From Chloroflexi bacterium OHK40 (GTDB taxonomy: Bacteria; Chloroflexota; Chloroflexia; Chloroflexales; Chloroflexaceae), in NCBI GenBank assembly GCA_004367505.1, contig SFCB01000137.1:1-64000 (forward strand): 64,000 bases of DNA. The letters run 5' to 3'. The notes beneath the pieces were generated by a model, which searched no databases, was not told the DNA's origin, and saw only the letters and a list, made by a program, of their open reading frames with translations. Shown in pieces: positions 1 through 64,000 of this stretch (positions are counted from its first letter, which is position 1; every line of letters starts with the position of its first letter). The translations under genes were made by a program, and so were the position numbers.

Positions 1-2
1 GT

Positions 3-26
3 AGAGACGCAGCACGCTGCGTCTCT
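3..26. repeat. GAGACGCAGC palindromic repeat, copy 1
   Basis: Perfect 11-bp inverted repeat (3-13 and 16-26) with a 2-nt loop. The arm core GAGACGCAGC recurs in a longer palindrome at 46153-46190, so this is an interspersed palindromic element and not only a local terminator. It lies downstream of the histidine kinase gene, which ends at 137 on the minus strand, and could also act as its terminator, although no U-tract follows. Confidence 0.6.
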
Positions 27-51
27 CCTCGTGCGGTCAAGGCGCCCGTGA

Positions 52-78
52 GCCGGGTGGGCCGGGTGGGCCGGATGG
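52..78. repeat. 9-bp micro-tandem repeat (3 units)
   Basis: Three consecutive GCCGGRTGG units lie at 52-60, 61-69 and 70-78, the last with one change. The run is too short to infer a role. It sits between the palindrome at 3-26 and the end of the histidine kinase gene. Confidence 0.5.
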
Positions 79-136
79 GTGGCGGACGGCGCGGCATGGG
101 AGGAGATGAGCGGGCTGTCCCCGGTCCCCGGTCGCC

Positions 137-1771
137 TCACGACAACGGAAGCCTCAGTTCCACCGTCGTTCCGCGGCCCGGGTCGGACTTGATCCGCAGG
201 TCGGCGCCGATCAGGCGGGCCCGCTCCTTCATATTCAGCAAGCCCAGGCTGCCACGGCTACTGTAGCTGCCCTCCACGGCACCCACATTGAAGCCCCGGC
301 CGCGATCACGCACACTGGCGACAAAGGTGTCTTCCTCGACGTAGAGGTAGACCGTGATCACATCGCTGCGGGCGTGTTTGCGCGCATTGTTCACCGCCTC
401 CTGGATGATGATAAAGACGGCGGCCTCCTTCTCGGCTGGCAGGCGCGGTATATTCGCCGGCGCCTCCAGCCGCAACCGCGTGTCGGCGCCCGAGGGGTCC
501 CTCCAGCGCTCAACGTACTGCTGCAGCGTCACCAGCAGGCCCTGCGTCTCCAGGCCCAGCGGGCGCAGCTCGAAGAGCAGCGTGCGGATGTCGTGAGTGG
601 TCTTGTTCACCAGCTCGGCCAGCGTGTCGAGCTCGGCGGGCACGCGCTCGGGCATCGCCTTGTAGAGCTTCTTAATGAACTCAATGTTCATCGCGATCGC
701 GGCGATGCTCTGGGTGGGGCCGTCGTGCAGGTCGCGTGCGATCGCATGGCGCACGTCGGCCTCCTTGCTCAGGAGCCGGTCGTGCTCCTGCTTAAGGCTC
801 TGATATAGCCGGGCGTTCTCAATCGCGATCGCCGCCTGGGCCGCGAGCGTCGTGAGCAGCTGCATGTCCTGGTCGGTAAAGGGATTCCCGTCCGCCTTGT
901 TCAGCAGCTGCACCGCACCAATAACCCGATCCTTCAGGCGCATCGGCACGCAGAGGATCGAGCGCGTCACAAAGTCGGCCTCGCGGCTAAGCGCTTCGTA
1001 CCAGCGGCTATCCTGCTCCACGTCGTTGACGATCTGGCCGACGCCATGGGTAACGACCCAGCCAGCGATGCCGCGATCGGCTGGCATGCGGAACTGCCGC
1101 GTCTCGCCGGGGATCTCCAGCACCAGTTCACCATGCGCTTCGTCGAGGATGAAGATCGAGCAGCGCTCTGCGCCCACAACTCGCGGCGCCCGCAGCTTGA
1201 TGTCATTCAGCAGGCTGGCGAAGTCCAGGTTCACCGCCAGTGATTGCCCGATCTCGTAGAGCAGGTGCAACTCTCGCAAGTCGCGCTCAGCGCGCCGCAG
1301 CATAGCGATCTTGTCGGCCTCGCCACCGATCGCCCGTACCAGCAGCACCAGCAGATCCTCGTCCAGGGTGCTCCCGCCACCCTCGCGGGCCGTGTCGTGG
1401 TGGCCGTCTACCACCAGGTGCAACAGGCCCACGCCCTGGCCCCCGCTCTGCAGCGGCAGCTCGATCAGGTCGCGCCCATCGTCCAGCGAGTAGCTCCCCA
1501 CGATCGGCTCGCCCCCATCATCACGGCGGGCAAAGCCCTGGCGCGCCTGGTCGATCAGCGAGGTCGCTTCATCGTCCAGCGGGCCGTGGGTGAGCCGCAC
1601 GGTTTCGCCGTAGGGGCTGATATAGAGCAGCGCGCCGGACCGGGCCGGCCAGAAGGAGACCAGCCGCTCCAGCGAGGCGGCGAGCAGTTCGGCGACGCTG
1701 TGATGCCCGCCCGCAATGAGTAGCTGGCTGAGTGTCTCGAGCTGGCGCTGGTTGATGGCGATCGGGGACAT
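137..1771 (-). CDS. GAF-domain sensor histidine kinase (NarL-type HisKA_3)
   Basis: A 544-aa cytoplasmic histidine kinase with no transmembrane segment or signal peptide visible. Residues about 10-150 form a weak GAF-like region, and about 180-325 are a clear GAF domain ending in the signalling helix AIAIENARLYQSLKQEHD. The HisKA_3 phosphoacceptor is in ARDLHDGPTQS (His about 349), followed by a HATPase_c domain with NNARKHA (N box), DRGRGF and SLGLLNM (G boxes). This family autophosphorylates and passes phosphate to LuxR-type regulators, but no such regulator is adjacent, so the partner is unlinked. The start is ATG 1771, with GAGG five bases upstream. An in-frame GTG at 1777 overlaps that ribosome-binding site. 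A TTGACA/TACAGT promoter lies just upstream. Confidence 0.93.
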   Translation of the reverse strand: MSPIAINQRQLETLSQLLIAGGHHSVAELLAASLERLVSFWPARSGALLYISPYGETVRLTHGPLDDEATSLIDQARQGFARRDDGGEPIVGSYSLDDGRDLIELPLQSGGQGVGLLHLVVDGHHDTAREGGGSTLDEDLLVLLVRAIGGEADKIAMLRRAERDLRELHLLYEIGQSLAVNLDFASLLNDIKLRAPRVVGAERCSIFILDEAHGELVLEIPGETRQFRMPADRGIAGWVVTHGVGQIVNDVEQDSRWYEALSREADFVTRSILCVPMRLKDRVIGAVQLLNKADGNPFTDQDMQLLTTLAAQAAIAIENARLYQSLKQEHDRLLSKEADVRHAIARDLHDGPTQSIAAIAMNIEFIKKLYKAMPERVPAELDTLAELVNKTTHDIRTLLFELRPLGLETQGLLVTLQQYVERWRDPSGADTRLRLEAPANIPRLPAEKEAAVFIIIQEAVNNARKHARSDVITVYLYVEEDTFVASVRDRGRGFNVGAVEGSYSSRGSLGLLNMKERARLIGADLRIKSDPGRGTTVELRLPLS

Positions 1772-1805
1772 AGGCACCTCGGCGTTGTGGAGTGGTCGTC
1801 TGTTA

Positions 1806-1835
1806 ACTGTACTCTACCCCCCTGCATGGTGTCAA
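1806..1835 (-). promoter_or_regulatory. putative promoter of histidine kinase
   Basis: On the minus strand a perfect -35 TTGACA (1830-1835) is followed after 18 bases by TACAGT (1806-1811). Transcription would begin near 1799, giving a short leader before ATG 1771. Confidence 0.5.
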
Positions 1836-1964
1836 CGTTTGCGACCATATGTCGTACGTGTCGTTGCGAGCATCTGCCGGTGTTCCCGCACTGCTGTGCG
1901 CTCCAGCCTCTGGACGAGGCTCAGATGGGCCGACGCCAACGGCTTCCGCAACGGGTGCCAGGGC

Positions 1965-1970
1965 TATAAT
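1965..1970 (+). promoter_or_regulatory. putative -10 element of Rieske gene
   Basis: A perfect TATAAT lies about 35 bases before ATG 2004. No good -35 box is seen at the usual spacing. Confidence 0.4.
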
Positions 1971-2003
1971 GAGCCTGGCAAGGTACGACGGAGAGGAGTG
2001 CGT

Positions 2004-2327
2004 ATGGGCGACGCATTAGTGCGGGTAGCCGAACTGGCCGAGCTCCCGCCCGGGCGACTGGCCTACGCCGAGGTGGACGGCCTGCCGATCGCGCTGGCCA
2101 ATGTGGACGGCACGATCTACGCCTTCGGCGATAGTTGCCGGCACGAAGGCGGCCCGCTCTCGGCTGGCGTGCTGATCGGCGAGACGGTAACGTGCCCCTG
2201 GCACGGCTGGACCTACAACGTGCGCACGGGCAAGAGCCTGGTGCCGCCGGTCGGCCTGCGGCTCCCTACCTACCCCGTCACGATCCGTGACGGAGGGGTG
2301 TATGTGGAGCTCGACTGGGCAGGCTAG
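2004..2327 (+). CDS. Rieske [2Fe-2S] ferredoxin-like protein
   Basis: A 107-aa soluble Rieske protein of the ferredoxin-component type (NirD/BphF-like). Both cluster-binding motifs are present: CRHEGGPL (Cys-x-His) and CPWHGW (Cys-x2-His), with the usual spacing of roughly 20 residues. These proteins carry one electron to an oxygenase or reductase. No partner enzyme is adjacent, so its job here is unknown. An open frame continues upstream to 1716 but has no Rieske homology. ATG 2004 follows the strong ribosome-binding site GGAGAGGAG and a TATAAT at 1965. A single-gene unit ending at the hairpin 2368-2388 is likely. Confidence 0.9.
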   Translation: MGDALVRVAELAELPPGRLAYAEVDGLPIALANVDGTIYAFGDSCRHEGGPLSAGVLIGETVTCPWHGWTYNVRTGKSLVPPVGLRLPTYPVTIRDGGVYVELDWAG

Positions 2328-2331
2328 TGGC

Positions 2332-2400
2332 TCACCACGGTGATGTCGCTGGATCGCGATCCCGCTGAGACGCCCCGATGGGGCGTCTTACCCCGTACGA
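2332..2400. repeat. interspersed hairpin repeat (element B), copy 1
   Basis: About 56 bases from TCACCAcGGTGATGTCGCTG through the GGATCGCGATCC palindrome to the GGGGCGTC hairpin match 19951-20006 with only about three differences. The element fills the gap between the convergent Rieske and cyclase genes. Confidence 0.75.
2368..2388. terminator. hairpin between convergent genes
   Basis: A 9-bp perfect GC-rich stem (AGACGCCCC, loop GAT, GGGGCGTCT) lies between genes ending at 2327 (+) and 2417 (-). It could serve as a bidirectional terminator. There is no U-tract. The same stem recurs at 63619-63639. Confidence 0.5.
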
Positions 2401-2416
2401 TCAGTGTGGACGACCA

Positions 2417-4570
2417 CTAGCGCATGCCCCGCAGCAGGAAGACTTCCACCGGCTCCTCCTTGCCTTTCACCTGCAGGCGCCCGAGGGGCGTGGCGTCCAC
2501 CTGGTCGCGCACCTGGGCATAGGTGCTGGCGTTGATCAGCACCTGCCCGCCCTCGGCCCGGGTCTGCAGGCGGGATGCGAGGTTCACCGTATCGCCGATC
2601 GCCGTAAAGTTGCGGATGGCCTCGCTGCCGATGTTGCCCACCAGGGCCTCGCCGGTGTTCACACCGATGCCGAAGCGCGGCATATCAGGGGCCTCGGCGA
2701 TGAGCGGAGCAATTGCCCGCTGCATGGCCAGAGCGGCCCGGCAGGCCCGCAGCGCGTGGTCTGGCTGCTGCGAGGGTGCGTTAAAGAGGGCCATCATGGC
2801 ATCGCCCATAAATTTGTCGATCGTGCCGCCCTCGGCCAGCACCACCTGCGCGGCAGCGCCGTAGTAGCGGTTCAGCAGTTGCACCAGCTCGGGGGGGCTC
2901 AGGCGCTCGGAGAGGCTGGTGAAGCCCCGCAGGTCGGCGAACATCACGCTGATAGTGCGCGTGGCCCCACCGAGTGCCGCCTGGGCCGGGTCGGCGATCA
3001 GCGCGGTGGCCACGCTTTCGGGCATATACTGGCGGAAGAGTTGGTCGATCTGGCGGTAGAGCCGGGCGTTCTCCAGGCTCACCGAGAGCTGGGTGGCGAG
3101 TGAGCGCAGCAGCCAGCGGTCGCGCTCGGCGAATCCGCCCTGATCGCGGCGCACCTCCAGCACCCCCGCTGGCCGGCCCTTGACGGTGAGCGGTAGCACC
3201 AGAACACCGCCCTCCTCGGCTGGCTGGCGGTCGCGCAGGGCGGTGCCAAGCAGGCGGGCCCGGGTCGCGGCGTCGAGAGGGGGGAGTGTGGGTCCGGCGC
3301 GCAGGCCCGTGCTAAAGTCCAGCTGGCCTTCCTGCACAAGCCCGATCTGGAAGGCGTCGTTGCGGAAGGCTGCACTGCTGAGGCCGAGAGCCTGGCCCAG
3401 TAGCCGGAACTCCTCCTGGATGACGCTGCTCTCCTGGCCGATGGCCACAAGGGCGCCCAGGCGCTCGATCTGCTCGCGCTCGTGGGCGAGTGCCTCCGCC
3501 GCCCGCTCAAGCACCGCCACCTGGCCCTCGCTGAGCCCGAAGCGGGCGGCCACGGCCGCCCCCACGGCGGGTACAGCCGGTGCGACCCCGGCCTCGCGCT
3601 GCTGCAGCGTCGCCACCAGGCTCTCCAGCGCCGTGCTGTACTCCTCGCGGATGCGCCCCACTGTCTCCTCGAGGTAGAGGCTATCGAAGACGGGGCGGGT
3701 GCTCCCCTCGCTGCGAACCTGGCGATAGACGGCGAAGGCCAGCAGGCCCACGGCGAGTACAATCAGGCCGTGCCACTGCCACCAGCTCAGGTGCCAGGTA
3801 CGCGCGAACCCGACGTTAACGGCGATCACGGCGAGAATGACACTGGCGGTGGCCAGGGCCAGGGGGACCAGGCCGGGGCGTTGCCGGAAGAGTGCCAGGT
3901 AGCGTATAGCCGCGAAGCCGTAAAGTCCGGTGGCGCCGGTGAGGGCCAGCGTCCCGGGCCACTGCACCAGCGGGGCCGGGGTCAGGCCGATCACACAGAA
4001 GAAGAGCGGTATATCGACCACCTCCGGGTCTGGAGCGAGGGTGAAGGGTGGCAGCTTGAGCAGGGCCAGCAGGCCAAAGAGCGCCCAGAAGGCGAGCACG
4101 GCGGCGCTGATCAGGCCCTGCCAGGCCACAATCGCCCGGGACTGCTCGGGCCGCAGCTCCAACGCGCTTGCGGCCAGGAACGCGGCGGCCATCACCAGCC
4201 CGACTGGCGCAGCGATCACGAAGCCTATGTTGCGGCCGGGCTGCAGCACATTCGGCGTGGCAAGCGCGTGCAGTAGTACCGCCGCCGCAGCGCTCAGCAG
4301 GCCGTAGGCCAGCAGCAGCACCCGGGCGTCGGCCCGGCGCCGGCCAGCCTCGCTCATCAGCAGGCCCACCACCAGTGCGAGCACTCCTGCCGTAGTGATC
4401 ACCCAGAAGTGGAAGGGGTTGCCAACCGGGTTCGCCGGATCGCCCGGCAGCCGGTAGTCGAAGGCTGGCGCCAGCACCCAGAAGGCGAGGGCGGCCATGG
4501 CCAGTGCCGGTATCGTCATCCACGGCAATACCCGCCGCTGTGGCGGGGCGTGGAGGGCTGTCTGTTGCAT
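2417..4570 (-). CDS. membrane GAF-domain class III adenylate cyclase
   Basis: A 717-aa protein. The first about 290 residues form roughly seven or eight hydrophobic segments. A linker helix and a GAF domain (about 370-515, ending VSLENARLYRQIDQLF) follow, then a class III cyclase catalytic domain (about 530-717). The metal-binding aspartates sit in FADLRGF and GDAMMALF. The base-selecting positions appear as Lys in TIDKFMGD and Asp in AIGDTVNLASR, which is the ATP-type pattern, so cAMP is the expected product. The catalytic Asn/Arg region NLASRL is present. The membrane part resembles 7TM-type sensors, but no ligand can be named. ATG 4570 is preceded by GGGGGAG with 8-base spacing. Confidence 0.92.
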   Translation of the reverse strand: MQQTALHAPPQRRVLPWMTIPALAMAALAFWVLAPAFDYRLPGDPANPVGNPFHFWVITTAGVLALVVGLLMSEAGRRRADARVLLLAYGLLSAAAAVLLHALATPNVLQPGRNIGFVIAAPVGLVMAAAFLAASALELRPEQSRAIVAWQGLISAAVLAFWALFGLLALLKLPPFTLAPDPEVVDIPLFFCVIGLTPAPLVQWPGTLALTGATGLYGFAAIRYLALFRQRPGLVPLALATASVILAVIAVNVGFARTWHLSWWQWHGLIVLAVGLLAFAVYRQVRSEGSTRPVFDSLYLEETVGRIREEYSTALESLVATLQQREAGVAPAVPAVGAAVAARFGLSEGQVAVLERAAEALAHEREQIERLGALVAIGQESSVIQEEFRLLGQALGLSSAAFRNDAFQIGLVQEGQLDFSTGLRAGPTLPPLDAATRARLLGTALRDRQPAEEGGVLVLPLTVKGRPAGVLEVRRDQGGFAERDRWLLRSLATQLSVSLENARLYRQIDQLFRQYMPESVATALIADPAQAALGGATRTISVMFADLRGFTSLSERLSPPELVQLLNRYYGAAAQVVLAEGGTIDKFMGDAMMALFNAPSQQPDHALRACRAALAMQRAIAPLIAEAPDMPRFGIGVNTGEALVGNIGSEAIRNFTAIGDTVNLASRLQTRAEGGQVLINASTYAQVRDQVDATPLGRLQVKGKEEPVEVFLLRGMR

Positions 4571-5208
4571 ACGCTCATCTCCCCCAGCGTTGTTCCGTCT
4601 GTCTGTGAGGATGAACGGAGCAGCCTGGATCTATAGGACACCCGGGGCCGCCCGCTCCCATCCTCTCATCAAGCCCTTAGGTTCTGGTGTACTGCGTGGC
4701 CTCCAGAGATGACAGGGCTGTCGTCTGGCTGGCGCCAGAAAAACGACAGAGTGACGTAATCGTTACAAACGACGGGCGGTCGTATTCATTCAGATGTCAT
4801 TGCCTCTGCCTACGATGATTTCGCGCAGAGCACGCACCACCATCACCCCTGACGGTGCTTCGGTACCGGTTCTCCCTCCGCTACCCACCCATGCTCTGCG
4901 TACCTTCATCAACTGTTGGCACCATAGCACAAACGGAGCTTGCCGCGTACTGGCAAACGGCACCGCCTCCGCTGGTGGGCTGTGTCCCGATCCACGGATC
5001 GACCGCCATAGCCTGGCAGCGGTGTGTCATTCAGCCGCCGCGTGTCGTGTACAGGGTAGATCTGGCTCCCAGGGTCCCGGCTCTGGCCGGCTGTGCCCTC
5101 CTGTTGCCCTGTCAAGTTCGGCTTGATGGTATGCATCGGCCCGAGCGAATGTGCCACCCGCCGCGCTTCAGACGTTTGCGGCCAAGGCGCCAAGTAACTG
5201 GAGTCACC
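4571..5208. other. 638-bp intergenic region, no gene seen
   Basis: This divergent gap lies between the cyclase and the GT39 gene. Open frames cross it on the plus strand, and one is in frame with the GT39 protein, but their translation is Pro/Ala/Arg-rich, low in hydrophobic structure and unlike any family. A stretch around 4740-4790 is relatively AT-rich and may hold promoters. No repeat or RNA gene was recognised. Confidence 0.5.
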
Positions 5209-6747
5209 GTGATTCAGCCCGTAGAGGTTCGAGCCGAGCCGGGCCGGACGTTCACGCTCAGCCTGCGCGCCGACCAGGTGCTGGCGCTGGTGCTGCTCGC
5301 CCTGATCTTCGGGGTGCGCGTGGCCGATCTGCGCTACAACACGCTGTTTGTCGACGAGGCGATCTACGCGACGGTAGGCCGCGACGCGCTTGCCGGAGTG
5401 CTCAGCCACGGCGCGCTCGGGTGGATGTACGGCTCCTACCTCTACCCGGCGATTGCGGGCCTGGTGGACAGTGTGGGTGGCGAGACGGGCCTGCGCCTCT
5501 TGAGCGCGATCCTGAGCACGGGTGCGGCGGCGCTGATCTACGCGGCGACGCTGCGGCTCTTCGGTGGGGATGCTGCGGTGTGGGCCACCCTCTGCTTCGG
5601 GTTCACCGCGATTAGCATCGACACCGGCCAGTACGCGGTCTACGATGCGCCGGTAATCCCCGCCCTCGCCGGCGCACTCTATCTCGTGGTCCGTGGCGCC
5701 GAGGCGCCCCCGGCCCGCGAACGGATCTACCTGCTCGGCGCCGCCGCCTGTATGAGCCTCGGCGTGCTGGCCAAGTACCTGGCTGTCCTCTACTTGCCGG
5801 CGCTCTGTTGCGTGGGCCTGGCCTGTGCTCTGCACCAGGGTCGCTCGCTGCGCACCTTTGTGCTGCTCTTCCTGGCGCCAACCGCCCTGCTCCTTGGCGC
5901 CTATGGCTGGCTGGCCCGCGACGAGCTGCTGGCCCTGTTGCAGGGCGACTACGGGGTGGCGGCTGGCGCCCGCACGCTGATCTTCCGCGATATCTGGGCC
6001 GAGATCGGCGTGACTACCCTGCTCGCGATGGCGGGCCTGGTCTTGCTCGCCCAGCGTGGACTACCCTTCGCTGTCGTCACGCCTCGCTGGCGCCGGCTGC
6101 TCTGGGCCGCCCTTGTGCCGGCACTTGCCCTGGCGGTGCTCGCCGCCCCGATCTATCACCTTGTCTCGGGCAATAGCCGGGCCGCCTGGAAACACACTGT
6201 CTACAGCCTGATCTTTCTGGCGCCCCTTGCCGGCTATACCTGTGCCCGCCTGATGGAGGCCCTCCGCGAGTTGCCCGGGCGCCGCAGCCTTGCCGCCCGC
6301 GCCGTCGCCGCACTTGCCAGCGCGCTCCTCGTCGTCTGGGGCCTCGGCTACGCTTTTGACCGCAACTGGGGCTTCCAGAACAGCTGGCCGAATGTACGCG
6401 GCGTCGTTGCGCATCTCCAGGAGGCCCGGCTCGCTCCTGGTCAGCCCGTCCTCGCCGAGGGCTCGCAGATTTACGACTACTACTTCCGCTTCGGGCCAGC
6501 CCATGCCGGGATGTGGACCAATACCTGGTACGCCCGCTATGAAGGCCGCGAGGGTGTGGAGGCCATGGAAGCCGCCATCGCCGACCGCTACTACCGTTTC
6601 GTCATCCTCGACAGCTACCACACTCCCGAGCTACGCCAGCGGCTCGAGGTGGCCTTGCAGGCCGCGGGCTACACCCTGCGCTACGAAGAGGCCCAGCAGC
6701 TTAGCCTCGGCACAACCGCCCGGCTGAGCGTCTACCACGCTCCGTAG
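5209..6747 (+). CDS. GT39-family (ArnT/PMT-like) membrane glycosyltransferase
   Basis: A 512-aa integral membrane protein with about ten or more hydrophobic helices. The first periplasmic loop carries the acidic FVDEAIY motif at about residue 45, matching the catalytic DE site of GT39/GT83 enzymes that use polyprenyl-phosphate sugars. The C-terminal about 130 residues are a soluble domain with Tyr/Trp-rich stretches such as YDYYFRFGP. The open frame extends upstream to 4855, but that extension is Arg/Pro-rich and not hydrophobic. GTG 5209, with GGAG five bases upstream, falls just before the homologous part. The acceptor is unknown. The gene is followed 71 bases later by a second glycosyltransferase and they may be co-transcribed. 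Confidence 0.85.
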   Translation: MIQPVEVRAEPGRTFTLSLRADQVLALVLLALIFGVRVADLRYNTLFVDEAIYATVGRDALAGVLSHGALGWMYGSYLYPAIAGLVDSVGGETGLRLLSAILSTGAAALIYAATLRLFGGDAAVWATLCFGFTAISIDTGQYAVYDAPVIPALAGALYLVVRGAEAPPARERIYLLGAAACMSLGVLAKYLAVLYLPALCCVGLACALHQGRSLRTFVLLFLAPTALLLGAYGWLARDELLALLQGDYGVAAGARTLIFRDIWAEIGVTTLLAMAGLVLLAQRGLPFAVVTPRWRRLLWAALVPALALAVLAAPIYHLVSGNSRAAWKHTVYSLIFLAPLAGYTCARLMEALRELPGRRSLAARAVAALASALLVVWGLGYAFDRNWGFQNSWPNVRGVVAHLQEARLAPGQPVLAEGSQIYDYYFRFGPAHAGMWTNTWYARYEGREGVEAMEAAIADRYYRFVILDSYHTPELRQRLEVALQAAGYTLRYEEAQQLSLGTTARLSVYHAP

Positions 6748-6818
6748 TCCACCCCGATGCGGCCCGGAGGAAGGCCCTCCACGTGCGCGTGCCACGCGCA
6801 CCACGAACCGAGGCGGTT

Positions 6819-8648
6819 ATGCCCAGACGCGCTTTTCTCATCATACCGGTGCTTGCAGGCCTGGCCCTCAACTGGTTGCTCCTCGTACGCTTTAGTACGG
6901 TGCTGTGGCCCTTCCTGTGGCCCCAGCCCGCGATCTTCCTGCTCGTCGGCCTCGTGGCGGCCACCGTCTGGCTGCCCGAGCTCTTTCGCGGCATGTGGCC
7001 GCTGCGGCTGGTTGGCCCGGTGATGATCTTCATCGGCCAGTCTTACCTGATCCACAGCTTCCAGTCGATGCTCGCTGCGCCATCGTTGCCCGCCGTGCTC
7101 CACTTCGGCGGCTTCAGCGGGACCCTGCTGGTCATGACCCTTAACTACATTAACCAGCTTGCCCCCCGCGACCAGCGCGTGTCACCGCCGCTGCCGGCCA
7201 GCCTCCCCACGGTGGCAGCCGTCGTGCCGACCTACGGCGAGCCGGTCGACATCCTTGAGCGGACGATCGCTAGCCTCAAGGCCCTGGATTATCCGGCCGA
7301 TCAGCTGCTGATCCTGATCTCCGACGACGGCCACCGCGATGAGGTACGCCAGCTCGCCGAGCGCTATGGGGTGGCGTACAATCCCGGAGCCCGCCGCGAC
7401 GCCAAGGCAGGCAACCTGAACTCAGCCCTCGCCTATCTGGAGCAGCACTGCCCCCAGGCGACGCTCATTCTCACTCAGGATGCCGATGAGTTGATCCACC
7501 CCCAGTTTCTCCGCAAGACAGTCGGGTATTTCGCCGACCCGCAGCTCGCCTTCGTGCAGACACCCAAAGAGGCCTTCACGTCTCCCGGCGATCCCTTCGG
7601 CAACCGCGACCGCATCTTCTACGATGTGCTCCAGCCTGGCCGCAACGGCAGCAATGCGGCCTTCTCCTGCGGCAGTGGCGTGCTGTGGCGCATCAGCGCG
7701 CTGCGGTCGATTGGCGGCTTCGTTACCTGGAACATCGTGGAGGATATGACGACCTCCTACTTCCTCCACTGCGCCGGCTACCGCTCGGAGTACCACAACG
7801 AGATCCTCACCGTTGGTCTCTCGCCCGACGATATTCCGGGCCTGCTCAAGCAGCGTGGCACATGGGCAGCCGATACCTGGCGCTGGCTTTTGTTCCGTAA
7901 TCCCCTGCGCGCGCGCGGTCTCAGCCTCCGGCAGCGCCTCCAGTATCTCGAGCTCGGCATGTTCTATGTCTCGTCGGTATTTTTCATGCCGCTGCTCATG
8001 CTCACACCGCTGCTCTCACTGCTCACCGGCATCTTCGTCCCGATCGAGGGCTCGGCGCTCTTTCCTTGGGTCTTTGCGAGCGTGCTCTACTATGTTGTGC
8101 TGGCCAGGGGCAATCTGAGCTACCTCTTCCGGATGTGGCAATACTGGATCGGTCACTGGCCCACCTACACCCGCGCCTTGCTGATCGCCGCCCGCTCCCG
8201 CGATCGCAAGCCCAGCTATAAGGTGACGCGCAAGACTCGCCAGGATGGATTCAACGGCCACTTGATCTGGCAGCAGTACGCCTATCTCGCCGTGGGGGCG
8301 CTCCTCCTGCTGCGGGCGCTCTTCTGGATGCCCGAGGTGAGCCTGGGCACCCGGCTCGTAAATGTTGGTGTGCTCCTCTTCTATATGGTTATGGTCAGCG
8401 GTATCTGTCGCGCGGCATTCTACGGCATGACGATGGTCACCTGGCGTGCTCTTGGTCAGGATCTGCTGGAGCACTCCCGGCGCCTGGCCCGCCAGACGGT
8501 GCGTCATCTTGCCGCGATCACCCGCGCCGGATACCACGTGCAGCGGCCAGGTGCCCTGAGCCAGAACGCTGATCCGCTCCTCCCCGAGCCGGTGCTTGCT
8601 GAGCCGCTCCTCGAACGCGTCGTCGGCGAGCGCCGCTCCGGCGATTAG
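6819..8648 (+). CDS. BcsA-like family 2 glycosyltransferase, membrane-bound
   Basis: A 609-aa processive-type GT2 enzyme. N-terminal hydrophobic helices (about 1-110) precede a GT-A catalytic domain with ISDDGHRDE, TQDADE (DxD-like), VEDMTTS (catalytic TED-like Asp) and KQRGTWAAD, which takes the place of QxxRW. C-terminal helices follow (about 390-560). The family polymerises UDP-sugars such as glucose and exports the chain. The usual PilZ domain of bacterial cellulose synthases is not evident, so the product may be another beta-glycan. The upstream GTG 6783 is less likely than ATG 6819, which has GAGG five bases before it. Confidence 0.88.
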   Translation: MPRRAFLIIPVLAGLALNWLLLVRFSTVLWPFLWPQPAIFLLVGLVAATVWLPELFRGMWPLRLVGPVMIFIGQSYLIHSFQSMLAAPSLPAVLHFGGFSGTLLVMTLNYINQLAPRDQRVSPPLPASLPTVAAVVPTYGEPVDILERTIASLKALDYPADQLLILISDDGHRDEVRQLAERYGVAYNPGARRDAKAGNLNSALAYLEQHCPQATLILTQDADELIHPQFLRKTVGYFADPQLAFVQTPKEAFTSPGDPFGNRDRIFYDVLQPGRNGSNAAFSCGSGVLWRISALRSIGGFVTWNIVEDMTTSYFLHCAGYRSEYHNEILTVGLSPDDIPGLLKQRGTWAADTWRWLLFRNPLRARGLSLRQRLQYLELGMFYVSSVFFMPLLMLTPLLSLLTGIFVPIEGSALFPWVFASVLYYVVLARGNLSYLFRMWQYWIGHWPTYTRALLIAARSRDRKPSYKVTRKTRQDGFNGHLIWQQYAYLAVGALLLLRALFWMPEVSLGTRLVNVGVLLFYMVMVSGICRAAFYGMTMVTWRALGQDLLEHSRRLARQTVRHLAAITRAGYHVQRPGALSQNADPLLPEPVLAEPLLERVVGERRSGD

Positions 8649-8876
8649 ACGCGCCTGCTCCCGAAGACCGCTTGTCGCGCGCTTCTGCCACCGGCTCACA
8701 GTCGTCGCCGTGCGGCGCTCCTGCACCCCTCTGGCATGCTCAAAGGAGGTATGCGCCGCCACCGGCGTGTGCTTCCTTCGCGCCGATTGCGACTCCGGCA
8801 GGGTCTGAGGTACACTGAACGTGGGCTCGGATGGCTGATCATAGATCGGCCGGACTGCCACGAAGAAGCAATAGCA

Positions 8877-9064
8877 ATCTCATCCGGGTCGTGAAGCCCG
8901 GCCCGGGAGCGCGGGCGCCCCGCCCGCATGGAAGTGTATCGATCTCATCCGGGTCGTGAAGCCCAGCCTGGGAGCGCGGGCGCCCCGCCCGCATGGAAGC
9001 GTCTCGATGGCGCTCCCGGGTGTGCGTTCAGTCCACTGCATGCACACCCGGGAGAGGCTTGCTA
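8877..9064. repeat. composite repeat element A, locus 1 (65-bp unit duplicated)
   Basis: Two adjacent 65-bp units (8877-8941 and 8942-9006) agree at about 61 positions. A 58-bp tail (9007-9064) follows and ends in GGCTTGCTA. A single unit plus the same-length tail recurs at 19821-19943. Each unit contains the internal inverted repeat GCGGGCG/CGCCCGC. Confidence 0.85.
9013..9054. repeat. 13-bp perfect inverted repeat in element A tail
   Basis: The arms are CTCCCGGGTGTGC (9013-9025) and its exact complement (9042-9054), around a 16-nt loop, 21 bases before ATG 9076. At locus 2 the right arm is eroded, so pairing is intact only here. It may act as a terminator or a leader structure for the small gene downstream. 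Confidence 0.65.
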
Positions 9065-9075
9065 AATGGTTTCAT

Positions 9076-9306
9076 ATGGAGACTATCGGCATCCACGTGG
9101 CCCTCGTGGCCGCGCAGATCGGGAATCTGCTGCTGCTGGCGCTCTGGGTCGGGCTTGCGCTCGTGGCTCTTCGGCACCTGCGGGGCGCACCCGTCCACGG
9201 GGCCGCCAGGCTTGGCTGGGCTGCCCTGATCGTGTTTGTGCCGTTGCTCGGGGCCACCGCCTTTCTGATCGCCGGGCCGCGCCAGCCGGACGGCAAACCG
9301 CGTTAG
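9076..9306 (+). CDS. small PLDc_N-like membrane protein
   Basis: A 76-aa protein with two hydrophobic helices (about 6-27 and 40-62), joined by a short basic loop and ending in a polar tail. The layout, with a WxGLALVALRHL-like first helix end and a second helix containing VPLLGATAFLIAGP, resembles the phospholipase-D-nuclease N-terminal (PLDc_N) family found as standalone small membrane proteins. No catalytic residues are present and no function is established. ATG 9076 was chosen because it opens the first helix. The frame extends further upstream into repeat DNA. A GGAG-type site is not obvious, so the start is tentative. Confidence 0.65.
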   Translation: METIGIHVALVAAQIGNLLLLALWVGLALVALRHLRGAPVHGAARLGWAALIVFVPLLGATAFLIAGPRQPDGKPR

Positions 9307-9523
9307 TGGCCCACCGCATCGAGCGTGCGGGGTCCGGACGCCCCACCGGTGCGTCCCAGCGAGATCGCGATCCAGCGCAAGCGCCGTGGTGACGCACCAG
9401 GCGCAATCCTTGCTCGTGCGCAACAACCGCCCGGTGCTCAGCGTCGTAGGGGCAGTGAGCGTAGCGGGCGCCTCGGCGCCCACCCCCGGCCGCATGTGGC
9501 CCGGGGCACGAGGGAGGAGAACC

Positions 9524-9811
9524 ATGGACACCAGACGTATTACCCGCAGCCGCAGCGACCGGATGATCGCCGGCGTCGCCGGCGGCCTGGCCGCCTACTT
9601 CGGGATCGACCCGCTCTTTGTTCGGATCGGCTTCATTGTGCTGAGCCTGCTCAACGGTGTGGGCGTGCTGCTCTACCTCGCCCTCTGGCTGATCGTTCCC
9701 AACGAGGGGAGCCTCACCGAGGGCCGCTCGACTGTCCAGGAAGCCGCCACCGAGATGCGTACCTACGTTGAAGAGTTGGTGAGCCGGGTGCGCGCCGCCT
9801 TCCAGCGCTGA
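9524..9811 (+). CDS. PspC-domain membrane protein
   Basis: A 95-aa PspC-family protein. It has an N-terminal basic stretch with RSRSDRMIAGVAGGLAAYFG, then DPLFVRIGF, one long hydrophobic segment (about 35-62) and the signature LALWLIVPNE. A short amphipathic C-terminal helix rich in Glu/Arg follows. PspC proteins sense membrane stress in the phage-shock response or act as stand-alone membrane modulators. No pspA or pspB is nearby. ATG 9524 follows the strong site GGGAGGAG. An upstream in-frame extension to 9386 is not homologous. Confidence 0.9.
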   Translation: MDTRRITRSRSDRMIAGVAGGLAAYFGIDPLFVRIGFIVLSLLNGVGVLLYLALWLIVPNEGSLTEGRSTVQEAATEMRTYVEELVSRVRAAFQR

Positions 9812-9853
9812 GGCGACCATCCTGGCCCGGGCCTGGGCAACAGTGGGCCATGC

Positions 9854-9886
9854 ACGGACCCGGACGGCAGCGCCGTCCGGGTCCGT
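9854..9886. terminator. 15-bp perfect hairpin after pspC-like gene
   Basis: Arms 9854-9868 and 9872-9886 are exact complements (ACGGACCCGGACGGC) around a 3-nt loop. The hairpin lies 42 bases after the PspC stop. It is very stable but has no U-tract. It is the probable end of the PspC transcript. Confidence 0.6.
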
Positions 9887-10001
9887 ACGTTAGCCCCACC
9901 CGAGCGTTTGGGCAGAGGGTGACTCGCTGCTGCACCTGCCGTCTCCGCGCGAAGAGGGGCGGTTTGACCAATTGGCCCGCTTCCGCTATCCTCGTGGCGC
10001 T

Positions 10002-11792
10002 ATGCAACTGCCGCGCCGCCTCTTTCTCGCTCTGGCCCTCGCCGCTACCCTGGCCGCCTGCGCGGCGCCACCTGCGCCCGCGCCCACGCCTGGCGCGGTT
10101 GCTCCGTCCCCTGTGCCGACCACGCCGCTGCCAGCGGTGATCGCGCTTCCCACACCTGCCCCCACCCGGCTCAGTGTGCCGACCCCCTCAGCAGTACCCA
10201 GCGCAACCCCCGAGCCGCGCGATCCGCTCTTCGATCCGCGCCGCCTGAGTTACGCCCACGGCTTCAATGGCCCCGAGATCCAGGCCTTCCTCGAAGCCCG
10301 TGGCAGCCCGCTCAAAGATGTGCGCTTTCAGGTGGGGAATCGCTCCCACTCCTTCACCGATGTGCTGGTGGGCCTCAGCAGCCTCTATAGCCTCAATCCT
10401 GGCCTGATCCTGGCCCTGATCGACCTGCAAAGCGGCCTGGTGAGCAGCAGCTCCGCCTCTGCCGAGCAACTCGCCTGGGCTCTCGGCTACCGGGGCGACG
10501 GCGGCGGTCGGCGCGGGCTCTACTCGCAGTTGCGCTGGGCTGCCCGGGAGTTGCGCTACGCCACCCGCGACTATGCCCTCAAGGGGGCTGGCCCGCCGCC
10601 ACCGCTCATCTTCGCCGATGGAACACGCCGGGATGTCAGCCCCGATCTGCCCTTCAGCCGCTATGTGCTCGCCCGGGTGCTCGCGCCCACCGTGGCGCCT
10701 GGCGGGCTGGGCCAGCGCCTCGATGGGCTCGTGAACAGCTACACGCGCCTCTTCGGCGACCCGCGTGAGCCTCCGACCGATTGGCCCGCCCCCGCCGAGC
10801 CCTTCCTCACCCGTCCGATGGCCGAGCAGTTTCCCGTGACATCCTTCTTCGACCACGACTCGCCCTTCCTCGGCCAGAACGGCTCGCTCCATACCTACTG
10901 GGGCCGTGTGGAGACCGATGGCAACTTCGCCTACGATGGGCATACCGGCTGGGATTATGGCATGGGCCCGCCCGACGTCGTGCTCGCCGCCGCCGACGGT
11001 GAAGTGATCTTCGCCGGAAACTCCGACGATGGCTGCGCAACGCCCGCCCGCGCCGTCATCCTCGATCACGGCAATGGCTACCGCACTCTGTACTGGCACC
11101 TCGCCAGTATCGCGGTTGAGGCTGGCCAGCAAGTGGCTCGTGGCGCCGAACTAGGGGTGGCTGGCGAGAGCGGATGCGCGATCGGTGCCCATCTCCACTT
11201 CCAGGTGCAGTACCTTGGCCGCGATGTGGACCCCTACGGGTGGTGTGGAGTAGCCCCTGACCCGTGGGCCTCGAGCCCCGCCGGGCAGGTGAGTGTCTGG
11301 CTCTGGCAGGATATGCCCACGCCCTGCGGGCCTGCCCCACCCGGAGTGGTGGTGGTGGACGATGGAGCGCCTGGCTTTGTGAGCAGCGGGCAGTGGCAAC
11401 CCAGCGAGGTAGGCTATGGCGGCGGGTCGCGCTTTGCGGCCTCAAGCTTTGCTGGCAGTGCCGCCAGGCCCTGGCGTGCGGCCACCCTCCGGCCTGCTGC
11501 GGTGGTGGCCTGGCAACCAGAGCTTCCCGCGCCCGGCCGCTACCGGGTGCTCGCCTATGTGCCCTTCGCGCTCAACGGCCTCGACGAGACCCGCGAGCAG
11601 CGCTATCTGGTGCGTCACAGCGGCGGTGAGAGTCTGGTTGCCGTGAACGCAGAAGATGCGCGCAACTGGTGGGCCGACCTCGGCGAGTATGAGCTACGGC
11701 CGGGTGAGGCAGTGGTAAGCGCCAGCACCCTCGCCGGCGACGACCGCCGCGGGATCTGGGTAGACGCGGTGGCCTTCGTGCCAGTACGGTGA
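10002..11792 (+). CDS. M23-family metallopeptidase lipoprotein
   Basis: A 596-aa secreted protein. ATG 10002 gives a short basic N terminus, a hydrophobic core and the lipobox LAAC at about residues 20-23, so it should be a lipoprotein. A Pro/Ala/Thr-rich spacer (about 25-75) follows. The LytM/M23 domain lies near residues 285-420, with HTGWDYG (zinc His and Asp) and IGAHLHFQV (HxH). The C-terminal about 140 residues look like a beta-rich binding domain with Trp- and Gly-rich strands. M23 enzymes cut peptidoglycan peptide bridges, though some are inactive regulators. Here the zinc ligands appear intact. The gene stands alone, convergent with the ABC permease gene. Confidence 0.9.
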   Translation: MQLPRRLFLALALAATLAACAAPPAPAPTPGAVAPSPVPTTPLPAVIALPTPAPTRLSVPTPSAVPSATPEPRDPLFDPRRLSYAHGFNGPEIQAFLEARGSPLKDVRFQVGNRSHSFTDVLVGLSSLYSLNPGLILALIDLQSGLVSSSSASAEQLAWALGYRGDGGGRRGLYSQLRWAARELRYATRDYALKGAGPPPPLIFADGTRRDVSPDLPFSRYVLARVLAPTVAPGGLGQRLDGLVNSYTRLFGDPREPPTDWPAPAEPFLTRPMAEQFPVTSFFDHDSPFLGQNGSLHTYWGRVETDGNFAYDGHTGWDYGMGPPDVVLAAADGEVIFAGNSDDGCATPARAVILDHGNGYRTLYWHLASIAVEAGQQVARGAELGVAGESGCAIGAHLHFQVQYLGRDVDPYGWCGVAPDPWASSPAGQVSVWLWQDMPTPCGPAPPGVVVVDDGAPGFVSSGQWQPSEVGYGGGSRFAASSFAGSAARPWRAATLRPAAVVAWQPELPAPGRYRVLAYVPFALNGLDETREQRYLVRHSGGESLVAVNAEDARNWWADLGEYELRPGEAVVSASTLAGDDRRGIWVDAVAFVPVR

Positions 11793-11922
11793 TGGTGTGC
11801 TCACCCGAGCGATGGCCTGGTGTACGCTGGCTAGCCACGCCTCCCCGCCAAGGCATGTTCTCAAGCCGGACCTGAGATGACACCATCCGGTTCGGGTTCT
11901 CGAGCCAGGGATCGCCATCCCC

Positions 11923-12669
11923 CTACTGGGTGCTGAAGATCAGGTCCCGGCGGGAGAAGGCGTACACCGCGAGGCCCAGCAGCGAGACGAGCAACGACGC
12001 CTGGGCCAGCAGGTTCGCGATCGCCGTCGGGGTGCTGTAGTCGCGCGTGACGGCGAGCTGGAAGCCGTAGAAGGCCGGGACAAGCGGGCCGCCGAGCAGC
12101 GCCTGGAGCGCCCGCAGCAGGGCGCGCACAGTCTCCGGGAGCGCCTCGAGCACCGTGCCGCCGATGAAGTTGCTGGAGAAGGCGAGGGCGATCAGGCCGA
12201 GCACGAACAGGCGCCAGTTGGTGGGGAGGACCAGGGGCGAGAGCATGAGCATCAGCGCCGCCAGCAGGCCGATGTTGAGCAGCAACGGCATCGTCCCCAG
12301 CACCCACCCGGCCAGATCCAGGTCGAAGGGGCGGTTGAGCGCCGCGACGATCAGGCAGAGTAGCCCGTAGGAGCCGGCGACAATCGTACACGCGGCGGCG
12401 AAGAGTCCGAGCAGGTAGGCTGCGCGGCCGAGCCCCCTGGCCAGGAGCAGATAGCCCTGTGGCCGATCGCCGAGGCCAATCAGCGAGGCCATGGTGTACA
12501 GCGTGAGGACGGGGGTAAAGACCCCCGTGACACTAAAGAAGTACTCGGCGTCCATCGGGCGGCGCAGGAAGATCGCGTAGGTGACGAGCACGGCAATGAT
12601 CTCGATCGCCACCCGGCCAGAGCGCAGGTACTCTAGCAGCGTAAAACCGATAAAGCGTAGCAGGCGCAT
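11923..12669 (-). CDS. ABC-2-type transporter permease
   Basis: A 248-aa integral membrane protein with about six hydrophobic helices and a cytoplasmic tail ending SRRDLIFSTQ. Its position three bases after the ABC ATPase stop marks it as the permease half of an exporter. The sequence is too generic to predict a substrate. It is the last gene of the seven-gene minus-strand unit that begins with the hydrogenase-like large subunit, so it is expected to be expressed with those proteins. Confidence 0.8.
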   Translation of the reverse strand: MRLLRFIGFTLLEYLRSGRVAIEIIAVLVTYAIFLRRPMDAEYFFSVTGVFTPVLTLYTMASLIGLGDRPQGYLLLARGLGRAAYLLGLFAAACTIVAGSYGLLCLIVAALNRPFDLDLAGWVLGTMPLLLNIGLLAALMLMLSPLVLPTNWRLFVLGLIALAFSSNFIGGTVLEALPETVRALLRALQALLGGPLVPAFYGFQLAVTRDYSTPTAIANLLAQASLLVSLLGLAVYAFSRRDLIFSTQ

Positions 12670-12672
12670 CGC

Positions 12673-13776
12673 TTAGTCCACCTCCTGCCGTGCCCCGCTG
12701 GCATCCTCATCGCCACTTCTGCCGAGCAGTTCGTTGAGCAGGGTGTCGCCCTCGCCGGGGCGCCGGGGCGGCGGGGGCGGCGCGCTCGGGCTTTGCAAGG
12801 GAACTGGCCACCCATCGGGATGCGCTGGCCGACGGGTAGGCGCGGGCGATGCCTCCGGCTGCGGTCGCTGAGCGCCGTAGACCGCCTGGCGATAGAGTTG
12901 TTCGAGCGGGCTCTCCAGGGGCTCAAGCGCGAGAATACTCACCTCCGCGTCGAGCAGCGTGCGCAGCACCGCCGCCTGGAGCGCCGCCGAGTTGGGGTTG
13001 ATGCGCACGCCCTGCGGCTCGCTGCTGACAGCCACGGCGAGCAATTCCAGGCGCCGTCGCACTTCGGGCGATAGCCTGTCCACCCGGATGCGCACGCTGC
13101 CTGCCACATTCCGCAGGTCGGCCACGGTTGCCTCGATCACAATCTTGCCACCTGCAAGAACACCCACCCGGTCGCAGAGCAGCTCAACCTCTTGCAGGTA
13201 GTGTGTGCAGAGGAACACAGTATGCCCACGGTCGCGCACAGCGGCAAGAAGCTCGATCACCTCGCGCTGGCCGGCCGGGTCCAGGCCGCTGGTGGGCTCG
13301 TCGATCAGCAGCAGGTCCGGGTCGGCCAGCAACGCCTGGGCCACACCGAGCCGCTGCAGCATGCCCTTGGAGAAGGTGCCCAGGCTGCGATCGGCCGCCT
13401 CGTGCAGCCCCACGGTGGCCAGTTCGCGCTCCACCCGTTCGTGGAGCTCAGCCCCGCGGAGGCCGCTGAAGGCGCCGAGGAAGCGCAGGTACTCGCGGGC
13501 CGTGTAGCGGGTATGGTAGCGTTGCCGCTCGGGGATGTAGCCGATCCGTGGCCGGGCGCGTTCGAGGTTGCTGTCGCCGAAGAGGCGTACCCGGCCGCGA
13601 TTCGGGCGCAGGAAGCCCAGCATCAGGTGGATCAGGGTCGATTTCCCCGAGCCGTTCGGCCCCAGCAGGCCGAAGACCTCGCCGGCGGCCACGCGCAGGT
13701 TCAGGCCCTGTAGCACGGGAAGCTCGCCGTAGGCCTTGTACAGTTCGTCGATCTCGATGACGTCGGTCACGGCCAT
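12673..13776 (-). CDS. ABC transporter ATP-binding protein
   Basis: A 367-aa ABC-2 exporter ATPase. It has Walker A GPNGSGKST near residue 40, Q-loop region GYIPERQRYHTRY, signature FSKGMLQRLGVAQAL, Walker B LLLIDEPTSGLDP and the switch His in FLCTHYLQE. After the nucleotide-binding domain (about 1-215) a DUF4162-like region is followed by an unusual Pro/Ala-rich tail of about 75 residues (from about 295 on). The open frame runs upstream to 14403, but that part is out-of-frame reading of the preceding membrane gene. ATG 13776 begins the conserved domain five bases after that gene's stop. Confidence 0.92.
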   Translation of the reverse strand: MAVTDVIEIDELYKAYGELPVLQGLNLRVAAGEVFGLLGPNGSGKSTLIHLMLGFLRPNRGRVRLFGDSNLERARPRIGYIPERQRYHTRYTAREYLRFLGAFSGLRGAELHERVERELATVGLHEAADRSLGTFSKGMLQRLGVAQALLADPDLLLIDEPTSGLDPAGQREVIELLAAVRDRGHTVFLCTHYLQEVELLCDRVGVLAGGKIVIEATVADLRNVAGSVRIRVDRLSPEVRRRLELLAVAVSSEPQGVRINPNSAALQAAVLRTLLDAEVSILALEPLESPLEQLYRQAVYGAQRPQPEASPAPTRRPAHPDGWPVPLQSPSAPPPPPRRPGEGDTLLNELLGRSGDEDASGARQEVD

Positions 13777-13781
13777 TCCCT

Positions 13782-14597
13782 TCACTGGCGTCCGGCGAGG
13801 GCAAGGGCGAGCGACGCAATGGCGGCCAGGGGTAGCGCCCAGAGGGCCTGGAGTTGCAGGGCAGCGGGGAGTGTCAGGCGGGGTAGGCGGCCATCGAGGC
13901 GTCGCAGCAAGAGCGCTCCGGCCACGAAGCCGGCGGCGACCATTGCGAGGGCGAGCCACGTCGGGGCCACGGCGCTCGGTAGGAGCGCAACGAGGGATGC
14001 GGCCAGCAGGGCGCTGGCCCGCACCTCGCGTGCCCAGGCGTCGCTCACCCGGGCCTCGGGGGGCAGGCCCGCCGTCGTTCCGCCTGGGGTGACGTTCTCC
14101 TCGGCGCCAAAAGGCCCCTGGCCAAGGGCGGCTGGGAGCGCCAGCAAGGCCGCAGCGGCAGCAAGCAGGTGGGCCGTTGCCGTGGCGGGGCGCCAATCGC
14201 CGTGGGCGGCCAGGGCCACCCCCAGGGCTGCCCACAGCACTGCGCGGGCGAGCCCCCCCAGTTGAGCCTCGCGGATGCCCGCTCGGACCACGCCGGGCAC
14301 TCCGGCGGCCAGCGCGGGCAGCAGCGGCAGCAAAAATGCCACCTCGAAGCCGGCCCACGCCCAGAACCAGGCCGTGCCGCCGCCAGCCGGGTGCAGCGGC
14401 CACGGCGTGGCCGCCAGGCCTAGCCCGGCGCAGACAACGCTCGCCAGGGCTGCCCGGCCCTCGCGGCTGCCCAGGCCAGCCGTCGCTGGGAGTGCCGGCC
14501 GGCCTCTGGCCAGCAGCCCGAAGGCGAGCCCGAGCGCTACCACTGTGAGCAGGCCCGGGTAGAGTACGGCGGCAATGATCGCGGAGAGAAGTTCCAT
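13782..14597 (-). CDS. NuoH/HyfC-like membrane subunit (diverged)
   Basis: A 271-aa protein with about eight hydrophobic helices. The N terminus (LSAIIAAVLYPGLLTVVALGLAFGLLARG) and the loop PFGAEENVTPGGTTAG recall the NuoH/HyfC/EchB family, in which an acidic AEE/D-E loop faces the quinone or hydrogenase module. Many conserved charged positions of true NuoH are not seen, so the assignment rests partly on its place beside NuoN- and NuoD-like genes. ATG 14597 has GGAAGGG upstream. An alternative start lies at 14642. It is separated by 96 bases from the NuoN-like gene before it and by 5 bases from the ABC ATPase after it. Confidence 0.6.
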   Translation of the reverse strand: MELLSAIIAAVLYPGLLTVVALGLAFGLLARGRPALPATAGLGSREGRAALASVVCAGLGLAATPWPLHPAGGGTAWFWAWAGFEVAFLLPLLPALAAGVPGVVRAGIREAQLGGLARAVLWAALGVALAAHGDWRPATATAHLLAAAAALLALPAALGQGPFGAEENVTPGGTTAGLPPEARVSDAWAREVRASALLAASLVALLPSAVAPTWLALAMVAAGFVAGALLLRRLDGRLPRLTLPAALQLQALWALPLAAIASLALALAGRQ

Positions 14598-14693
14598 AGT
14601 GCCCTTCCAGCCGGCTGGCTCGGGCGGGTGAAGCGGGCCCATTGTTCGGCTTCCGCGCCCCGGGTGTAAACCATCAACGCTGGCCAGGCGCAG

Positions 14694-16145
14694 CTAGAGG
14701 GCCCGAATGAACGCAAGTCCGCGGAGCGCCTCGGCGATAGTGCCGAGCAGTGGTTGCGGGTACAGCCCGATCGCCAGGCACAGCAGCAGCAAGATGCCTG
14801 TCAGTGCCGCAGTGCTGCGTGGCTCTGGCTCCAGCCGGCGCTGCGTCGGCCGGTCGAGCTCTGTTTCCCCGATCAGCAGCGGTTCTGCGGCCACCGTCTC
14901 CTCGGCTGGTCCGAGCAGCCGCTCGCCTACCGCTCGCGCCAGCCCCAGCCCGGCTAGCCCCGTTCCCAGCACCAGCAGCCCCAACTCGGCCCACCCGCGC
15001 TCCGCAGCTGCCTGGTAGAGCAGGAGGTGGCTGATCGCGCCGTTGAGCGGCGGTAGCCCGAGCAGCGCCAGCCCGCCCGCAAGCAGGCCCGCGCTGGCTA
15101 CTGGCCACCGGCGCAGCAGATCGCGCCGCAGCACCCCGGGCGTACGACCGTCTGGGCGCTCCAGCAGCGCCAGGCTCACAAAGATTAATGTCACCGCGAT
15201 GATCTGGTTCAGCGCGCCGAAGATCGCGCCGGCCAACCCTAGCGTCGTCACCGAGGCCAGGCCATAGAATACCATACCACAGTTGTACAGGATGAGATAC
15301 GCGAGTGTGCGCCTGAGCGTGGCGGCGCCAAGGGCGAGCCCCGCGCCGATTACGGTGCTGAACAGGGCCCCCACCCGCATGACGCCGATCGCCCCTTCGC
15401 TCTCCAGCAGCAGCGAGGGGAAGCTCTGGAAGGTGAAGATCAATACCAGCAGGCTCGTCGTGTTCAGCAGGGTGATAATCAGCGCCGCCACGAGTGGCTC
15501 GGCATCGTCGACCAGGTCGGTGAGCCAGGTGTGGAAGGGAATGAGTGCCAGCCGCAGCGCAAAGCTCACCCCGAGCAGCGCCAGAATGAATCGGGATGGT
15601 GAGATCCGCCCGGGCAACTCCCCCGGGCGATAGATGTCGGTGAGCACGAAGGCGATGTACATCAGCACGCAGGCCACGACCATCAGCACCAGGTATTTCA
15701 GCGCCGCCGCGATCGCCCGCGTGCCCACCAGGGTACTCGCGCCCGCTGGCAGGTCGACGATCGCCAGCACCGCCGTCAGCCCGGTGGCGGCGAGCAGCAG
15801 CGTGGTGATAAACGGGTTCTGCAAGAGCAGCACGGCGCACACCTGGGCAATGGTGAAGAGCGCAATCGGTACGAAGTTTTCGCCGTGGGGTAGGTGCCAG
15901 GCAGCCACCAGCGCGAAGCCGCCAGTGGCGAGGAAGAGCAGCATGAAGACCCGATTGAGGGCGTTCAGGGTGAGCGTGACCCCCAGGAACCGCGTCGGGT
16001 CGTCGAGGGGGATCTGGGTGGCGAGCAGCATTTGGGCCAGCACCGTGCCCAGGGCGGCGAAGATCACCAGGCTGGTGCGCCGCCGCAGGACGAAGGTGCT
16101 GAGCGCCATCGTCACCGGGAAGAAGATGAGGAGCAGGTAGAGCAT
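14694..16145 (-). CDS. NuoN/HyfB/MrpD-like antiporter-type subunit
   Basis: A 483-aa protein with about 13-14 hydrophobic helices, from the proton-conducting Mrp-antiporter/complex-I family. Family marks include AALKYLVLMVV (helix-7 Lys region), PFHTWLTDLVDDAEP (matching PxHxWLpdA...AP) and RRTLAYLILYNCG (matching KRxLAYSSixxxG, with Lys replaced by Arg). The Glu normally found in helix 5 is not apparent in QVCAVLLLQNPFITTLL. A polar loop of about 45 residues precedes the last helix. The start directly abuts the stop of the upstream gene (16146), so translation is likely coupled. It is probably part of a membrane complex, but ion translocation is uncertain. Confidence 0.8.
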   Translation of the reverse strand: MLYLLLIFFPVTMALSTFVLRRRTSLVIFAALGTVLAQMLLATQIPLDDPTRFLGVTLTLNALNRVFMLLFLATGGFALVAAWHLPHGENFVPIALFTIAQVCAVLLLQNPFITTLLLAATGLTAVLAIVDLPAGASTLVGTRAIAAALKYLVLMVVACVLMYIAFVLTDIYRPGELPGRISPSRFILALLGVSFALRLALIPFHTWLTDLVDDAEPLVAALIITLLNTTSLLVLIFTFQSFPSLLLESEGAIGVMRVGALFSTVIGAGLALGAATLRRTLAYLILYNCGMVFYGLASVTTLGLAGAIFGALNQIIAVTLIFVSLALLERPDGRTPGVLRRDLLRRWPVASAGLLAGGLALLGLPPLNGAISHLLLYQAAAERGWAELGLLVLGTGLAGLGLARAVGERLLGPAEETVAAEPLLIGETELDRPTQRRLEPEPRSTAALTGILLLLCLAIGLYPQPLLGTIAEALRGLAFIRAL

Positions 16146-16874
16146 TTAGCGCCTGTAGAGCTCGTTGAGCTCGAGCGTCTTGAGCCGTCCGTAGAGCAGG
16201 CCGGCAAGGTAGGCCACCGCCAGGGCCAGCAAGATGTTGAAGAGGCTGAGCAAGGCCAATGGAAAGACGTTCAGGCCGCTCGCCTCGGGCGTGCTCACCA
16301 CAGCCGTGTAGAGCAGGTCGATCGCACTGGCGCAGAGCAGGAGCCCCAGGCCAATCTTCAGCACGTCACCGGCAGTGGCGATCGTGAGTACGCCGGTGAG
16401 GGCGAGCCAGTACCAGGCAAAGTCGATCGCCACCGATGGCCCGATCGGATAGATCCGTGGTAGAGCCAGGCTCGCCATCAGTGCGAGGACCCCCGCCCAG
16501 AATGGCACGACGTAGTCGCTCAGTTGGAAGGGCGCGGTGGCGCGCTGGCGCTGCGCGGCCCGCGCCGCTCGCCGCAGTTCGGCCAGGCCGAACTCGTCGA
16601 GGTTCTCCAGGCCGTACTCGCGTGAGAAGGTGAGCGCGGTGATGGCGAGAATCAGCGTTACCGCCACCCCCGTGCAGAGCTTGACGAGGACCAGTGTGCT
16701 GATCTCCAACCCGAAGAGGCTGATATCCGGCGCGACAAAGCGCTGTTCGGCGAGGAAGAGCGCGATCGTTACGTAATTGAGTAGTAGAGCTGGAATGGTT
16801 ATCCGCCAGTCGCGGAAGAGGAGCACCACGGCCGCAGTGAGGCCAATGGCGATCAGGAACCAGTTGATGCCCAT
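16146..16874 (-). CDS. NuoK/HyfE-like membrane subunit
   Basis: A 242-aa protein with about seven hydrophobic helices broken by a basic cytoplasmic loop (LAELRRAARAAQRQRATAP). The C-terminal part, GVLTIATAGDVLKIGLGLLLCASAIDLL onward, follows the NuoK pattern (GlyLxxrnxixxLiGlElllnavnLl) but lacks the membrane-embedded glutamates of NuoK. The overall size and the extra N-terminal helices fit HyfE-type subunits better than true NuoK. ATG 16874 was preferred to an earlier in-frame start at 16904 because it opens the first helix. Function is inferred mainly from its place between two antiporter-like genes. Confidence 0.6.
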   Translation of the reverse strand: MGINWFLIAIGLTAAVVLLFRDWRITIPALLLNYVTIALFLAEQRFVAPDISLFGLEISTLVLVKLCTGVAVTLILAITALTFSREYGLENLDEFGLAELRRAARAAQRQRATAPFQLSDYVVPFWAGVLALMASLALPRIYPIGPSVAIDFAWYWLALTGVLTIATAGDVLKIGLGLLLCASAIDLLYTAVVSTPEASGLNVFPLALLSLFNILLALAVAYLAGLLYGRLKTLELNELYRR

Positions 16875-16904
16875 CGTACGCCCCCTCGGACAAGGTTTCA
16901 GCAT

Positions 16905-18611
16905 TCAGAGGGCCATCAGGAGCATAATCGTGATCAATGCCGCCAGGACCCCGAGCAGGTAGTAGCGCTGTTCGAAGGGGCCGATCAGGAGTCGCAGCAA
17001 GCCGCTCAGCCGCAGCAACGTGGCCCACGCTCCGCCGAACAGGGCCGTTGGCCGTCCCAGCCCGGCCAGTGGGCGCAGCGTGGCGCTGAGCGCCTCGGGT
17101 CCGAGCCGTGTTGGCGTCTCGTCCGGATCGTAGGGCGCCGACCGGGCCGGAACGCCGCCGGCCACCAGGGCCACGAGCAGTAGCAATGTCAGTCCCGCGC
17201 CGATAACGGCCAGGCTCCCGTCCAGTGGTGGCTCCAGTGGCGCGAATCGTAGCGTCTCCAGCCAGCCCTGCCAGGCGAGCCCCGGTGCGACGCCAAGCAT
17301 CAGCAGGGGTGCGAGGCTCAGACCTCCCGGGACGATGCTGCCCCACGCGGCTCGCTCACCGGGCTGGGCGCGCCTCCAGAGCCCCCCCAGGGGCGCCGCC
17401 AGGGCCAGCGCGAGCAAGACACTGCCAGCCAGCAATGGCGCCAGTAGCCAGGGCTGTTGCTCCAGGGCCGCCTCGAGTTGCCAGAATCGTCCCCAGAAGC
17501 CCCAGAGTGGGGGCAGGCCTAGCGCCGCTGCGGCTCCCCCCACCCACAATAGCCCGACGATCCGGGGCGCGCTCTGGCTCAGCGTGTAGTCGTCGCTGCC
17601 GGTGGTACGCTCCAGGAGCACCGCTGCGGTCGCGCCAACTACGCTGCTGAGCATCAGGTTGAGCAGCAGTGCGGGGCCCGCCAGCGCTCCGAGCGGCCCG
17701 GCCAGCCCCGCCGTAGCCACCACCAGTGCCGCCTGGAAACCGGCCGACCAGCTCAGGATGGGGCGCAGGCGCCGTGGCCCCAGTGCGCCGGCCGCGCAGG
17801 CCAGCGCCCCCAGGCTCCCGACGAGGCCAAGCGTTGTGGCCCAGCCGCTGGGCAGGATGGGGAGCGCGGACGTGCTGCGCAGCAGCCAGCCGAGGGCCGA
17901 TGCGGGCGCACACAGCCCGAAGATAAGCGCGCCTAGTGGTGCCGGACCCTCCTCCGCCTCGGATTGGGCTGCCAGCAGCGGAGGGCAGCCGCCGAGGGCC
18001 AGCACGGCGAGCAGGCCGCAGAGTGTGGCAGGCACGCCTGGGAGCTCACTTCTCAGCAAGGCCGGGCCGCCCGTCACCAGGGCGCCAGTGAGCAGGACGC
18101 TTGCGAGCAGCCCGAGGGTTGGCCCGATCGGTGCTGGGCCAGCGGCGCGCGCGGCGCCGCTGGCCCACAGCGCGCCATAGCCGCTCAGGGCCACGGTGGC
18201 CCACGCCAGCGGCTGGATAAACGAGGTGATTGGGGCTCCCAGGCTGAGCAGCGCTCCACTCAGGCAGAGTAGCGCCCAGGTGAAGAGCGAGCCGAAGCCC
18301 CGGACACCCGGTGCGATCGCGGTGGCCACGGCCAGCGTGGCTGCGGCCCCACCGCCCAGCAGCGCAAGTGCTAGCGCCCGCTCGCCCGGCGCGAACCCCG
18401 GCGATACACTGAACACCGCATCGCCGAGGATGAGCAGCACCACTGGCGCCGCCTCGCCGGAAGGGGCGGCGCCGCTCACCACGATACCCGCCGCTACCGC
18501 GCAGGCGACTACGGCCACCAGCCCGAGTTGACGGGTGGCCAGCCCACGGCTCAGGCCACCGCAGATGGTGGCGCCAGCCAGCAGGGTAAGAAGAGCGAGA
18601 GTGAGAGTCAT
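16905..18611 (-). CDS. NuoL/HyfB-like antiporter-type subunit (degenerate)
   Basis: A 568-aa, extremely Ala/Leu/Gly-rich protein with about 14-16 hydrophobic helices and a final separate helix (YYLLGVLAALITIMLLMAL), like HyfB/NuoL C-terminal extensions. The antiporter core is recognisable only weakly. PPLLAAQSEAEEGPAPLGAL stands where PxHxWLPxAxxxAPxPVsAL is usual, so His and Trp are gone. RRLRPILSWSAGFQ replaces the KRxLAxSSixxxG motif. No helix-5 Glu is seen. It may be a structural, non-pumping homologue. ATG 18611 lies 7 bases after the large-subunit stop. An upstream start at 18644 would overlap that gene. Confidence 0.65.
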   Translation of the reverse strand: MTLTLALLTLLAGATICGGLSRGLATRQLGLVAVVACAVAAGIVVSGAAPSGEAAPVVLLILGDAVFSVSPGFAPGERALALALLGGGAAATLAVATAIAPGVRGFGSLFTWALLCLSGALLSLGAPITSFIQPLAWATVALSGYGALWASGAARAAGPAPIGPTLGLLASVLLTGALVTGGPALLRSELPGVPATLCGLLAVLALGGCPPLLAAQSEAEEGPAPLGALIFGLCAPASALGWLLRSTSALPILPSGWATTLGLVGSLGALACAAGALGPRRLRPILSWSAGFQAALVVATAGLAGPLGALAGPALLLNLMLSSVVGATAAVLLERTTGSDDYTLSQSAPRIVGLLWVGGAAAALGLPPLWGFWGRFWQLEAALEQQPWLLAPLLAGSVLLALALAAPLGGLWRRAQPGERAAWGSIVPGGLSLAPLLMLGVAPGLAWQGWLETLRFAPLEPPLDGSLAVIGAGLTLLLLVALVAGGVPARSAPYDPDETPTRLGPEALSATLRPLAGLGRPTALFGGAWATLLRLSGLLRLLIGPFEQRYYLLGVLAALITIMLLMAL

Positions 18612-18618
18612 CGGGAGT

Positions 18619-19692
18619 CTACGCCACCGCCAGGCACGTGTCACACGGGTCGGTCGACACGATGATCATGGGGGCGTCGTCAAGGGTGGCGCCGGCAAGC
18701 ACCGTGCGCGCCAGCAGGCGGTCGAGTTGGGGGGCGGGCCGAGCACGCACGCCTACCAGCCGGTGGCCGTCACTCTCCACCTCGTATGTGAGCGGGCCCC
18801 GTGGCGCCTCAACCGTGGCCGCCGTCGTCGCGGCAGGCAGTGACTCGGGGAGTCGCCCGCGCCAGGAACCATCGGGAAGTTCGGTGGCGGCGCGCTCGAC
18901 GAGCCGCAGGCTCTCCAGCGCCTCAAGCAGCAGCACCAGGATGCGGGCGTACACATCGCCGCCCTCCTGCACCGCCGGTGTCGGTGCCAGTTCGGCGTAG
19001 GCGGCGTAGGGCGTGTCAATCCGCGCGTCACGGGCAAGCCCGGCGGCGCGGGCCATGGGGCCGCCGAGACCAAACTGCGTTGCCGCGCTCGCCCCGATCG
19101 TCCCAACGTCGAGCGTGCGCGCCAGGATCGGCCGCCGGGTGATCGTGCGCTCCGCAATTGGGAAGAGCTGCGCGCGGATCTCGCTGGCGCCCAGGCGCAG
19201 GGCCTCTCGCCCCGCCGCGCTCAGATCCTGGCCAACACCGCCCGGCAGGAGCCACCCATCCTGGTTCCCCCGCAGCTCGGCAAGGGCGTGGCGGGCGGCG
19301 TCCCCGTGGTGGGCGAAGGTGGCGGCCAGCGGCCCTAACCCTAGTGTCGCGAAAATGGCCGCGAGCGTCCGCAGGTGCGATGCCGCCCGCTCCAGTTCGG
19401 CGGCCGCAACCCGCAGCCAGGCGGCCCGTGCTGGCACCTCAATGCTCGCCAGGGCCTCAACGGCCTGGCAGAGCGCCAGCGCGTGGGCCTGGCCGCAGTT
19501 CGGGCAGAGTCGCGCCGCCGCTTCGAGCATTCGCTCGAGCCCCTTGCGCTCCACTGCGACGAACGGTGAGCTGGCGCCGGGCTCGGGGCGGTACTCAACA
19601 TCCGCGATCCGCTCTCCCTCGATCGTAAGCAGGGCCCGCTGAGCATGTGAGAGTGCCGGGGCGCCTGGCCTCAGCGCGAGCCTATAGGTCAC
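18619..19692 (-). CDS. group-4 NiFe-hydrogenase/NuoD-like large subunit
   Basis: A 357-aa soluble protein of the HycE/EchE/NuoD family. The N-terminal metal motif is LCPNCGQAH (Cys63, Cys66, His70), in place of RxCGxCxxxH. The C-terminal motif is DPCDTC (Cys350, Cys353), four residues before the stop. Between them are AAELERAASHLRTLAAI, RTLDVGTIGASAA, GLGGPMARAAGLARDARIDTPYAAY and GDVYARILVLLLEALESL, all closely following NuoD/HycE. All four Ni-Fe thiolate ligands are therefore present, unlike in complex I NuoD. There is no removable C-terminal peptide, as in CooH-type subunits. The GTG start follows GGAG at 6-base spacing. It is the first gene of the unit. No small subunit follows. Confidence 0.85.
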   Translation of the reverse strand: MTYRLALRPGAPALSHAQRALLTIEGERIADVEYRPEPGASSPFVAVERKGLERMLEAAARLCPNCGQAHALALCQAVEALASIEVPARAAWLRVAAAELERAASHLRTLAAIFATLGLGPLAATFAHHGDAARHALAELRGNQDGWLLPGGVGQDLSAAGREALRLGASEIRAQLFPIAERTITRRPILARTLDVGTIGASAATQFGLGGPMARAAGLARDARIDTPYAAYAELAPTPAVQEGGDVYARILVLLLEALESLRLVERAATELPDGSWRGRLPESLPAATTAATVEAPRGPLTYEVESDGHRLVGVRARPAPQLDRLLARTVLAGATLDDAPMIIVSTDPCDTCLAVA

Positions 19693-19771
19693 TGCTGTCT
19701 CCGTCGTGCGGAAGGCGGCATGCGCGCCGCTCCGCGCCTACCTGCCGGTAGCCGTGCGGCACCGGCGGCGC

Positions 19772-19780
19772 ATTATACCA
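19772..19780 (-). promoter_or_regulatory. extended -10 promoter of hydrogenase-like unit
   Basis: The minus strand reads TGG-TATAAT (CCA at 19778-19780, ATTATA at 19772-19777), an extended -10. It lies about 80 bases before the GTG start at 19692. No good -35 is seen. Confidence 0.5.
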
Positions 19781-19820
19781 TCTCTCAACCGGGTGGATCG
19801 GCGACCGCCCTGCTATAGCG

Positions 19821-19943
19821 ATCTCATCCGGGTCGTGCAGCCCGTCCTGAGAGCGCGGGCGTCCCGCCCGCATGGAAGCGCCGCGATGACGCTCCCGGGT
19901 GTGTGTTCAAGCCACTGCGAGCACAACCTGGTTAGGCTTGCTA
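19821..19943. repeat. composite repeat element A, locus 2
   Basis: One 65-bp unit (19821-19885, about 58 matches to the unit at 8942) is followed by a 58-bp tail (19886-19943, about 48 matches and no gaps). Both loci end in GGCTTGCTA. The inverted repeat of the tail is degraded here. Confidence 0.8.
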
Positions 19944-19950
19944 TAGTGGG

Positions 19951-20020
19951 TCACCATGGTGATGTCGCTGGATCGCGATCCCGCTGAGAGGCCCCGATGG
20001 GGCGTCCTGCCCCCACACCA
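19951..20020. repeat. interspersed hairpin repeat (element B), copy 2
   Basis: This is nearly identical to 2332-2400 up to the GGGGCGTC hairpin, with one arm base changed (AGAGGCCCC against AGACGCCCC), which weakens the stem. It begins only eight bases after element A ends. Confidence 0.75.
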
Positions 20021-20070
20021 TCAGCGCGCTCGACCACGAGCCGCCTGCGCTCCTCCTCCTTGATCCACCC

Positions 20071-20094
20071 GCGATCAACCCGCGGGTTGATCGC
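20071..20094. promoter_or_regulatory. 24-bp perfect palindrome, possible operator
   Basis: GCGATCAACCCG is followed without a spacer by its exact complement. It has full dyad symmetry and lies about 93 bases before the 75-aa gene. Loop-free symmetry suits a dimeric protein site better than an RNA hairpin, but no regulator is known. Confidence 0.4.
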
Positions 20095-20186
20095 CCCGGT
20101 AAGGGAATGACCTATGCTGGAGCCGTAACGGGTTGAAGTGGCCGCGCAGGACGCGCGGCCCGGCAGATGAAAGCAGGATCGACACC

Positions 20187-20414
20187 ATGGGGCAGTTGCG
20201 AATCGTTGTGGCGAACCAGACGCTCTACGTGAGCCTTGAGGGCGAGGGCCGCAGTGGCGGCACGCTCGTGCGGCTCAATGATGGCCTGGAGGCGCGCTTC
20301 AGCAGCCCCGAGTGCCTGCTCGATCTGCTTGAGGGAATGGTCGGCCATCGGACCTGGCAGGCTCACCAGGATCAGATCATTGCCCAACTTGCCTCGATCA
20401 TCATCTGCGCCTGA
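20187..20414 (+). CDS. hypothetical protein, 75 aa
   Basis: I do not recognise this protein. It is 75 residues, soluble, with a beta-like N terminus (QLRIVVANQTLYVSLEGEG), a short Gly-rich turn and a helical second half (SSPECLLDLLEGMVGHRTWQ). Codon use matches its neighbours, with GC-rich third positions, and the composition looks like a real folded protein, not antisense noise. ATG 20187 was chosen because the sequence before it is Arg/Pro-rich. The ribosome-binding site (AGGATC) is weak. It stands alone, downstream of a repeat cluster and the 24-bp palindrome. Confidence 0.55.
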   Translation: MGQLRIVVANQTLYVSLEGEGRSGGTLVRLNDGLEARFSSPECLLDLLEGMVGHRTWQAHQDQIIAQLASIIICA

Positions 20415-20978
20415 GTGCGCTGGCTCCTCACGCCCGCATGATGCCCGATGCCCCCACCAGCACGCGCTATTTCCCCCGTCAAACGGGTGTGACGTATCTG
20501 GCTGCAAGGGCTGCTCCCGCGCACGCAGGGCCTGCGAACGATGCCCCGGCTGAACCCCCGGGGCCTCCGGACTGCTCCCACGTACCCGAGGTTCCGCCTC
20601 CTGCCCGAGCTTCTTGCCTCCATACACGGCTCCCGCGCCTGAGCGCTGGTATCATTCCCGCGCAAGGGGGGGGTGGGCGTCAACGCCGCCGCGTGCGCAG
20701 GGCAACCGCCGCCCCCGGCGGCCTCGGGAGCCCGCGTCGGCGGGCTTCGCCCTCCGTAGCCGCGCGCTTCAGCGCCACGGCACGCGAGGGTGCAACAACA
20801 TCCGACCCACCCCACGCCCTGCGTTCTGTTGCCAGGGTGCTATAATCTGCACGTCAGGCGCACAACCACCATGGCCGTTCAGAAGCGTTCGTCGCAAGGA
20901 TGCCGTGCATGGCGCCCCTGCGCGGCGCCAGAAGGGTCGGGTGGTTCCCATGAGCGATGTGTGCAGAAAGGGGAGCGT
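20415..20978. other. 564-bp intergenic region upstream of argD-like gene
   Basis: No credible gene is seen. Frames here are Arg/Pro/Ala-rich and lack ribosome-binding sites. The region is very GC-rich with small inverted repeats. The only clear signal is the extended -10 at 20838-20846, which implies a leader of about 125 bases before the aminotransferase gene. No known riboswitch fold was recognised. Confidence 0.5.
20838..20846 (+). promoter_or_regulatory. extended -10 promoter of aminotransferase gene
   Basis: TGC-TATAAT, an extended -10 with a perfect hexamer. No clear -35 is present. The transcript would carry a long leader to ATG 20979. Confidence 0.5.
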
Positions 20979-22178
20979 ATGCCCGCGGAGCAGACGGCGG
21001 TTGCCGTACAAGCCGATCGCGATTATATCCTCCAGACCTACGTCAAGCCCGAATTCGTGATCGAGCGCGGTGAGGGCGTTTACCTCTATGATACCGAGGG
21101 CCGGCGGTACCTGGATTTTGTTAGCGGGATCGCGGTGAATGCCCTCGGCTACGGCGACCCCGAGGTCACCCGGGCGATCGCGGAGCAGGCCGCAAAGCTT
21201 ATCCACGTCTCCAACCTCTACCATACGGCTCCGGCCGGCGAGCTGGCGCGGCTCCTGGTTGAGAGTAGCCCCGCCTTCGATCGGGTCTTCTTCGGCAACA
21301 GCGGGGCCGAGGTGATCGAGGGCGCGATCAAGTTTGCCCGCCGCTACGCTCGTGACCGTTTCGGTGAGGGGAAGACGACGATCGTCGCCTTCGATGGCTC
21401 CTTCCACGGCCGCACCATGGGCGCTGTCGCCATTACCGCCCGTGAGAAGTACCGCGAGCCCTTTATGCCCGTGATGCCCGGCGTTCGCTTCGCCACTTAC
21501 AACGACCCTGCCAGCCTTGCCGCCGCCATGGGCGATGATGTCTGCGCGGTGGTGATCGAGCCCGTGCAGGGCGAGGGTGGCCTGCGTGTCGCCACTGAAG
21601 CCTTTCTGCGGGCCGCCCGTGAGCTCTGCGACCGCTACGGCGCCTTGCTCGTCCTCGACGAGATCCAGTGCGGCATGGGCCGCACCGGCACCCTCTGGGC
21701 CCACGAGCCTTCCGGTGTTCGCCCCGACATCCTGACTGTCGCCAAACCGCTGGCTGGCGGCCTGCCGATTGGCGCTGTGCTGATGAGCCAGGCCGTCGCC
21801 GATACCATCCATGTCGGCGATCACGGCACCACCTTCGGCGGCAACCCGCTGGCAACCGCCGTGGGGACGGTGGTCTTTCGCCGGATCAGCGATCCGGCCT
21901 TCCTGGCCCACGTGCGCCAGGTGAGTAGCTACCTGGACGAGTCGCTGCAGGATCTGGCCGCCGATCTGCCTGGCACCGTGCTGGAGCTTCGCGGCCGTGG
22001 GCTCATGCGCGGCCTGCGCATCGCTGGGTCGGCTGGCGCTGTGCGTGAGGCCCTTCAGAGGCAGGGGCTGCTCGTAGCTACCGCCGGTGAGGACGTGCTG
22101 CGCCTCCTGCCACCCCTGACGATCCAGGCCGCCCACGTGGACGAGAGCCTGGCGGCGCTGCGCCAGGTGCTGCGGTAG
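20979..22178 (+). CDS. argD: class III aminotransferase, acetylornithine-type
   Basis: A 399-aa PLP enzyme of the ornithine/acetylornithine aminotransferase family. Marks are HVSNLYHTAPAGELARLL, FFGNSGAEVIEGAIKFAR (phosphate-binding SGAE), FDGSFHGRTMGA, VLDEIQCGMGRTG (Asp pairing with the PLP ring nitrogen) and the PLP lysine in TVAKPLAGGLPIGA. The expected reaction is N-acetylornithine plus 2-oxoglutarate in arginine synthesis. Related enzymes act on 4-aminobutyrate or LysW-linked lysine precursors, and the sequence alone does not separate these. ATG 20979 follows GGGGAG. Arginine genes are not adjacent. purA follows 132 bases downstream. Confidence 0.85.
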   Translation: MPAEQTAVAVQADRDYILQTYVKPEFVIERGEGVYLYDTEGRRYLDFVSGIAVNALGYGDPEVTRAIAEQAAKLIHVSNLYHTAPAGELARLLVESSPAFDRVFFGNSGAEVIEGAIKFARRYARDRFGEGKTTIVAFDGSFHGRTMGAVAITAREKYREPFMPVMPGVRFATYNDPASLAAAMGDDVCAVVIEPVQGEGGLRVATEAFLRAARELCDRYGALLVLDEIQCGMGRTGTLWAHEPSGVRPDILTVAKPLAGGLPIGAVLMSQAVADTIHVGDHGTTFGGNPLATAVGTVVFRRISDPAFLAHVRQVSSYLDESLQDLAADLPGTVLELRGRGLMRGLRIAGSAGAVREALQRQGLLVATAGEDVLRLLPPLTIQAAHVDESLAALRQVLR

Positions 22179-22310
22179 CGTGGGCCACCTGTGGGCGCCA
22201 GCGCGCACGCACGGGCAAGCCGCAGCGCGCTCCGCTGGCGCTCCTGTGTCGCGCGCCAGCAATGACGAGGAATGTTGCCTTGATGGGCTTCCCCAAGAAA
22301 GGATACCCCC

Positions 22311-23603
22311 ATGCCCGTTGTAGCGCTGATCGGCGCCCAGTGGGGTGATGAGGGCAAGGGCCACCTGATCGACCTGCTCGCCAGCCAGGCCCGCCTTGTC
22401 GTTCGCTACGGTGGCGGCAACAACGCCGGCCATACCGTGGTCAATCACCTCGGTACCTTCAAGCTGCACCTGGTGCCCTCGGGTATCTTCGATCCCCAGA
22501 CGGTCAATATCATCGGGGCGGGTGTGGTGATCGACCCGGAGGTGCTCCTCGGCGAGTTGAAAGAGCTTGAGGCGCGGGGGGTGAGCACCGCGCGACTCTT
22601 CATCAGCGAGCGCGCTCACGTGATTATGCCCTACCATGTCCAGCTCGATCAGCTCCAGGAGCAAGACCGCGGGGAGGGCAAGATCGGTACCACAGGGCGC
22701 GGGATCGGGCCAGCCTACGCCGATAAAATGAGCCGTACCGGTATTCGTATGGCCGATCTGCTCCATGAGCAGACACTGCTCAATCGGCTGCGGGTGGTGC
22801 TGGAGGAGAAGAACCGGATCCTTACCCGGCTCTACGGTGCGAGCCCTATCTCTCTCCACGATACCTATTTGCGTTACCTGGAGCTCGGGCATCAGCTGGG
22901 TGACCACGTGACCGATACGCACGCGATCGTTCAGCGCGCCCTGGAGAAAGATCTGCCGATCCTGCTCGAAGGCGCTCAGGGCGCTCTGCTCGATGTGGAC
23001 TACGGCACCTATCCCTATGTCACCTCCTCGCCACCTGGAGCCGCCGGGGCCTGCCAGGGCGCGGGGATCGGGCCAACCCGGCTCAACGCGGTGATCGGGG
23101 TGGCCAAGGCCTATGCAACCCGCGTTGGCGCCGGGCCCTTCCCCACCGAGATCGACGGGCCCGCTGCCGATACCCTGCGCCAGATCGGTACCCCCTGGGC
23201 CGAGGTGGGCACGACCACCGGTCGCCTGCGCCGCGTGGGCTGGTTCGACGCCGTGATGGCACGCTACGCCGCGCAGCTCAATGGCGTCGATACTCTGGCG
23301 ATCACCAAGCTGGATGTGCTCGATACCCTGCCGACGATCAAGGTCTGCACCGGCTACCGCCTGAACGATGCCCAGCTTGAGTATCCGCCCGCCACCGTGG
23401 CCGTGCTCGAGCAGGTCGAGCCGATCTACGAGGAGTTGCCCGGCTGGATGACGCCGACCACCGGGGTGCGGCGCTTCCACGAGCTGCCCGAGGCTGCCCA
23501 GGCCTACGTGGCGCGGCTCTGCCAGCTCGTCGGCGCGCGGCTCGGCCTTGTCTCCGTTGGCCCCGGGCGCGACCAGGTGATCACGGTGGCGGAGATCTTT
23601 TAG
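22311..23603 (+). CDS. purA: adenylosuccinate synthetase
   Basis: A 430-aa enzyme of standard length that forms adenylosuccinate from IMP, aspartate and GTP, the first committed step to AMP. The GTP P-loop is GAQWGDEGKGHLIDLL, with the catalytic Asp and the His of NNAGHTV. The IMP-binding region includes GTTGRGIGPAYADK, and the switch loop YPYVTSS and TTTGRLRRVGWFD are present. The base-recognition TKLDVLD is also clear. GKGH replaces the more common GKGK. ATG 22311 is preceded by AAGAAAGGA. The 3' end overlaps the convergent glutaredoxin gene by four bases. Confidence 0.97.
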   Translation: MPVVALIGAQWGDEGKGHLIDLLASQARLVVRYGGGNNAGHTVVNHLGTFKLHLVPSGIFDPQTVNIIGAGVVIDPEVLLGELKELEARGVSTARLFISERAHVIMPYHVQLDQLQEQDRGEGKIGTTGRGIGPAYADKMSRTGIRMADLLHEQTLLNRLRVVLEEKNRILTRLYGASPISLHDTYLRYLELGHQLGDHVTDTHAIVQRALEKDLPILLEGAQGALLDVDYGTYPYVTSSPPGAAGACQGAGIGPTRLNAVIGVAKAYATRVGAGPFPTEIDGPAADTLRQIGTPWAEVGTTTGRLRRVGWFDAVMARYAAQLNGVDTLAITKLDVLDTLPTIKVCTGYRLNDAQLEYPPATVAVLEQVEPIYEELPGWMTPTTGVRRFHELPEAAQAYVARLCQLVGARLGLVSVGPGRDQVITVAEIF

Positions 23604-23845
23604 CCAACGAGCTTGCGCTGGAGTTCCGCGTTCGATGGCTCAACCAGGATCGTGCCGTCTGGGAAGACGATCGTGGGGACGCTGCGGTACCCGTTGTTCA
23701 CCTGCACCACGTAGTCGGCTGCCCGCTCGTCCTCCTCGATATTGATATAGGTGTAGGCAATGCCGCGCTGATCCAGCACCCGCTGGGCGCGGCGGCAGTC
23801 CGGGCACCAGCTCGTGCCGTACACAACAATCGTGGGCTCGCTCAT
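23600..23845 (-). CDS. glutaredoxin/mycoredoxin-like protein
   Basis: An 81-aa single-domain thioredoxin-fold protein. The active site is WCPDC near residues 13-17, followed by VPTIVFPDG with the cis-Pro and a C-terminal helix. The CPDC motif and size are like the mycoredoxin/NrdH-type glutaredoxins of bacteria that use thiols other than glutathione. It reduces mixed disulfides on proteins. The frame continues upstream to 24862 only as antisense of sucC. ATG 23845 starts the fold. Its stop codon overlaps the end of purA. Confidence 0.9.
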   Translation of the reverse strand: MSEPTIVVYGTSWCPDCRRAQRVLDQRGIAYTYINIEEDERAADYVVQVNNGYRSVPTIVFPDGTILVEPSNAELQRKLVG

Positions 23846-23893
23846 GCTGCTCCCTATGACTTCTTTAGGATGAAGATACCCTCTGGGGGTATT

Positions 23894-23902
23894 ATCATAC
23901 CA
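23894..23902 (-). promoter_or_regulatory. extended -10 promoter of glutaredoxin gene
   Basis: The minus strand reads TGG-TATGAT, about 50 bases before ATG 23845. An overlapping GATAAT lies at 23891-23896. No strong -35 is present. Confidence 0.4.
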
Positions 23903-24013
23903 GATCTGCACCCGTCTGGTGCAGCCAGCGCTATCCGCGCATTCGCCGGCGTCGATCTCGGATGTCTGACGTAATGCCCAGCATTTGGCCCCGCTTTGCA
24001 AAGCCAGAATCGT

Positions 24014-24043
24014 TTGACAGCCTTTTGCGGCCTGTGCTACCAT
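24014..24043 (+). promoter_or_regulatory. promoter of sucC
   Basis: A perfect -35 TTGACA (24014-24019), an 18-base spacer ending in TGC, and -10 TACCAT (24038-24043). This is the best-formed plus-strand promoter in the window. The leader to ATG 24206 would be about 155 bases. Confidence 0.6.
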
Positions 24044-24205
24044 AGCTGGCGCCTGCGCCGGAAACGACAGGTAATTCCGACCGCCCCCTCGCCGATGATG
24101 CCGCGGGCGCGATGAACCGCGCGCCGTCCCGCGCACTCTGGAGCCACGCCATCCGCTCCAGGGCTCTCTCCCCTCGCCCGGATTTGCTGAGGAGCCAGGA
24201 CGCCC

Positions 24206-25345
<1,140 letters not shown>

Positions 25346-25401
25346 GAAGAGTGCCTGCTCACTCGTCGTGCAGACGGATCGAGCGATTCATAGTATAGTA
25401 G

Positions 25402-26642
<1,241 letters not shown>

Positions 26643-26677
26643 CGCTGCACTGCACCTGAATCGCCTCTCAACGATGA

Positions 26678-26705
26678 GCAGGCCCGGGGCGAGCCCCGGG
26701 CCTGC
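26678..26705. terminator. 13-bp hairpin between convergent genes
   Basis: GCAGGCCCGGGGC (26678-26690) pairs exactly with 26693-26705 around a 2-nt loop. It lies between genes ending at 26642 (+) and 26728 (-), a position suiting a bidirectional terminator. No U-tract is present. Confidence 0.6.
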
Positions 26706-26727
26706 CTGCTGCTGCGCGCAGGGCTTC

Positions 26728-27777
26728 CTACGACGCGCGCTCGTTTACGTCCATTGCGGCCTCACTGGGCAGCGCTCGCTCCAGGCTGTCGAGCCGCTCG
26801 CCCACCGCGCGCCGCCAGGCGTCGTCCTCCACCTGCATGCTACGCACCCGGTAGAGGACCTCCTGCTGCACCCGCCGGACGCCCCCTACCAGGTCGGCCA
26901 GCAGGCCGATCAGGAAGACAATCAGCGCCATGAGCACCAGGACGCCACCAACAAAGAGAGACTGGATGTTCGAGGCCGCGAAGTCGGGCAGCAGGCGGCG
27001 GGCCAGGAAGACGAAGCCCGCCCAGGCCAGCAGCAGCGCGCCAGGTACAAAAAAGGCCGTCGCGATGTAGCTGAACACCTTCAGCGGTTCGTAGGTTGCG
27101 TAGGTGCGGGCGATAATCGCCGCCTGGTGCTTGATGAAGTTCCAGTTGCCCCGGTGCAAGCGCGATGGCCGGGCGACCTGGTTGGTGCGGATCGGCACTG
27201 CCACCACCGTGAGCCGGCGCTTGCCCGCCTGGATGAGTGCCTCGACGGTGTAGGAGAAGTCGGTGGTGACAAATGTGCGCAGGGCGGCCTCGCGCGACAG
27301 CGCGCGGAACCCGCTCACTGTGTCGGGAACATTCGTCTCCGAGGCCCAGCGCACCACCGAGCTCCCCACATACTGCAGCGCTTTCTTTAGCGGCGAGAAG
27401 TGCTCGATCGTGCGCACCTGCCGGTCGCCGATCACAATATCGGCGCGGCCTTCGAGGATGGGTGCCACCAGCCGTGGGATCTCGGCGCCGGGGTACTGGT
27501 TGTCGGCGTCGGTGTTGACGATGATATCCGCCCCGAGCCGGAGCGCCGTGTCCACCCCCGTCTGGTACGCGGTGGCGAGGCCCTTGTTCGCGGTGTGGCG
27601 CACTACGTGATCGGCACCCGCCCGCAGCGCCACGGTGGCCGTGTCGTCGGTGCTGCCATCGTCCACGATCAGCACCTCAACCCGGCTGATCCCCGGGATG
27701 CTGCGCGGGACGGCGGCGATCACCGCCGCAATCGTCTCACGCTCGTTGAGCGCCGGGATCTGCACGATCAGCTTCAT
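26728..27777 (-). CDS. family 2 glycosyltransferase, dolichol-phosphate-mannose-synthase-like
   Basis: A 349-aa enzyme. The GT-A domain (about 1-230) has VQIPALNERETI, LIVDDGSTDDT, NTDADNQYP (DxD) and VIGDRQ, then two hydrophobic helices near residues 245-320 and a charged helical tail. This layout is that of polyprenyl-phosphate hexose synthases, which charge a lipid carrier with a sugar from a nucleotide sugar. Such donors feed GT39-type enzymes, several of which are encoded in this window. The next gene upstream on this strand is inositol-phosphate synthase. A TGC-TACAAT promoter lies just before the start. Confidence 0.88.
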   Translation of the reverse strand: MKLIVQIPALNERETIAAVIAAVPRSIPGISRVEVLIVDDGSTDDTATVALRAGADHVVRHTANKGLATAYQTGVDTALRLGADIIVNTDADNQYPGAEIPRLVAPILEGRADIVIGDRQVRTIEHFSPLKKALQYVGSSVVRWASETNVPDTVSGFRALSREAALRTFVTTDFSYTVEALIQAGKRRLTVVAVPIRTNQVARPSRLHRGNWNFIKHQAAIIARTYATYEPLKVFSYIATAFFVPGALLLAWAGFVFLARRLLPDFAASNIQSLFVGGVLVLMALIVFLIGLLADLVGGVRRVQQEVLYRVRSMQVEDDAWRRAVGERLDSLERALPSEAAMDVNERAS

Positions 27778-27811
27778 TGCGCTGCGCCTTCCTGTCGTAC
27801 CCTGGGGCCCT

Positions 27812-27820
27812 ATTGTAGCA
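27812..27820 (-). promoter_or_regulatory. extended -10 promoter of GT2 gene
   Basis: The minus strand reads TGC-TACAAT about 35 bases before ATG 27777, an extended -10. The -35 region is weak. Confidence 0.45.
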
Positions 27821-27885
27821 CGGGTGCTCCTGGCGCGTCTGATGCCACCGCGACAGCTCCCTGACGGCGACGTGTTCGGCGCCCG

Positions 27886-28971
27886 CTACTTCGGCGTCGC
27901 CTCACCGCGAATGAAGCGCTCGGTATAGTCGCGGGCCTCGTAGTCGGTATACTGCTTTGGTGGCGTCTTCATAAAGTAGCTGCTCGGCGCATAGAGCGCA
28001 CCGCCGATCCCCCGGTCGAGCGCCAGCTTCGCGCAGCGGATGGCGTCGATCACCACGCCGGCCGAGTTCGGCGAGTCCCACACTTCGAGCTTCAGCTCCA
28101 GGTTCAGCGGTACATCGCCAAATGTGGTCCCTTCCATGCGGATGTAGGCCCATTTGCGATCGCCCAGCCAGGGCACGTAGTCGCTCGGACCCACGTGGAC
28201 AGCATCCTCCGGCAGTTCGTAATCGAGTTGGCTCGTTACCGCATTCGTCTTGCTAATCTTCTTACTCTCCAGCCGCTCTCGCTCCAGCATATTCAGAAAG
28301 TCGGTGTTGCCGCCGAAGTTCAGCTGGTAGGTGCGGTCCAGGCGCACGCCCCGCTCCTTGAACAGCGTGGTGAGCACCCGGTGGGTGATCGTCGCGCCAA
28401 CCTGGCTCTTGATGTCGTCGCCGATGATCGGGAGCCGCCGCTCCTCAAAGCGCCTGCGCCAGTACTGCTGGCTCGCAATGAAGACTGGCACACAGTTGAT
28501 GAAGGCGCAGCCGGCCTCCAGGATCTGCTCTACATACCATTTAGTAGCCATCTCGCTGCCCACCGGCAGGTATGAGATCACCACGTCCGTCCCGGTGTCG
28601 CGCAAGATGCCGACGATATCGTCGGTGGGGCCCGGCGCTTTGGTAACCACCTGGCCCAGGTATTTGCCGATCCCGTCGTGGGTCATCCCCCGCGAGACGG
28701 GCACGCCGAGTGGAGGAACATCGGCAAACTTGTAGGTGTTGTTTGGCGGGGCGAAGATCGCCTCCGCCAGGTCCTTGCCGACCTTCGTTGAGGCGATGTC
28801 GAAGGCAGCCGAGAACTCGATATCGCTGATATGGTAGCCGCCAAGGTTCACGTGCATCAGGCCCGGGATCTCGGCCTTCTCATCTGCGTTTCGATAGTAG
28901 TGGACCCCCTGCACCAGCGACGAGGCACAGTTGCCCACACCGATAATCGCGGCACGGATCTTCTTGCTCAC
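27886..28971 (-). CDS. ino1: myo-inositol-1-phosphate synthase
   Basis: A 361-aa NAD-dependent isomerase/cyclase converting glucose 6-phosphate to 1L-myo-inositol 1-phosphate, the first step to inositol lipids or soluble inositol compounds. The NAD-binding motif is [14 protein letters not shown] at the N terminus. [27 protein letters not shown] and [19 protein letters not shown] are hallmark sequences of the prokaryotic class. GTG 28971 gives the usual start ([11 protein letters not shown]) with AAAGG upstream. The frame runs back to 29058 without homology and across the -10 box. It lies upstream of a polyprenol-type GT2, consistent with inositol-lipid glycan synthesis. Confidence 0.94.
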
Positions 28972-29029
28972 CAGGTGTTGCCTTTCATTTCGATCTGGCT
29001 GCTGGCAGCCCCCGCGCCAGCGACAGGCG

Positions 29030-29058
29030 ATTATACCCCTGGTGGGTACCCTTTGCAA
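29030..29058 (-). promoter_or_regulatory. promoter of inositol-phosphate synthase gene
   Basis: On the minus strand TTGCAA (29053-29058), a 17-base spacer and TATAAT (29030-29035). This near-consensus promoter confirms that the true start lies downstream, at GTG 28971. Confidence 0.6.
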
Positions 29059-29218
29059 CTCCGCGTCTGGCCAGGTTGGGGCGGCGGGGCGATCGATCTA
29101 CGCTGGACGATGTGCCGTGATCCAGGAGTCTAGTCATCTTGTGCTGGTTCGCCCCACAGTGTATCCTGCACGCGGGGGCCTCTTGCGGGCCTGTTGCCCG
29201 CTCACCGCAGCCGTTGCC

Positions 29219-29686
29219 ATGATCAATACGCCAGCGCTAGCCGCCACCACCGGCTGGCCCGCCGCAACGCCGGAGTTTCTGCTTGTCCGTCTTGCCGGTG
29301 AGCTCTACGGGCTGCCGGGCAGTGCCGTGCGCGAGGTGCTGCGCTGGCGCGCCCCGACACCCGTGCCTGGCGCCCCACCAGTGATCCCGGGCATCATCAG
29401 CCAGCACGGTGTGGTGCTGCCAGTGATCGACCTGCGCCTGGCCCTCGGCCTGCCGGCCACGCCGCCCGATCGTTCGACGCGCCTTGTGGTCGCCCACGCC
29501 AGCGAGGTCGATCTTGCTCTCTACGTCGATGCGGTTGCCGATATCGTCGCTCTTGACGCCGAGGAGCTCGCCCCTCCGCCATCTGGCCGTGCCCGGCTGC
29601 TCGGGGCCGTGGCCCGCTACGAGGGCGCACCCGTTGGCCTGATCGATCTGACGGCGGTGATCACGGTCGTGCAGGAGGGTGCGTAG
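29219..29686 (+). CDS. cheW: CheW-like chemotaxis coupling protein
   Basis: A 155-aa single CheW domain linking receptor to CheA. It has FLLVRLAGELYGLPGSAVREVLRW, PGIISQHGVVLPVIDLRLALG and a C-terminal GLIDLTAVI, all typical of CheW. It is the first gene of a chemotaxis-type operon. ATG 29219 starts the domain. Longer in-frame sequence upstream to 28931 is antisense to the inositol synthase start region. The next gene begins one base after its stop. Confidence 0.85.
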   Translation: MINTPALAATTGWPAATPEFLLVRLAGELYGLPGSAVREVLRWRAPTPVPGAPPVIPGIISQHGVVLPVIDLRLALGLPATPPDRSTRLVVAHASEVDLALYVDAVADIVALDAEELAPPPSGRARLLGAVARYEGAPVGLIDLTAVITVVQEGA

Positions 29687-29687
29687 T

Positions 29688-30101
29688 ATGGGCACTATGG
29701 CGCTGATCGAGGTGCGCGCGGCGGGCCGCCGCTACTTCGTGCCCCAAGCCCACGTGGCTCAGCTAGAGCTCCTGCGCGCCAGCGTTCCCCCCTCCCGAAC
29801 GCTGCTGGCCCGCGCGCTCGGGCCACTCCTCCATCCCACCGCTGACCACGGTTCGGGCGACCGGCAGGCCCTCACCGTTGTCCTGCCCGACTGTACGGTT
29901 GCGCTACTCGTGGAGCGCGTCGAGCGCCTGGAGGAGTCGGCCGATCTGCGTCCGCTCGCCCCGCTCATCGCCCGGCGCCTCGCCGCTCCCTGGGTACTCG
30001 GCGTCGTCGTTGCCGGCGACGAACCGGTACCCGTGCTGGACCTGCGGCAGATCGCCGCCGATGTCGCCCGCGCAGCGGCCACGCAGCCCTGCGGTGTCTG
30101 A
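29688..30101 (+). CDS. diverged CheW-like protein
   Basis: A 137-aa protein with weak CheW character: a beta-rich N terminus ([26 protein letters not shown]), a central [22 protein letters not shown] and a C-terminal [23 protein letters not shown], matching the CheW core order. The Gly-rich signature loop is missing, so it may be an adaptor with altered partners. ATG 29688 is placed 10 bases after AGGAGG. GTG 29679 is an alternative. It lies between CheW and the receptor gene. Confidence 0.65.
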
Positions 30102-30172
30102 ACGACCGGCTCGCAACCGGGTGTGCTCCCCCGCCCGGGCTCGGCAGCGAAAGCCCCATACCTCCCCAACCC

Positions 30173-31651
30173 ATGCCTATGCAACAATCAGCAGGAAGCG
30201 TGATCGTAGCCGAGCCGGAACGCCCCCTGGCCCTGCGCGACAACCTTGGCATGCTGCGCCTGCTCATCGCCAGTGGCGTGCTCTTCGTCGGTATGCTCTG
30301 GGCCGCTGTCCTGAGTCTCTGGTCGCTCCGCCTCGTCGATGGGGTTCCGGCCGTTATGGCCACGCTGATCGCCGCTGCGGCGCTGGCTGTCTACTTCTGC
30401 GCCCACTGGCTGCTGCGGCGCGGGCGCGGCGCTCTCGGCGGCCGGGTCCTCTTCTACGCGATGGTGCTCTGTGCCGGGTACGGGGCCTTCCTGCTCGGGG
30501 GCGCGGCCGGCCCGCTCATCCCCCTCCTCTTCGTGCCGATCGTCAGCGCCGGGCTACTCGGGCGTGGGCGCGATAGCCTCGGCGTCACCGTCGCCGCAGG
30601 CGCCGTCTATCTTGCGCTTGCCGGCCTCGAGGCGGCTGGGGTCTACCGGCCGCTCGCCACACCCGCCATTCTGGCCGGCGTGGTCTTTCTTGTTGTCGCC
30701 GGATTCCTGGCCTACCTCGCCTGGCTCAGCGGAAGCGACCTGACGCGCGTCGTGCACCAGTCGCAGGAGCGGGCCGAGGAGTTGCTCCGCAAGACCGAGC
30801 AGCTCATGGAGAAGAGCATCCAGCAGGTTGAGCTAGGCAGCGAGCTCGCCGCCGCTGCCCAGCAGCTTCAGGTGGCTTCCCAGCAACAGGCCAGCGGCGC
30901 TGCCGAACAGGCCAGCGCCGTCTCCCAGGTCTCTACGACGATCGAGGAGCTCGGGAGCACCGCCCGCCAGATCGCCCAATCGGCCGACCATGTCGCCCAG
31001 GCTGCCCAGCAGACGCTGGAGAACCTCAGCAGTGGCCAGGACGCGGTAGACGAGAGCATCCAGGCGATGGAGCGCATCCGCGGCCGGGTTGCGGATGTCT
31101 CCGCACGGGTGCTGAGCCTCGGCGAGCGCTCGCAGCAGATCGGCGAGATTATCGACCTGATCGACGATATCTCCGACGAGACCCACCTGCTGGCGCTGAA
31201 CGCGGCGATCGAGGCCGCTGGCGCTGGCGAGCACGGTCGCCGCTTCGCAGTGGTAGCCGCCGAGGTGAAGAGCCTGGCCAATCGCACCCTGGCGGCGGCC
31301 AGAGAGGTCAAGGGCGTGATCGCCGAGATCCGCCAGGCGACCACGGTCGCGGTGCTTGCGGCTGAGGAGGGCAGCAAGGAGGTAGAGCGAGGCGTGGAGC
31401 TCGCTCACCGTGCCGGACAGGTGATGGACAATATCGTGATGGTGGCTGAGCGCACCGCCCAGGCGGCCGCCGAAATTGGCCTCGCCACCGCCCAGCAGCA
31501 GAGCGCGAGCGAGCAGGTGGTGGAGTCGATGCGCGAGATCGCCGAAGTGGCCCGCCAGACGGCCCTCGGCTCGCGCCAGATGGCCGAGTCGGCCGCGACG
31601 CTCACCGCGATCGCCGACCGGCTCCACGGGATCGTCGCGAGCGACGAGTAA
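30173..31651 (+). CDS. methyl-accepting chemotaxis protein without periplasmic domain
   Basis: A 492-aa receptor. The first about 210 residues form about six hydrophobic helices with short loops, so there is no sizeable outside ligand domain and no HAMP is evident. A long coiled coil follows. The signalling hairpin tip is [37 protein letters not shown], the conserved CheA/CheW contact site with DETH in place of the usual EQTN. Gln/Glu-rich flanks hold possible methylation sites. It may sense a membrane state or an associated protein. ATG 30173 is used, with another ATG at 30179. The stop TAA overlaps the cheA start (TAATG). Confidence 0.92.
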
Positions 31652-33873
31652 TGGATCTCTCCACCTTCTACAGCCAGTTCCGCGAGGAGACCGTCGAGAA
31701 CGTGCGGGTGCTGAGCGAGGGCCTGCTGGCTCTTGAGCGATCAACCGATGCTGCCGAGCGCCGCGCGACGATCGACCGGGTCTTTCGCGCCGTCCATACC
31801 ATCAAGGGCTCGGCGCGCATGCTGGGCTTCGATGCCGTGGGTCGGCTCGCCCACGCGCTTGAGGGAATCCTGGGCGAGTTGCGCCAGGAGCGGCGAACCC
31901 TGGACCAACCCCTCGCTGATGCGCTCCTGCACGGGGGTGATGTGCTCCTCGCCGTGGCTGCCGCCGCCGTTGAGGGCCGCCCGCCTGATCAGGACGTCGA
32001 CGCGATCATCGCCGGGCTGCCAGGTTCTGTCGTGGCGACAGATGGCGGTGCTCCGGCGCGGCCGGCGGAGGGCCCTCCGCCCACGCCACGGGAGGGTGCT
32101 TCGACGCGGCCCGCCGGGGGCGGCGCCCCCGCTCGCCAGACCGTCCGCGTCCGGGTCGATCGTCTGGACCGGATGCTCAACCTTGCCGGCGAGCTCGTGG
32201 TTGGCCAGCAGGTGCTCGATACACACGTTGATGAACTCCTGGCGCTTCATGAGCTTGTCGAGCGCCAGAGCCAGGCGCTTGCCGCGCTCGAAGCCGAGTT
32301 GGGCCGCCTGCGCTTTTCGCTGAGCCAGCGCAGTGCGCTGGATAGCCGCCTGGCCGCGCTCCGCGAGGCTACTGGCGCTGCCGGCCAGTTCGCCCAGCGC
32401 CAGTCGGAGCGCTTCGCCCGCCACGTCAACCAGTATGGTCTGCTCGTCCGCGACCTGGAGCAAGAAGTGCTGGCGGCGCGCCTGCTGCCGATCGCCACGA
32501 TCTTCAGCGGCCTGCCCCGCGCCCTGCGCGATCTGGCTCAGGCCACCGGCAAGCAGGTGCAGCTGGAGCTACGTGGCGAGACCGTCGAGCTTGATCGCAA
32601 GGTTCTTGAGCTGCTCAACGATCCGCTGCTCCACCTGGTGCGCAACGCTGTGGACCACGGGATCGAGTCGCCGGCCGAGCGTGTTGCCGCCGGGAAACCC
32701 GCGCGTGGACTGGTTGAGGTAAGCGCCGAGGTGGTGGGTGGTGAGGTGCGCCTGGTTATCAGCGACGATGGGCGCGGCATGCACCCTCAGCAGCTGCGCG
32801 ATCAAGCGGTGCGCCTTGGCCTCATCAGCGCCGAGGCCGCCAGTCGTCTCTCCGAGGGGGCGGCCCTTGAGTTGATCTTCCGGCCGGGATTCTCGACTGC
32901 CCCGGCCGTAACTGATGTCTCCGGTCGCGGGGTTGGCCTGGATGTCGTGCGCTCCAACCTCGACGAGCTCGGTGGCCATGTGCGCGTCGAATCGCAGCCC
33001 GGCCGAGGAAGCCGTATCGTGCTCACCTTACCACTCACTCTGGTGACCACGCGCGTGCTGCTGGTACGGGCTGCCCACTCCACCTTCGCGCTCCCCGTGA
33101 GTGGCTGCCAGGGCCTTACCTGGGTGTACCACGCGCACCTCCGGACCATCGAGGGCCAGCCGACGATCGCTCACGATGGACGCACGCTCTCGGCCCTTTC
33201 GCTTGCCACCCTGATCGGTCTCGACGACCCCGGGGCTCGCACCACGGAGGGTCGGAGCCCCGCCGTGCTCGTTGGCGGCCCTCAGCAACCCGTCGCCGTG
33301 CTCGTCGACGCCCTCCTCGACGAGCGTGAGGTGGTCGTCAAGCCGCTCGGGCCGCTGTTTGCCCGCCAGCGTCGCTTCAGCGGCGCCGTGCAGCTTGGCG
33401 ACGGCTCGCTCGTGCTGTTACTCAATCCCGCTGCCCTTTCCGGCGCCGCTTCGGCTCAGCGGCCGCTCCCCACGTTTGCCCCGGCGCGACCCGTCCGCCG
33501 CGCCCGCTTGCTTGTAGCCGACGACTCCTTCACCACGCGCGAGCTCGTACGCAGTATCCTCGAGTCGGCCGGCTACGAGGTGGCCGTCGCAATTGATGGC
33601 CTCTCGGCCTTGGAGCAGCTGCGGGCCCAGCGCTTCGACCTGCTAGTGAGCGATGTCGAGATGCCGCGCCTCGATGGCTACGGGCTGGTCGCGCAGCTGC
33701 GCGCCGACGACCAGCTCCACGCCCTTCCGGCCATCCTGATCACCAGCCTGGCCTCGGAGGAACATCGGCGCCGTGGCCTTGAGGCCGGGGCTCAGGCCTA
33801 CATCGTCAAGAGCCAGTTCGACCAGAACAGCCTCCTGGATGTCGTCCGCCAGCTCCTCGATGGCCGCGTGTAG
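31651..33873 (+). CDS. cheA: hybrid CheA histidine kinase with C-terminal receiver
   Basis: A 740-aa protein with domains in order. HPt (about 1-110) has the phosphorylated His in AVHTIKGSARML. A Pro/Ala linker precedes a dimerisation region (about 165-280) beginning VRVDRLDRMLNLAGELV. HATPase_c has HLVRNAVDHGIESP (N box), DDGRGM and GRGVGLDVVRSNL. A CheW-like domain (about 460-595) and a REC domain (about 615-735, LLVADDSFTTRE, LLVSDVEMPRLDGYG and YIVKSQ) complete it. The fused receiver is typical of gliding or pilus-type systems (FrzE, PilL/ChpA) and not of enteric flagellar CheA. The receiver may act as a phosphate sink. ATG overlaps the receptor stop. Confidence 0.95.
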   Translation: MDLSTFYSQFREETVENVRVLSEGLLALERSTDAAERRATIDRVFRAVHTIKGSARMLGFDAVGRLAHALEGILGELRQERRTLDQPLADALLHGGDVLLAVAAAAVEGRPPDQDVDAIIAGLPGSVVATDGGAPARPAEGPPPTPREGASTRPAGGGAPARQTVRVRVDRLDRMLNLAGELVVGQQVLDTHVDELLALHELVERQSQALAALEAELGRLRFSLSQRSALDSRLAALREATGAAGQFAQRQSERFARHVNQYGLLVRDLEQEVLAARLLPIATIFSGLPRALRDLAQATGKQVQLELRGETVELDRKVLELLNDPLLHLVRNAVDHGIESPAERVAAGKPARGLVEVSAEVVGGEVRLVISDDGRGMHPQQLRDQAVRLGLISAEAASRLSEGAALELIFRPGFSTAPAVTDVSGRGVGLDVVRSNLDELGGHVRVESQPGRGSRIVLTLPLTLVTTRVLLVRAAHSTFALPVSGCQGLTWVYHAHLRTIEGQPTIAHDGRTLSALSLATLIGLDDPGARTTEGRSPAVLVGGPQQPVAVLVDALLDEREVVVKPLGPLFARQRRFSGAVQLGDGSLVLLLNPAALSGAASAQRPLPTFAPARPVRRARLLVADDSFTTRELVRSILESAGYEVAVAIDGLSALEQLRAQRFDLLVSDVEMPRLDGYGLVAQLRADDQLHALPAILITSLASEEHRRRGLEAGAQAYIVKSQFDQNSLLDVVRQLLDGRV

Positions 33874-33976
33874 GGCTGGTGTTACACTCCCCGTGTATGC
33901 TGGAGCGTGTGCGGCGACAAGCGCGGCGTGCTTCGTGCAGTCGGGACAACCGAGCAAACTGCGGAAAGGCGCTGGA

Positions 33977-34348
33977 ATGAGGTTCGTTATGCCGGGGAAG
34001 ATCCTGGTGGTTGATGACAGCAAGCTCGTCACCGATATCGTCAAGCTCCGCCTCGAGATGTGCGGCTTCGAGGTGCGCCTCGCCCACAGCGGCGAAGAGG
34101 CCCTTGCCAGTATCGCCGAAGAAATGCCCGACCTGATGGTCCTCGATGTTCAGATGCCTGGTATCGATGGGTACGAGGTCTGTCGTCGCCTCAGAGACAA
34201 CCCGGGCTTTGATGACCTGCGCATCATCATGCTCACCTCGAGCGACGACAAGCACGCCGCCTTTGAGGCCGGTGTGGATGACTATCTGAACAAAGACCTG
34301 GACCTGCTCAACCTGCCGAACCGGGTGCGCATGGTACTTGAGCTGTGA
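33977..34348 (+). CDS. single-domain response regulator, CheY-like
   Basis: A 123-aa receiver with ILVVDDSK (acidic pair), MVLDVQMPGIDGYE (phosphorylated Asp), MLTSSDD (Thr switch) and DYLNKD (Lys). It has no output domain. It is likely phosphorylated by the CheA encoded upstream. Two starts are possible: ATG 33977, after GGAAAGG, or ATG 33989. The first is used. The stop lies 10 bases before the cheB start. Confidence 0.9.
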   Translation: MRFVMPGKILVVDDSKLVTDIVKLRLEMCGFEVRLAHSGEEALASIAEEMPDLMVLDVQMPGIDGYEVCRRLRDNPGFDDLRIIMLTSSDDKHAAFEAGVDDYLNKDLDLLNLPNRVRMVLEL

Positions 34349-34358
34349 GAGGCCCTGT

Positions 34359-35507
34359 ATGGACCCCCAGCTGCGCATCCTGGTCGTAGACGACTCGGCG
34401 CTCGTGCGCCGCATGCTTCGTGAGGTGCTGGAGAGCGATCCCGGTGTGCGGGTCGTGGCCGAGGCCGCCAATGGCCGTGAGGCCCTCGACCGGGTGGCCG
34501 AGTTGCGCCCGCACCTGGTGACGCTCGACGTGCGCATGCCGGTGATGGACGGCGTCGAGACGACACGGCAGATCATGGCCTACTACCCCACCCCCATTCT
34601 CGTGCTCACCGCCTCGCTCAGCAGCTACGATGTGGACATCACCTTCAAAATGCTCGGCGCCGGCGCGCTCGATGTGATGGAGAAGCCGCAGCTTGCGGAT
34701 GCCGCAGCCATCGAGCGCTGTAAACGGGCGCTGTTGCGCAAGGTACACCTGCTTGCCCGTGTCAAGGTAGTGACACATCTCCGTGGACGACGGCATGAGT
34801 GGGCCGGCGGGGCGCTCGACCCCCAGGCCCGTCGCCGGGCAACGGGCCTGGCGCCGGCCTCTGACGCGCCACTACGCATCCTGACGGCTGCACACCCCTC
34901 CGCCGCCCGGGCTCCAGCAGTGGCGGAGGCCGCGCCCTTCCCGGTGATCGTGATCGGAGCCTCCACGGGTGGCCCCCGAGTCGTGCGCCAGATCGTTGGG
35001 GGGCTCCCGCCAGACTTTCCTGGCGCCGTGCTCGTGGTGCAGCACATCGCCCCGGGTTTCAGCGCCGGGCTCGCCGAGTGGCTCGCCGCCGCAACGCCGC
35101 TGCCTGTGCGGCTTGCCGCCGAGGGCGACCGGCTCGACCCGGGCGTAGTCCTCGTCGCGCCCGACCGTTTCGATCTGCTCGTGCAGCCTGACGGTCGCCT
35201 GCACCTGAGCGGTCTGCCGCTTCTCCTGCAGCGCCCCGCGATCGATATCGCGATGCAATCGGTGGCTGCCGTGTATCGTGAGTCAGCAGTGGGGATTCTG
35301 CTTACTGGCATGGGCCGCGATGGCGCGATCGGCATGCAAGCCATCCTGCGGGCCGGCGGCTACACGATCGCCCAGGACGAGGCAAGCTGTACGATCTTCG
35401 GCATGCCACGGGCGGCGATCGAGCTCGGGACTGCGGCCTCCGTGCTACCACCATCGCGGATCGTCGAGGCCCTGCTGGAGCGCCTTACTCCCACTATGCG
35501 ACCGTGA
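34359..35507 (+). CDS. cheB: chemotaxis protein-glutamate methylesterase
   Basis: A 382-aa enzyme with an N-terminal receiver (LRILVVDDSALVRRML, LVTLDVRMPVMDGVE, VLTASL, VMEKP) and a C-terminal methylesterase. The catalytic triad is Ser in IGASTGGPR, His in VVQHIAPGFS and Asp in LLTGMGRDGA. It removes methyl groups from receptor glutamates, and amide groups in some species, when the receiver is phosphorylated. Here the substrate is presumably the receptor encoded at 30173. The linker of about 80 residues is longer and more Ala/Arg-rich than usual. ATG 34359 begins the domain. An upstream in-frame start at 34338 overlaps the previous gene. Confidence 0.95.
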   Translation: MDPQLRILVVDDSALVRRMLREVLESDPGVRVVAEAANGREALDRVAELRPHLVTLDVRMPVMDGVETTRQIMAYYPTPILVLTASLSSYDVDITFKMLGAGALDVMEKPQLADAAAIERCKRALLRKVHLLARVKVVTHLRGRRHEWAGGALDPQARRRATGLAPASDAPLRILTAAHPSAARAPAVAEAAPFPVIVIGASTGGPRVVRQIVGGLPPDFPGAVLVVQHIAPGFSAGLAEWLAAATPLPVRLAAEGDRLDPGVVLVAPDRFDLLVQPDGRLHLSGLPLLLQRPAIDIAMQSVAAVYRESAVGILLTGMGRDGAIGMQAILRAGGYTIAQDEASCTIFGMPRAAIELGTAASVLPPSRIVEALLERLTPTMRP

Positions 35508-35514
35508 GAGAGCC

Positions 35515-36957
35515 ATGGCGAGCACGCAGGCCACGCCCACCATGCTGACGCCAGTTGACCTTACTGCCTTGCGCAACCGGCTTGCCACCTTCTGTGGCGT
35601 CTACCTCGACGATAGCCGCACCGCCGCCCTCGAGGCGGCGGTGCGGCGCAGAGCCGAGGCTGTTGGGCGGCCTCCCGATGCCTACGTCAGGGAGTTGGAG
35701 GCGCAGGGTGGCCGGGCTGAACTGCAACGGCTCGCCGAGTTGCTCCTGAACCACGAGACCCAGTTCTTTCGCAACCGGCCTCACATGCGCGCCCTGCGCG
35801 AAGTTGTGCTCCCGGAACTCCACCGACGCCTGCCACCCGGCCTCCCGCTGCGGTTGTGGAGCGCGGGTTGCGCAACCGGAGAGGAGGCCTATTCGCTTGC
35901 CATCAGCGCGATCGAAGCACTGGGCGATCCGCTGCCGCGCCCCGTGGAGGTGCTTGCCTGCGACCTGAGCGCGGCGGCCCTCGCCCGTGCCCGCGCCGGC
36001 TCCTACCGGGGCCGTAGCCTCGCCAATCTGAGTGCCCAGCAGCGCAGCCGCTTCTTCGTCTCACGGGGCGACAGCCTGCAGGTGACCGATCAGCTGCGCC
36101 GGCTCGTCCACTTTGAGCAGTTGAACCTGCTCGATCCTTTCCCGCCCCGGGCCCGTGGCAGCCATGTGATCTTCTGCCAGAACGTCACGATCTACTTCGA
36201 TGTTGGGACGTGTCGCGCCCTGATGGAGCGCTTTTACGAGGCCATCGAGCCGGGCGGGTACCTGTTTCTTGGCTTCTCCGAGACGCTCTGGAATATCTTT
36301 AACGGCTTTCGCTGGCGAGAGATCCAGGACGCCTACGTTTACCACAAAGAACCGCCGAATCGCGCGCGAGCGGGCGAGCCCTCGCCCCGTCCTACGCCGG
36401 CCGTTGAGGCGCGAGCCGTGCAGCGCGAGCGAGCCACCGGTACGCTCGGCGTCGACGATACGCTGGTGGACCGTGGGCGCGCACTGCTCGACGCAGGACA
36501 GGCAGAGGCGGCGCTGGAGCTCTTCAATGGGGCGCCCCTGGTAGGCCCGCACGCCCCGCAAATCCTTGCCCTGGCTGCCCGGGCCCACGCCGACCGGGGC
36601 GACCTGGATCTGGCGCTTGCCGAGGCCCGACGGGCGCTGGCACTCAATCCGCTCACCACGGCGGCCCACCTGCTGATCGGCCTGATCTACGCCCGGCAGG
36701 GGCGCTATACCGGCGCGATCGCCCAGCTTCAGCAGGCCCGCTACCTGGACGGCGCCTCGCCCCTGATCGCCTACCAGCTTGCCGAGTGCCTGCGGCTCAG
36801 CGGGCGGCGCGAAAGCGCTCTGCGTGAATACCGCGCCGCCCTGAGCGCCCTGGCGGCCTATCCGCCCACTCGCGTGATCGATGGCGTAGCAGTGAGCTGG
36901 CTGAGCGAGACATGCCGGCGCTACGTAGCCCTGCTGAGCGGTGAGGCACTCCCATGA
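35515..36957 (+). CDS. cheR: CheR methyltransferase fused to TPR domain
   Basis: A 480-aa protein. The CheR part (about 10-280) has NHETQFFRNRPHMRAL, the SAM-binding SAGCATGEEAYSLA, and FCQNVTIYFD, where CRNVxIYFD is usual, so Arg is changed to Gln. The C-terminal part (about 310-475) contains tetratricopeptide repeats. CheR-TPR fusions occur in Frz/Pil-type systems, where the repeats tune substrate choice. It methylates receptor glutamates with S-adenosylmethionine. ATG 35515 follows GAGAGAG, eight bases after the cheB stop. Its stop overlaps the phosphatase start as ATGA. Confidence 0.93.
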   Translation: MASTQATPTMLTPVDLTALRNRLATFCGVYLDDSRTAALEAAVRRRAEAVGRPPDAYVRELEAQGGRAELQRLAELLLNHETQFFRNRPHMRALREVVLPELHRRLPPGLPLRLWSAGCATGEEAYSLAISAIEALGDPLPRPVEVLACDLSAAALARARAGSYRGRSLANLSAQQRSRFFVSRGDSLQVTDQLRRLVHFEQLNLLDPFPPRARGSHVIFCQNVTIYFDVGTCRALMERFYEAIEPGGYLFLGFSETLWNIFNGFRWREIQDAYVYHKEPPNRARAGEPSPRPTPAVEARAVQRERATGTLGVDDTLVDRGRALLDAGQAEAALELFNGAPLVGPHAPQILALAARAHADRGDLDLALAEARRALALNPLTTAAHLLIGLIYARQGRYTGAIAQLQQARYLDGASPLIAYQLAECLRLSGRRESALREYRAALSALAAYPPTRVIDGVAVSWLSETCRRYVALLSGEALP

Positions 36958-38045
36958 AACGCGTGACGCCATCCTGTCGCTGGCTCACACTGGTGGGGCA
37001 CCGCCCTGCCCCGCAGCGACGTAGGCGACACAGGCCGCTCGCCCCGGCCCCCGTGGCCCGGCTCACCCCTGAGCAGCAGCAGCGCGCAGCCGAGCTGGAA
37101 CAGGAGCTGCAACTGGCGCGCGATCTGCAGCAGGGCCTGCTCCTGGAGGCAGTGCCCCGCCTGCCCGGGTGGGAGCTTGCGGCCGTCTCCTTGCCCGCCC
37201 GTGATCTTGGCGGCGACCTGTATGACTTTTTGCGCCTGGGCGATGGGACGCACGGGATCATGATCGGCGATGTGAGCGGCAAGGGCCTCTCCGCCGCCCT
37301 ACGCATGGCCGTTGCCAGGACCGTCTTCCGCCATGAGGCGCGGCGCGGCGAGCCGCCCGCCTCCACCCTCGCCGCCGTCAACCGCAGCGTGCTCACCGAG
37401 ATCCCTCAGGGAATGGTGACCATGCTCTACGCGCGGCTGGACCCGGTTGGTGGCCGGCTCCACCTGGCCAACGCCGGGCACACCTTCCCCCTGCTGGTAA
37501 ACGGCGCGGTGCACGAGCTAGAGCTCTCTGGCCTCCCGCTGGGGGTAGACGGCGACAGCGACTACCAGGAGGCCAGCACCGTGGTTGGCCCCGGCGATAC
37601 CCTGCTGCTCTACACCGACGGGGTCCTTGAGGCGGAGAATGAGCAGGGCGCGATCTTCAGCTTCGAGCGGCTGCAGGCTCTGGTGGAAGCCAACCGCTCC
37701 CTCAAGCCACGAGCCCTTGTCTCGCTGCTGCTCCATGAGCTGCGCGCCTGGAGTGGGGGTCGCCAGACCGACGATGTAACGATCGTGGTGATGCGCCGGC
37801 GCCTGGCCAGCCTGCCGGCGGAACTGCGCGGGATCGCCGACGAGGTTCTCGGTATCCAGCGCGCAGCGCAGCTCTGGGATGGGCTGGCGGAGCACTTCGG
37901 TTCAGAACTGACGCGTACTGAGGATGCGGTGGCCTGGATCACCGCTCTGCCCGGAGTGGCCAGGCTCGCCCAGGAGCGCTTTGGCCGTGGTCTGGCCCGC
38001 GAGCTCCAGCAGCAGTTGCGGCTGGCCGTGGAAGATTACCGCTGA
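36954..38045 (+). CDS. SpoIIE/RsbU-type PP2C phosphatase
   Basis: A 363-aa serine phosphatase. A basic N terminus and coiled coil (LEQELQLARDLQQGLL, about 45-70) precede the PP2C/SpoIIE domain with ARDLGGDLYDFLRL, MIGDVSGKGLSAALRM (metal Asp), ANAGHTFPLL, LLLYTDGVLEAEN and TDDVTIVVMRR. Such enzymes dephosphorylate STAS anti-anti-sigma-type proteins, here probably the one encoded at 40288. There is an extra C-terminal helical region of about 85 residues (from about 280) that I cannot assign. It is coupled to cheR through ATGA and so belongs to the chemotaxis transcript. Confidence 0.92.
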   Translation: MKRVTPSCRWLTLVGHRPAPQRRRRHRPLAPAPVARLTPEQQQRAAELEQELQLARDLQQGLLLEAVPRLPGWELAAVSLPARDLGGDLYDFLRLGDGTHGIMIGDVSGKGLSAALRMAVARTVFRHEARRGEPPASTLAAVNRSVLTEIPQGMVTMLYARLDPVGGRLHLANAGHTFPLLVNGAVHELELSGLPLGVDGDSDYQEASTVVGPGDTLLLYTDGVLEAENEQGAIFSFERLQALVEANRSLKPRALVSLLLHELRAWSGGRQTDDVTIVVMRRRLASLPAELRGIADEVLGIQRAAQLWDGLAEHFGSELTRTEDAVAWITALPGVARLAQERFGRGLARELQQQLRLAVEDYR

Positions 38046-38109
38046 TGGCATGCCAAAAAAACTATGTACGGTAGTTTAATGAAGCGTCAGGCTGAGTCGG
38101 GCTACGGCA

Positions 38110-38118
38110 TGGTATAGT
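38110..38118 (+). promoter_or_regulatory. extended -10 promoter upstream of TPR gene
   Basis: TGG-TATAGT, 37 bases before ATG 38156. The ten-base string ATGGTATAGT is repeated exactly before the receiver gene at 41140. No strong -35 is present. Confidence 0.45.
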
Positions 38119-38155
38119 TGTAAGCCCCCGGGGTGGGCGCCGCCACGAGGGAGAG

Positions 38156-39739
38156 ATGGAGCTAGCTATGTCGGCGAACGAACAGCTGCACTTTATGCCG
38201 CTCGACCTCGACACCTTTGCGGGGAGCGAGCGGTTTATGGCCGGAACACGGCTTGGCGCGGCCTTCAGCCAGGGCATGCGCTCCTACCTTCGGGCGGCCT
38301 ACAGTGAGGCGATTGAGCACTTTAAGGCCGCGCTGATCGCCGCGTACGTCGATGGCGAGGAGCAGGCCCAGATCTTTGAGCGTGAGCGGGCGATCATCTA
38401 CCTCTACATCGGTAATGCGGTTGCCTTCCAGGACGATTGGGAGGGCTCACTCCGCGAGTACCTGGAGGCCGTGCAGACCGACCCACAGCTGGCCGAGGCC
38501 CACTACAATCTTGGCGTATCCTTCGCTGCCCTGGGCCAGCTGGATCGGGCGATTGCTGCCTTTAAGGAAACGCTAGAGCACAACCCCAATCTCTACGAGG
38601 CCCACTTCGCGCTCGGCCGCTGCTACCAGAAGCTCGACGACGCCGGCCGCGCCTACATCCACTACAACAGCGCCTGCAACGCCCGCCCCCAGGCCGCCGA
38701 GCCGCGTTACTACATGGGCCTGATGCACCAGAGCCACGGCGCCCACGAGCTCGCCCAACGCTGCTTCGCCGAGGCTCTGCGCGTCGAGCCGACCTTCGTC
38801 TCCCCTGACCCGGAGCCCGGCGATAGCCCGCTGGTGACGCGCAGCGAGGAGGAGGTTGCCCAGTGGTACTACCGGCTCAGCCAGGCGCTCAAGCAGCAGC
38901 GCTACGAGGAAGAAGCCGAACGGATCTACCGGGCCCTGCTCCAGTGGCGCCCCCAGGAGCACGAGGCGCACTACCTGCTTGGCAACCTGCTCGCCCGCCA
39001 GCGGCGTTGGGAGGAGGCTCTCACCGAGTATGGCGCCATTCCGCCTCAGCATCACCACTACGTCGAGGCGCGCCTGCGCATGAGCGCAGTGCTGCGGATG
39101 CAGAAGAAGACCAAGCAGGCCTACGATCTGCTCTTTGAATGTGCCCGGCTCAACCCTGGCAATGGCCAGCTCTTCCTGAGCATGGGCAAGCTGCTCTACG
39201 ACATGGGTCTGAACGCGCAGGCTGTGCGGGCCTTTGAGCGAGCGGTGCAGCTGCTTCCACGGGATCCGCAGGCCCACTACCTGCTCGGCTTCCTCTATAA
39301 CGTGCTCGGCCGCGAGAGCTGGGCGCTGGCGGCCTGGCGCAAGGCGGTGGAGCTCGCCCCCGACGCCCACTCGCTGCGCTACGATCTGGGCTATATGTAC
39401 GCCCGCCGGGGCCGCTACGACCTTGCGGCGACGGAGTTTCAGCAAGTGCTCGGCCACTGGCCCGACGATGTCGAGACGAACTTCATGCTCGCTCTCTGCT
39501 ACAAGGAACTGGTGGAGCCGGCCCGCGCCATTCCCCTGTTTGAGAAGGTGCTACGCCGCAACCCGCGCCATGCCCAGGCACTCTACTACCTCGGGGCCTG
39601 CTACCTGCAGATCGGGAACACGTCGCTCGGCAAAGCGTATCTGCGCCGCTATGACCATCTCTCGCGCCAGAGCACGGCTGTCGCCGCGGTTTCGAACGGC
39701 GCCCGGCGCCGCAGCATTGCCACCGCCAGCCGAACCTAG
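38156..39739 (+). CDS. TPR-repeat protein
   Basis: A 527-aa soluble protein made almost wholly of tetratricopeptide repeats. Typical A-helix/B-helix units such as AEAHYNLGVSFAALGQLDRAI and EAHFALGRCYQKLDDAGRAY recur about 11-13 times to near residue 505. A basic tail RRRSIATASRT ends the protein. TPR proteins are scaffolds. Its place between the phosphatase and the RsbW/RsbV-like pair suggests a role in assembling the signalling complex, which is inference. ATG 38156 follows GAGG at 5 bases. ATG 38168, with GGAG at 6 bases, is nearly as good. Confidence 0.88.
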   Translation: MELAMSANEQLHFMPLDLDTFAGSERFMAGTRLGAAFSQGMRSYLRAAYSEAIEHFKAALIAAYVDGEEQAQIFERERAIIYLYIGNAVAFQDDWEGSLREYLEAVQTDPQLAEAHYNLGVSFAALGQLDRAIAAFKETLEHNPNLYEAHFALGRCYQKLDDAGRAYIHYNSACNARPQAAEPRYYMGLMHQSHGAHELAQRCFAEALRVEPTFVSPDPEPGDSPLVTRSEEEVAQWYYRLSQALKQQRYEEEAERIYRALLQWRPQEHEAHYLLGNLLARQRRWEEALTEYGAIPPQHHHYVEARLRMSAVLRMQKKTKQAYDLLFECARLNPGNGQLFLSMGKLLYDMGLNAQAVRAFERAVQLLPRDPQAHYLLGFLYNVLGRESWALAAWRKAVELAPDAHSLRYDLGYMYARRGRYDLAATEFQQVLGHWPDDVETNFMLALCYKELVEPARAIPLFEKVLRRNPRHAQALYYLGACYLQIGNTSLGKAYLRRYDHLSRQSTAVAAVSNGARRRSIATASRT

Positions 39740-39865
39740 GGGCCGTTACAACCCGGTGACACCTGGCCGGTAGAATAGGCCGGCGGCTCGATCGGCTCGC
39801 CAGGTGGCCCGAGAGCCCGGCGCGGCGCTGCCGTGCCACGAGAGGCTCGTTGCAAAGGGGTCGGC

Positions 39866-40291
39866 ATGGAGCGAGTGGAGCTCAACATCCCCTCGAACCC
39901 CGTCTTCGAGCGGGTGGTGCGGGCGAGCGCTGCCGAGGTAGGCAGCGCCGTTGGCTTTTCGGCGGCGCGGATCGAGGATCTCAAGCTCGCGATCAGCGAG
40001 GCGGTGAACAACGCGATCGACCACGGCAACCGGCGTGAGGCCAGCAAGCTGGTTGCTGTTGTGTTTGAGATCGATGGCGAGAAGCTCGAGATCCGGATCA
40101 GCGATCAGGGCTCCGGAATTGACCGGCTAGACGTTGGGCGCCGCGTGATCGACGAGCAGGGCCTCGAGAGCGGGCAGCTGCGTGGCTTCGGCATGTATCT
40201 GATTAGCGAACTGGTGGACGACCTCGAAGTGAGCAGCACCCACCGAGGCACTGTGCTCACCCTGCGGCTCTATCGGAGGGAGCAGCCATGA
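39866..40291 (+). CDS. RsbW-like serine kinase / anti-sigma factor
   Basis: A 141-aa GHKL ATPase domain. The N box is LAISEAVNNAIDHGN, followed by ISDQGSGID (G1) and LRGFGMYLISELVDDLEV (G2), as in RsbW/SpoIIAB. It would bind and phosphorylate the STAS protein encoded next, whose start overlaps its stop as ATGA, and sequester a sigma factor or another target. ATG 39866 has AAAGGGG at 5 bases. No sigma gene lies within the window, so the target is not known. Confidence 0.92.
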   Translation: MERVELNIPSNPVFERVVRASAAEVGSAVGFSAARIEDLKLAISEAVNNAIDHGNRREASKLVAVVFEIDGEKLEIRISDQGSGIDRLDVGRRVIDEQGLESGQLRGFGMYLISELVDDLEVSSTHRGTVLTLRLYRREQP

Positions 40292-40617
40292 GCGAGATCA
40301 TCCGGCGCGAGGAGTTCGGCGACGTGGCCATTTTGCATATCACCACCACCAGCGTCGACGGGGTCTCGGCGGCGGCGATCGCTGGTGCCTGCCAGGAGAT
40401 GCGGCCCATCACGGTGCTCGATTTTAGCGAGGTCTCCTTTATTAACTCGGCCGGAATCTCGGCCTTGCTCAAGTTCGTAGTGGCCGCGCGTAAATCGGGC
40501 TACAAGCTCTTCGCGATGCACGTGAGCCCGCACCACCAGAAGATCTTCAAGATGGTTGAGATGTCGCGCTTTATGCCGGTGATCGAAGAGCGCGACCTGG
40601 CGGAGCACCGTGTCTAG
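40288..40617 (+). CDS. STAS-domain anti-anti-sigma factor, RsbV-like
   Basis: A 109-aa STAS domain with VLDFSEVSFINSAGISALLKF. The serine of NSAGI is the usual phosphorylation site and is present. RsbV-type proteins, when unphosphorylated, bind the RsbW-like kinase and release its target. The PP2C phosphatase encoded at 36954 is the likely activator and the kinase encoded just upstream the likely inhibitor, giving a complete partner switch. Confidence 0.92.
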   Translation: MSEIIRREEFGDVAILHITTTSVDGVSAAAIAGACQEMRPITVLDFSEVSFINSAGISALLKFVVAARKSGYKLFAMHVSPHHQKIFKMVEMSRFMPVIEERDLAEHRV

Positions 40618-41139
40618 TGCGCCGGGAGCGGAACTATGCGGCCCACCGTCACACACCCTTCGATACGCGCCTCCGCTCCGCTCCGGCGCTCCTCGGGGTG
40701 CTGAAGGCCGCAACCATGGGTGATATGCTCCCGGCGCGCTCATACGACAACGAGCGTTTGTATAACCACAGCAGCACAGAGACGCGACCTGCACAAGCAT
40801 AGCGCTGGATCCTGCGGGTCGCTGGGGCGCCGTCTGGCTCGAAACACTCGTTGTCATGGGCATTGCTCGGAAGGGCTGTCTCACCTGGAGCATGCGCACC
40901 GCGAGTGCCGCGCCCGGGAGCTTCGGGCCGATCGGGAGGCCCGGCCAGGTGCTGCGTCTGTAGGTGGTGTCGCAGTAACGGTGTAGGTGCAAACAGGGTG
41001 ATTTGCGCTCAACTGGCTGGCTGTACCTATGGTATAGTAGTGCCGTGCGCAGCAGCGCGCCGCGGTTGTTTCGGGCTTGTATGCAATAAGTAGCCCCTCA
41101 GCCGTTTGTGTCTGTGAGCGTTGATCAAGTGAGGCACCT
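40618..41139. other. 522-bp intergenic region
   Basis: No gene is recognised. Frames are short and compositionally poor. The -10-like GTATAAC around 40757-40763 and the extended -10 at 41030-41038 are the only signals. A local drop in GC is visible from about 40,970 onward. Confidence 0.5.
41030..41038 (+). promoter_or_regulatory. extended -10 promoter of receiver gene
   Basis: TGG-TATAGT with the same ten-base context as 38110-38118. The leader to GTG 41140 is about 95 bases. Confidence 0.5.
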
Positions 41140-41514
41140 GTGTCCCATACGGTGATGATTGTCGAGGATGACTCGGCCACGCGCCGCCTCTACCGCTTCC
41201 TCCTGACCAACAGCGGCTACACCGTGCTGGAGGCCGAGGACGGTGTGGCCGCGCTTGAGCGTCTGGCCACGCAGCCGGTCGAGGTCATCATCACTGACAT
41301 GAATATGCCCCGTATGGGGGGCATCGATCTGGTCCGCACTCTGCGCCAGAACAATGTCAAGGTGTATGTGATCATGGTCACCGCTTTTGGGACGCCCGAC
41401 ACGGAGAAACACGCCTTCCGCGCCGGAGTTAATGAGTATCTTACGAAGCCGTTCGAATTCGAAGAGCTCGAGCGCCGCGTCCAGTCCTACTTCGCCCGCC
41501 GCGAGCAGGCCTAA
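41140..41514 (+). CDS. single-domain response regulator
   Basis: A 124-aa receiver with MIVEDDSATRRLYRFLL, VIITDMNMPRMGGID (phosphorylated Asp), MVTAFG (Thr) and YLTKPFEFEELE (Lys). No output domain is present. The GTG start has GAGG at 5 bases. It stands between the partner-switch pair and the HD-GYP gene and is likely another phospho-relay part. Confidence 0.92.
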   Translation: MSHTVMIVEDDSATRRLYRFLLTNSGYTVLEAEDGVAALERLATQPVEVIITDMNMPRMGGIDLVRTLRQNNVKVYVIMVTAFGTPDTEKHAFRAGVNEYLTKPFEFEELERRVQSYFARREQA

Positions 41515-41777
41515 GCTCGCTTCCCCGCCCGAGCGCCCCCCCTCCGGGAGCCCTGTAGCGTGCTCCCTTCCCCCTCTGTCCCTCTGGTTTCTACGACCCA
41601 ATGACGAAATTCTAATGGCCTCTGCGGGGCTATGTAGTCGAAACGACAGCTTGCACGGTTACAATCGCAGTTGTCAAAAATTGGTAAGTGGGAGCTTGCG
41701 CGCGCATCCTGGCCACGCTGGCCCTGCTTGCCCCCACATCCGGCCGGCGCTGGCAGCGCACGGCCGAGGAGCATTGT

Positions 41778-43316
41778 ATGGCTGAGTTGCTGGAGCCGGC
41801 GCCACGGGCGGCGCGCGCGCGCATCCTGGTGGTCGAGGACGACGCGAATATCCGCACCTTCTGCCAGCGTCTCCTGCGCCTGCACTATGAGGTGGATGTG
41901 GCCGAGCACGGGGCTGCGGCCCTGCGCATGCTCGACGCATGTGCCTATGATCTTGTGCTCACCGATATGCAGATGCCGGTGATGGGCGGGATCGAGCTGT
42001 TACAACAAATTCGCCAGCATCATCCGGAGACCGATACGGTGATCCTGACGGCCTACGCCACGGTGGATACGGCCCGCGAGGCGCTGAAGCTCGGCGCGCT
42101 GGACTACCTCTCTAAACCGATCGAGACGGAGAACCTCGAGCGCACGGTGCGCACCTGCCTGGAGTTGCGGCGGGTGCGCCAGGAGAAAGAGCGGCTCTCC
42201 GACCTGGTGTTCATGTACCAGTTCAGCCAGTTGATCGCGACATCGCTGGACGTGGAGACCCAGGTGGAGCAGATCGTCGAGTTCCTGTGGCAGCGCTTCG
42301 CCCCTGAGTCGCTGGCGCTGACGATGCTCCTGAGCGATGAGGGCGAGTTGCGGCTCCTGGCGGCGCGCACCAGCGAGGGATGGGTGGAGCAGGCTCGCCT
42401 CGCGACGCTCCCGCAGCCCTGCGAGCCCGACGCGTTGCTTCAGGCCCACCTGGCCCTCAGCGGCAGCCCGGAGGTCGGCGATGAACTGCGCTTCGCCGGG
42501 GTACTACTGCGCACCCACGACCGGCCAGTGGGCTATCTGCACCTTGTGCGCCGCGCGGAGCAACCGCCTTTCGATGCGGGGGAGCGCCGACTGCTGGGGA
42601 TCTTTGCCGGACAGGTGGCAGCCTCACTCGATAACGCGCGGCTCTACCAGGCGCTGAAGGATCAGAACCGCGAGACGATCGAGGCTCTGGCCGAGGCGAT
42701 CGAGGCGCGGGATGCCCACACCTACGGTCATTCGCGGCAGGTAACGCGCTACGCCGTGCGGTTGGCTCAGGAGCTGGGTTTGCCGCCCGAGCGGGTGGAG
42801 TTGATTGACTACGCGGGCTTGCTGCACGATGTAGGCAAGATCGGCATCCGCGACTATATTCTGCTGAAGCCAGATCAGCTCAACGACGACGAGTTCGAGA
42901 TTATGAAGAACCACCCGCGCATCGGGGTGAAGATCATCGAGCGCGTGCGGGGCCTGCAACAGACGCTCCCGATCATTGAGGGACACCACGAGCGCTACGA
43001 TGGGCGGGGCTACCCGAATGGCCTGCGGGGTGAGGAGATCCCGCTGGAGGCACGCATCCTCTCGATCGCTGATGCCTTCGAGGCGATGACGGCCGACCGG
43101 GCCTACCGCCCGGCCATGCCTACGGAGCAGGCGCTCGAGATTCTGCTGCGGGGCCGGGGCACGGCCTGGGAGCCGGCACTAGTGGACTGCTTCGTAGCGC
43201 TGATCCGGCGTGAGGGTGAGGCGCTGCGGCTGCCGGGGCGCCCCCCACAGCTGCGGGTGCCGCTCCTGCGGCCCCGGGAGTCGGTGGCAGTGGCGTTGGG
43301 GGATGGGCGCGATTAA
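41778..43316 (+). CDS. REC-GAF-HD-GYP response regulator (c-di-GMP phosphodiesterase)
   Basis: A 512-aa protein. The receiver (about 15-135) has ILVVEDDANIRT, LVLTDMQMPVMGGIE, LTAYAT and YLSKPIE. A GAF-like domain follows (about 160-290, ending ASLDNARLYQALKDQNRE). The HD-GYP domain (about 295-475) has HTYGHSRQV, LLHDVGKIGIRD, IIEGHHERYDGRGYPNGLRG and SIADAFEAMT, with all metal ligands present, so it should hydrolyse cyclic di-GMP. This would link the upstream phospho-signalling to motility or biofilm choice. ATG 41778 follows GAGGA at 7 bases. The frame opens earlier at 41688 but without homology. Confidence 0.94.
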   Translation: MAELLEPAPRAARARILVVEDDANIRTFCQRLLRLHYEVDVAEHGAAALRMLDACAYDLVLTDMQMPVMGGIELLQQIRQHHPETDTVILTAYATVDTAREALKLGALDYLSKPIETENLERTVRTCLELRRVRQEKERLSDLVFMYQFSQLIATSLDVETQVEQIVEFLWQRFAPESLALTMLLSDEGELRLLAARTSEGWVEQARLATLPQPCEPDALLQAHLALSGSPEVGDELRFAGVLLRTHDRPVGYLHLVRRAEQPPFDAGERRLLGIFAGQVAASLDNARLYQALKDQNRETIEALAEAIEARDAHTYGHSRQVTRYAVRLAQELGLPPERVELIDYAGLLHDVGKIGIRDYILLKPDQLNDDEFEIMKNHPRIGVKIIERVRGLQQTLPIIEGHHERYDGRGYPNGLRGEEIPLEARILSIADAFEAMTADRAYRPAMPTEQALEILLRGRGTAWEPALVDCFVALIRREGEALRLPGRPPQLRVPLLRPRESVAVALGDGRD

Positions 43317-43516
43317 CGCAAGCGCCAATCATCAGGAACCAGAGCGCCGCACCTGGGCGACGCTCTGACGTGCTTCTACCGTCCGCAGACGGTGCAACCT
43401 ACGCCCCGCTGCTCGCGCCACGGCAGTACATGCGGTTCTGGCGCGCTTCCGCCCTCGGCGGATGACGTAGCTGTTCCGGGTCACGGGCCAGGGATGAACC
43501 CGACAATTGCGGTGGG

Positions 43517-43552
43517 CGGGTGAGCGCCCTTCGCGTGGGTCGCGCTCACCCG
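43517..43552 (-). terminator. hairpin overlapping the gyrA stop codon
   Basis: CGGGTGAGCGC (43517-43527) pairs exactly with 43542-43552. The gyrA stop (43546-43548) lies inside the stem, so the last codons and the stop are part of the presumed terminator. The loop is 14 nt. No U-tract is present. Confidence 0.45.
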
Positions 43553-46011
43553 TTGGGGCTGATAATCGTGGTGGGCTCCTGGTCGTGCTCTTCGGGCTCC
43601 TCGACGGAGAGGGCAGCGAGACGGTCATTGCGGTCGAGGTTGAGGACGGTAACGCCCTGAGTGGAGCGACCGAGTTGGGAGATCTCGTCGGCGCTGGTGC
43701 GCATGACGACGCCCGCCTGGGTGATAAAGGTGAGCAGCGAGCTGTCGCGGACGATCGCGGCGCCGGCCACCGAGTCGTCGGGGGAGCGCAGGCGGATGGT
43801 GATCACCCCGCCGGTGGCGCGGCCCTTGGTGGGATACTCATCGAGGGCGGTGCGCTTCCCGAAACCGCGCGCAGTCACCACGAGCAGGTCGGCGCCCTGC
43901 TGGGCGAGCTCCATACTCACCACCCGGTCGCCGTCGGCAAGGTTAATGCCGTTCACGCCGGTGGCGGGCCGGCCCATCGGCCGCACCTCGTTCTGCTCGA
44001 AGCGGATCGTCTGGCCCTTGGCGGTGGTGAGGAGGATGTCCTCGGTGCCGTGGCTGACCTTCACCCACCCGAGCACATCGCCCTCTTCGAGACCAATCGC
44101 GATGAGCCCGTTGGAGCGCACCTGGCTATACTCGCGCAGCTGGGTGCGCTTGATCTTCCCGCGGTGGGTGGCCATCACGAGGTACTCGCCGTCAAACTCG
44201 GGCACGGCGAGCATGCTCGTCACCTGCTCGCCGGGCTCGAGCGAGACGAGATTGACGAGGGGCAGGCCCTTGGCGGTGCGGGTGCTATCGGGCACCTCGT
44301 GGGCCTTGAGCTGGTAGACCTTGCCCTTATCGGTGAAGAAGAGCAGGTTGTCGAGGGAGCCACAGGTGAGCAAGTGGCGGACGATATCTTGCTCGCGGGT
44401 GATCATACCCTTGATGCCGCGACCGCCACGACGCTGCGTGCGATAGGTGTCGGCGGCCTGGCGCTTGATGTAGCCGCGGTCGGTGAGGGTGATCAGCACG
44501 CGGATATCGGGGATGAGGTCTTCGTCGCTCACCTCGCCGGTGACATCGGGGACGATCCGCGTCCGGCGCTCGTCGCCGTACTTCTCCTTGAGCTGGCGCA
44601 GGTCGGTCTGGATCAGGTGGAGCACCTTACGCGGGTTGCGCAGGATCTCCTCCAGTTCGGCGATCAGCTTGATCACCTCGCGGTACTCATCCTCGATCTT
44701 CTTGCGCTCGAGGGCGGCCAGGCGTCGCAGTTGCATATCGAGGATGGCCTGAGCCTGGCGCTCGCTCAGGCTAAAGTTGCGCATCAGGTTGTTGCGGGCG
44801 CTCTCGGCCGTCCGGGACTCCCGGATGGTGCTGATGATCGCGTCGATATTGTCGAGGGCGATCTTGAGCCCTTCGAGGATATGGGCCCGATCGCGGGCTT
44901 TCTCCAGGTCGAACTCGGTGCGCCGGCGGATGACCTCCTGGCGGTGGCCGATATACTCCTGGAGCATACGTTTGAGCGTGAGCACCTTCGGCTGGCGCCC
45001 GCCCTCCACCAGGGCGAGCATATTGATACCGAAGGTCGTCTGCATCTGGGTGTGCTTGTAGAGGGCGTTCAGCACCTTTTTGGGCTGAGCGTCCTGCTTG
45101 AGGATGATCACCAGCCGCATCCCGCTGCGGTCCGACTCGTCGCGCACATCACGGATGCCCTCGATCTTGCGCTCCTTGGCGAGCTCGGCGATGCGCTCCT
45201 GGAGGCGGGCCTTATTGACCTGGTAGGGCAGTTCGGTGACGATGATATTGAAGGCGCCGCGCGCGGCCTCCTCGACGTGGGCCCTGGCGCGGAGCGTGAT
45301 CTGGCCGCGACCGGTGGAGTAGGCGGCGAGGATGCCCTCGGTGCCGAGGATGCTGGCAGCGGTGGGGAAGTCGGGGCCCGGGATGATCTTGATCAGGTCC
45401 TCAACGGTGGCTTCGGGGTTCTCGATCAGGTAGATGATCGCGTCGCAGAGCTCGCCGAGGTTGTGGGGGGGGATGTTGGTGGCCATGCCCACGGCGATCC
45501 CCGCTGCGCCGTTGAGCAGCAGGTTGGGGAGCATGGCCGGAAGCACCCCGGGCTCTTTGTAGGAGCCGTCGAAGTTGTCGCGGAAGTCGACGGTGTTCTT
45601 GTCGATATCGACGAGCAGCTCTTCCGCGATCGGTGAGAGGCGGGCCTCGGTGTAGCGCATGGCCGCCGGTGGGTCGCCGTCAACGCTGCCGAAGTTGCCC
45701 TGACCGTCCACCAGCACGTAGCGCATGCTCCAGGGTTGGGCCATGCGGGCGAGCGCGTCGTAGACCGCCGAGTCGCCGTGGGGGTGCATTTTGCCGAGCA
45801 CATCGCCCACGATACGGGCGCTCTTTTTGTAGGGCTGGTTGCTGCGGAAGCCCATATCCCACATCCCGTAGAGGATGCGCCGCTGTACCGGCTTGAGCCC
45901 GTCGCGCGCGTCGGGGAGGGCCCGCGCGACGATCACGCTCATGGCGTAGCTCAGGTAGGCGCTGCGCACCTCGTTGGTGATGTTTACTGGCCTGACGATG
46001 CCGATCTCCAT
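43546..46011 (-). CDS. gyrA: DNA gyrase subunit A
   Basis: An 821-aa type IIA topoisomerase subunit that cuts and rejoins DNA for negative supercoiling, with GyrB. The catalytic tyrosine is Tyr120 in [11 protein letters not shown]. The quinolone-determining region reads [17 protein letters not shown] with Ser81 and Asp85 as in sensitive enzymes. The GyrA box QRRGGRG lies near residues 526-532, marking gyrase and not ParC, and a six-blade beta-pinwheel follows. The tail is short and acidic. A TGGACA/TATAAT promoter and a LexA-type palindrome lie upstream. gyrB is not adjacent. A long open frame on the other strand is antisense only. Confidence 0.97.
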
Positions 46012-46053
46012 GCAGTTCTCCGGCGCGTTCTAATGCGTTAAATGTCAGCTTGT

Positions 46054-46082
46054 ATTATACCGCACGGTGGGGGGTTTGTCCA
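46054..46082 (-). promoter_or_regulatory. gyrA promoter
   Basis: The minus strand carries TGGACA (46077-46082), a 17-base spacer and TATAAT (46054-46059). Transcription would begin near 46047, giving a leader of about 36 bases. Confidence 0.6.
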
Positions 46083-46089
46083 GAAAATA

Positions 46090-46103
46090 CGAACATATGT
46101 TCG
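46090..46103. promoter_or_regulatory. LexA (SOS) box-like operator upstream of gyrA
   Basis: CGAACATATGTTCG is a perfect palindrome and an exact match to the Gram-positive LexA/DinR consensus CGAACRNRYGTTCG. It lies seven bases upstream of the gyrA -35 box. No other copy was noticed in the window. Confidence 0.55.
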
Positions 46104-46152
46104 TTATCCTGGCTGTAAGGGGCGGCTGAGCGCGAGAGGCCGGCCGTGGGGC

Positions 46153-46190
46153 GGCCTGTAGAGACGCAGCTTGCTGCGTCTCTACAGGCC
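46153..46190. repeat. GAGACGCAGC palindromic repeat, copy 2
   Basis: An 18-bp perfect inverted repeat (46153-46170 and 46173-46190) with a TT loop, containing the same core as 3-26. The phosphoesterase stop (46182-46184) and its last two codons lie within the right arm. Confidence 0.75.
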
Positions 46191-46886
46191 ACGCACTGCC
46201 ACGGGGCCGAAATCGAGGTAGTCGGCGGCGGTGAGTTGGTAGCTCACCCCATCGACGGTGCGGTTGACGGCATTCTCGTGGTCTTGCCGGCGGTGCAGAT
46301 GGCCGTAAACGCAGGCGGCGGCGCCCGCCGCGCTGATCCGGCGGGCGAACTCGGTGGGCTGCTGGTTCACGAAGGGCGGGTAGTGGATCATCACCACGAT
46401 CGGCTTCTGGCCGTCGGCCAGGGTGTGGGCGTGGGCAAGAGCCCTATCGAGCATGCCGAGCTCCCGCTGGTAGATCGGCTCGTCGCTGGCGGAGTTGTAG
46501 CCCACCGTCTCGGGAGTGATCCAGCCGCGGGTCCCGCAGACGACAGCCTCGCCGATGTCGCAGGCGTCGGCGCCGAGAAGGGTGATGCTGGGTGGCATGT
46601 GGGGCCGCAAGGGGCCGATCCGGCGTGTGCACCAGTAGTCGTGGTTGCCGCGAATGATCACCTTGCGGCCGGGCAGGGCGTCGAGCCAGCGGAGATCCTC
46701 CAGCGCGTCCTGCAGCTTCATGGCCCAGGAGATGTCTCCGGCAACTAGCACCCAGTCGTCGGGGGCGACGCGGGCGCGCCACGCGGCGGCGATGCGGGCC
46801 GGGTGGTCGCGCCAGTGGGGGCCGAAGATGTCCATCGGCTTGGGCTGGGCGTGGGAGAGGTGGAGGTCTGAGATCGTCCAGATCAT
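46182..46886 (-). CDS. calcineurin-type metallophosphoesterase
   Basis: A 234-aa soluble phosphoesterase with the five family motifs: SDLHLSH (Asp-x-His), GDISWAM, GNHDYWC, an H-containing MIHYPPF, and YGHLHRR. These ligate two metals. The substrate cannot be predicted. Its C terminus ends within the palindromic repeat at 46153-46190, so insertion of the element may have altered the original tail. ATG 46886 was chosen as the start of the fold. The earlier in-frame start 46943 would add non-homologous sequence. It is divergent from the GT39 operon. Confidence 0.9.
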   Translation of the reverse strand: MIWTISDLHLSHAQPKPMDIFGPHWRDHPARIAAAWRARVAPDDWVLVAGDISWAMKLQDALEDLRWLDALPGRKVIIRGNHDYWCTRRIGPLRPHMPPSITLLGADACDIGEAVVCGTRGWITPETVGYNSASDEPIYQRELGMLDRALAHAHTLADGQKPIVVMIHYPPFVNQQPTEFARRISAAGAAACVYGHLHRRQDHENAVNRTVDGVSYQLTAADYLDFGPVAVRGL

Positions 46887-47005
46887 GGCATTGCCCCAGC
46901 AGAGCGGCTGCCGCATCATAGCAGCCGGCGGCGGGCGTGGCAAATCCGGGCGCTCTGCAACCTGCCTTTCAGCGCTGGCTCATCCGGTTGTGGCCCAAGT
47001 GGCGG

Positions 47006-47011
47006 TATAAT
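47006..47011 (+). promoter_or_regulatory. -10 element of GT39/GT4 operon
   Basis: A perfect TATAAT, 46 bases before ATG 47057. A weak -35 lies near 46983. The start of transcription near 47018 excludes the upstream in-frame start at 46937. Confidence 0.5.
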
Positions 47012-47056
47012 GGCGATGTTTGCGCCCCGCCTGAGGGCGCGTTTTCTCGTGCGCCT

Positions 47057-49969
47057 ATGGGTCTTGCCGACGTACAGTCTGATCCGGTGCCCCACCGTGA
47101 TTCTGCCCCGGCCGCGCCGCTGGCCGGCAGCATGCGGGGCTGGCTCTCGGCCATGGCGCTCCTGCTGCTACTGAGCGTCGCCGTGGGCGTGATGGCCTAC
47201 CAGGCCCCGCCAGCGGGGCGGGTGGCGGTGGGCTGGCTGGGCGACCGTTTGTTCCTCAATGCCACCCCGGGCCTCGGCGCTGATGCGCTGGTACGCGGCG
47301 ATCTCTTCGCCGACGACCTGACGCCCGACTCGCCGACGCTGCGTAGCCGCTGGACGCGGCAGCACGCCCGGCTGACGCTGCCCAATGTTGGCGCCGGGGT
47401 TGACCTGGAGGTGCGGCTGGTGGCCCAGGGCTGGCCCGCAGATGTAGTCGGCGCAGCGGTGGCCCAGCCCGAGGTGACGGTGCGGGCCGATGGGGTGGAG
47501 GTAGGGCGCTTTACGCCCACGGCCGCGTGGGCCGAGCAACGCTTTCGGGTGCCGGCGAGCGCGCGCCGTGGCGGTGATCTGACGATCGACCTCGAGAGCT
47601 CCCACGTTTTTACTGACACGGCCAGTTTTGGCGCCGACCCGCGGCCCAAGGGTGTGCGGCTGGCAGAGATCGCCGTGGTGGCTCCGCCCGACGATCTGAC
47701 GGCGGTATACCCACCGGCCTGGGGGGCCGTGGGGCTGCTCTGTGCCAGCGCGCTGCTACTGGCCCTGCTCTTCGCCCGCCTGCTCGGCTCGGTGCCAGCG
47801 GCGTTTGCCGTCACGACGATGGGTGTGGCGGCGGCTGGAGTGGGGCTGGCCTTCGCCCGTATCTGGATGGGCGCGATCCTGAGCGTCGCCCTGCTGATCC
47901 TCGGGGTGCTGCTGTTGATCGCCTGGCACGGGCCGATCCTGGCCACTACGCGGGCGTTGCTACGGCGCTATGCCCAGGGCATGGCCATTGGCTACGGGCT
48001 GGTGGCCGCAGCGCTGGTGCTCTTTGGCTACGCCCTCGCGCGGCTCTTTGGCTGGTTCGGCACCTTCGGCCAGCCGTTGTTCTGGCAGATCTTTCCCGAC
48101 TCGCTGCTCTACGGCCTGCTCGGGGCCGGGCTGCTCGCGCTGGTGCTCGTGCTCGGGCGCCAGGGTCTCCCTCGTCTGGCCGATGCAATCGTCGCGGCGA
48201 TCGGCTCGCGTCGTGGCGCGCTGCTGCTACTCACCGGCTTCGGGCTGATCTGGATTGGGTACGAGGCCTGGGCGATCGCCAGCCTTCCGTACGTCGGCCA
48301 CGCCGACTACGCCGATAATGCGGTGGTGGCCCGCAACCTGGTGGCCGGGCGCGGCTGGGTGGTTGATTATGTGACCCAGTTCTACCGCCTTTACGATGGG
48401 CTCACACGGCCCCAGGAGACATGGCCGCTGCTGCAGCCCGTCTGGATTGCGCCCTTCTTTCTGCTCTTCGGCGCTACCAACTGGGCTGCGCGGATGCCGA
48501 ACCTGGTCTTCAACGTCGTCCTGCTGCTGCTGATCTACCGGATCGGCGAGCGGATCTGGGACCGGCGGGTCGGGCTGACGGCGGCGATCATTGTGCTGAC
48601 GAACTACCTGTTCTTCCGGCTGACGATCTATGCTACGAGCGATCTGGCCTTTGTCGTGCTGAGTATGGGGGCAATCTACTGTCTCTACCGGGCGGAGGAC
48701 CGGGGGCAGGAGGAGGGCCGGGGGATCCACTGGCGCGCGGTGCTGCTCGCCGGGCTGCTCACCGGGCTGATGATGCTCCAGAAGCCCTCCGGGGCGATGA
48801 TCGCCGTCGGGATGGGGCTCTGGTTTTGTGGGCAGCGTCTGCGGCACTTGCGCCGGGATGGGTGGGGCCTGGTGACAGGGAGCCTGCAAGCCCTGGCGCC
48901 GGTGGCGCTGTGGACAGCGATCGCGCTCGCGGTGCTCGCGCCCTACCTGGCGCGCAACCTGGCCCTGTTCGGGGCGCCCGTCTACTCGACGGAGAGCCAC
49001 GATGCGTGGGTGCTGGGCTACCGTGGTAACAGCGGCGACGCATGGGCCGAGATCTACCGGGTGTTTGCCCCCGAGCTCGGCGGCCCCGGCGTGCCCGACC
49101 GCAGTTGGGTGCTGCGCTGGGGGTTCGACGCCACACTGATGAAGCTCGTCACGCAGGCCCGCGAGTTCCGCGACTACTTGATGCCCCCCTGGGTGGGCTT
49201 GCCGGAGGGCGTGGGCCTGCTGTTCAGTGCGAGCGGTTGCCAGAGCCCGGCCAGCCCCGACAACTGTAAGAACCTGCTGGCAGATCTCGGGGCCTGGCTG
49301 GCGCTGATTGGCGCGGTCGGCGCGCTGCGTTTTCGCCGGCGGCAGATCGGCCTGCTGGCGGCGGCGTACGCGCCGTATGTGATCTTTATGCTCACCTACT
49401 GGCGCACCGACGAGCACCGCTACTGGGTGATGCTCGTGCCCTGGCTGGCGCTGCTGGCCGCCTGGACGATCTGGGCCGGCTACGATCGACTCGCCGCGAT
49501 TGGTGACCGTCGCTGGGCGCCGCTCGGTCTGATCCTGGCCTTTGCTGCCCTGAGCGGGGTGGTGGGCTTCTCACGGCCTGATATCGCCGACAAAGTGCGC
49601 AACGAGCCTGGCCCGACCGTCTGGGGCCCCGATCTCGCCGCCTATGCCTGGCTCGATGCCAATCTGCCAGCCGATGCGGCCGTGATGACGCGCATCCCCT
49701 GGCAGCTGAACTGGCACACCAGGCGCCCTGCCCTGATGATCCCCAACACCGGCAACCGCGCGCAGCTGCTCGAACTGGCGCGCCACTACGGGGTGGAGTA
49801 TCTGGTGCTGGAGAATCAGCTGCGGGTGAAGGGCGATGCCGGCCGGCTGCTCGCGCCGCTGATGGATCACGCCAACCAGGTTGGTGATGTGGTCGATGGC
49901 TTCGAGCTGCTGTACGCCAGCCCCACCCCCGATTACCGGGCCTTCGTCTATCGTCTGCCGGAGCCGTAG
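47057..49969 (+). CDS. GT39-like membrane glycosyltransferase with N-terminal beta-sandwich module
   Basis: A 970-aa protein. After one hydrophobic helix (about 30-50) comes a soluble region of about 170 residues with beta-strand character (SRWTRQHARLTLP, AWAEQRFRVPAS and KGVRLAEIAVV). Then about 14 helices carry the ArnT/PMT-like catalytic unit, with YADNAVVARNLVAGRGW in the first big loop where the catalytic acidic residue is expected. A soluble C-terminal domain (about 880-970) ends the chain. It probably transfers sugar from a polyprenyl phosphate to an outside acceptor. The soluble module resembles the C-terminal modules of the two later GT39 proteins of this operon. First gene of the unit; the stop overlaps the next start by one base. 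Confidence 0.85.
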   Translation: MGLADVQSDPVPHRDSAPAAPLAGSMRGWLSAMALLLLLSVAVGVMAYQAPPAGRVAVGWLGDRLFLNATPGLGADALVRGDLFADDLTPDSPTLRSRWTRQHARLTLPNVGAGVDLEVRLVAQGWPADVVGAAVAQPEVTVRADGVEVGRFTPTAAWAEQRFRVPASARRGGDLTIDLESSHVFTDTASFGADPRPKGVRLAEIAVVAPPDDLTAVYPPAWGAVGLLCASALLLALLFARLLGSVPAAFAVTTMGVAAAGVGLAFARIWMGAILSVALLILGVLLLIAWHGPILATTRALLRRYAQGMAIGYGLVAAALVLFGYALARLFGWFGTFGQPLFWQIFPDSLLYGLLGAGLLALVLVLGRQGLPRLADAIVAAIGSRRGALLLLTGFGLIWIGYEAWAIASLPYVGHADYADNAVVARNLVAGRGWVVDYVTQFYRLYDGLTRPQETWPLLQPVWIAPFFLLFGATNWAARMPNLVFNVVLLLLIYRIGERIWDRRVGLTAAIIVLTNYLFFRLTIYATSDLAFVVLSMGAIYCLYRAEDRGQEEGRGIHWRAVLLAGLLTGLMMLQKPSGAMIAVGMGLWFCGQRLRHLRRDGWGLVTGSLQALAPVALWTAIALAVLAPYLARNLALFGAPVYSTESHDAWVLGYRGNSGDAWAEIYRVFAPELGGPGVPDRSWVLRWGFDATLMKLVTQAREFRDYLMPPWVGLPEGVGLLFSASGCQSPASPDNCKNLLADLGAWLALIGAVGALRFRRRQIGLLAAAYAPYVIFMLTYWRTDEHRYWVMLVPWLALLAAWTIWAGYDRLAAIGDRRWAPLGLILAFAALSGVVGFSRPDIADKVRNEPGPTVWGPDLAAYAWLDANLPADAAVMTRIPWQLNWHTRRPALMIPNTGNRAQLLELARHYGVEYLVLENQLRVKGDAGRLLAPLMDHANQVGDVVDGFELLYASPTPDYRAFVYRLPEP

Positions 49970-51228
49970 TGCGCATCCTGATGCTCGCCTCGTCGTTCCC
50001 CAAGTGGCCAGGGGAGACGACGGCGCCCTTCATTGAGGAGATCGCCGCCGGGGTTGCGGCGCGCGGCCACGCCGTGACGCTGCTCCTGCCCGAGCACCCT
50101 GAGTTGCGCCGCGATCCGGTGGTGCGCGGGGTGCGCCTGCGGCCCTTTCGATACGCCCCTCACCCGGCTCTGCGCATCTGGGGCTATGCCCAGTCGCTCT
50201 TGAGCGATACCCAGATCAAGCGGCGCACGCTGGTGGCTGCGCCCTTTGCGCTCGCCGCTTCCTGCGCCGCTGTGGCTCGCGAGCTCGCCGCCGGGCGGGC
50301 AGCCGGGCGGCCCTACCACCTGGTGCATGCCCACTGGGTGCTGCCCAATGGTCCGCCCGCCGCTCTGCCCGCCGCTGTGCAGGCTCTGCCGCTGGTGGTG
50401 AGCCTGCACGGCAGCGACATCTATCTGGCCGAGCAGCACTGGGCGATGGCGCTCGCCGCCCGGGCCGCCTTTCGGGCTGCGGCTATGGTGACGGCGTGCA
50501 GCGGCGATCTGCGTGAGCGGGGCGTGCGGCTGGGCGCCCGGCCCGAGGTCAGCCGCGTGATCCCATACGGCGTGAACCCCGCTCAGTTCCGTCCCGATCC
50601 CACGGCCCGGGCCGCCGTACGCGCCGAGCTCGGCCTCGCGGGCGATGCGCCGCTGGTGGTGGGTCTGGGGCGCCTGGTGGCGAAGAAGGGCTTCGGCGTA
50701 CTGCTGGAGGCCTGGCCGGCGGTGCTGCGCGCATGCCCCCATGCCACCCTCGCGATCGTCGGCTATGGCGATCTGCGCGATGCACTTGAGCGGCAAGCCG
50801 CAGATCTGGGGGTGATGGCTCGGGTGCGCTTCACCGGGCAGCTCCCACGGGATCGGGCGGCGGCTTACATGGCGGCGGCCGATGTCTTTGTGCTGCCGAT
50901 CGTGCGGGAGGGGGTGGACGGGCTGCCAAATGTGCTACTCGAAGCCATGAGTGCCGGCCGGGCCGTGGTGGCCTCCCGCGTGGCTGGCGTACCCGATGTG
51001 GTGGACGATGGTGTGCACGGGCTGGTAGTGCCGGAACGTGACCCGGCCGCGCTGGCGGCCGCGATCGTCCGGCTGATCAGTGAGCCCGACCTCGCCGCGC
51101 GGCTCGGCGCCACGGCCCGCGCCTGTGTTGAGCAGGAGCTTACCTGGGATCGGGCGGCTGAGCGCCTGGAGTCCGCTTTCCAGGTGGCCGTGGCATCGCG
51201 GCCACCGGCGGGGAGCAACAGGCCGTGA
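49969..51228 (+). CDS. GT4-family glycosyltransferase
   Basis: A 419-aa GT-B enzyme. The N domain has MLASSFPKWPGETTAPFIEEIA and HAHWVLPNG. The C domain has VGLGRLVAKKGFGVLLEA, LAIVGYGDLRDAL, VRFTGQLPRDRAAAYMAAADVFVLP and the EGVDGLPNVLLEAMS (E-x7-E) nucleotide-sugar site. It adds a sugar from a nucleotide donor in the cytoplasm, probably to a lipid-linked glycan that the GT39 proteins then use or extend. GTG 49969 overlaps the previous TAG stop. Its stop overlaps the next GTG as GTGA. Confidence 0.93.
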   Translation: MRILMLASSFPKWPGETTAPFIEEIAAGVAARGHAVTLLLPEHPELRRDPVVRGVRLRPFRYAPHPALRIWGYAQSLLSDTQIKRRTLVAAPFALAASCAAVARELAAGRAAGRPYHLVHAHWVLPNGPPAALPAAVQALPLVVSLHGSDIYLAEQHWAMALAARAAFRAAAMVTACSGDLRERGVRLGARPEVSRVIPYGVNPAQFRPDPTARAAVRAELGLAGDAPLVVGLGRLVAKKGFGVLLEAWPAVLRACPHATLAIVGYGDLRDALERQAADLGVMARVRFTGQLPRDRAAAYMAAADVFVLPIVREGVDGLPNVLLEAMSAGRAVVASRVAGVPDVVDDGVHGLVVPERDPAALAAAIVRLISEPDLAARLGATARACVEQELTWDRAAERLESAFQVAVASRPPAGSNRP

Positions 51229-53354
51229 TCCCGCCTCTGCTACCCGGGCGGGCCGCGCGGGGTGGTCCTGGTATGGCGCTGCTGGTAGGGCTGGCGCTAT
51301 TTGGTGTTGCTCTGCTGCTGCGGATCTACCGGCTGGACGCGCAGAGCCTGTGGCTCGACGAGGGCAGTAGCTGGGCGATCAGCCGCTCCGCCTGGGGACC
51401 GCTGCTCCGCGAGTTGCTGAGTCCCACGGCGGCTTATCCGCTCTACCATCTGCTCCTGAAGGCCTGGACGGCGATCTTCGGCGATGGCGAGGCGGCCCTG
51501 CGCATGCCGTCGGCCCTGGCGGGCGCCCTGGCTGTGGTCTGGGTCTACCTCGCGGCGGTTGAGCTCGAACGCGACATACGTGAACGCGACGGGGTGTGGG
51601 CGAGGGGGCTGAGCTGGTATGGGCTCGGGGCGGCGCTCATCATGCTGGCGGCGCCGTACGCGATCTGGTACGGGCAGGAGGCGAAGGTCTACGGGCTGTT
51701 GCTGCTCTGGGCCGCGATGATTAGCTGGGCGCTGCCAAGGGCGTTGCGGACCGGGACGCGGAGGGATTGGGCCGTGCTCGCGGCCCTCTGCGTGGTGGCG
51801 GTGTTTGTGCACCGGCTCGCCGGGCTGCTCGTGGTGGCGGTGGGGTGGGCCTGCTGGGCGTCGGGCTGGCCCGGTACGAGAGGCGCCCGGTGGGTGGTGG
51901 CTGGCGGGCTGCTCGTCCTCTCCGGGGGGATGGTGGCGGCGATGGCCATGGGTCTCGGCAGCGAGAGTGCCACGACGGGGGCCTACATCCCGGCGGGGCC
52001 AGTGGGGGCGCTGTGGCTGACGCTGGTGCGTTTTAGCCTCGATCGGTGGCCCGGTGATGCGCCGCTGTGGTGGCTATTGCCCTGGCTTGCGCTGCTGGCC
52101 GTGGGATCTGGCCGCGCCCTGCTCGACGTGCGGCATTCGCCCCGGCGCCGAAGGGCGACGCTGCTGCTGGCGCTGCTCGGTGTGCCGCTGGCGCTCTTTC
52201 TGGCCCAGCTTGCCTTTACCCGGCTCTATGAGGCCCGCTACCTGATCATCATCTTTCCGGCCTGGGCCCTCACACTCGCCTATCCGCTCGCCAGCAGAGA
52301 GTCAGGGGTCCGTCCGGTGAGTCCGGCTCCGGCTGGCAGCCCCGTGAGGGAGGCTCCAGCCCACAGGCGCCCGCCGCTCTGGTACGGCCTGTTGCTCCTG
52401 GCCGCGCTGGCTACCGGTGGGCTGGCCCTCTTCCAGCCCACCTTCGGGCTCTTCTCGGGCGACCCGGTGAAGGAACAGTACCGTGAAGCGCTGCGTGAAC
52501 TCGCCAGGCGTGCCCACCCCGACGACGCGATTGTGCTGCACCCCGGCTACATCCGCCCGCTCTACGACTACTACATGGGCCGCCTGAGCGCCGACCCGGC
52601 GCCGGAGCCGATCAGCTTCTTCAACTTCTGGCGCGGGCCCACGAGCTATGGTCAGCGTGAGTGGGATATCGAGCGCCGTGAGCGCCTGGCGGGCTATACC
52701 CGGAGTTTCCTGCTGATCGCCCCGGACCACGCACGTACGGTGGACGTGCCGCTGCCCGGTGATGAGTACGGGCTGGTGGGGAACTTCTGGGCCTTCAGCC
52801 GCGAGCAGCGCGCCTGGCCCTGCGGGATCTGGCGGGCCAACGGCGCCCATCTGCTCTGCCAGGAGGCGCCCGAGCCGTACTATACCGGGTCGCCCGCGCC
52901 TACCCCCGCGACGCCTACGGACGCCGTCTTTGGCGAGAACCTGCGGCTGCTCGGCTATACCCTGAAGGCTACGACGCCCGCCGGGCCCGGAACGTACCGC
53001 GCCGGGGGGAGGTTGCCGATCAGCCTTTTCTGGGATGTGAGCGCCCAGCCGACGGAGGACTTCAGCTTCTTTCTGCACCTCTGCCGTGATTGTACGGCGC
53101 CGCCGCTGGCCAGCGACGATGGCCCACCGCTGGAGGGCTACCTGCCAACCAGTAGCTGGCTGCCGGGTAAGCCTGCCCGCGATGATCGGGCGATCGTTCT
53201 GCCCGCCGACCTGCCTCCTGGCCGCTATACCCTGCTCCTTGGGCTCTACCGGCCCGACGACCCGAGTGAGGCCGGGCGCCTGACAGTGACAGGCTGGCCG
53301 CGTCTCGGCGATGACCGCCTGGTGCTCGGCACGATCGAGGTGGTGGCTCCGTGA
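51225..53354 (+). CDS. GT39-like membrane glycosyltransferase with C-terminal beta domain
   Basis: A 709-aa protein. About 11-12 helices span residues 15-410. The first loop has LWLDEGSSWAISRS (catalytic DE-type motif) and YPLYHLLLKAW, as in GT39/GT83 enzymes. A soluble segment follows (about 420-560). The last about 140 residues form a beta domain with LRLLGYTLKATTP, PISLFWDVSAQPTEDFSFFLHL and LPPGRYTLLLGLYRPDD, a module often attached to Chloroflexota GT39 proteins. A Pro-rich linker (TGSPAPTPATPTD) precedes it. The GTG start is coupled through GTGA to the GT4 gene. The substrate is unknown. Confidence 0.85.
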   Translation: MIPPLLPGRAARGGPGMALLVGLALFGVALLLRIYRLDAQSLWLDEGSSWAISRSAWGPLLRELLSPTAAYPLYHLLLKAWTAIFGDGEAALRMPSALAGALAVVWVYLAAVELERDIRERDGVWARGLSWYGLGAALIMLAAPYAIWYGQEAKVYGLLLLWAAMISWALPRALRTGTRRDWAVLAALCVVAVFVHRLAGLLVVAVGWACWASGWPGTRGARWVVAGGLLVLSGGMVAAMAMGLGSESATTGAYIPAGPVGALWLTLVRFSLDRWPGDAPLWWLLPWLALLAVGSGRALLDVRHSPRRRRATLLLALLGVPLALFLAQLAFTRLYEARYLIIIFPAWALTLAYPLASRESGVRPVSPAPAGSPVREAPAHRRPPLWYGLLLLAALATGGLALFQPTFGLFSGDPVKEQYREALRELARRAHPDDAIVLHPGYIRPLYDYYMGRLSADPAPEPISFFNFWRGPTSYGQREWDIERRERLAGYTRSFLLIAPDHARTVDVPLPGDEYGLVGNFWAFSREQRAWPCGIWRANGAHLLCQEAPEPYYTGSPAPTPATPTDAVFGENLRLLGYTLKATTPAGPGTYRAGGRLPISLFWDVSAQPTEDFSFFLHLCRDCTAPPLASDDGPPLEGYLPTSSWLPGKPARDDRAIVLPADLPPGRYTLLLGLYRPDDPSEAGRLTVTGWPRLGDDRLVLGTIEVVAP

Positions 53355-55816
53355 TGCTCACCACCGCTATGGCAGTGGCGCGACGGCACTGGCTGCTCTG
53401 GATCGCTCTCGCGGTGGGCCTGATCTTGCGGATCGCCCTCTGGGACAACTTGCCCCGCCTCGGGCTCGTGAGCGATGAGGCCGAGTACCTTGCCTCCGCC
53501 GACTGGCTGGCTGCTGGCCGTGGCTTCGCCTGGCACACCCAATATCTCTGGACCCGCGCGCCAGGCTACCCGCTCTTCCTGGCCGCCCACATCGCTAGCT
53601 TCGGGCGTGTCCTGGAGCCGATCTATGTCGCTCAGGTTGTCCTGAGTATGGTCAATGTTGGCCTTGTGTACGCCCTGGCGCTTCTGCTCGTGGGTGGAGC
53701 GCAGCGCAACCGGGATGCTCGCGGCGCGGCGGGGATTGCGGCACTGCTGACGGCGCTCTACCTGCCGCTGGCGGCCTACACCCAGCTACTGCTGAGTGAG
53801 ACCCTCTTTATCACACTCCTGCTCGCGGCGCTCCTGGCGCTGGGGGGCGCGCTGCGGGCAGGGCCGTGGGTGGGCCTCGGGCTGCACGTGGCCGGGGGCA
53901 CGCTGCTCGGCCTGGCCACGCTTACGCGGGGGCTTACGCTGGGTTTCTTGCCGCTTGTAGCGGGATGGGCGCTCCTCATGGCGCGCGGCCAGGGACAGCG
54001 CTGGAGTGGGGCTCTGGCGTGGGCGGCAGCCTGCACCCTGCCTGCTGCACTGGTGATCCTCCCCTGGAGCGTCTATGCCAGCAGGGCCTACGGCGGGCCG
54101 ATGGTTGTGGATACAACCGGGGCCTTTAACCTGATGCTCGGGGCGCGCACCGCTTTCGATGGCGGCCGTAGCGATGCGCCCTCGCGCAACTTTGTACTGG
54201 CGCTGCTGGATCCGGCCCTGACGCGGGAGCAGCGAGAGGCGCTGCTGGCTGCTCGCCCACGGGCCGATGGCGGCGTGCAGGCTGGCGCCTGCCTCTATGA
54301 GGCCCGAGACGAGCGGCTGCTCGCAGCCCTGGAGCGGCCTGCCGCGAGCCTTAGCCAGGGGGATCGGCAGCGGCTCATGAGCGCCGAGGCCTTCTGCCTG
54401 CTGCGGGCTGCGCCGGGCGCCTTTGTGACGAAGAGTCTGGTGGAGTTGATCGATCTCTTCCAGATCAACTACACCGGCGATGAGCGCTTGAGTAAGGGTT
54501 TTGCCCTCGGCAGGCTGCCGCCATGGTACGTGCTCGCCTCGCTGCTGCTCGACGATACGCTGTATGTGCTGAGCCTGCCACTCGCCGTACTCGGGTGGGC
54601 GAAGTTGCGCTCGCATCCGTCTGTGGGAGCGGTGGGCGTAGGGCAGCCGGCAGAGGCCGGCGGGCGCGGCGCTGGGGAGCCCGTTTCCAGCGGAGCGCTC
54701 CGGGCTGCCGCCGGCGCGCTGGTTGGCCTCTGGCTACTCTACAACCTGGCGGCCGCGCCGCTGCTCTTCGCGATCAATCGCTTCCGCGTGCCGCTGATGC
54801 CGCTCCTCTTCGTGTTTGCCGGCTTTGCGATTGTGGCGCTCCCGCGTCTCGGACCGACGCTGCGCAGCCGGTACGGGGCTGCCTGTGCCCTGCTGGCGGC
54901 CCTGCTGCTGTTCGTGGCGGCCTCGCCGCACGCCTACCTGGAGCCGCGCGCCCCCGGTGCCCCCTCGCGCTGGGCCTCCTACCTCGGCCCCTATCCGTCG
55001 AGCCTGGCGAGCGCCTGGCGCGCCCTTGTGGCCCGGCCCAGCTACCTGCGCGGCCAGGAGTTGGCAGCCGCCCTGGGCGCTGGAGACGTGGCCAGCGCCA
55101 GACGAGCGCTCGCAGCCCCCGAGTTGGCCCCCTACGACCGGGCTGTTGGCGCTCCGCTCCTCGACGGCCTGGAGGGCCGGCCGGCCGATGGCCTGGACCG
55201 GCTTGCCACGCAGCCGGAGCGGCCCCTTGAGGGGTGGCAGACCTCGCTAGTGGCCGGCGAGCTCTTCCGGCAACTCGGTGATCTGGAGGCCGCCCGCCGC
55301 GAGCTTAATCCCGAGCACGTCGACAGGGAAAACCCCGTGGCCTGGGCCTGGCTGTGGCTCGCGCCGCCGCCCCTGCCCGGCAACCGGATCGAGCTGGCCG
55401 ATGATAATGATCTTGGCTATATCAGAGGCTTCTACCTTGGCCGCTACGATGCCGACCTCGGCGCGACGGTTCGCTGGGCAACGGGCGAAGCGGCTCTGCG
55501 CTTCCCCGGCGCGGGTAGCGGCGCTCCGCAGCGGCTCTGTCTGGCCGCGAGCAGCCTGGGATGGCCCGCCGATCTGCGACCACCCACGGTAGCCGCCTGG
55601 CTCGACGATGAGCTGCTCGGGAGCTTTGCGCCCGGCGCGGAGCTGGAGGAATACTGCCTGCCGCTTCCAGCACGCCCCGCCGGCTCGGAGCTTGTGATCA
55701 CGCTGCGGGCGCCCACCTTTGTGCCTGGCGCGCTCGACCTGATCGCCCAGCAGGGGCCCCAGGTGGGCCAGCTACGCCTGCTCGGCTTCCAGCTGGATTG
55801 GGCGGAGGTGCGGTGA
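53351..55816 (+). CDS. GT39-like membrane glycosyltransferase with helical and beta C-terminal modules
   Basis: An 821-aa protein. Helices run from about 10 to 530, with GLVSDEAEYLASADWLAAGRG as the first-loop acidic motif and YPLFLAAHIASFG. The outside C-terminal part has a helical, TPR-like stretch (about 560-660, ELAAALGAGDVASARRALAA and LFRQLGDLEAARREL), followed by a beta module (about 675-821) with LGYIRGFYLG, VRWATGEAALRFPG and ELVITLRAPTFVPG. The next protein ends with the same module. The GTG start overlaps the previous stop as GTGA. Confidence 0.82.
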   Translation: MMLTTAMAVARRHWLLWIALAVGLILRIALWDNLPRLGLVSDEAEYLASADWLAAGRGFAWHTQYLWTRAPGYPLFLAAHIASFGRVLEPIYVAQVVLSMVNVGLVYALALLLVGGAQRNRDARGAAGIAALLTALYLPLAAYTQLLLSETLFITLLLAALLALGGALRAGPWVGLGLHVAGGTLLGLATLTRGLTLGFLPLVAGWALLMARGQGQRWSGALAWAAACTLPAALVILPWSVYASRAYGGPMVVDTTGAFNLMLGARTAFDGGRSDAPSRNFVLALLDPALTREQREALLAARPRADGGVQAGACLYEARDERLLAALERPAASLSQGDRQRLMSAEAFCLLRAAPGAFVTKSLVELIDLFQINYTGDERLSKGFALGRLPPWYVLASLLLDDTLYVLSLPLAVLGWAKLRSHPSVGAVGVGQPAEAGGRGAGEPVSSGALRAAAGALVGLWLLYNLAAAPLLFAINRFRVPLMPLLFVFAGFAIVALPRLGPTLRSRYGAACALLAALLLFVAASPHAYLEPRAPGAPSRWASYLGPYPSSLASAWRALVARPSYLRGQELAAALGAGDVASARRALAAPELAPYDRAVGAPLLDGLEGRPADGLDRLATQPERPLEGWQTSLVAGELFRQLGDLEAARRELNPEHVDRENPVAWAWLWLAPPPLPGNRIELADDNDLGYIRGFYLGRYDADLGATVRWATGEAALRFPGAGSGAPQRLCLAASSLGWPADLRPPTVAAWLDDELLGSFAPGAELEEYCLPLPARPAGSELVITLRAPTFVPGALDLIAQQGPQVGQLRLLGFQLDWAEVR

Positions 55817-57978
55817 GCGGGCGACGGCATCAACCGGGCGCCTGGCACCGGGTGGCCCTGGCGGCGGTCGTGCTGCTGGGGCTCGGGCTGCGGCTGCTCG
55901 TCTGGCACTGGCGCGAGTTTCAGCCCCTGGGAGGCGACGAACAGGAGTATCTGAGCGCGGCGCTCACGCTGCTCCAGGAGCGCCGCTATGTCGAGCTGCT
56001 CTTTATGCGCCCGCCGCTCTACCCGCTCTTCCTCGCGGCGAGCATTCTAGTCGTCGACTCGCTGGTGCAGAACCTGCGTCTGGTGCAGGCCCTGGTGAGT
56101 ACGGTGACCATCCCCATGGTCTACCTGCTAGCCCGTGAGGTGGCGCTGGGGGAGCGGCCAGGGGATGAGGAGCATGCTAAATGGGCCGGCCTGCTAGCGG
56201 CACTCCTGGCGGCGCTGAGCTACACGCTGGCGGCCAATGCGGCTGAGTTGCTCTCGGAGACGCTCTTTCTCTTCGGGCTTACAGCCGTGCTCTGGCTGCT
56301 GATCCGGGCTGGGCGAACGGGTTTGCGGCGCCTGGCGGGGCTTGCCGGGCTCGCTCTCGGCGCGCTCTGCCTGGTGCGTTCGGTGGCGCTGCCGCTGCTG
56401 CCGCTCGGTGGGTTGTGGCTGCTCTGGCATGCCTGGCAGCGCGCGCGGCTGGATGGCGCGCCCCGATCGCTGCGCCAGAGCGTCGGGTTGTGGCTCCGTC
56501 CCGGCCTTGTGCAATGTGCCATCCTGATGCTGGCCTGGTGCAGCCTTGTGCTCCCCTGGACGGCACGCAACTATGTGACCTACGGCGGCCTGATCCTGAT
56601 CGACACGACTGGCGCCGAGAACCTCTGGCTCGACAACGACCCGGCTGGCCGCGAGGCGGTGAAGGCACAGCTCTTTGCCCTCGGCGACGACCGGTTGCGG
56701 CGCCAGCAGCTGGGCGCCAGCAATGGGGTTGCAGTCATCGTGGCGGACCCGGGCCGTTTCGCGCGGAAGGTGTGGGGTGAGTTGCTGGCCTTTGTTGCGC
56801 TGGAGTACGTCGATGATCTGCGCGCCCGCCCGGCGATCTGGGTGGGGCCAGCGGAGGTTGGGCTGCGCCTGGCGCTCGGCGATGGACTGTGGCTCGTGCT
56901 GCTCCTCGTTGGGGGCTACGGGCTGGCCCGTGGACTCTCAGGAGGGAGCGCCGGGAGGTCTGGCGCCAGGGATGGCCCTTCCCCTGCCTGGTTGCTCACG
57001 CCCTGGGCGCTCTATGTGCTACTCACCACGCTGATCTTCCACGTGGAGTTGCGCTACCGCCTGCCGCTCTTCCCGGCATTGCTGCCTTATGCCGCCCTCA
57101 CCCTGCTCGGCTGGTGGCGCCAGCAACCAGGCCGCCGGGCCGCCGCTGTTGGGGCGGCGCTGGTGCCCGTCGCCTGCCTGGCGCTGATGCTGCTCCACGT
57201 GAATTATCCGGCTCTGGCGTGGCGGCTTGGCTGGAAGCACTGGCAGCTTGCCCGGGCTGAAGCGGCCCTGGCCCGTGGCGACAGTGCCGGCGCGGCTGTG
57301 GCAGCCCGGGCTGCCCTGGCCCACGATGAGCGCTCCGCCCTGGCCCGCCTGGCGCTGGCCCGCGTGGCGTGGCTTGAGAACGATCGGTCCGGCGCGCTCG
57401 CCTGGCTCGACGAAGCGGTTGCAGCTGTGCGCGACCACCCCCAGGCGCACGTTGCGCGCGGCGATCTCCGGCGCGCCCTCGGCGATGACGGCGCGGCGCT
57501 GGCCGACCTGGCCTACGAGACGGCAACCCGGCAGGATCTACAGGCCTGGGCCTGGGAACACTTTGTGACGCCTGGCACACCACGGCTTGAGCTTGGCGAC
57601 GGGCTGGACCTCGGCTTTGTGCGCGGTGTCCACGGGGTTCGAGCGGGGCAGGAGGGCTACCGGTGGACGACCGGGCGCGCACTGCTGCGACTTTCGGCAC
57701 CGCCCGGCGCGACGGACCTCGTGCTGCGGCTCGCCTCGGGCCGGCCAGCGGGCACGGCGCCGGTGCCGGTAGAGGTGCGAGTTGGCGGCGTGCTGGCGGG
57801 CACGCTCAGAGCCGGCCCCGAGTGGTCGGAGCAGCGGTTGGCGCTGCCGCCCGGTACCGGGAACACAGAACTCGTCGTAGAACTTCGGACGCCCACCTTT
57901 CGGCCACGCCAGTACGACCGGGCGAGCGCCGATGGGCGTACGCTCGGCGTCATGCTCGACCAGGCCGCGATAGAGTAG
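55813..57978 (+). CDS. GT39-like membrane glycosyltransferase with TPR and beta modules
   Basis: A 721-aa protein. Helices span about 12-470, with PLGGDEQEYLSAALTLL as the first-loop acidic motif and RPPLYPLFLAASI. A TPR-like stretch (about 475-570, EAALARGDSAGAAVAARAAL and ALARVAWLENDRSGALAWL) and a beta module (about 590-721) with LGFVRGVHG, YRWTTGRALLRL, EWSEQRLALPPG and ELVVELRTPTFRP follow. Its layout is parallel to the preceding gene, so the two probably arose by duplication. GTG 55813 overlaps the previous TGA as GTGA. Last gene of the operon. Confidence 0.84.
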   Translation: MSGRRHQPGAWHRVALAAVVLLGLGLRLLVWHWREFQPLGGDEQEYLSAALTLLQERRYVELLFMRPPLYPLFLAASILVVDSLVQNLRLVQALVSTVTIPMVYLLAREVALGERPGDEEHAKWAGLLAALLAALSYTLAANAAELLSETLFLFGLTAVLWLLIRAGRTGLRRLAGLAGLALGALCLVRSVALPLLPLGGLWLLWHAWQRARLDGAPRSLRQSVGLWLRPGLVQCAILMLAWCSLVLPWTARNYVTYGGLILIDTTGAENLWLDNDPAGREAVKAQLFALGDDRLRRQQLGASNGVAVIVADPGRFARKVWGELLAFVALEYVDDLRARPAIWVGPAEVGLRLALGDGLWLVLLLVGGYGLARGLSGGSAGRSGARDGPSPAWLLTPWALYVLLTTLIFHVELRYRLPLFPALLPYAALTLLGWWRQQPGRRAAAVGAALVPVACLALMLLHVNYPALAWRLGWKHWQLARAEAALARGDSAGAAVAARAALAHDERSALARLALARVAWLENDRSGALAWLDEAVAAVRDHPQAHVARGDLRRALGDDGAALADLAYETATRQDLQAWAWEHFVTPGTPRLELGDGLDLGFVRGVHGVRAGQEGYRWTTGRALLRLSAPPGATDLVLRLASGRPAGTAPVPVEVRVGGVLAGTLRAGPEWSEQRLALPPGTGNTELVVELRTPTFRPRQYDRASADGRTLGVMLDQAAIE

Positions 57979-57994
57979 CTGGGTGTACGCCCGT

Positions 57995-59035
57995 CTATCG
58001 CTGTGGTGGCGCTCCGTGGTCGGTGGCGGGCTCGCCCCAGCGCGGGAGGGTGAAGGGAAGGGAAAACCTGGGCCGGGCCGGCTCAGGGGCTGGCGCTGGA
58101 GCGGGTGGTGGCTCTGGCTCCTGGCGCCAGCTGCGAAGCGCGAGCAGCGCGTCCGTCGCGGCGCGGGCAGTCTCCATCCCCACCTGCTGGCCCTTCTCCG
58201 GGTTCGACAGATCAAGCGTGGGGATATCGACGACTGGCGGGCTCAGGAGCAGGTCGGGCGGGTTGGCCTGCAGGTGAAGGGCCGTCGCGTGATTGATGAG
58301 GAGCGAGAGCGCCCGATTTGCTACGGCAAGCTGCTGGGGGGCCACCATCAGCCTGGCGAGCGGGTTCGTCGCTGGTGGCGAGAGCAGGCTAAAGCTGGCA
58401 ACCGCATCGTTCAGCTCCACGGCGACCACGCGCTGAGCACCGAGGCTCTGGGCCACATCCACCGGCAGATTGTTCAGAATGCCTCCATCGGCGAGGAGCT
58501 CGTTGCCGCGTACAAGTGGTGGGAGGATACACGGTACCGCCGTTGTAGCGAGCACAGCGTCAACCAGGGGACCCTCGCGGATCACCACCAGCTTGCCGCT
58601 CACCAGGTCGGTCGCGGTCACGGCGCAGGGAATGCGCAGATCGGCAAAGGTACGGGTACCAAAGAGGGCGCGGAGGATCTCCTCACGGCGGCGCTGGCCG
58701 ATCAGGCCGGTGCGGGTTGGATCGGGCAGTGCGATCCGGCGCAGGGACATAGTGCGGAAGACCTCGCGCATGGTCGCAAAATCGATCCCTGCCGCATACA
58801 TCACGGCCACAGCGCCGCCGGCAGAGGTACCGGCGATCACATCGATCGGCACATCGAGCTCCTCGAGCACCTGAAGCACCCCCACGTGGGCGGCGCCCTT
58901 ACCGCCGCCGCCGCCTAGCGCCAGGCCGAGCAGCCGTGGCGGGGGCGGCGCAGGTGGAGGGGCAGGGGGCTGCGCCTGGGCGACAAAACGATCGCGGAGC
59001 TGGTGGAACCAGGTACTATAGCTGCCGTCCAGCAT
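57995..59035 (-). CDS. patatin-like phospholipase
   Basis: A 346-aa lipid acyl hydrolase. It has the oxyanion-hole GLALGGGGGKGAAHVG, the nucleophile Ser in AGTSAGGAV and the dyad Asp in LLADGGILNNLPVD, all intact. The N-terminal about 35 residues and the C-terminal about 50 residues are Pro/Ala-rich and likely flexible. No signal peptide is visible, so it is probably cytosolic or membrane-associated (RssA-like). It is convergent with the GT39 operon, whose last stop is 17 bases from its own. A minus-strand TATAAT lies at 59090-59095. Confidence 0.92.
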   Translation of the reverse strand: MLDGSYSTWFHQLRDRFVAQAQPPAPPPAPPPPRLLGLALGGGGGKGAAHVGVLQVLEELDVPIDVIAGTSAGGAVAVMYAAGIDFATMREVFRTMSLRRIALPDPTRTGLIGQRRREEILRALFGTRTFADLRIPCAVTATDLVSGKLVVIREGPLVDAVLATTAVPCILPPLVRGNELLADGGILNNLPVDVAQSLGAQRVVAVELNDAVASFSLLSPPATNPLARLMVAPQQLAVANRALSLLINHATALHLQANPPDLLLSPPVVDIPTLDLSNPEKGQQVGMETARAATDALLALRSWRQEPEPPPAPAPAPEPARPRFSLPFTLPRWGEPATDHGAPPQR

Positions 59036-59089
59036 AGTCGCTCCTGAGAACGTACCGGCCGGGAAGGGTTTAGTTGAAACCTCGACTGT

Positions 59090-59095
59090 ATTATA
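59090..59095 (-). promoter_or_regulatory. -10 element of patatin-like gene
   Basis: The minus strand reads TATAAT, 54 bases before ATG 59035. The -35 is weak. Confidence 0.4.
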
Positions 59096-59119
59096 CAGCC
59101 GGAATCCCCGGGCCGCCTG

Positions 59120-59128
59120 TGCTACAAT
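59120..59128 (+). promoter_or_regulatory. extended -10 promoter of VWA gene
   Basis: TGC-TACAAT, 37 bases before ATG 59166. It is back to back with the minus-strand -10 at 59090-59095. Confidence 0.45.
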
Positions 59129-59165
59129 ACAACGTCGAGCGCCAGAGGGTATGGGAGTGAGGTCT

Positions 59166-60374
59166 ATGTCGAGCCCCGGTTCGGGCCACCTGCTGCGTCA
59201 TCTGCTTGCTTTTGGCTACCTGCTGCGCGAGATGGGCGTGCCGATCAGCCCCGGCCAGATGGTCGATCTTGTAGGCGCGCTGGACCACATCCCCGTGACG
59301 CGCCGTGAGGATTTTCGGGCGGCGCTGCGCTGCATGCTCGTGCTGCGCCGGGAGGACTTGCCACTCTTCGATATGGCCTTCGAGTTCTACTGGCATGCGA
59401 GTGGCGCGAGCGATCCCGAGACCGCGCTGTTGCAGGCGGTGATCCCACAGACGCGCATCCCGCGCCGCCAGTTACGGCTGCCACGGAGGCCCCGCGATGA
59501 GCCCGACGAGGCGGCGCGGGAGCACGAGGAGCGGGAGGAGCTGGATCTGCGGCTGACGTTCAGCCGCGATGAGGTGCTGCGGAAGAAAGATTTCGCCCAG
59601 TGTAGCTGGGAGGAAGTGCAAGCGGCGCGCGCGCTGATCCAGCGTATGCGCTGGCAGATCGAGGAGCGCCCCACCCGCCGCCGGCGTCCCAACCGGCGCG
59701 GGCGTGTGCTGGACTTCCGACGTACCCTGCGCCGCAGTACGCGCTACGGTGGGGAGTTGGTGGAACTGGCCTGGCGCGAGACGTGCACCACCCCGCGTCC
59801 GCTGGTGGTGATCTGCGATATTAGCGGGAGCATGGAGCGCTACTCGCGCATTCTGCTGCAATTCGTCCATGCGATCACCGAGGGTGTTGATGAGGTTGAG
59901 TCCTTCGTCTTTGGCACGCGCCTCACCCGCATTACGCGCCAGTTGCGCCACCGCGATATCGACGACGCTCTCGATGCCGTAAGCAAGCATGTGCTCGACT
60001 GGAGTGGCGGTACCCGGATCGGCGACGCGGTGAAGGAGTTCAACTTCCGCTGGGGTCGCCGGGTGCTCAGTCGTGGCCCGGTGGTGCTACTGATCAGCGA
60101 TGGCTGGGACCGTGGCGAGCCGGAGTTACTCCGTCGTGAGATGGATCGTTTGCAACGATCGTGCCACCGCCTGATCTGGCTCAACCCGCTGCTCGGGAGC
60201 CCCGGCTACGAGCCGCTGACGGTCGGCATGCAGGCGGCCCTGCCCTTCGTCGATGATTTTCTGCCCGTCCACAACCTCGTCAGCCTGGAGCAGTTGGGCG
60301 CGAAGCTGGCTACGCTGGCCGCAAAGGCACCGGCCCGCCGCCAGCGGCCGGTGCCGAGCCAGCGCTCAGGCTGA
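59166..60374 (+). CDS. CoxE-like VWA-domain protein
   Basis: A 402-aa protein of the CoxE/VWA family. An N-terminal helical region (about 1-110) is followed by a charged linker (RDEPDEAAREHEEREELD) and a basic patch RRRRPNRRGRVLDFRRTLR. The VWA fold then begins VVICDISGSMERYSR, the DxSxS MIDAS site. Such proteins usually work with a MoxR-type AAA ATPase, loading metal or activating a partner enzyme, but neither a MoxR nor an oxidase gene lies in the window. The start ATG 59166 has GGGAG at 8 bases. ATG 59151 is possible. Confidence 0.88.
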   Translation: MSSPGSGHLLRHLLAFGYLLREMGVPISPGQMVDLVGALDHIPVTRREDFRAALRCMLVLRREDLPLFDMAFEFYWHASGASDPETALLQAVIPQTRIPRRQLRLPRRPRDEPDEAAREHEEREELDLRLTFSRDEVLRKKDFAQCSWEEVQAARALIQRMRWQIEERPTRRRRPNRRGRVLDFRRTLRRSTRYGGELVELAWRETCTTPRPLVVICDISGSMERYSRILLQFVHAITEGVDEVESFVFGTRLTRITRQLRHRDIDDALDAVSKHVLDWSGGTRIGDAVKEFNFRWGRRVLSRGPVVLLISDGWDRGEPELLRREMDRLQRSCHRLIWLNPLLGSPGYEPLTVGMQAALPFVDDFLPVHNLVSLEQLGAKLATLAAKAPARRQRPVPSQRSG

Positions 60375-60512
60375 TGCGCGCGCCAGGTTCGGCTGGAATG
60401 GATCTATCGGACCGTGTTGCGGCACCCTCAGACAGATGGAACGGCGGTGCCGCGTCCGGCGCGTTCACGCGATCGTTCGCGCCACACTGTACCCGGCACC
60501 AGCCAGATGAGC

Positions 60513-60538
60513 CGGAAGCGCTCCACGGGGCGCTTCCG
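60513..60538. terminator. 9-bp hairpin after VWA gene
   Basis: CGGAAGCGC (60513-60521) pairs exactly with 60530-60538, with an 8-nt loop. It lies between the VWA gene and the next gene. It could be a terminator or part of the leader of the gene starting at 60577. Confidence 0.35.
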
Positions 60539-60576
60539 CCGATCGTCGTAGCTTCCACGCAGGTGAAGGGCTCCCT

Positions 60577-61308
60577 ATGACTGACCAGAAGGCCCGCGCT
60601 GACGCGCTGATCGCCCGTGGCCGGGAGTTGCTCGAGCGCGACCAGCTGCCGGCCGCCACGGATCTGCTGAACCAGGCGGTGAAACTCTACTGGGCGGCGG
60701 GTGAGCAGTACGCTGCCGCCGCCCAGATCGGTAACTACGGCTGGGCCTTGCGGCGTAAAGGCCGCCCCGATCTAGCCCGCCCCTACCTGCTAGAGGCAGC
60801 GAACATCTTTGCCCAGATGGGCCTGCAGGAGTTCGCCGAGCGCCACCGTTTTGCCGCCGACGACGTAAACCCCGGGGTGACGGCCGAGTTGCTGGCGAGC
60901 CTTCCCCCGGCAGTGCGCGGCGCGCTTGAGCGGGGCGATGTAGCGGGGCTTCAGTTTGCGCTCGATGCGCTGGCGGTAGCCGAGCGGGCGCTGGTCGTCG
61001 AACGCCTGTCCGCGGCCGGGGTGATCAGTGTTGGCGACGATGCCGAGCGTAGCGCCGATGCCATCGCCCAGTTCGAGCCGCTGATCCAGGCCATCGTCGC
61101 CGTTGTGCGTGGCGCGCAGGAGGAGCGGCCCGAGATCGAGCGGACGCTGGCCGACCTTGAGCGTAAGGGCTGGCGCCTCCGCCGCCCGGTCGAGAAGATC
61201 TGGGCCGGGGAGCGCCGCCTCGCCCCGCTCACCCAGGGCCTCGACGAGCTCGACACCGCCCTCGTGCGGCGCATCCTCGAGGTGATTGGAGCTGCCCCGG
61301 GGCCGTGA
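60577..61308 (+). CDS. TPR-like helical protein, function unknown
   Basis: A 243-aa soluble, mostly helical protein. Residues about 1-90 look like two or three tetratricopeptide units (LLERDQLPAATDLLNQAVKLYWAAG and GWALRRKGRPDLARPYLLEAANIF). The rest is helical with Leu/Ala/Glu-rich segments and a C-terminal QGLDELDTALVRRILEVIG. No enzyme motif is seen. The start ATG 60577 has weak upstream purines (GGTGAAGGGCTCCCT). It may be transcribed with the CoxE-like gene 200 bases upstream, but a hairpin lies between them. Confidence 0.75.
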   Translation: MTDQKARADALIARGRELLERDQLPAATDLLNQAVKLYWAAGEQYAAAAQIGNYGWALRRKGRPDLARPYLLEAANIFAQMGLQEFAERHRFAADDVNPGVTAELLASLPPAVRGALERGDVAGLQFALDALAVAERALVVERLSAAGVISVGDDAERSADAIAQFEPLIQAIVAVVRGAQEERPEIERTLADLERKGWRLRRPVEKIWAGERRLAPLTQGLDELDTALVRRILEVIGAAPGP

Positions 61309-61384
61309 GGCTGCCCGGAGATCGCGAAACCGCGTGCCGGCAACCGTCCGGCGCTGAGCGCAACAGTCCGCCAGGTCCCAGCAC

Positions 61385-62260
61385 TCACAGAAGGTGCTCC
61401 CGCAGGGCTGTGCAGGTTGCGTCGGGCGCCTCCTCGGGCAGGAAATGGCCGCAGGGCAGGGCCCACCCCCGCACATCCTCGGCGCGCTCCCGCCATACCC
61501 CGAGCACGTCATACTTCTTGCCGATGAACCCTTTGCCGCCCCAGAGCACTAGCAGGGGGCAGTTGATCCGGCGGCCAAGGTCGGCCTCATCATGGACGAG
61601 GTCGATCGTCGCTGCGGCGCGGTAGTCCTCGCAGGTGGCGTGGATGGTTTCGGGGTTGCTGAAGCAGCGGATGTACTCGGCTAGCGCCTCGGGCGTGAAG
61701 GCGGACTCATCGCGTCCCCACTGGGCAAGTTTCTTGCGCAGGTAGTAGGCCGGGTCGGCGCCGATCAGGCGCTCCGGCAGATCGAAGGGCTGGCTGAGGA
61801 AGAACCAGTGGTAGTAGGCCGCGCCGAACTCCCGGTCGGCGGTGGTGAACATGGTGTAGGTGGGGGCGATATCGAGCACAGCGGCGCGGCTCACGCGCTC
61901 CGGGTGGTCGAGGCAGAGCCGGTGGGTCACGCGGGCGCCGCGGTCGTGGCCGGCAACAGCGAAGCGCGTAAAGCCGAGGGTGGCCATGAGGGCAACCATG
62001 TCGGCGGCCATGGCCCGCTTGCTGTAGCCTGCGTGGTCGGGTCCACCCGGCGGCTTCGCACTGTCGCCGTAGCCACGCAGATCGGGCGCCACCACGGTGA
62101 AGGTGGCCGCGAGGCGCGGGGCCACCTTGTGCCACATGGCGTGGGTTTGCGGGTACCCGTGGATGAGCAGCAGGGGCGGCCCGGCGCCGCCGATGGCGAC
62201 GTTGAGGTCCAGGTAGCCGGTGTTGATCCGGCGCTGCTGAAACCCGGCAAGAATCGTCAT
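61385..62260 (-). CDS. alpha/beta hydrolase, haloacetate-dehalogenase-like
   Basis: A 291-aa alpha/beta hydrolase. HGYPQTHAMWHKVAPRLA (oxyanion region), DLRGYGDSAKP, the nucleophile Asp in AGHDRGARVTHRL and the His in LPCGHFLPEEAPD match haloacetate dehalogenases (DehH1/FAcD type), which replace the halogen of haloacetate with hydroxyl. The same skeleton occurs in epoxide hydrolases, so the substrate is not certain. The start ATG 62260 has GGAGTGAACCT upstream. It is divergent from the TAXI-TRAP operon across a short AT-rich region. Confidence 0.88.
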   Translation of the reverse strand: MTILAGFQQRRINTGYLDLNVAIGGAGPPLLLIHGYPQTHAMWHKVAPRLAATFTVVAPDLRGYGDSAKPPGGPDHAGYSKRAMAADMVALMATLGFTRFAVAGHDRGARVTHRLCLDHPERVSRAAVLDIAPTYTMFTTADREFGAAYYHWFFLSQPFDLPERLIGADPAYYLRKKLAQWGRDESAFTPEALAEYIRCFSNPETIHATCEDYRAAATIDLVHDEADLGRRINCPLLVLWGGKGFIGKKYDVLGVWRERAEDVRGWALPCGHFLPEEAPDATCTALREHLL

Positions 62261-62278
62261 AGGTTCACTCCAGCTTGC

Positions 62279-62308
62279 TTGACTCTTATCAATTAGTATA
62301 GGTACAAT
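62279..62308 (+). promoter_or_regulatory. promoter of TAXI-TRAP operon
   Basis: TTGACT (62279-62284), an 18-base spacer and TACAAT (62303-62308), within an AT-rich island (about 62,280-62,330). The leader to GTG 62471 is about 155 bases. A minus-strand TATACT at 62295-62300 overlaps it and may serve the divergent hydrolase gene. Confidence 0.5.
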
Positions 62309-62470
62309 TCCGAGTAAATATTATTCCCAAGCTACACCCCACCTTCCCCTGTTGATCGCCTGTGTTGCTCCTGGCAAGCTCTGGCAGCTGCGCGCTGAGC
62401 CTGCGGTGGGGAGCGATCCTGGTGTCGATCGAACGTCGTAGGCCCTGGAATACCGTAAGGAGGAAACACT

Positions 62471-63589
62471 GTGGTTTCAACGCTCCGGGTTGCGCTCCTG
62501 GCGTTGATCGTCGCGCTCATCAGCGCGTGCGGCTCCGCCCCTGCTACCGCGCCGACAAATGCCCCGGCTGAGCCGGCTGCTCAGCCCACGGCTGCTCCTG
62601 CGGCCGAACCGACTGCCGCTCCGGCTGCGGGCGGCACCGCCACCGATCAGGGCGCCTGCACGCCCGAAGCTGCCAGCGGAGCCATGCCAGAGGGCAAGCT
62701 GCGGATGGTGATTGGCACCGGTGGCACTGGCGGCGTCTTCTTCCCCTACGGTGGCGGCCTGGCCCGCATCCTCACCGAGCGTATGCCCAACGCCGAGGCC
62801 ACCGCCGAAGAGACGGGCGGCTCGGTGGACAATATGAAGCTGGTGGGCGGTGGTGAGGCCGATATCGGGATGTCCACCGTGGATTCGGCCTACGACGCTT
62901 CGATTGGCGCGGGCGCCTACCAGGACACTGGCCCCATCCCGGCCTGCACGATTGCCGTACTCTACACCAGCTTCGTCCATGTGGTGGCTTCCGAGGCCTC
63001 GGGGATCAACACGGTTGAGGATATGGCCGGCAAACGCATCTCGGTGGGCTCCGCCGGAAGCTCCACCGAGGGTGCGGCCGACCGGGTGCTCGAAGCGGCG
63101 GGCCTTGATCCGCAGAGCGACATCACCCGCGATAACCTGAGCGTCGCCGAGTCGGTGGCCGCGATGAAAGACCAGAAGATTGACGCCTTCTTCTGGATCG
63201 GTGGCCTGCCCACCGCCGCCGTGACCGATCTCGTTTCCACGCCGAATATCAGCGTGAAGTTTATCCCCACGGCCCAGTACGTGGACTCGATCGTCGCCAA
63301 GTATGGCCCGGTCTACCGCGCCTTCGACCTGCCTGCGGGAACCTACGCCGGCTTCGATGAGCCGATCCCCGGGATCGGCATTGGCAACATCCTCTTTGTG
63401 AACGCGGCGATGCCCGAAGAGCAGGTCTACCTGATCCTGACCACAATCTTCGACAATCTTGAGGAGGTGCGGCAGATCCACCCCGAGGCCGAGAAGCTGA
63501 GCCTGGAGACGGCGGCCGTCGGCTCGTCGATCCCCTTCCACCCGGGCGCGATACGCTTCTACACCGAGAAGGGCGTCTGGAACCCCTAG
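62471..63589 (+). CDS. TAXI-family TRAP transporter solute-binding lipoprotein
   Basis: A 372-aa extracellular binding protein. The N-terminal signal ends in the lipobox LISAC near residue 18, then an Ala/Pro/Thr-rich linker (to about 60). The TAXI domain has MVIGTGGTGGVFFPYGGGLARIL, EETGGSVDNMKLVGGGEADIGM, GKRISVGSAGSSTE and DAFFWIGGLPTAA, all family marks. It captures a small carboxylate such as glutamate, or an unknown substrate, for the fused TRAP permease that begins at 63895. The GTG start follows AAGGAGG at 6 bases. The operon also contains the tandem repeat at 63631-63720. Confidence 0.94.
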   Translation: MVSTLRVALLALIVALISACGSAPATAPTNAPAEPAAQPTAAPAAEPTAAPAAGGTATDQGACTPEAASGAMPEGKLRMVIGTGGTGGVFFPYGGGLARILTERMPNAEATAEETGGSVDNMKLVGGGEADIGMSTVDSAYDASIGAGAYQDTGPIPACTIAVLYTSFVHVVASEASGINTVEDMAGKRISVGSAGSSTEGAADRVLEAAGLDPQSDITRDNLSVAESVAAMKDQKIDAFFWIGGLPTAAVTDLVSTPNISVKFIPTAQYVDSIVAKYGPVYRAFDLPAGTYAGFDEPIPGIGIGNILFVNAAMPEEQVYLILTTIFDNLEEVRQIHPEAEKLSLETAAVGSSIPFHPGAIRFYTEKGVWNP

Positions 63590-63618
63590 TGGCCGATCAC
63601 CCTGATCGCGCAGCGTAA

Positions 63619-63639
63619 AGACGCCCCAACGGGGCGTCT
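63619..63639. terminator. 9-bp hairpin after TAXI gene
   Basis: AGACGCCCC, loop AAC, GGGGCGTCT: the same stem as 2368-2388. It may attenuate read-through from the binding protein to the permease. No U-tract is present. Confidence 0.45.
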
Positions 63640-63720
63640 CGTCCCAGCGGGGCGTCTCGTCCCAGCGGGGCGTCTCGTCCCAGCGGGGCGTCTCGCCCCA
63701 GCGGGGCGTCTCAGCCCGGC
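63631..63720. repeat. 18-bp tandem repeat, five copies
   Basis: Five contiguous units of GGGGCGTCTCGTCCCAGC begin at 63631, 63649, 63667, 63685 and 63703. The first three are identical and the last two carry changes. The unit equals the right arm of the hairpin at 63619 plus a spacer, so the array likely grew from element B-type sequence. Confidence 0.9.
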
Positions 63721-63894
63721 GGGAAGGGCGGCGCGCAGCACGCTTCTTCCCGCCTTCAGGCTGTGGGTGTTGCTGTCGATGGCGACGGGCGCAGGGGGCC
63801 GGGTAGCCACGCTCGCCGCATGTCTCACCGGGCGGACCGGGTTCTACGGCCCTGGCCCCTGGGTGCCGGCCCCTCCCAGCGCGCGGAGCGAACT

Positions 63895-64000
63895 ATGTCC
63901 ACCTCCCGGGAGCCAGCATCGGCCAGTGCGCCGCAGAGCGACGATGAGCCGATCAGCGAGGCGAAGGTCGCCGAGATCATCGAGGAGTTCGAGGCTGAGT
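63895..64000 (+). CDS. TRAP transporter fused permease, N-terminal fragment (runs off the window)
   Basis: Only the first 35 residues are present, starting MSTSREPASASAPQ and ending SEAKVAEIIEEFEAE. This polar acidic start just before the membrane part matches fused DctQM-type TRAP permeases that follow TAXI binding proteins. ATG 63895 has GGAG at 6 bases. The identification rests mainly on gene order. Confidence 0.55.
   Translation, partial: MSTSREPASASAPQSDDEPISEAKVAEIIEEFEAE

Follow-up and report, generated by a model that had tools for sequence, protein, structure and literature searches.

A cluster of seven genes in the 64,000-nucleotide stretch of DNA analysed here (hereafter the window) probably represents, in the variant of crown Chloroflexaceae, a branch of the complex I/group 4 hydrogenase superfamily that is specific to Chloroflexia. 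In this form the NuoB-like iron-sulfur subunit (B) has been lost and the coupling of redox reactions to pumping is most likely gone, whereas the large subunit, the two antiporter-type subunits and one further membrane subunit (D-L1-K-L2) have been kept. Its ancestor was an MBH/Ehr-type complex that had an Fe-S subunit of its own, since lost in this genome, and among known kinds the hydrogenase-related (Ehr) complexes come nearest to it.

The seven genes lie closely packed on the minus strand, with the coordinates and orientation of the original prediction. In operon order they encode a NuoD/HycE-like large subunit (D, 357 aa, 18619-19692), recognised by a Complex1_49kDa match and its predicted structure; an antiporter-type subunit (L1, 579 aa, 16905-18644; Proton_antipo_M, 5.7e-07); a membrane subunit in the HyfE/NuoK position (K, 252 aa, 16146-16904); a second antiporter-type subunit (L2, 483 aa, 14694-16145; Proton_antipo_M, 1e-13, and PDB alignments); a strongly diverged NuoH/HycD-like membrane anchor (H, 286 aa, 13782-14642; predicted structure); an ABC ATPase of the DrrA-like ABC-2 class (367 aa, 12673-13776; ABC_tran, 3e-29); and the permease of the ABC pair (248 aa, 11923-12669), a helical membrane protein with no family match by itself. 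The names given earlier to these genes hold, D, L1 and L2 by family matches, H by the fold of its model, and K by size, position and membrane character. The ATPase starts at the ATG at 13776; a longer listed frame, to 14403, overlaps H and is not the ABC protein. The D and L1 frames share 26 bp, K directly adjoins both L1 and L2, and the gaps that follow H and the ATPase measure 5 and 3 bp. The 51 bp between L2 and H (14643-14693, minus strand) are the site at which relatives carry gene B, absent here. Junctions this tight (an overlap of 26 bp and gaps of 51, 5 and 3 bp) leave no space for a further gene, and neither a NuoB-like nor a ferredoxin gene was found within the seven genes or their gaps, as had been claimed. 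The identical gene order recurs in dozens of genomes, which is beyond chance. A single transcript for the seven genes is plausible; two promoter-like matches, both weak, occur on the minus strand, and no convincing terminator was found at the cluster. Upstream lie genes for an aminotransferase, an adenylosuccinate synthetase and a succinyl-CoA ligase-like subunit. On the downstream side, a convergent gene for an M23 peptidase whose C-terminal domain is golvesin-like (9972-11792) adjoins the permease, and this neighbour recurs in loci of the Chloroflexus type and in several further crown loci. The neighbouring genes on either side gave no clue to function.

A comparison of the neighbourhoods of the large subunit across relatives, which had been proposed as a check, revealed the missing subunit. 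PF01058 matches in relatives lie inside the homologous operon, between L2 and H, and the protein read from this gap (B, 127-148 residues) carries the cysteine pattern GSCGGC..GRC..DGCPP, as in the NuoB-type [4Fe-4S] site. The best match of the B profile was MbhJ (E 1.9e-16), followed by HycG. Since the relatives hold B inside the same operon, its absence represents a loss within a known superfamily and no separate invention. The proposal of a different machine that dispenses with the usual electron wire is thus probably right for this genome, but the wire is native to the system.

Roseiflexaceae, basal Chloroflexaceae and family f2 (where one member reads CCCF) have a B with all four cysteines. 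B is present with none of the four in two Herpetosiphonaceae loci (L042 and L150) and in one locus of the more distant genome G322 (L171), and it is absent from one roseiflexacean locus (L112), from Herpetosiphon and its near kin, and from every locus spanning the junction in crown Chloroflexaceae, which include this genome and Chloroflexus; contigs ending before the L2-H junction, such as L110, were not scored as losses. Besides B, Herpetosiphon and its near kin have lost H and the ABC genes, and their operon stops after L2. On a D+K+L2 tree (FastTree), with an assumed root at L171, this distribution corresponds to at least three losses of the B gene (at the base of crown Chloroflexaceae, where the loss is single, in L112 and in Herpetosiphon) and two losses of its cysteines. 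No gene for NuoC or an 8Fe ferredoxin was seen in the family operons examined. In other parts of the phylum, typical loci of group 4 hydrogenases have the canonical C-terminal cysteine motif and a NuoB-like gene, and many have a two-cluster ferredoxin. G322 itself possesses, besides its stripped D-L1-K-L2-B operon (L171, 8193-13874), a separate group 4-like cluster (L201) with a ferredoxin-NuoB fusion.

The lost subunit is not supplied from another place in the genome. The profile searches on which our genome-wide statements about this organism rest found three PF01058 genes, of which one belongs to complex I (contig C283) and the other two lie beside ordinary NiFe hydrogenase large subunits (C215 and C54). 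The organism's second complex I cluster is truncated by the start of contig C58 (L059), before nuoD, and nuoA-C of that cluster are absent from the assembly. Two single-contig genomes of the Chloroflexus type (G029 and G033) have four PF01058 genes each, two of them partnered by a hydrogenase large subunit and two by a NuoD. The recommended search for an unpaired hycG/nuoB gene was therefore negative in this genome, each PF01058 gene having its own partner here as in G029 and G033; an orphan NuoB was rejected, and the alternative that the missing parts lie elsewhere fell with it, no unlinked, co-varying hycG/nuoB having been found. The NuoB of complex I could in principle be borrowed by D.

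The family is essentially one of the order Chloroflexales. Operon-type D occurs in nearly all of the 61 relatives compared; a D-like match was obtained in 60 of them, a count that includes ordinary NuoD because the search scores these too. A few genomes (e.g., G054 and G052) have no high-scoring D, and G054 nevertheless has K. K and L2 are the most conserved markers of the family. Among 400 genomes of the phylum, strong matches to a K profile were restricted to the order, plus the distant same-class genome G322. When 84,980 species were scanned for patterns derived from K, a motif-limited approach that distant relatives may escape, 60 loci were obtained, mainly from Chloroflexus, Oscillochloris, Chloroploca, Viridilinea, Roseiflexus and Herpetosiphon; the few titled Singulisphaera or Thermoflexus group with Roseiflexaceae in the tree. 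The gene order of the family is D-L1-K-L2-(B)-H-ATPase-permease, and we found no published account of such an operon in a search mostly outside subscription journals, in agreement with the earlier remark that no described system with this gene order was known. The genome paper of C. aurantiacus describes two complex I clusters only (PMC3150298), and a study of C. aggregans two NiFe hydrogenases only (PMC8004040). In a FastTree phylogeny D forms a clade within group 4-type sequences, beside a NuoD-like protein of genome G136 (L198); with a support of 0.81 and a long branch, the exact sister of the clade is uncertain. In that genome the NuoD-like and NuoB-like genes (L198, 4983-9481) belong to a cluster for polysaccharides of the capsule or wall (LytR-Cps-Psr, Wzy, glycosyltransferases) and are separated by a metallo-beta-lactamase-like gene and a gene for a 578-residue protein without assignment; the first cysteine motif of this D was not found by a simple pattern search.

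The stripped operons are under selection. Pairwise dN/dS values were 0.01-0.06 for every subunit in Herpetosiphon and mostly 0.06-0.30 in crown Chloroflexaceae, up to 0.46 (H, in one pair), so the stripped forms are functional genes. Pseudogenization or decay was rejected given this overall range of 0.01-0.46, mostly below 0.3. A link to phototrophy was rejected as well, since the non-phototrophic Herpetosiphon keeps the D-L1-K-L2 core.

The membrane arm is recognisably that of the complex I superfamily, with a NuoH-type anchor and antiporter-type subunits. H had no match in Pfam, and its structural model (pLDDT 92.9) aligned with HycD (7z0s_D) over 258 residues with Z 22.4 and rmsd 3.1, and with NuoH chains at Z 20-21. 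K gave no match above chance in Pfam, NCBIfam or PDB and carries a conserved LDEF..AELRRAAR motif. The ion pair and proton wire of antiporter-type subunits are formed by a Glu in TM5, a Lys in TM7, a Lys/His in TM8 and a Lys/Glu in TM12 (PMC11496545). Compared with NuoL/M/N of the same genome, both L1 and L2 deviate at these canonical positions. Across Chloroflexales the TM5 Glu and the TM8 Lys are missing in both subunits, and the TM7 Lys is absent from L1 and is an Arg in nearly all L2, which could still make an ion pair. L2 of the window has this Arg, and a His replaces its TM12 Lys. Roseiflexaceae and basal Chloroflexaceae retain the latter Lys; Herpetosiphonaceae have an Arg in its place, and crown Chloroflexaceae a His, Gln, Tyr, Ser or Arg. 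One locus without B (L135) still has the TM12 Lys, which indicates that B was the first to be lost. The more distant L171 and L178 retain Glu and Lys in L1. The loss of the canonical residues from L1 and L2 is no proof that ion flux is absent. Trios of the L1-K-L2 type, with no adjoining D, B or H, also occur in other Chloroflexota families (L172, 7235-11133; L174, 7721-11942; L178, 8660-12572); those in L172 and L174 are likewise devoid of the canonical lysines, which L1 of L178 keeps.

The ABC pair is a frequent companion of the complex. The original prediction of an ABC exporter joined to it by operon structure is right for most families, but the pair is no defining part, being absent from Herpetosiphon, where the D-L1-K-L2 core persists without it, and from family f2. 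From its position in the operon, it probably works together with the complex in this genome. The best NCBIfam match of the ATPase was TIGR01188 (8.8e-63, below its cut-off), which is DrrA-like, and the second best was GldA, also below cut-off. Cultured members of the group are filamentous gliders, and we considered a possible link to gliding.

The large subunit D matched Complex1_49kDa in Pfam (E 1e-31), its closest solved structures by sequence were HycE of formate hydrogenlyase and MbhL, and its AlphaFold model (pLDDT 93.1) aligned with HycE over 351 residues (Z 45.5, rmsd 1.9). D of the window keeps four cysteines (C63, C66, C350 and C353), with a tail of four residues after the last. Across the family operons the tetrad reads CCCC, CHCC, CDCC, ACCC, CACC, CCSC or SADD. 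C350 and C353 are the most constant and nearly invariant; position 63, which lies near that of the quinone-site Tyr in NuoD, is Cys in most members (above 90% across families), and C66 varies. Most D proteins of the B-less crown clade retain all four. In two loci (L138, 5102-6172; L139, 131-1201) D is of the SADD type, with every ligand cysteine gone, and the adjacent B keeps its four, so that the sites of D and B are uncoupled; these loci are the mirror image of the window's state.

At the level of the family D is not a working [NiFe] hydrogenase, and D of this genome is probably none either. A true group 4 enzyme with small and ferredoxin subunits encoded elsewhere would agree with the four cysteines of D in the window and with the hyp genes of this genome, HypD and HypF among them, for which its two ordinary NiFe hydrogenases can account. 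We give this explanation very little credence, and a working hydrogenase was rejected. The four ligands are unconserved across the family despite their presence in the window. MbhL Glu21 has a catalytic role (PMC7684303); D never has Glu at the equivalent position, where His, Arg, Gly, Thr or Val is found. No small subunit with a [4Fe-4S] cluster exists in the operon or as an orphan in the genome. HypD was absent from 10 of 25 relatives tested, and three of them (G039, G058 and G045) have the complex with a CCCC-type D and lack both HypD and HypF. The suggested look at hypA-F found hyp genes in this genome; relatives without them still keep the complex, which speaks against a dependence on Hyp maturation.

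What a redox-free reading chiefly leaves unexplained is that most D proteins of the crown clade retain their cysteines. This suggests that D has a ligand in that clade, perhaps a redox or metal centre. Metal may be inserted into D in this genome, given its HypD, HypF and NiFe hydrogenases. The CxxC of C350/C353 together with C63 might bind zinc or iron, or act as a disulfide switch, making the complex a sensor or gate. The constancy of these three cysteines, next to the variable C66, and the occurrence of four-cysteine D in genomes without HypD/HypF agree with this idea. We nevertheless consider it unlikely, because the operons with the SADD-type D are still under selection and because kept cysteines may idle: MBS retains two of the four without needing them for catalysis (PMC7684303). 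It is also quite unlikely that the complex still passes electrons, D docking the complex I NuoB, a hydrogenase small subunit or an unrecognised carrier and thereby driving the membrane arm. The D fold is fully preserved in the model, the four cysteines are there in most crown members, and the genome does encode NuoB-like proteins. However, every NuoB-like gene in G029 and G033 stands beside its own large subunit, D remains under selection after B lost its cysteines in two lineages and its gene in three, and the proton-path residues are gone from L1 and L2. Coupling of a redox reaction to ion transport, as in Ehr complexes, would likewise be at odds with these missing residues.

We favour instead the stepwise erosion of the redox and pumping parts of the complex. 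The ancestral operon was D-L1-K-L2-B-H-ATPase-permease, with B as a short NuoB/MbhJ-like [4Fe-4S] subunit. The lineage of this genome lost B, and most of that branch later lost the TM12 Lys of L2 as well, while D-L1-K-L2 stayed under selection. With B lost and the NiFe and proton-path residues unconserved, redox-driven pumping is most likely gone, electron transfer being no longer coupled to ion movement. D probably persists because it caps the H-L-K-L membrane arm on the cytoplasmic side, and this arm would serve in conduction, transport or scaffolding, here probably with the ABC pair.

Ehr complexes are defined (PMC6349859) by a large subunit homologous to those of group 4 hydrogenases without conserved Ni-Fe ligands and by antiporter-like subunits. 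The present family has the homology and the antiporter subunits, and its ligands are unconserved, though D of the window shows all four. It shares with Ehr membership of the complex I superfamily and a large subunit without a conserved full [NiFe] site (PMC6349859, PMC7684303). These papers treat the Ehr that they cover as redox complexes, among which MBS keeps a NuoB-like Fe-S subunit, whereas in this family the Fe-S subunit is lost (as in the window) or cysteine-less, no NuoC or ferredoxin subunit occurs, and an ABC pair is appended. MBH and formate hydrogenlyase are close in their parts (D is nearest HycE and MbhL by sequence and HycE by fold, B nearest MbhJ and H nearest HycD), but here no NiFe chemistry is expected, proton-path residues are missing and there is no ferredoxin or NuoC-like subunit. 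Complex I has the folds of D and H and the antiporter family in common with it and differs in having an NADH module; the B-less branch has no N2 cluster either.

Members of the complex I superfamily are usually treated as redox machines. We tentatively suggest that in this family a complex I-type machine may have turned into a redox-free membrane device, selected across the order and mostly allied with an ABC exporter. These results caution against annotating the genes of such clusters as hydrogenase or NADH dehydrogenase. One order holds the whole series, from an Fe-S subunit through a subunit without cysteines to none, all under strong purifying selection, and this series, with the culturable Chloroflexus aurantiacus and Herpetosiphon aurantiacus, lets one ask what a NuoD fold and an antiporter arm do without electrons.
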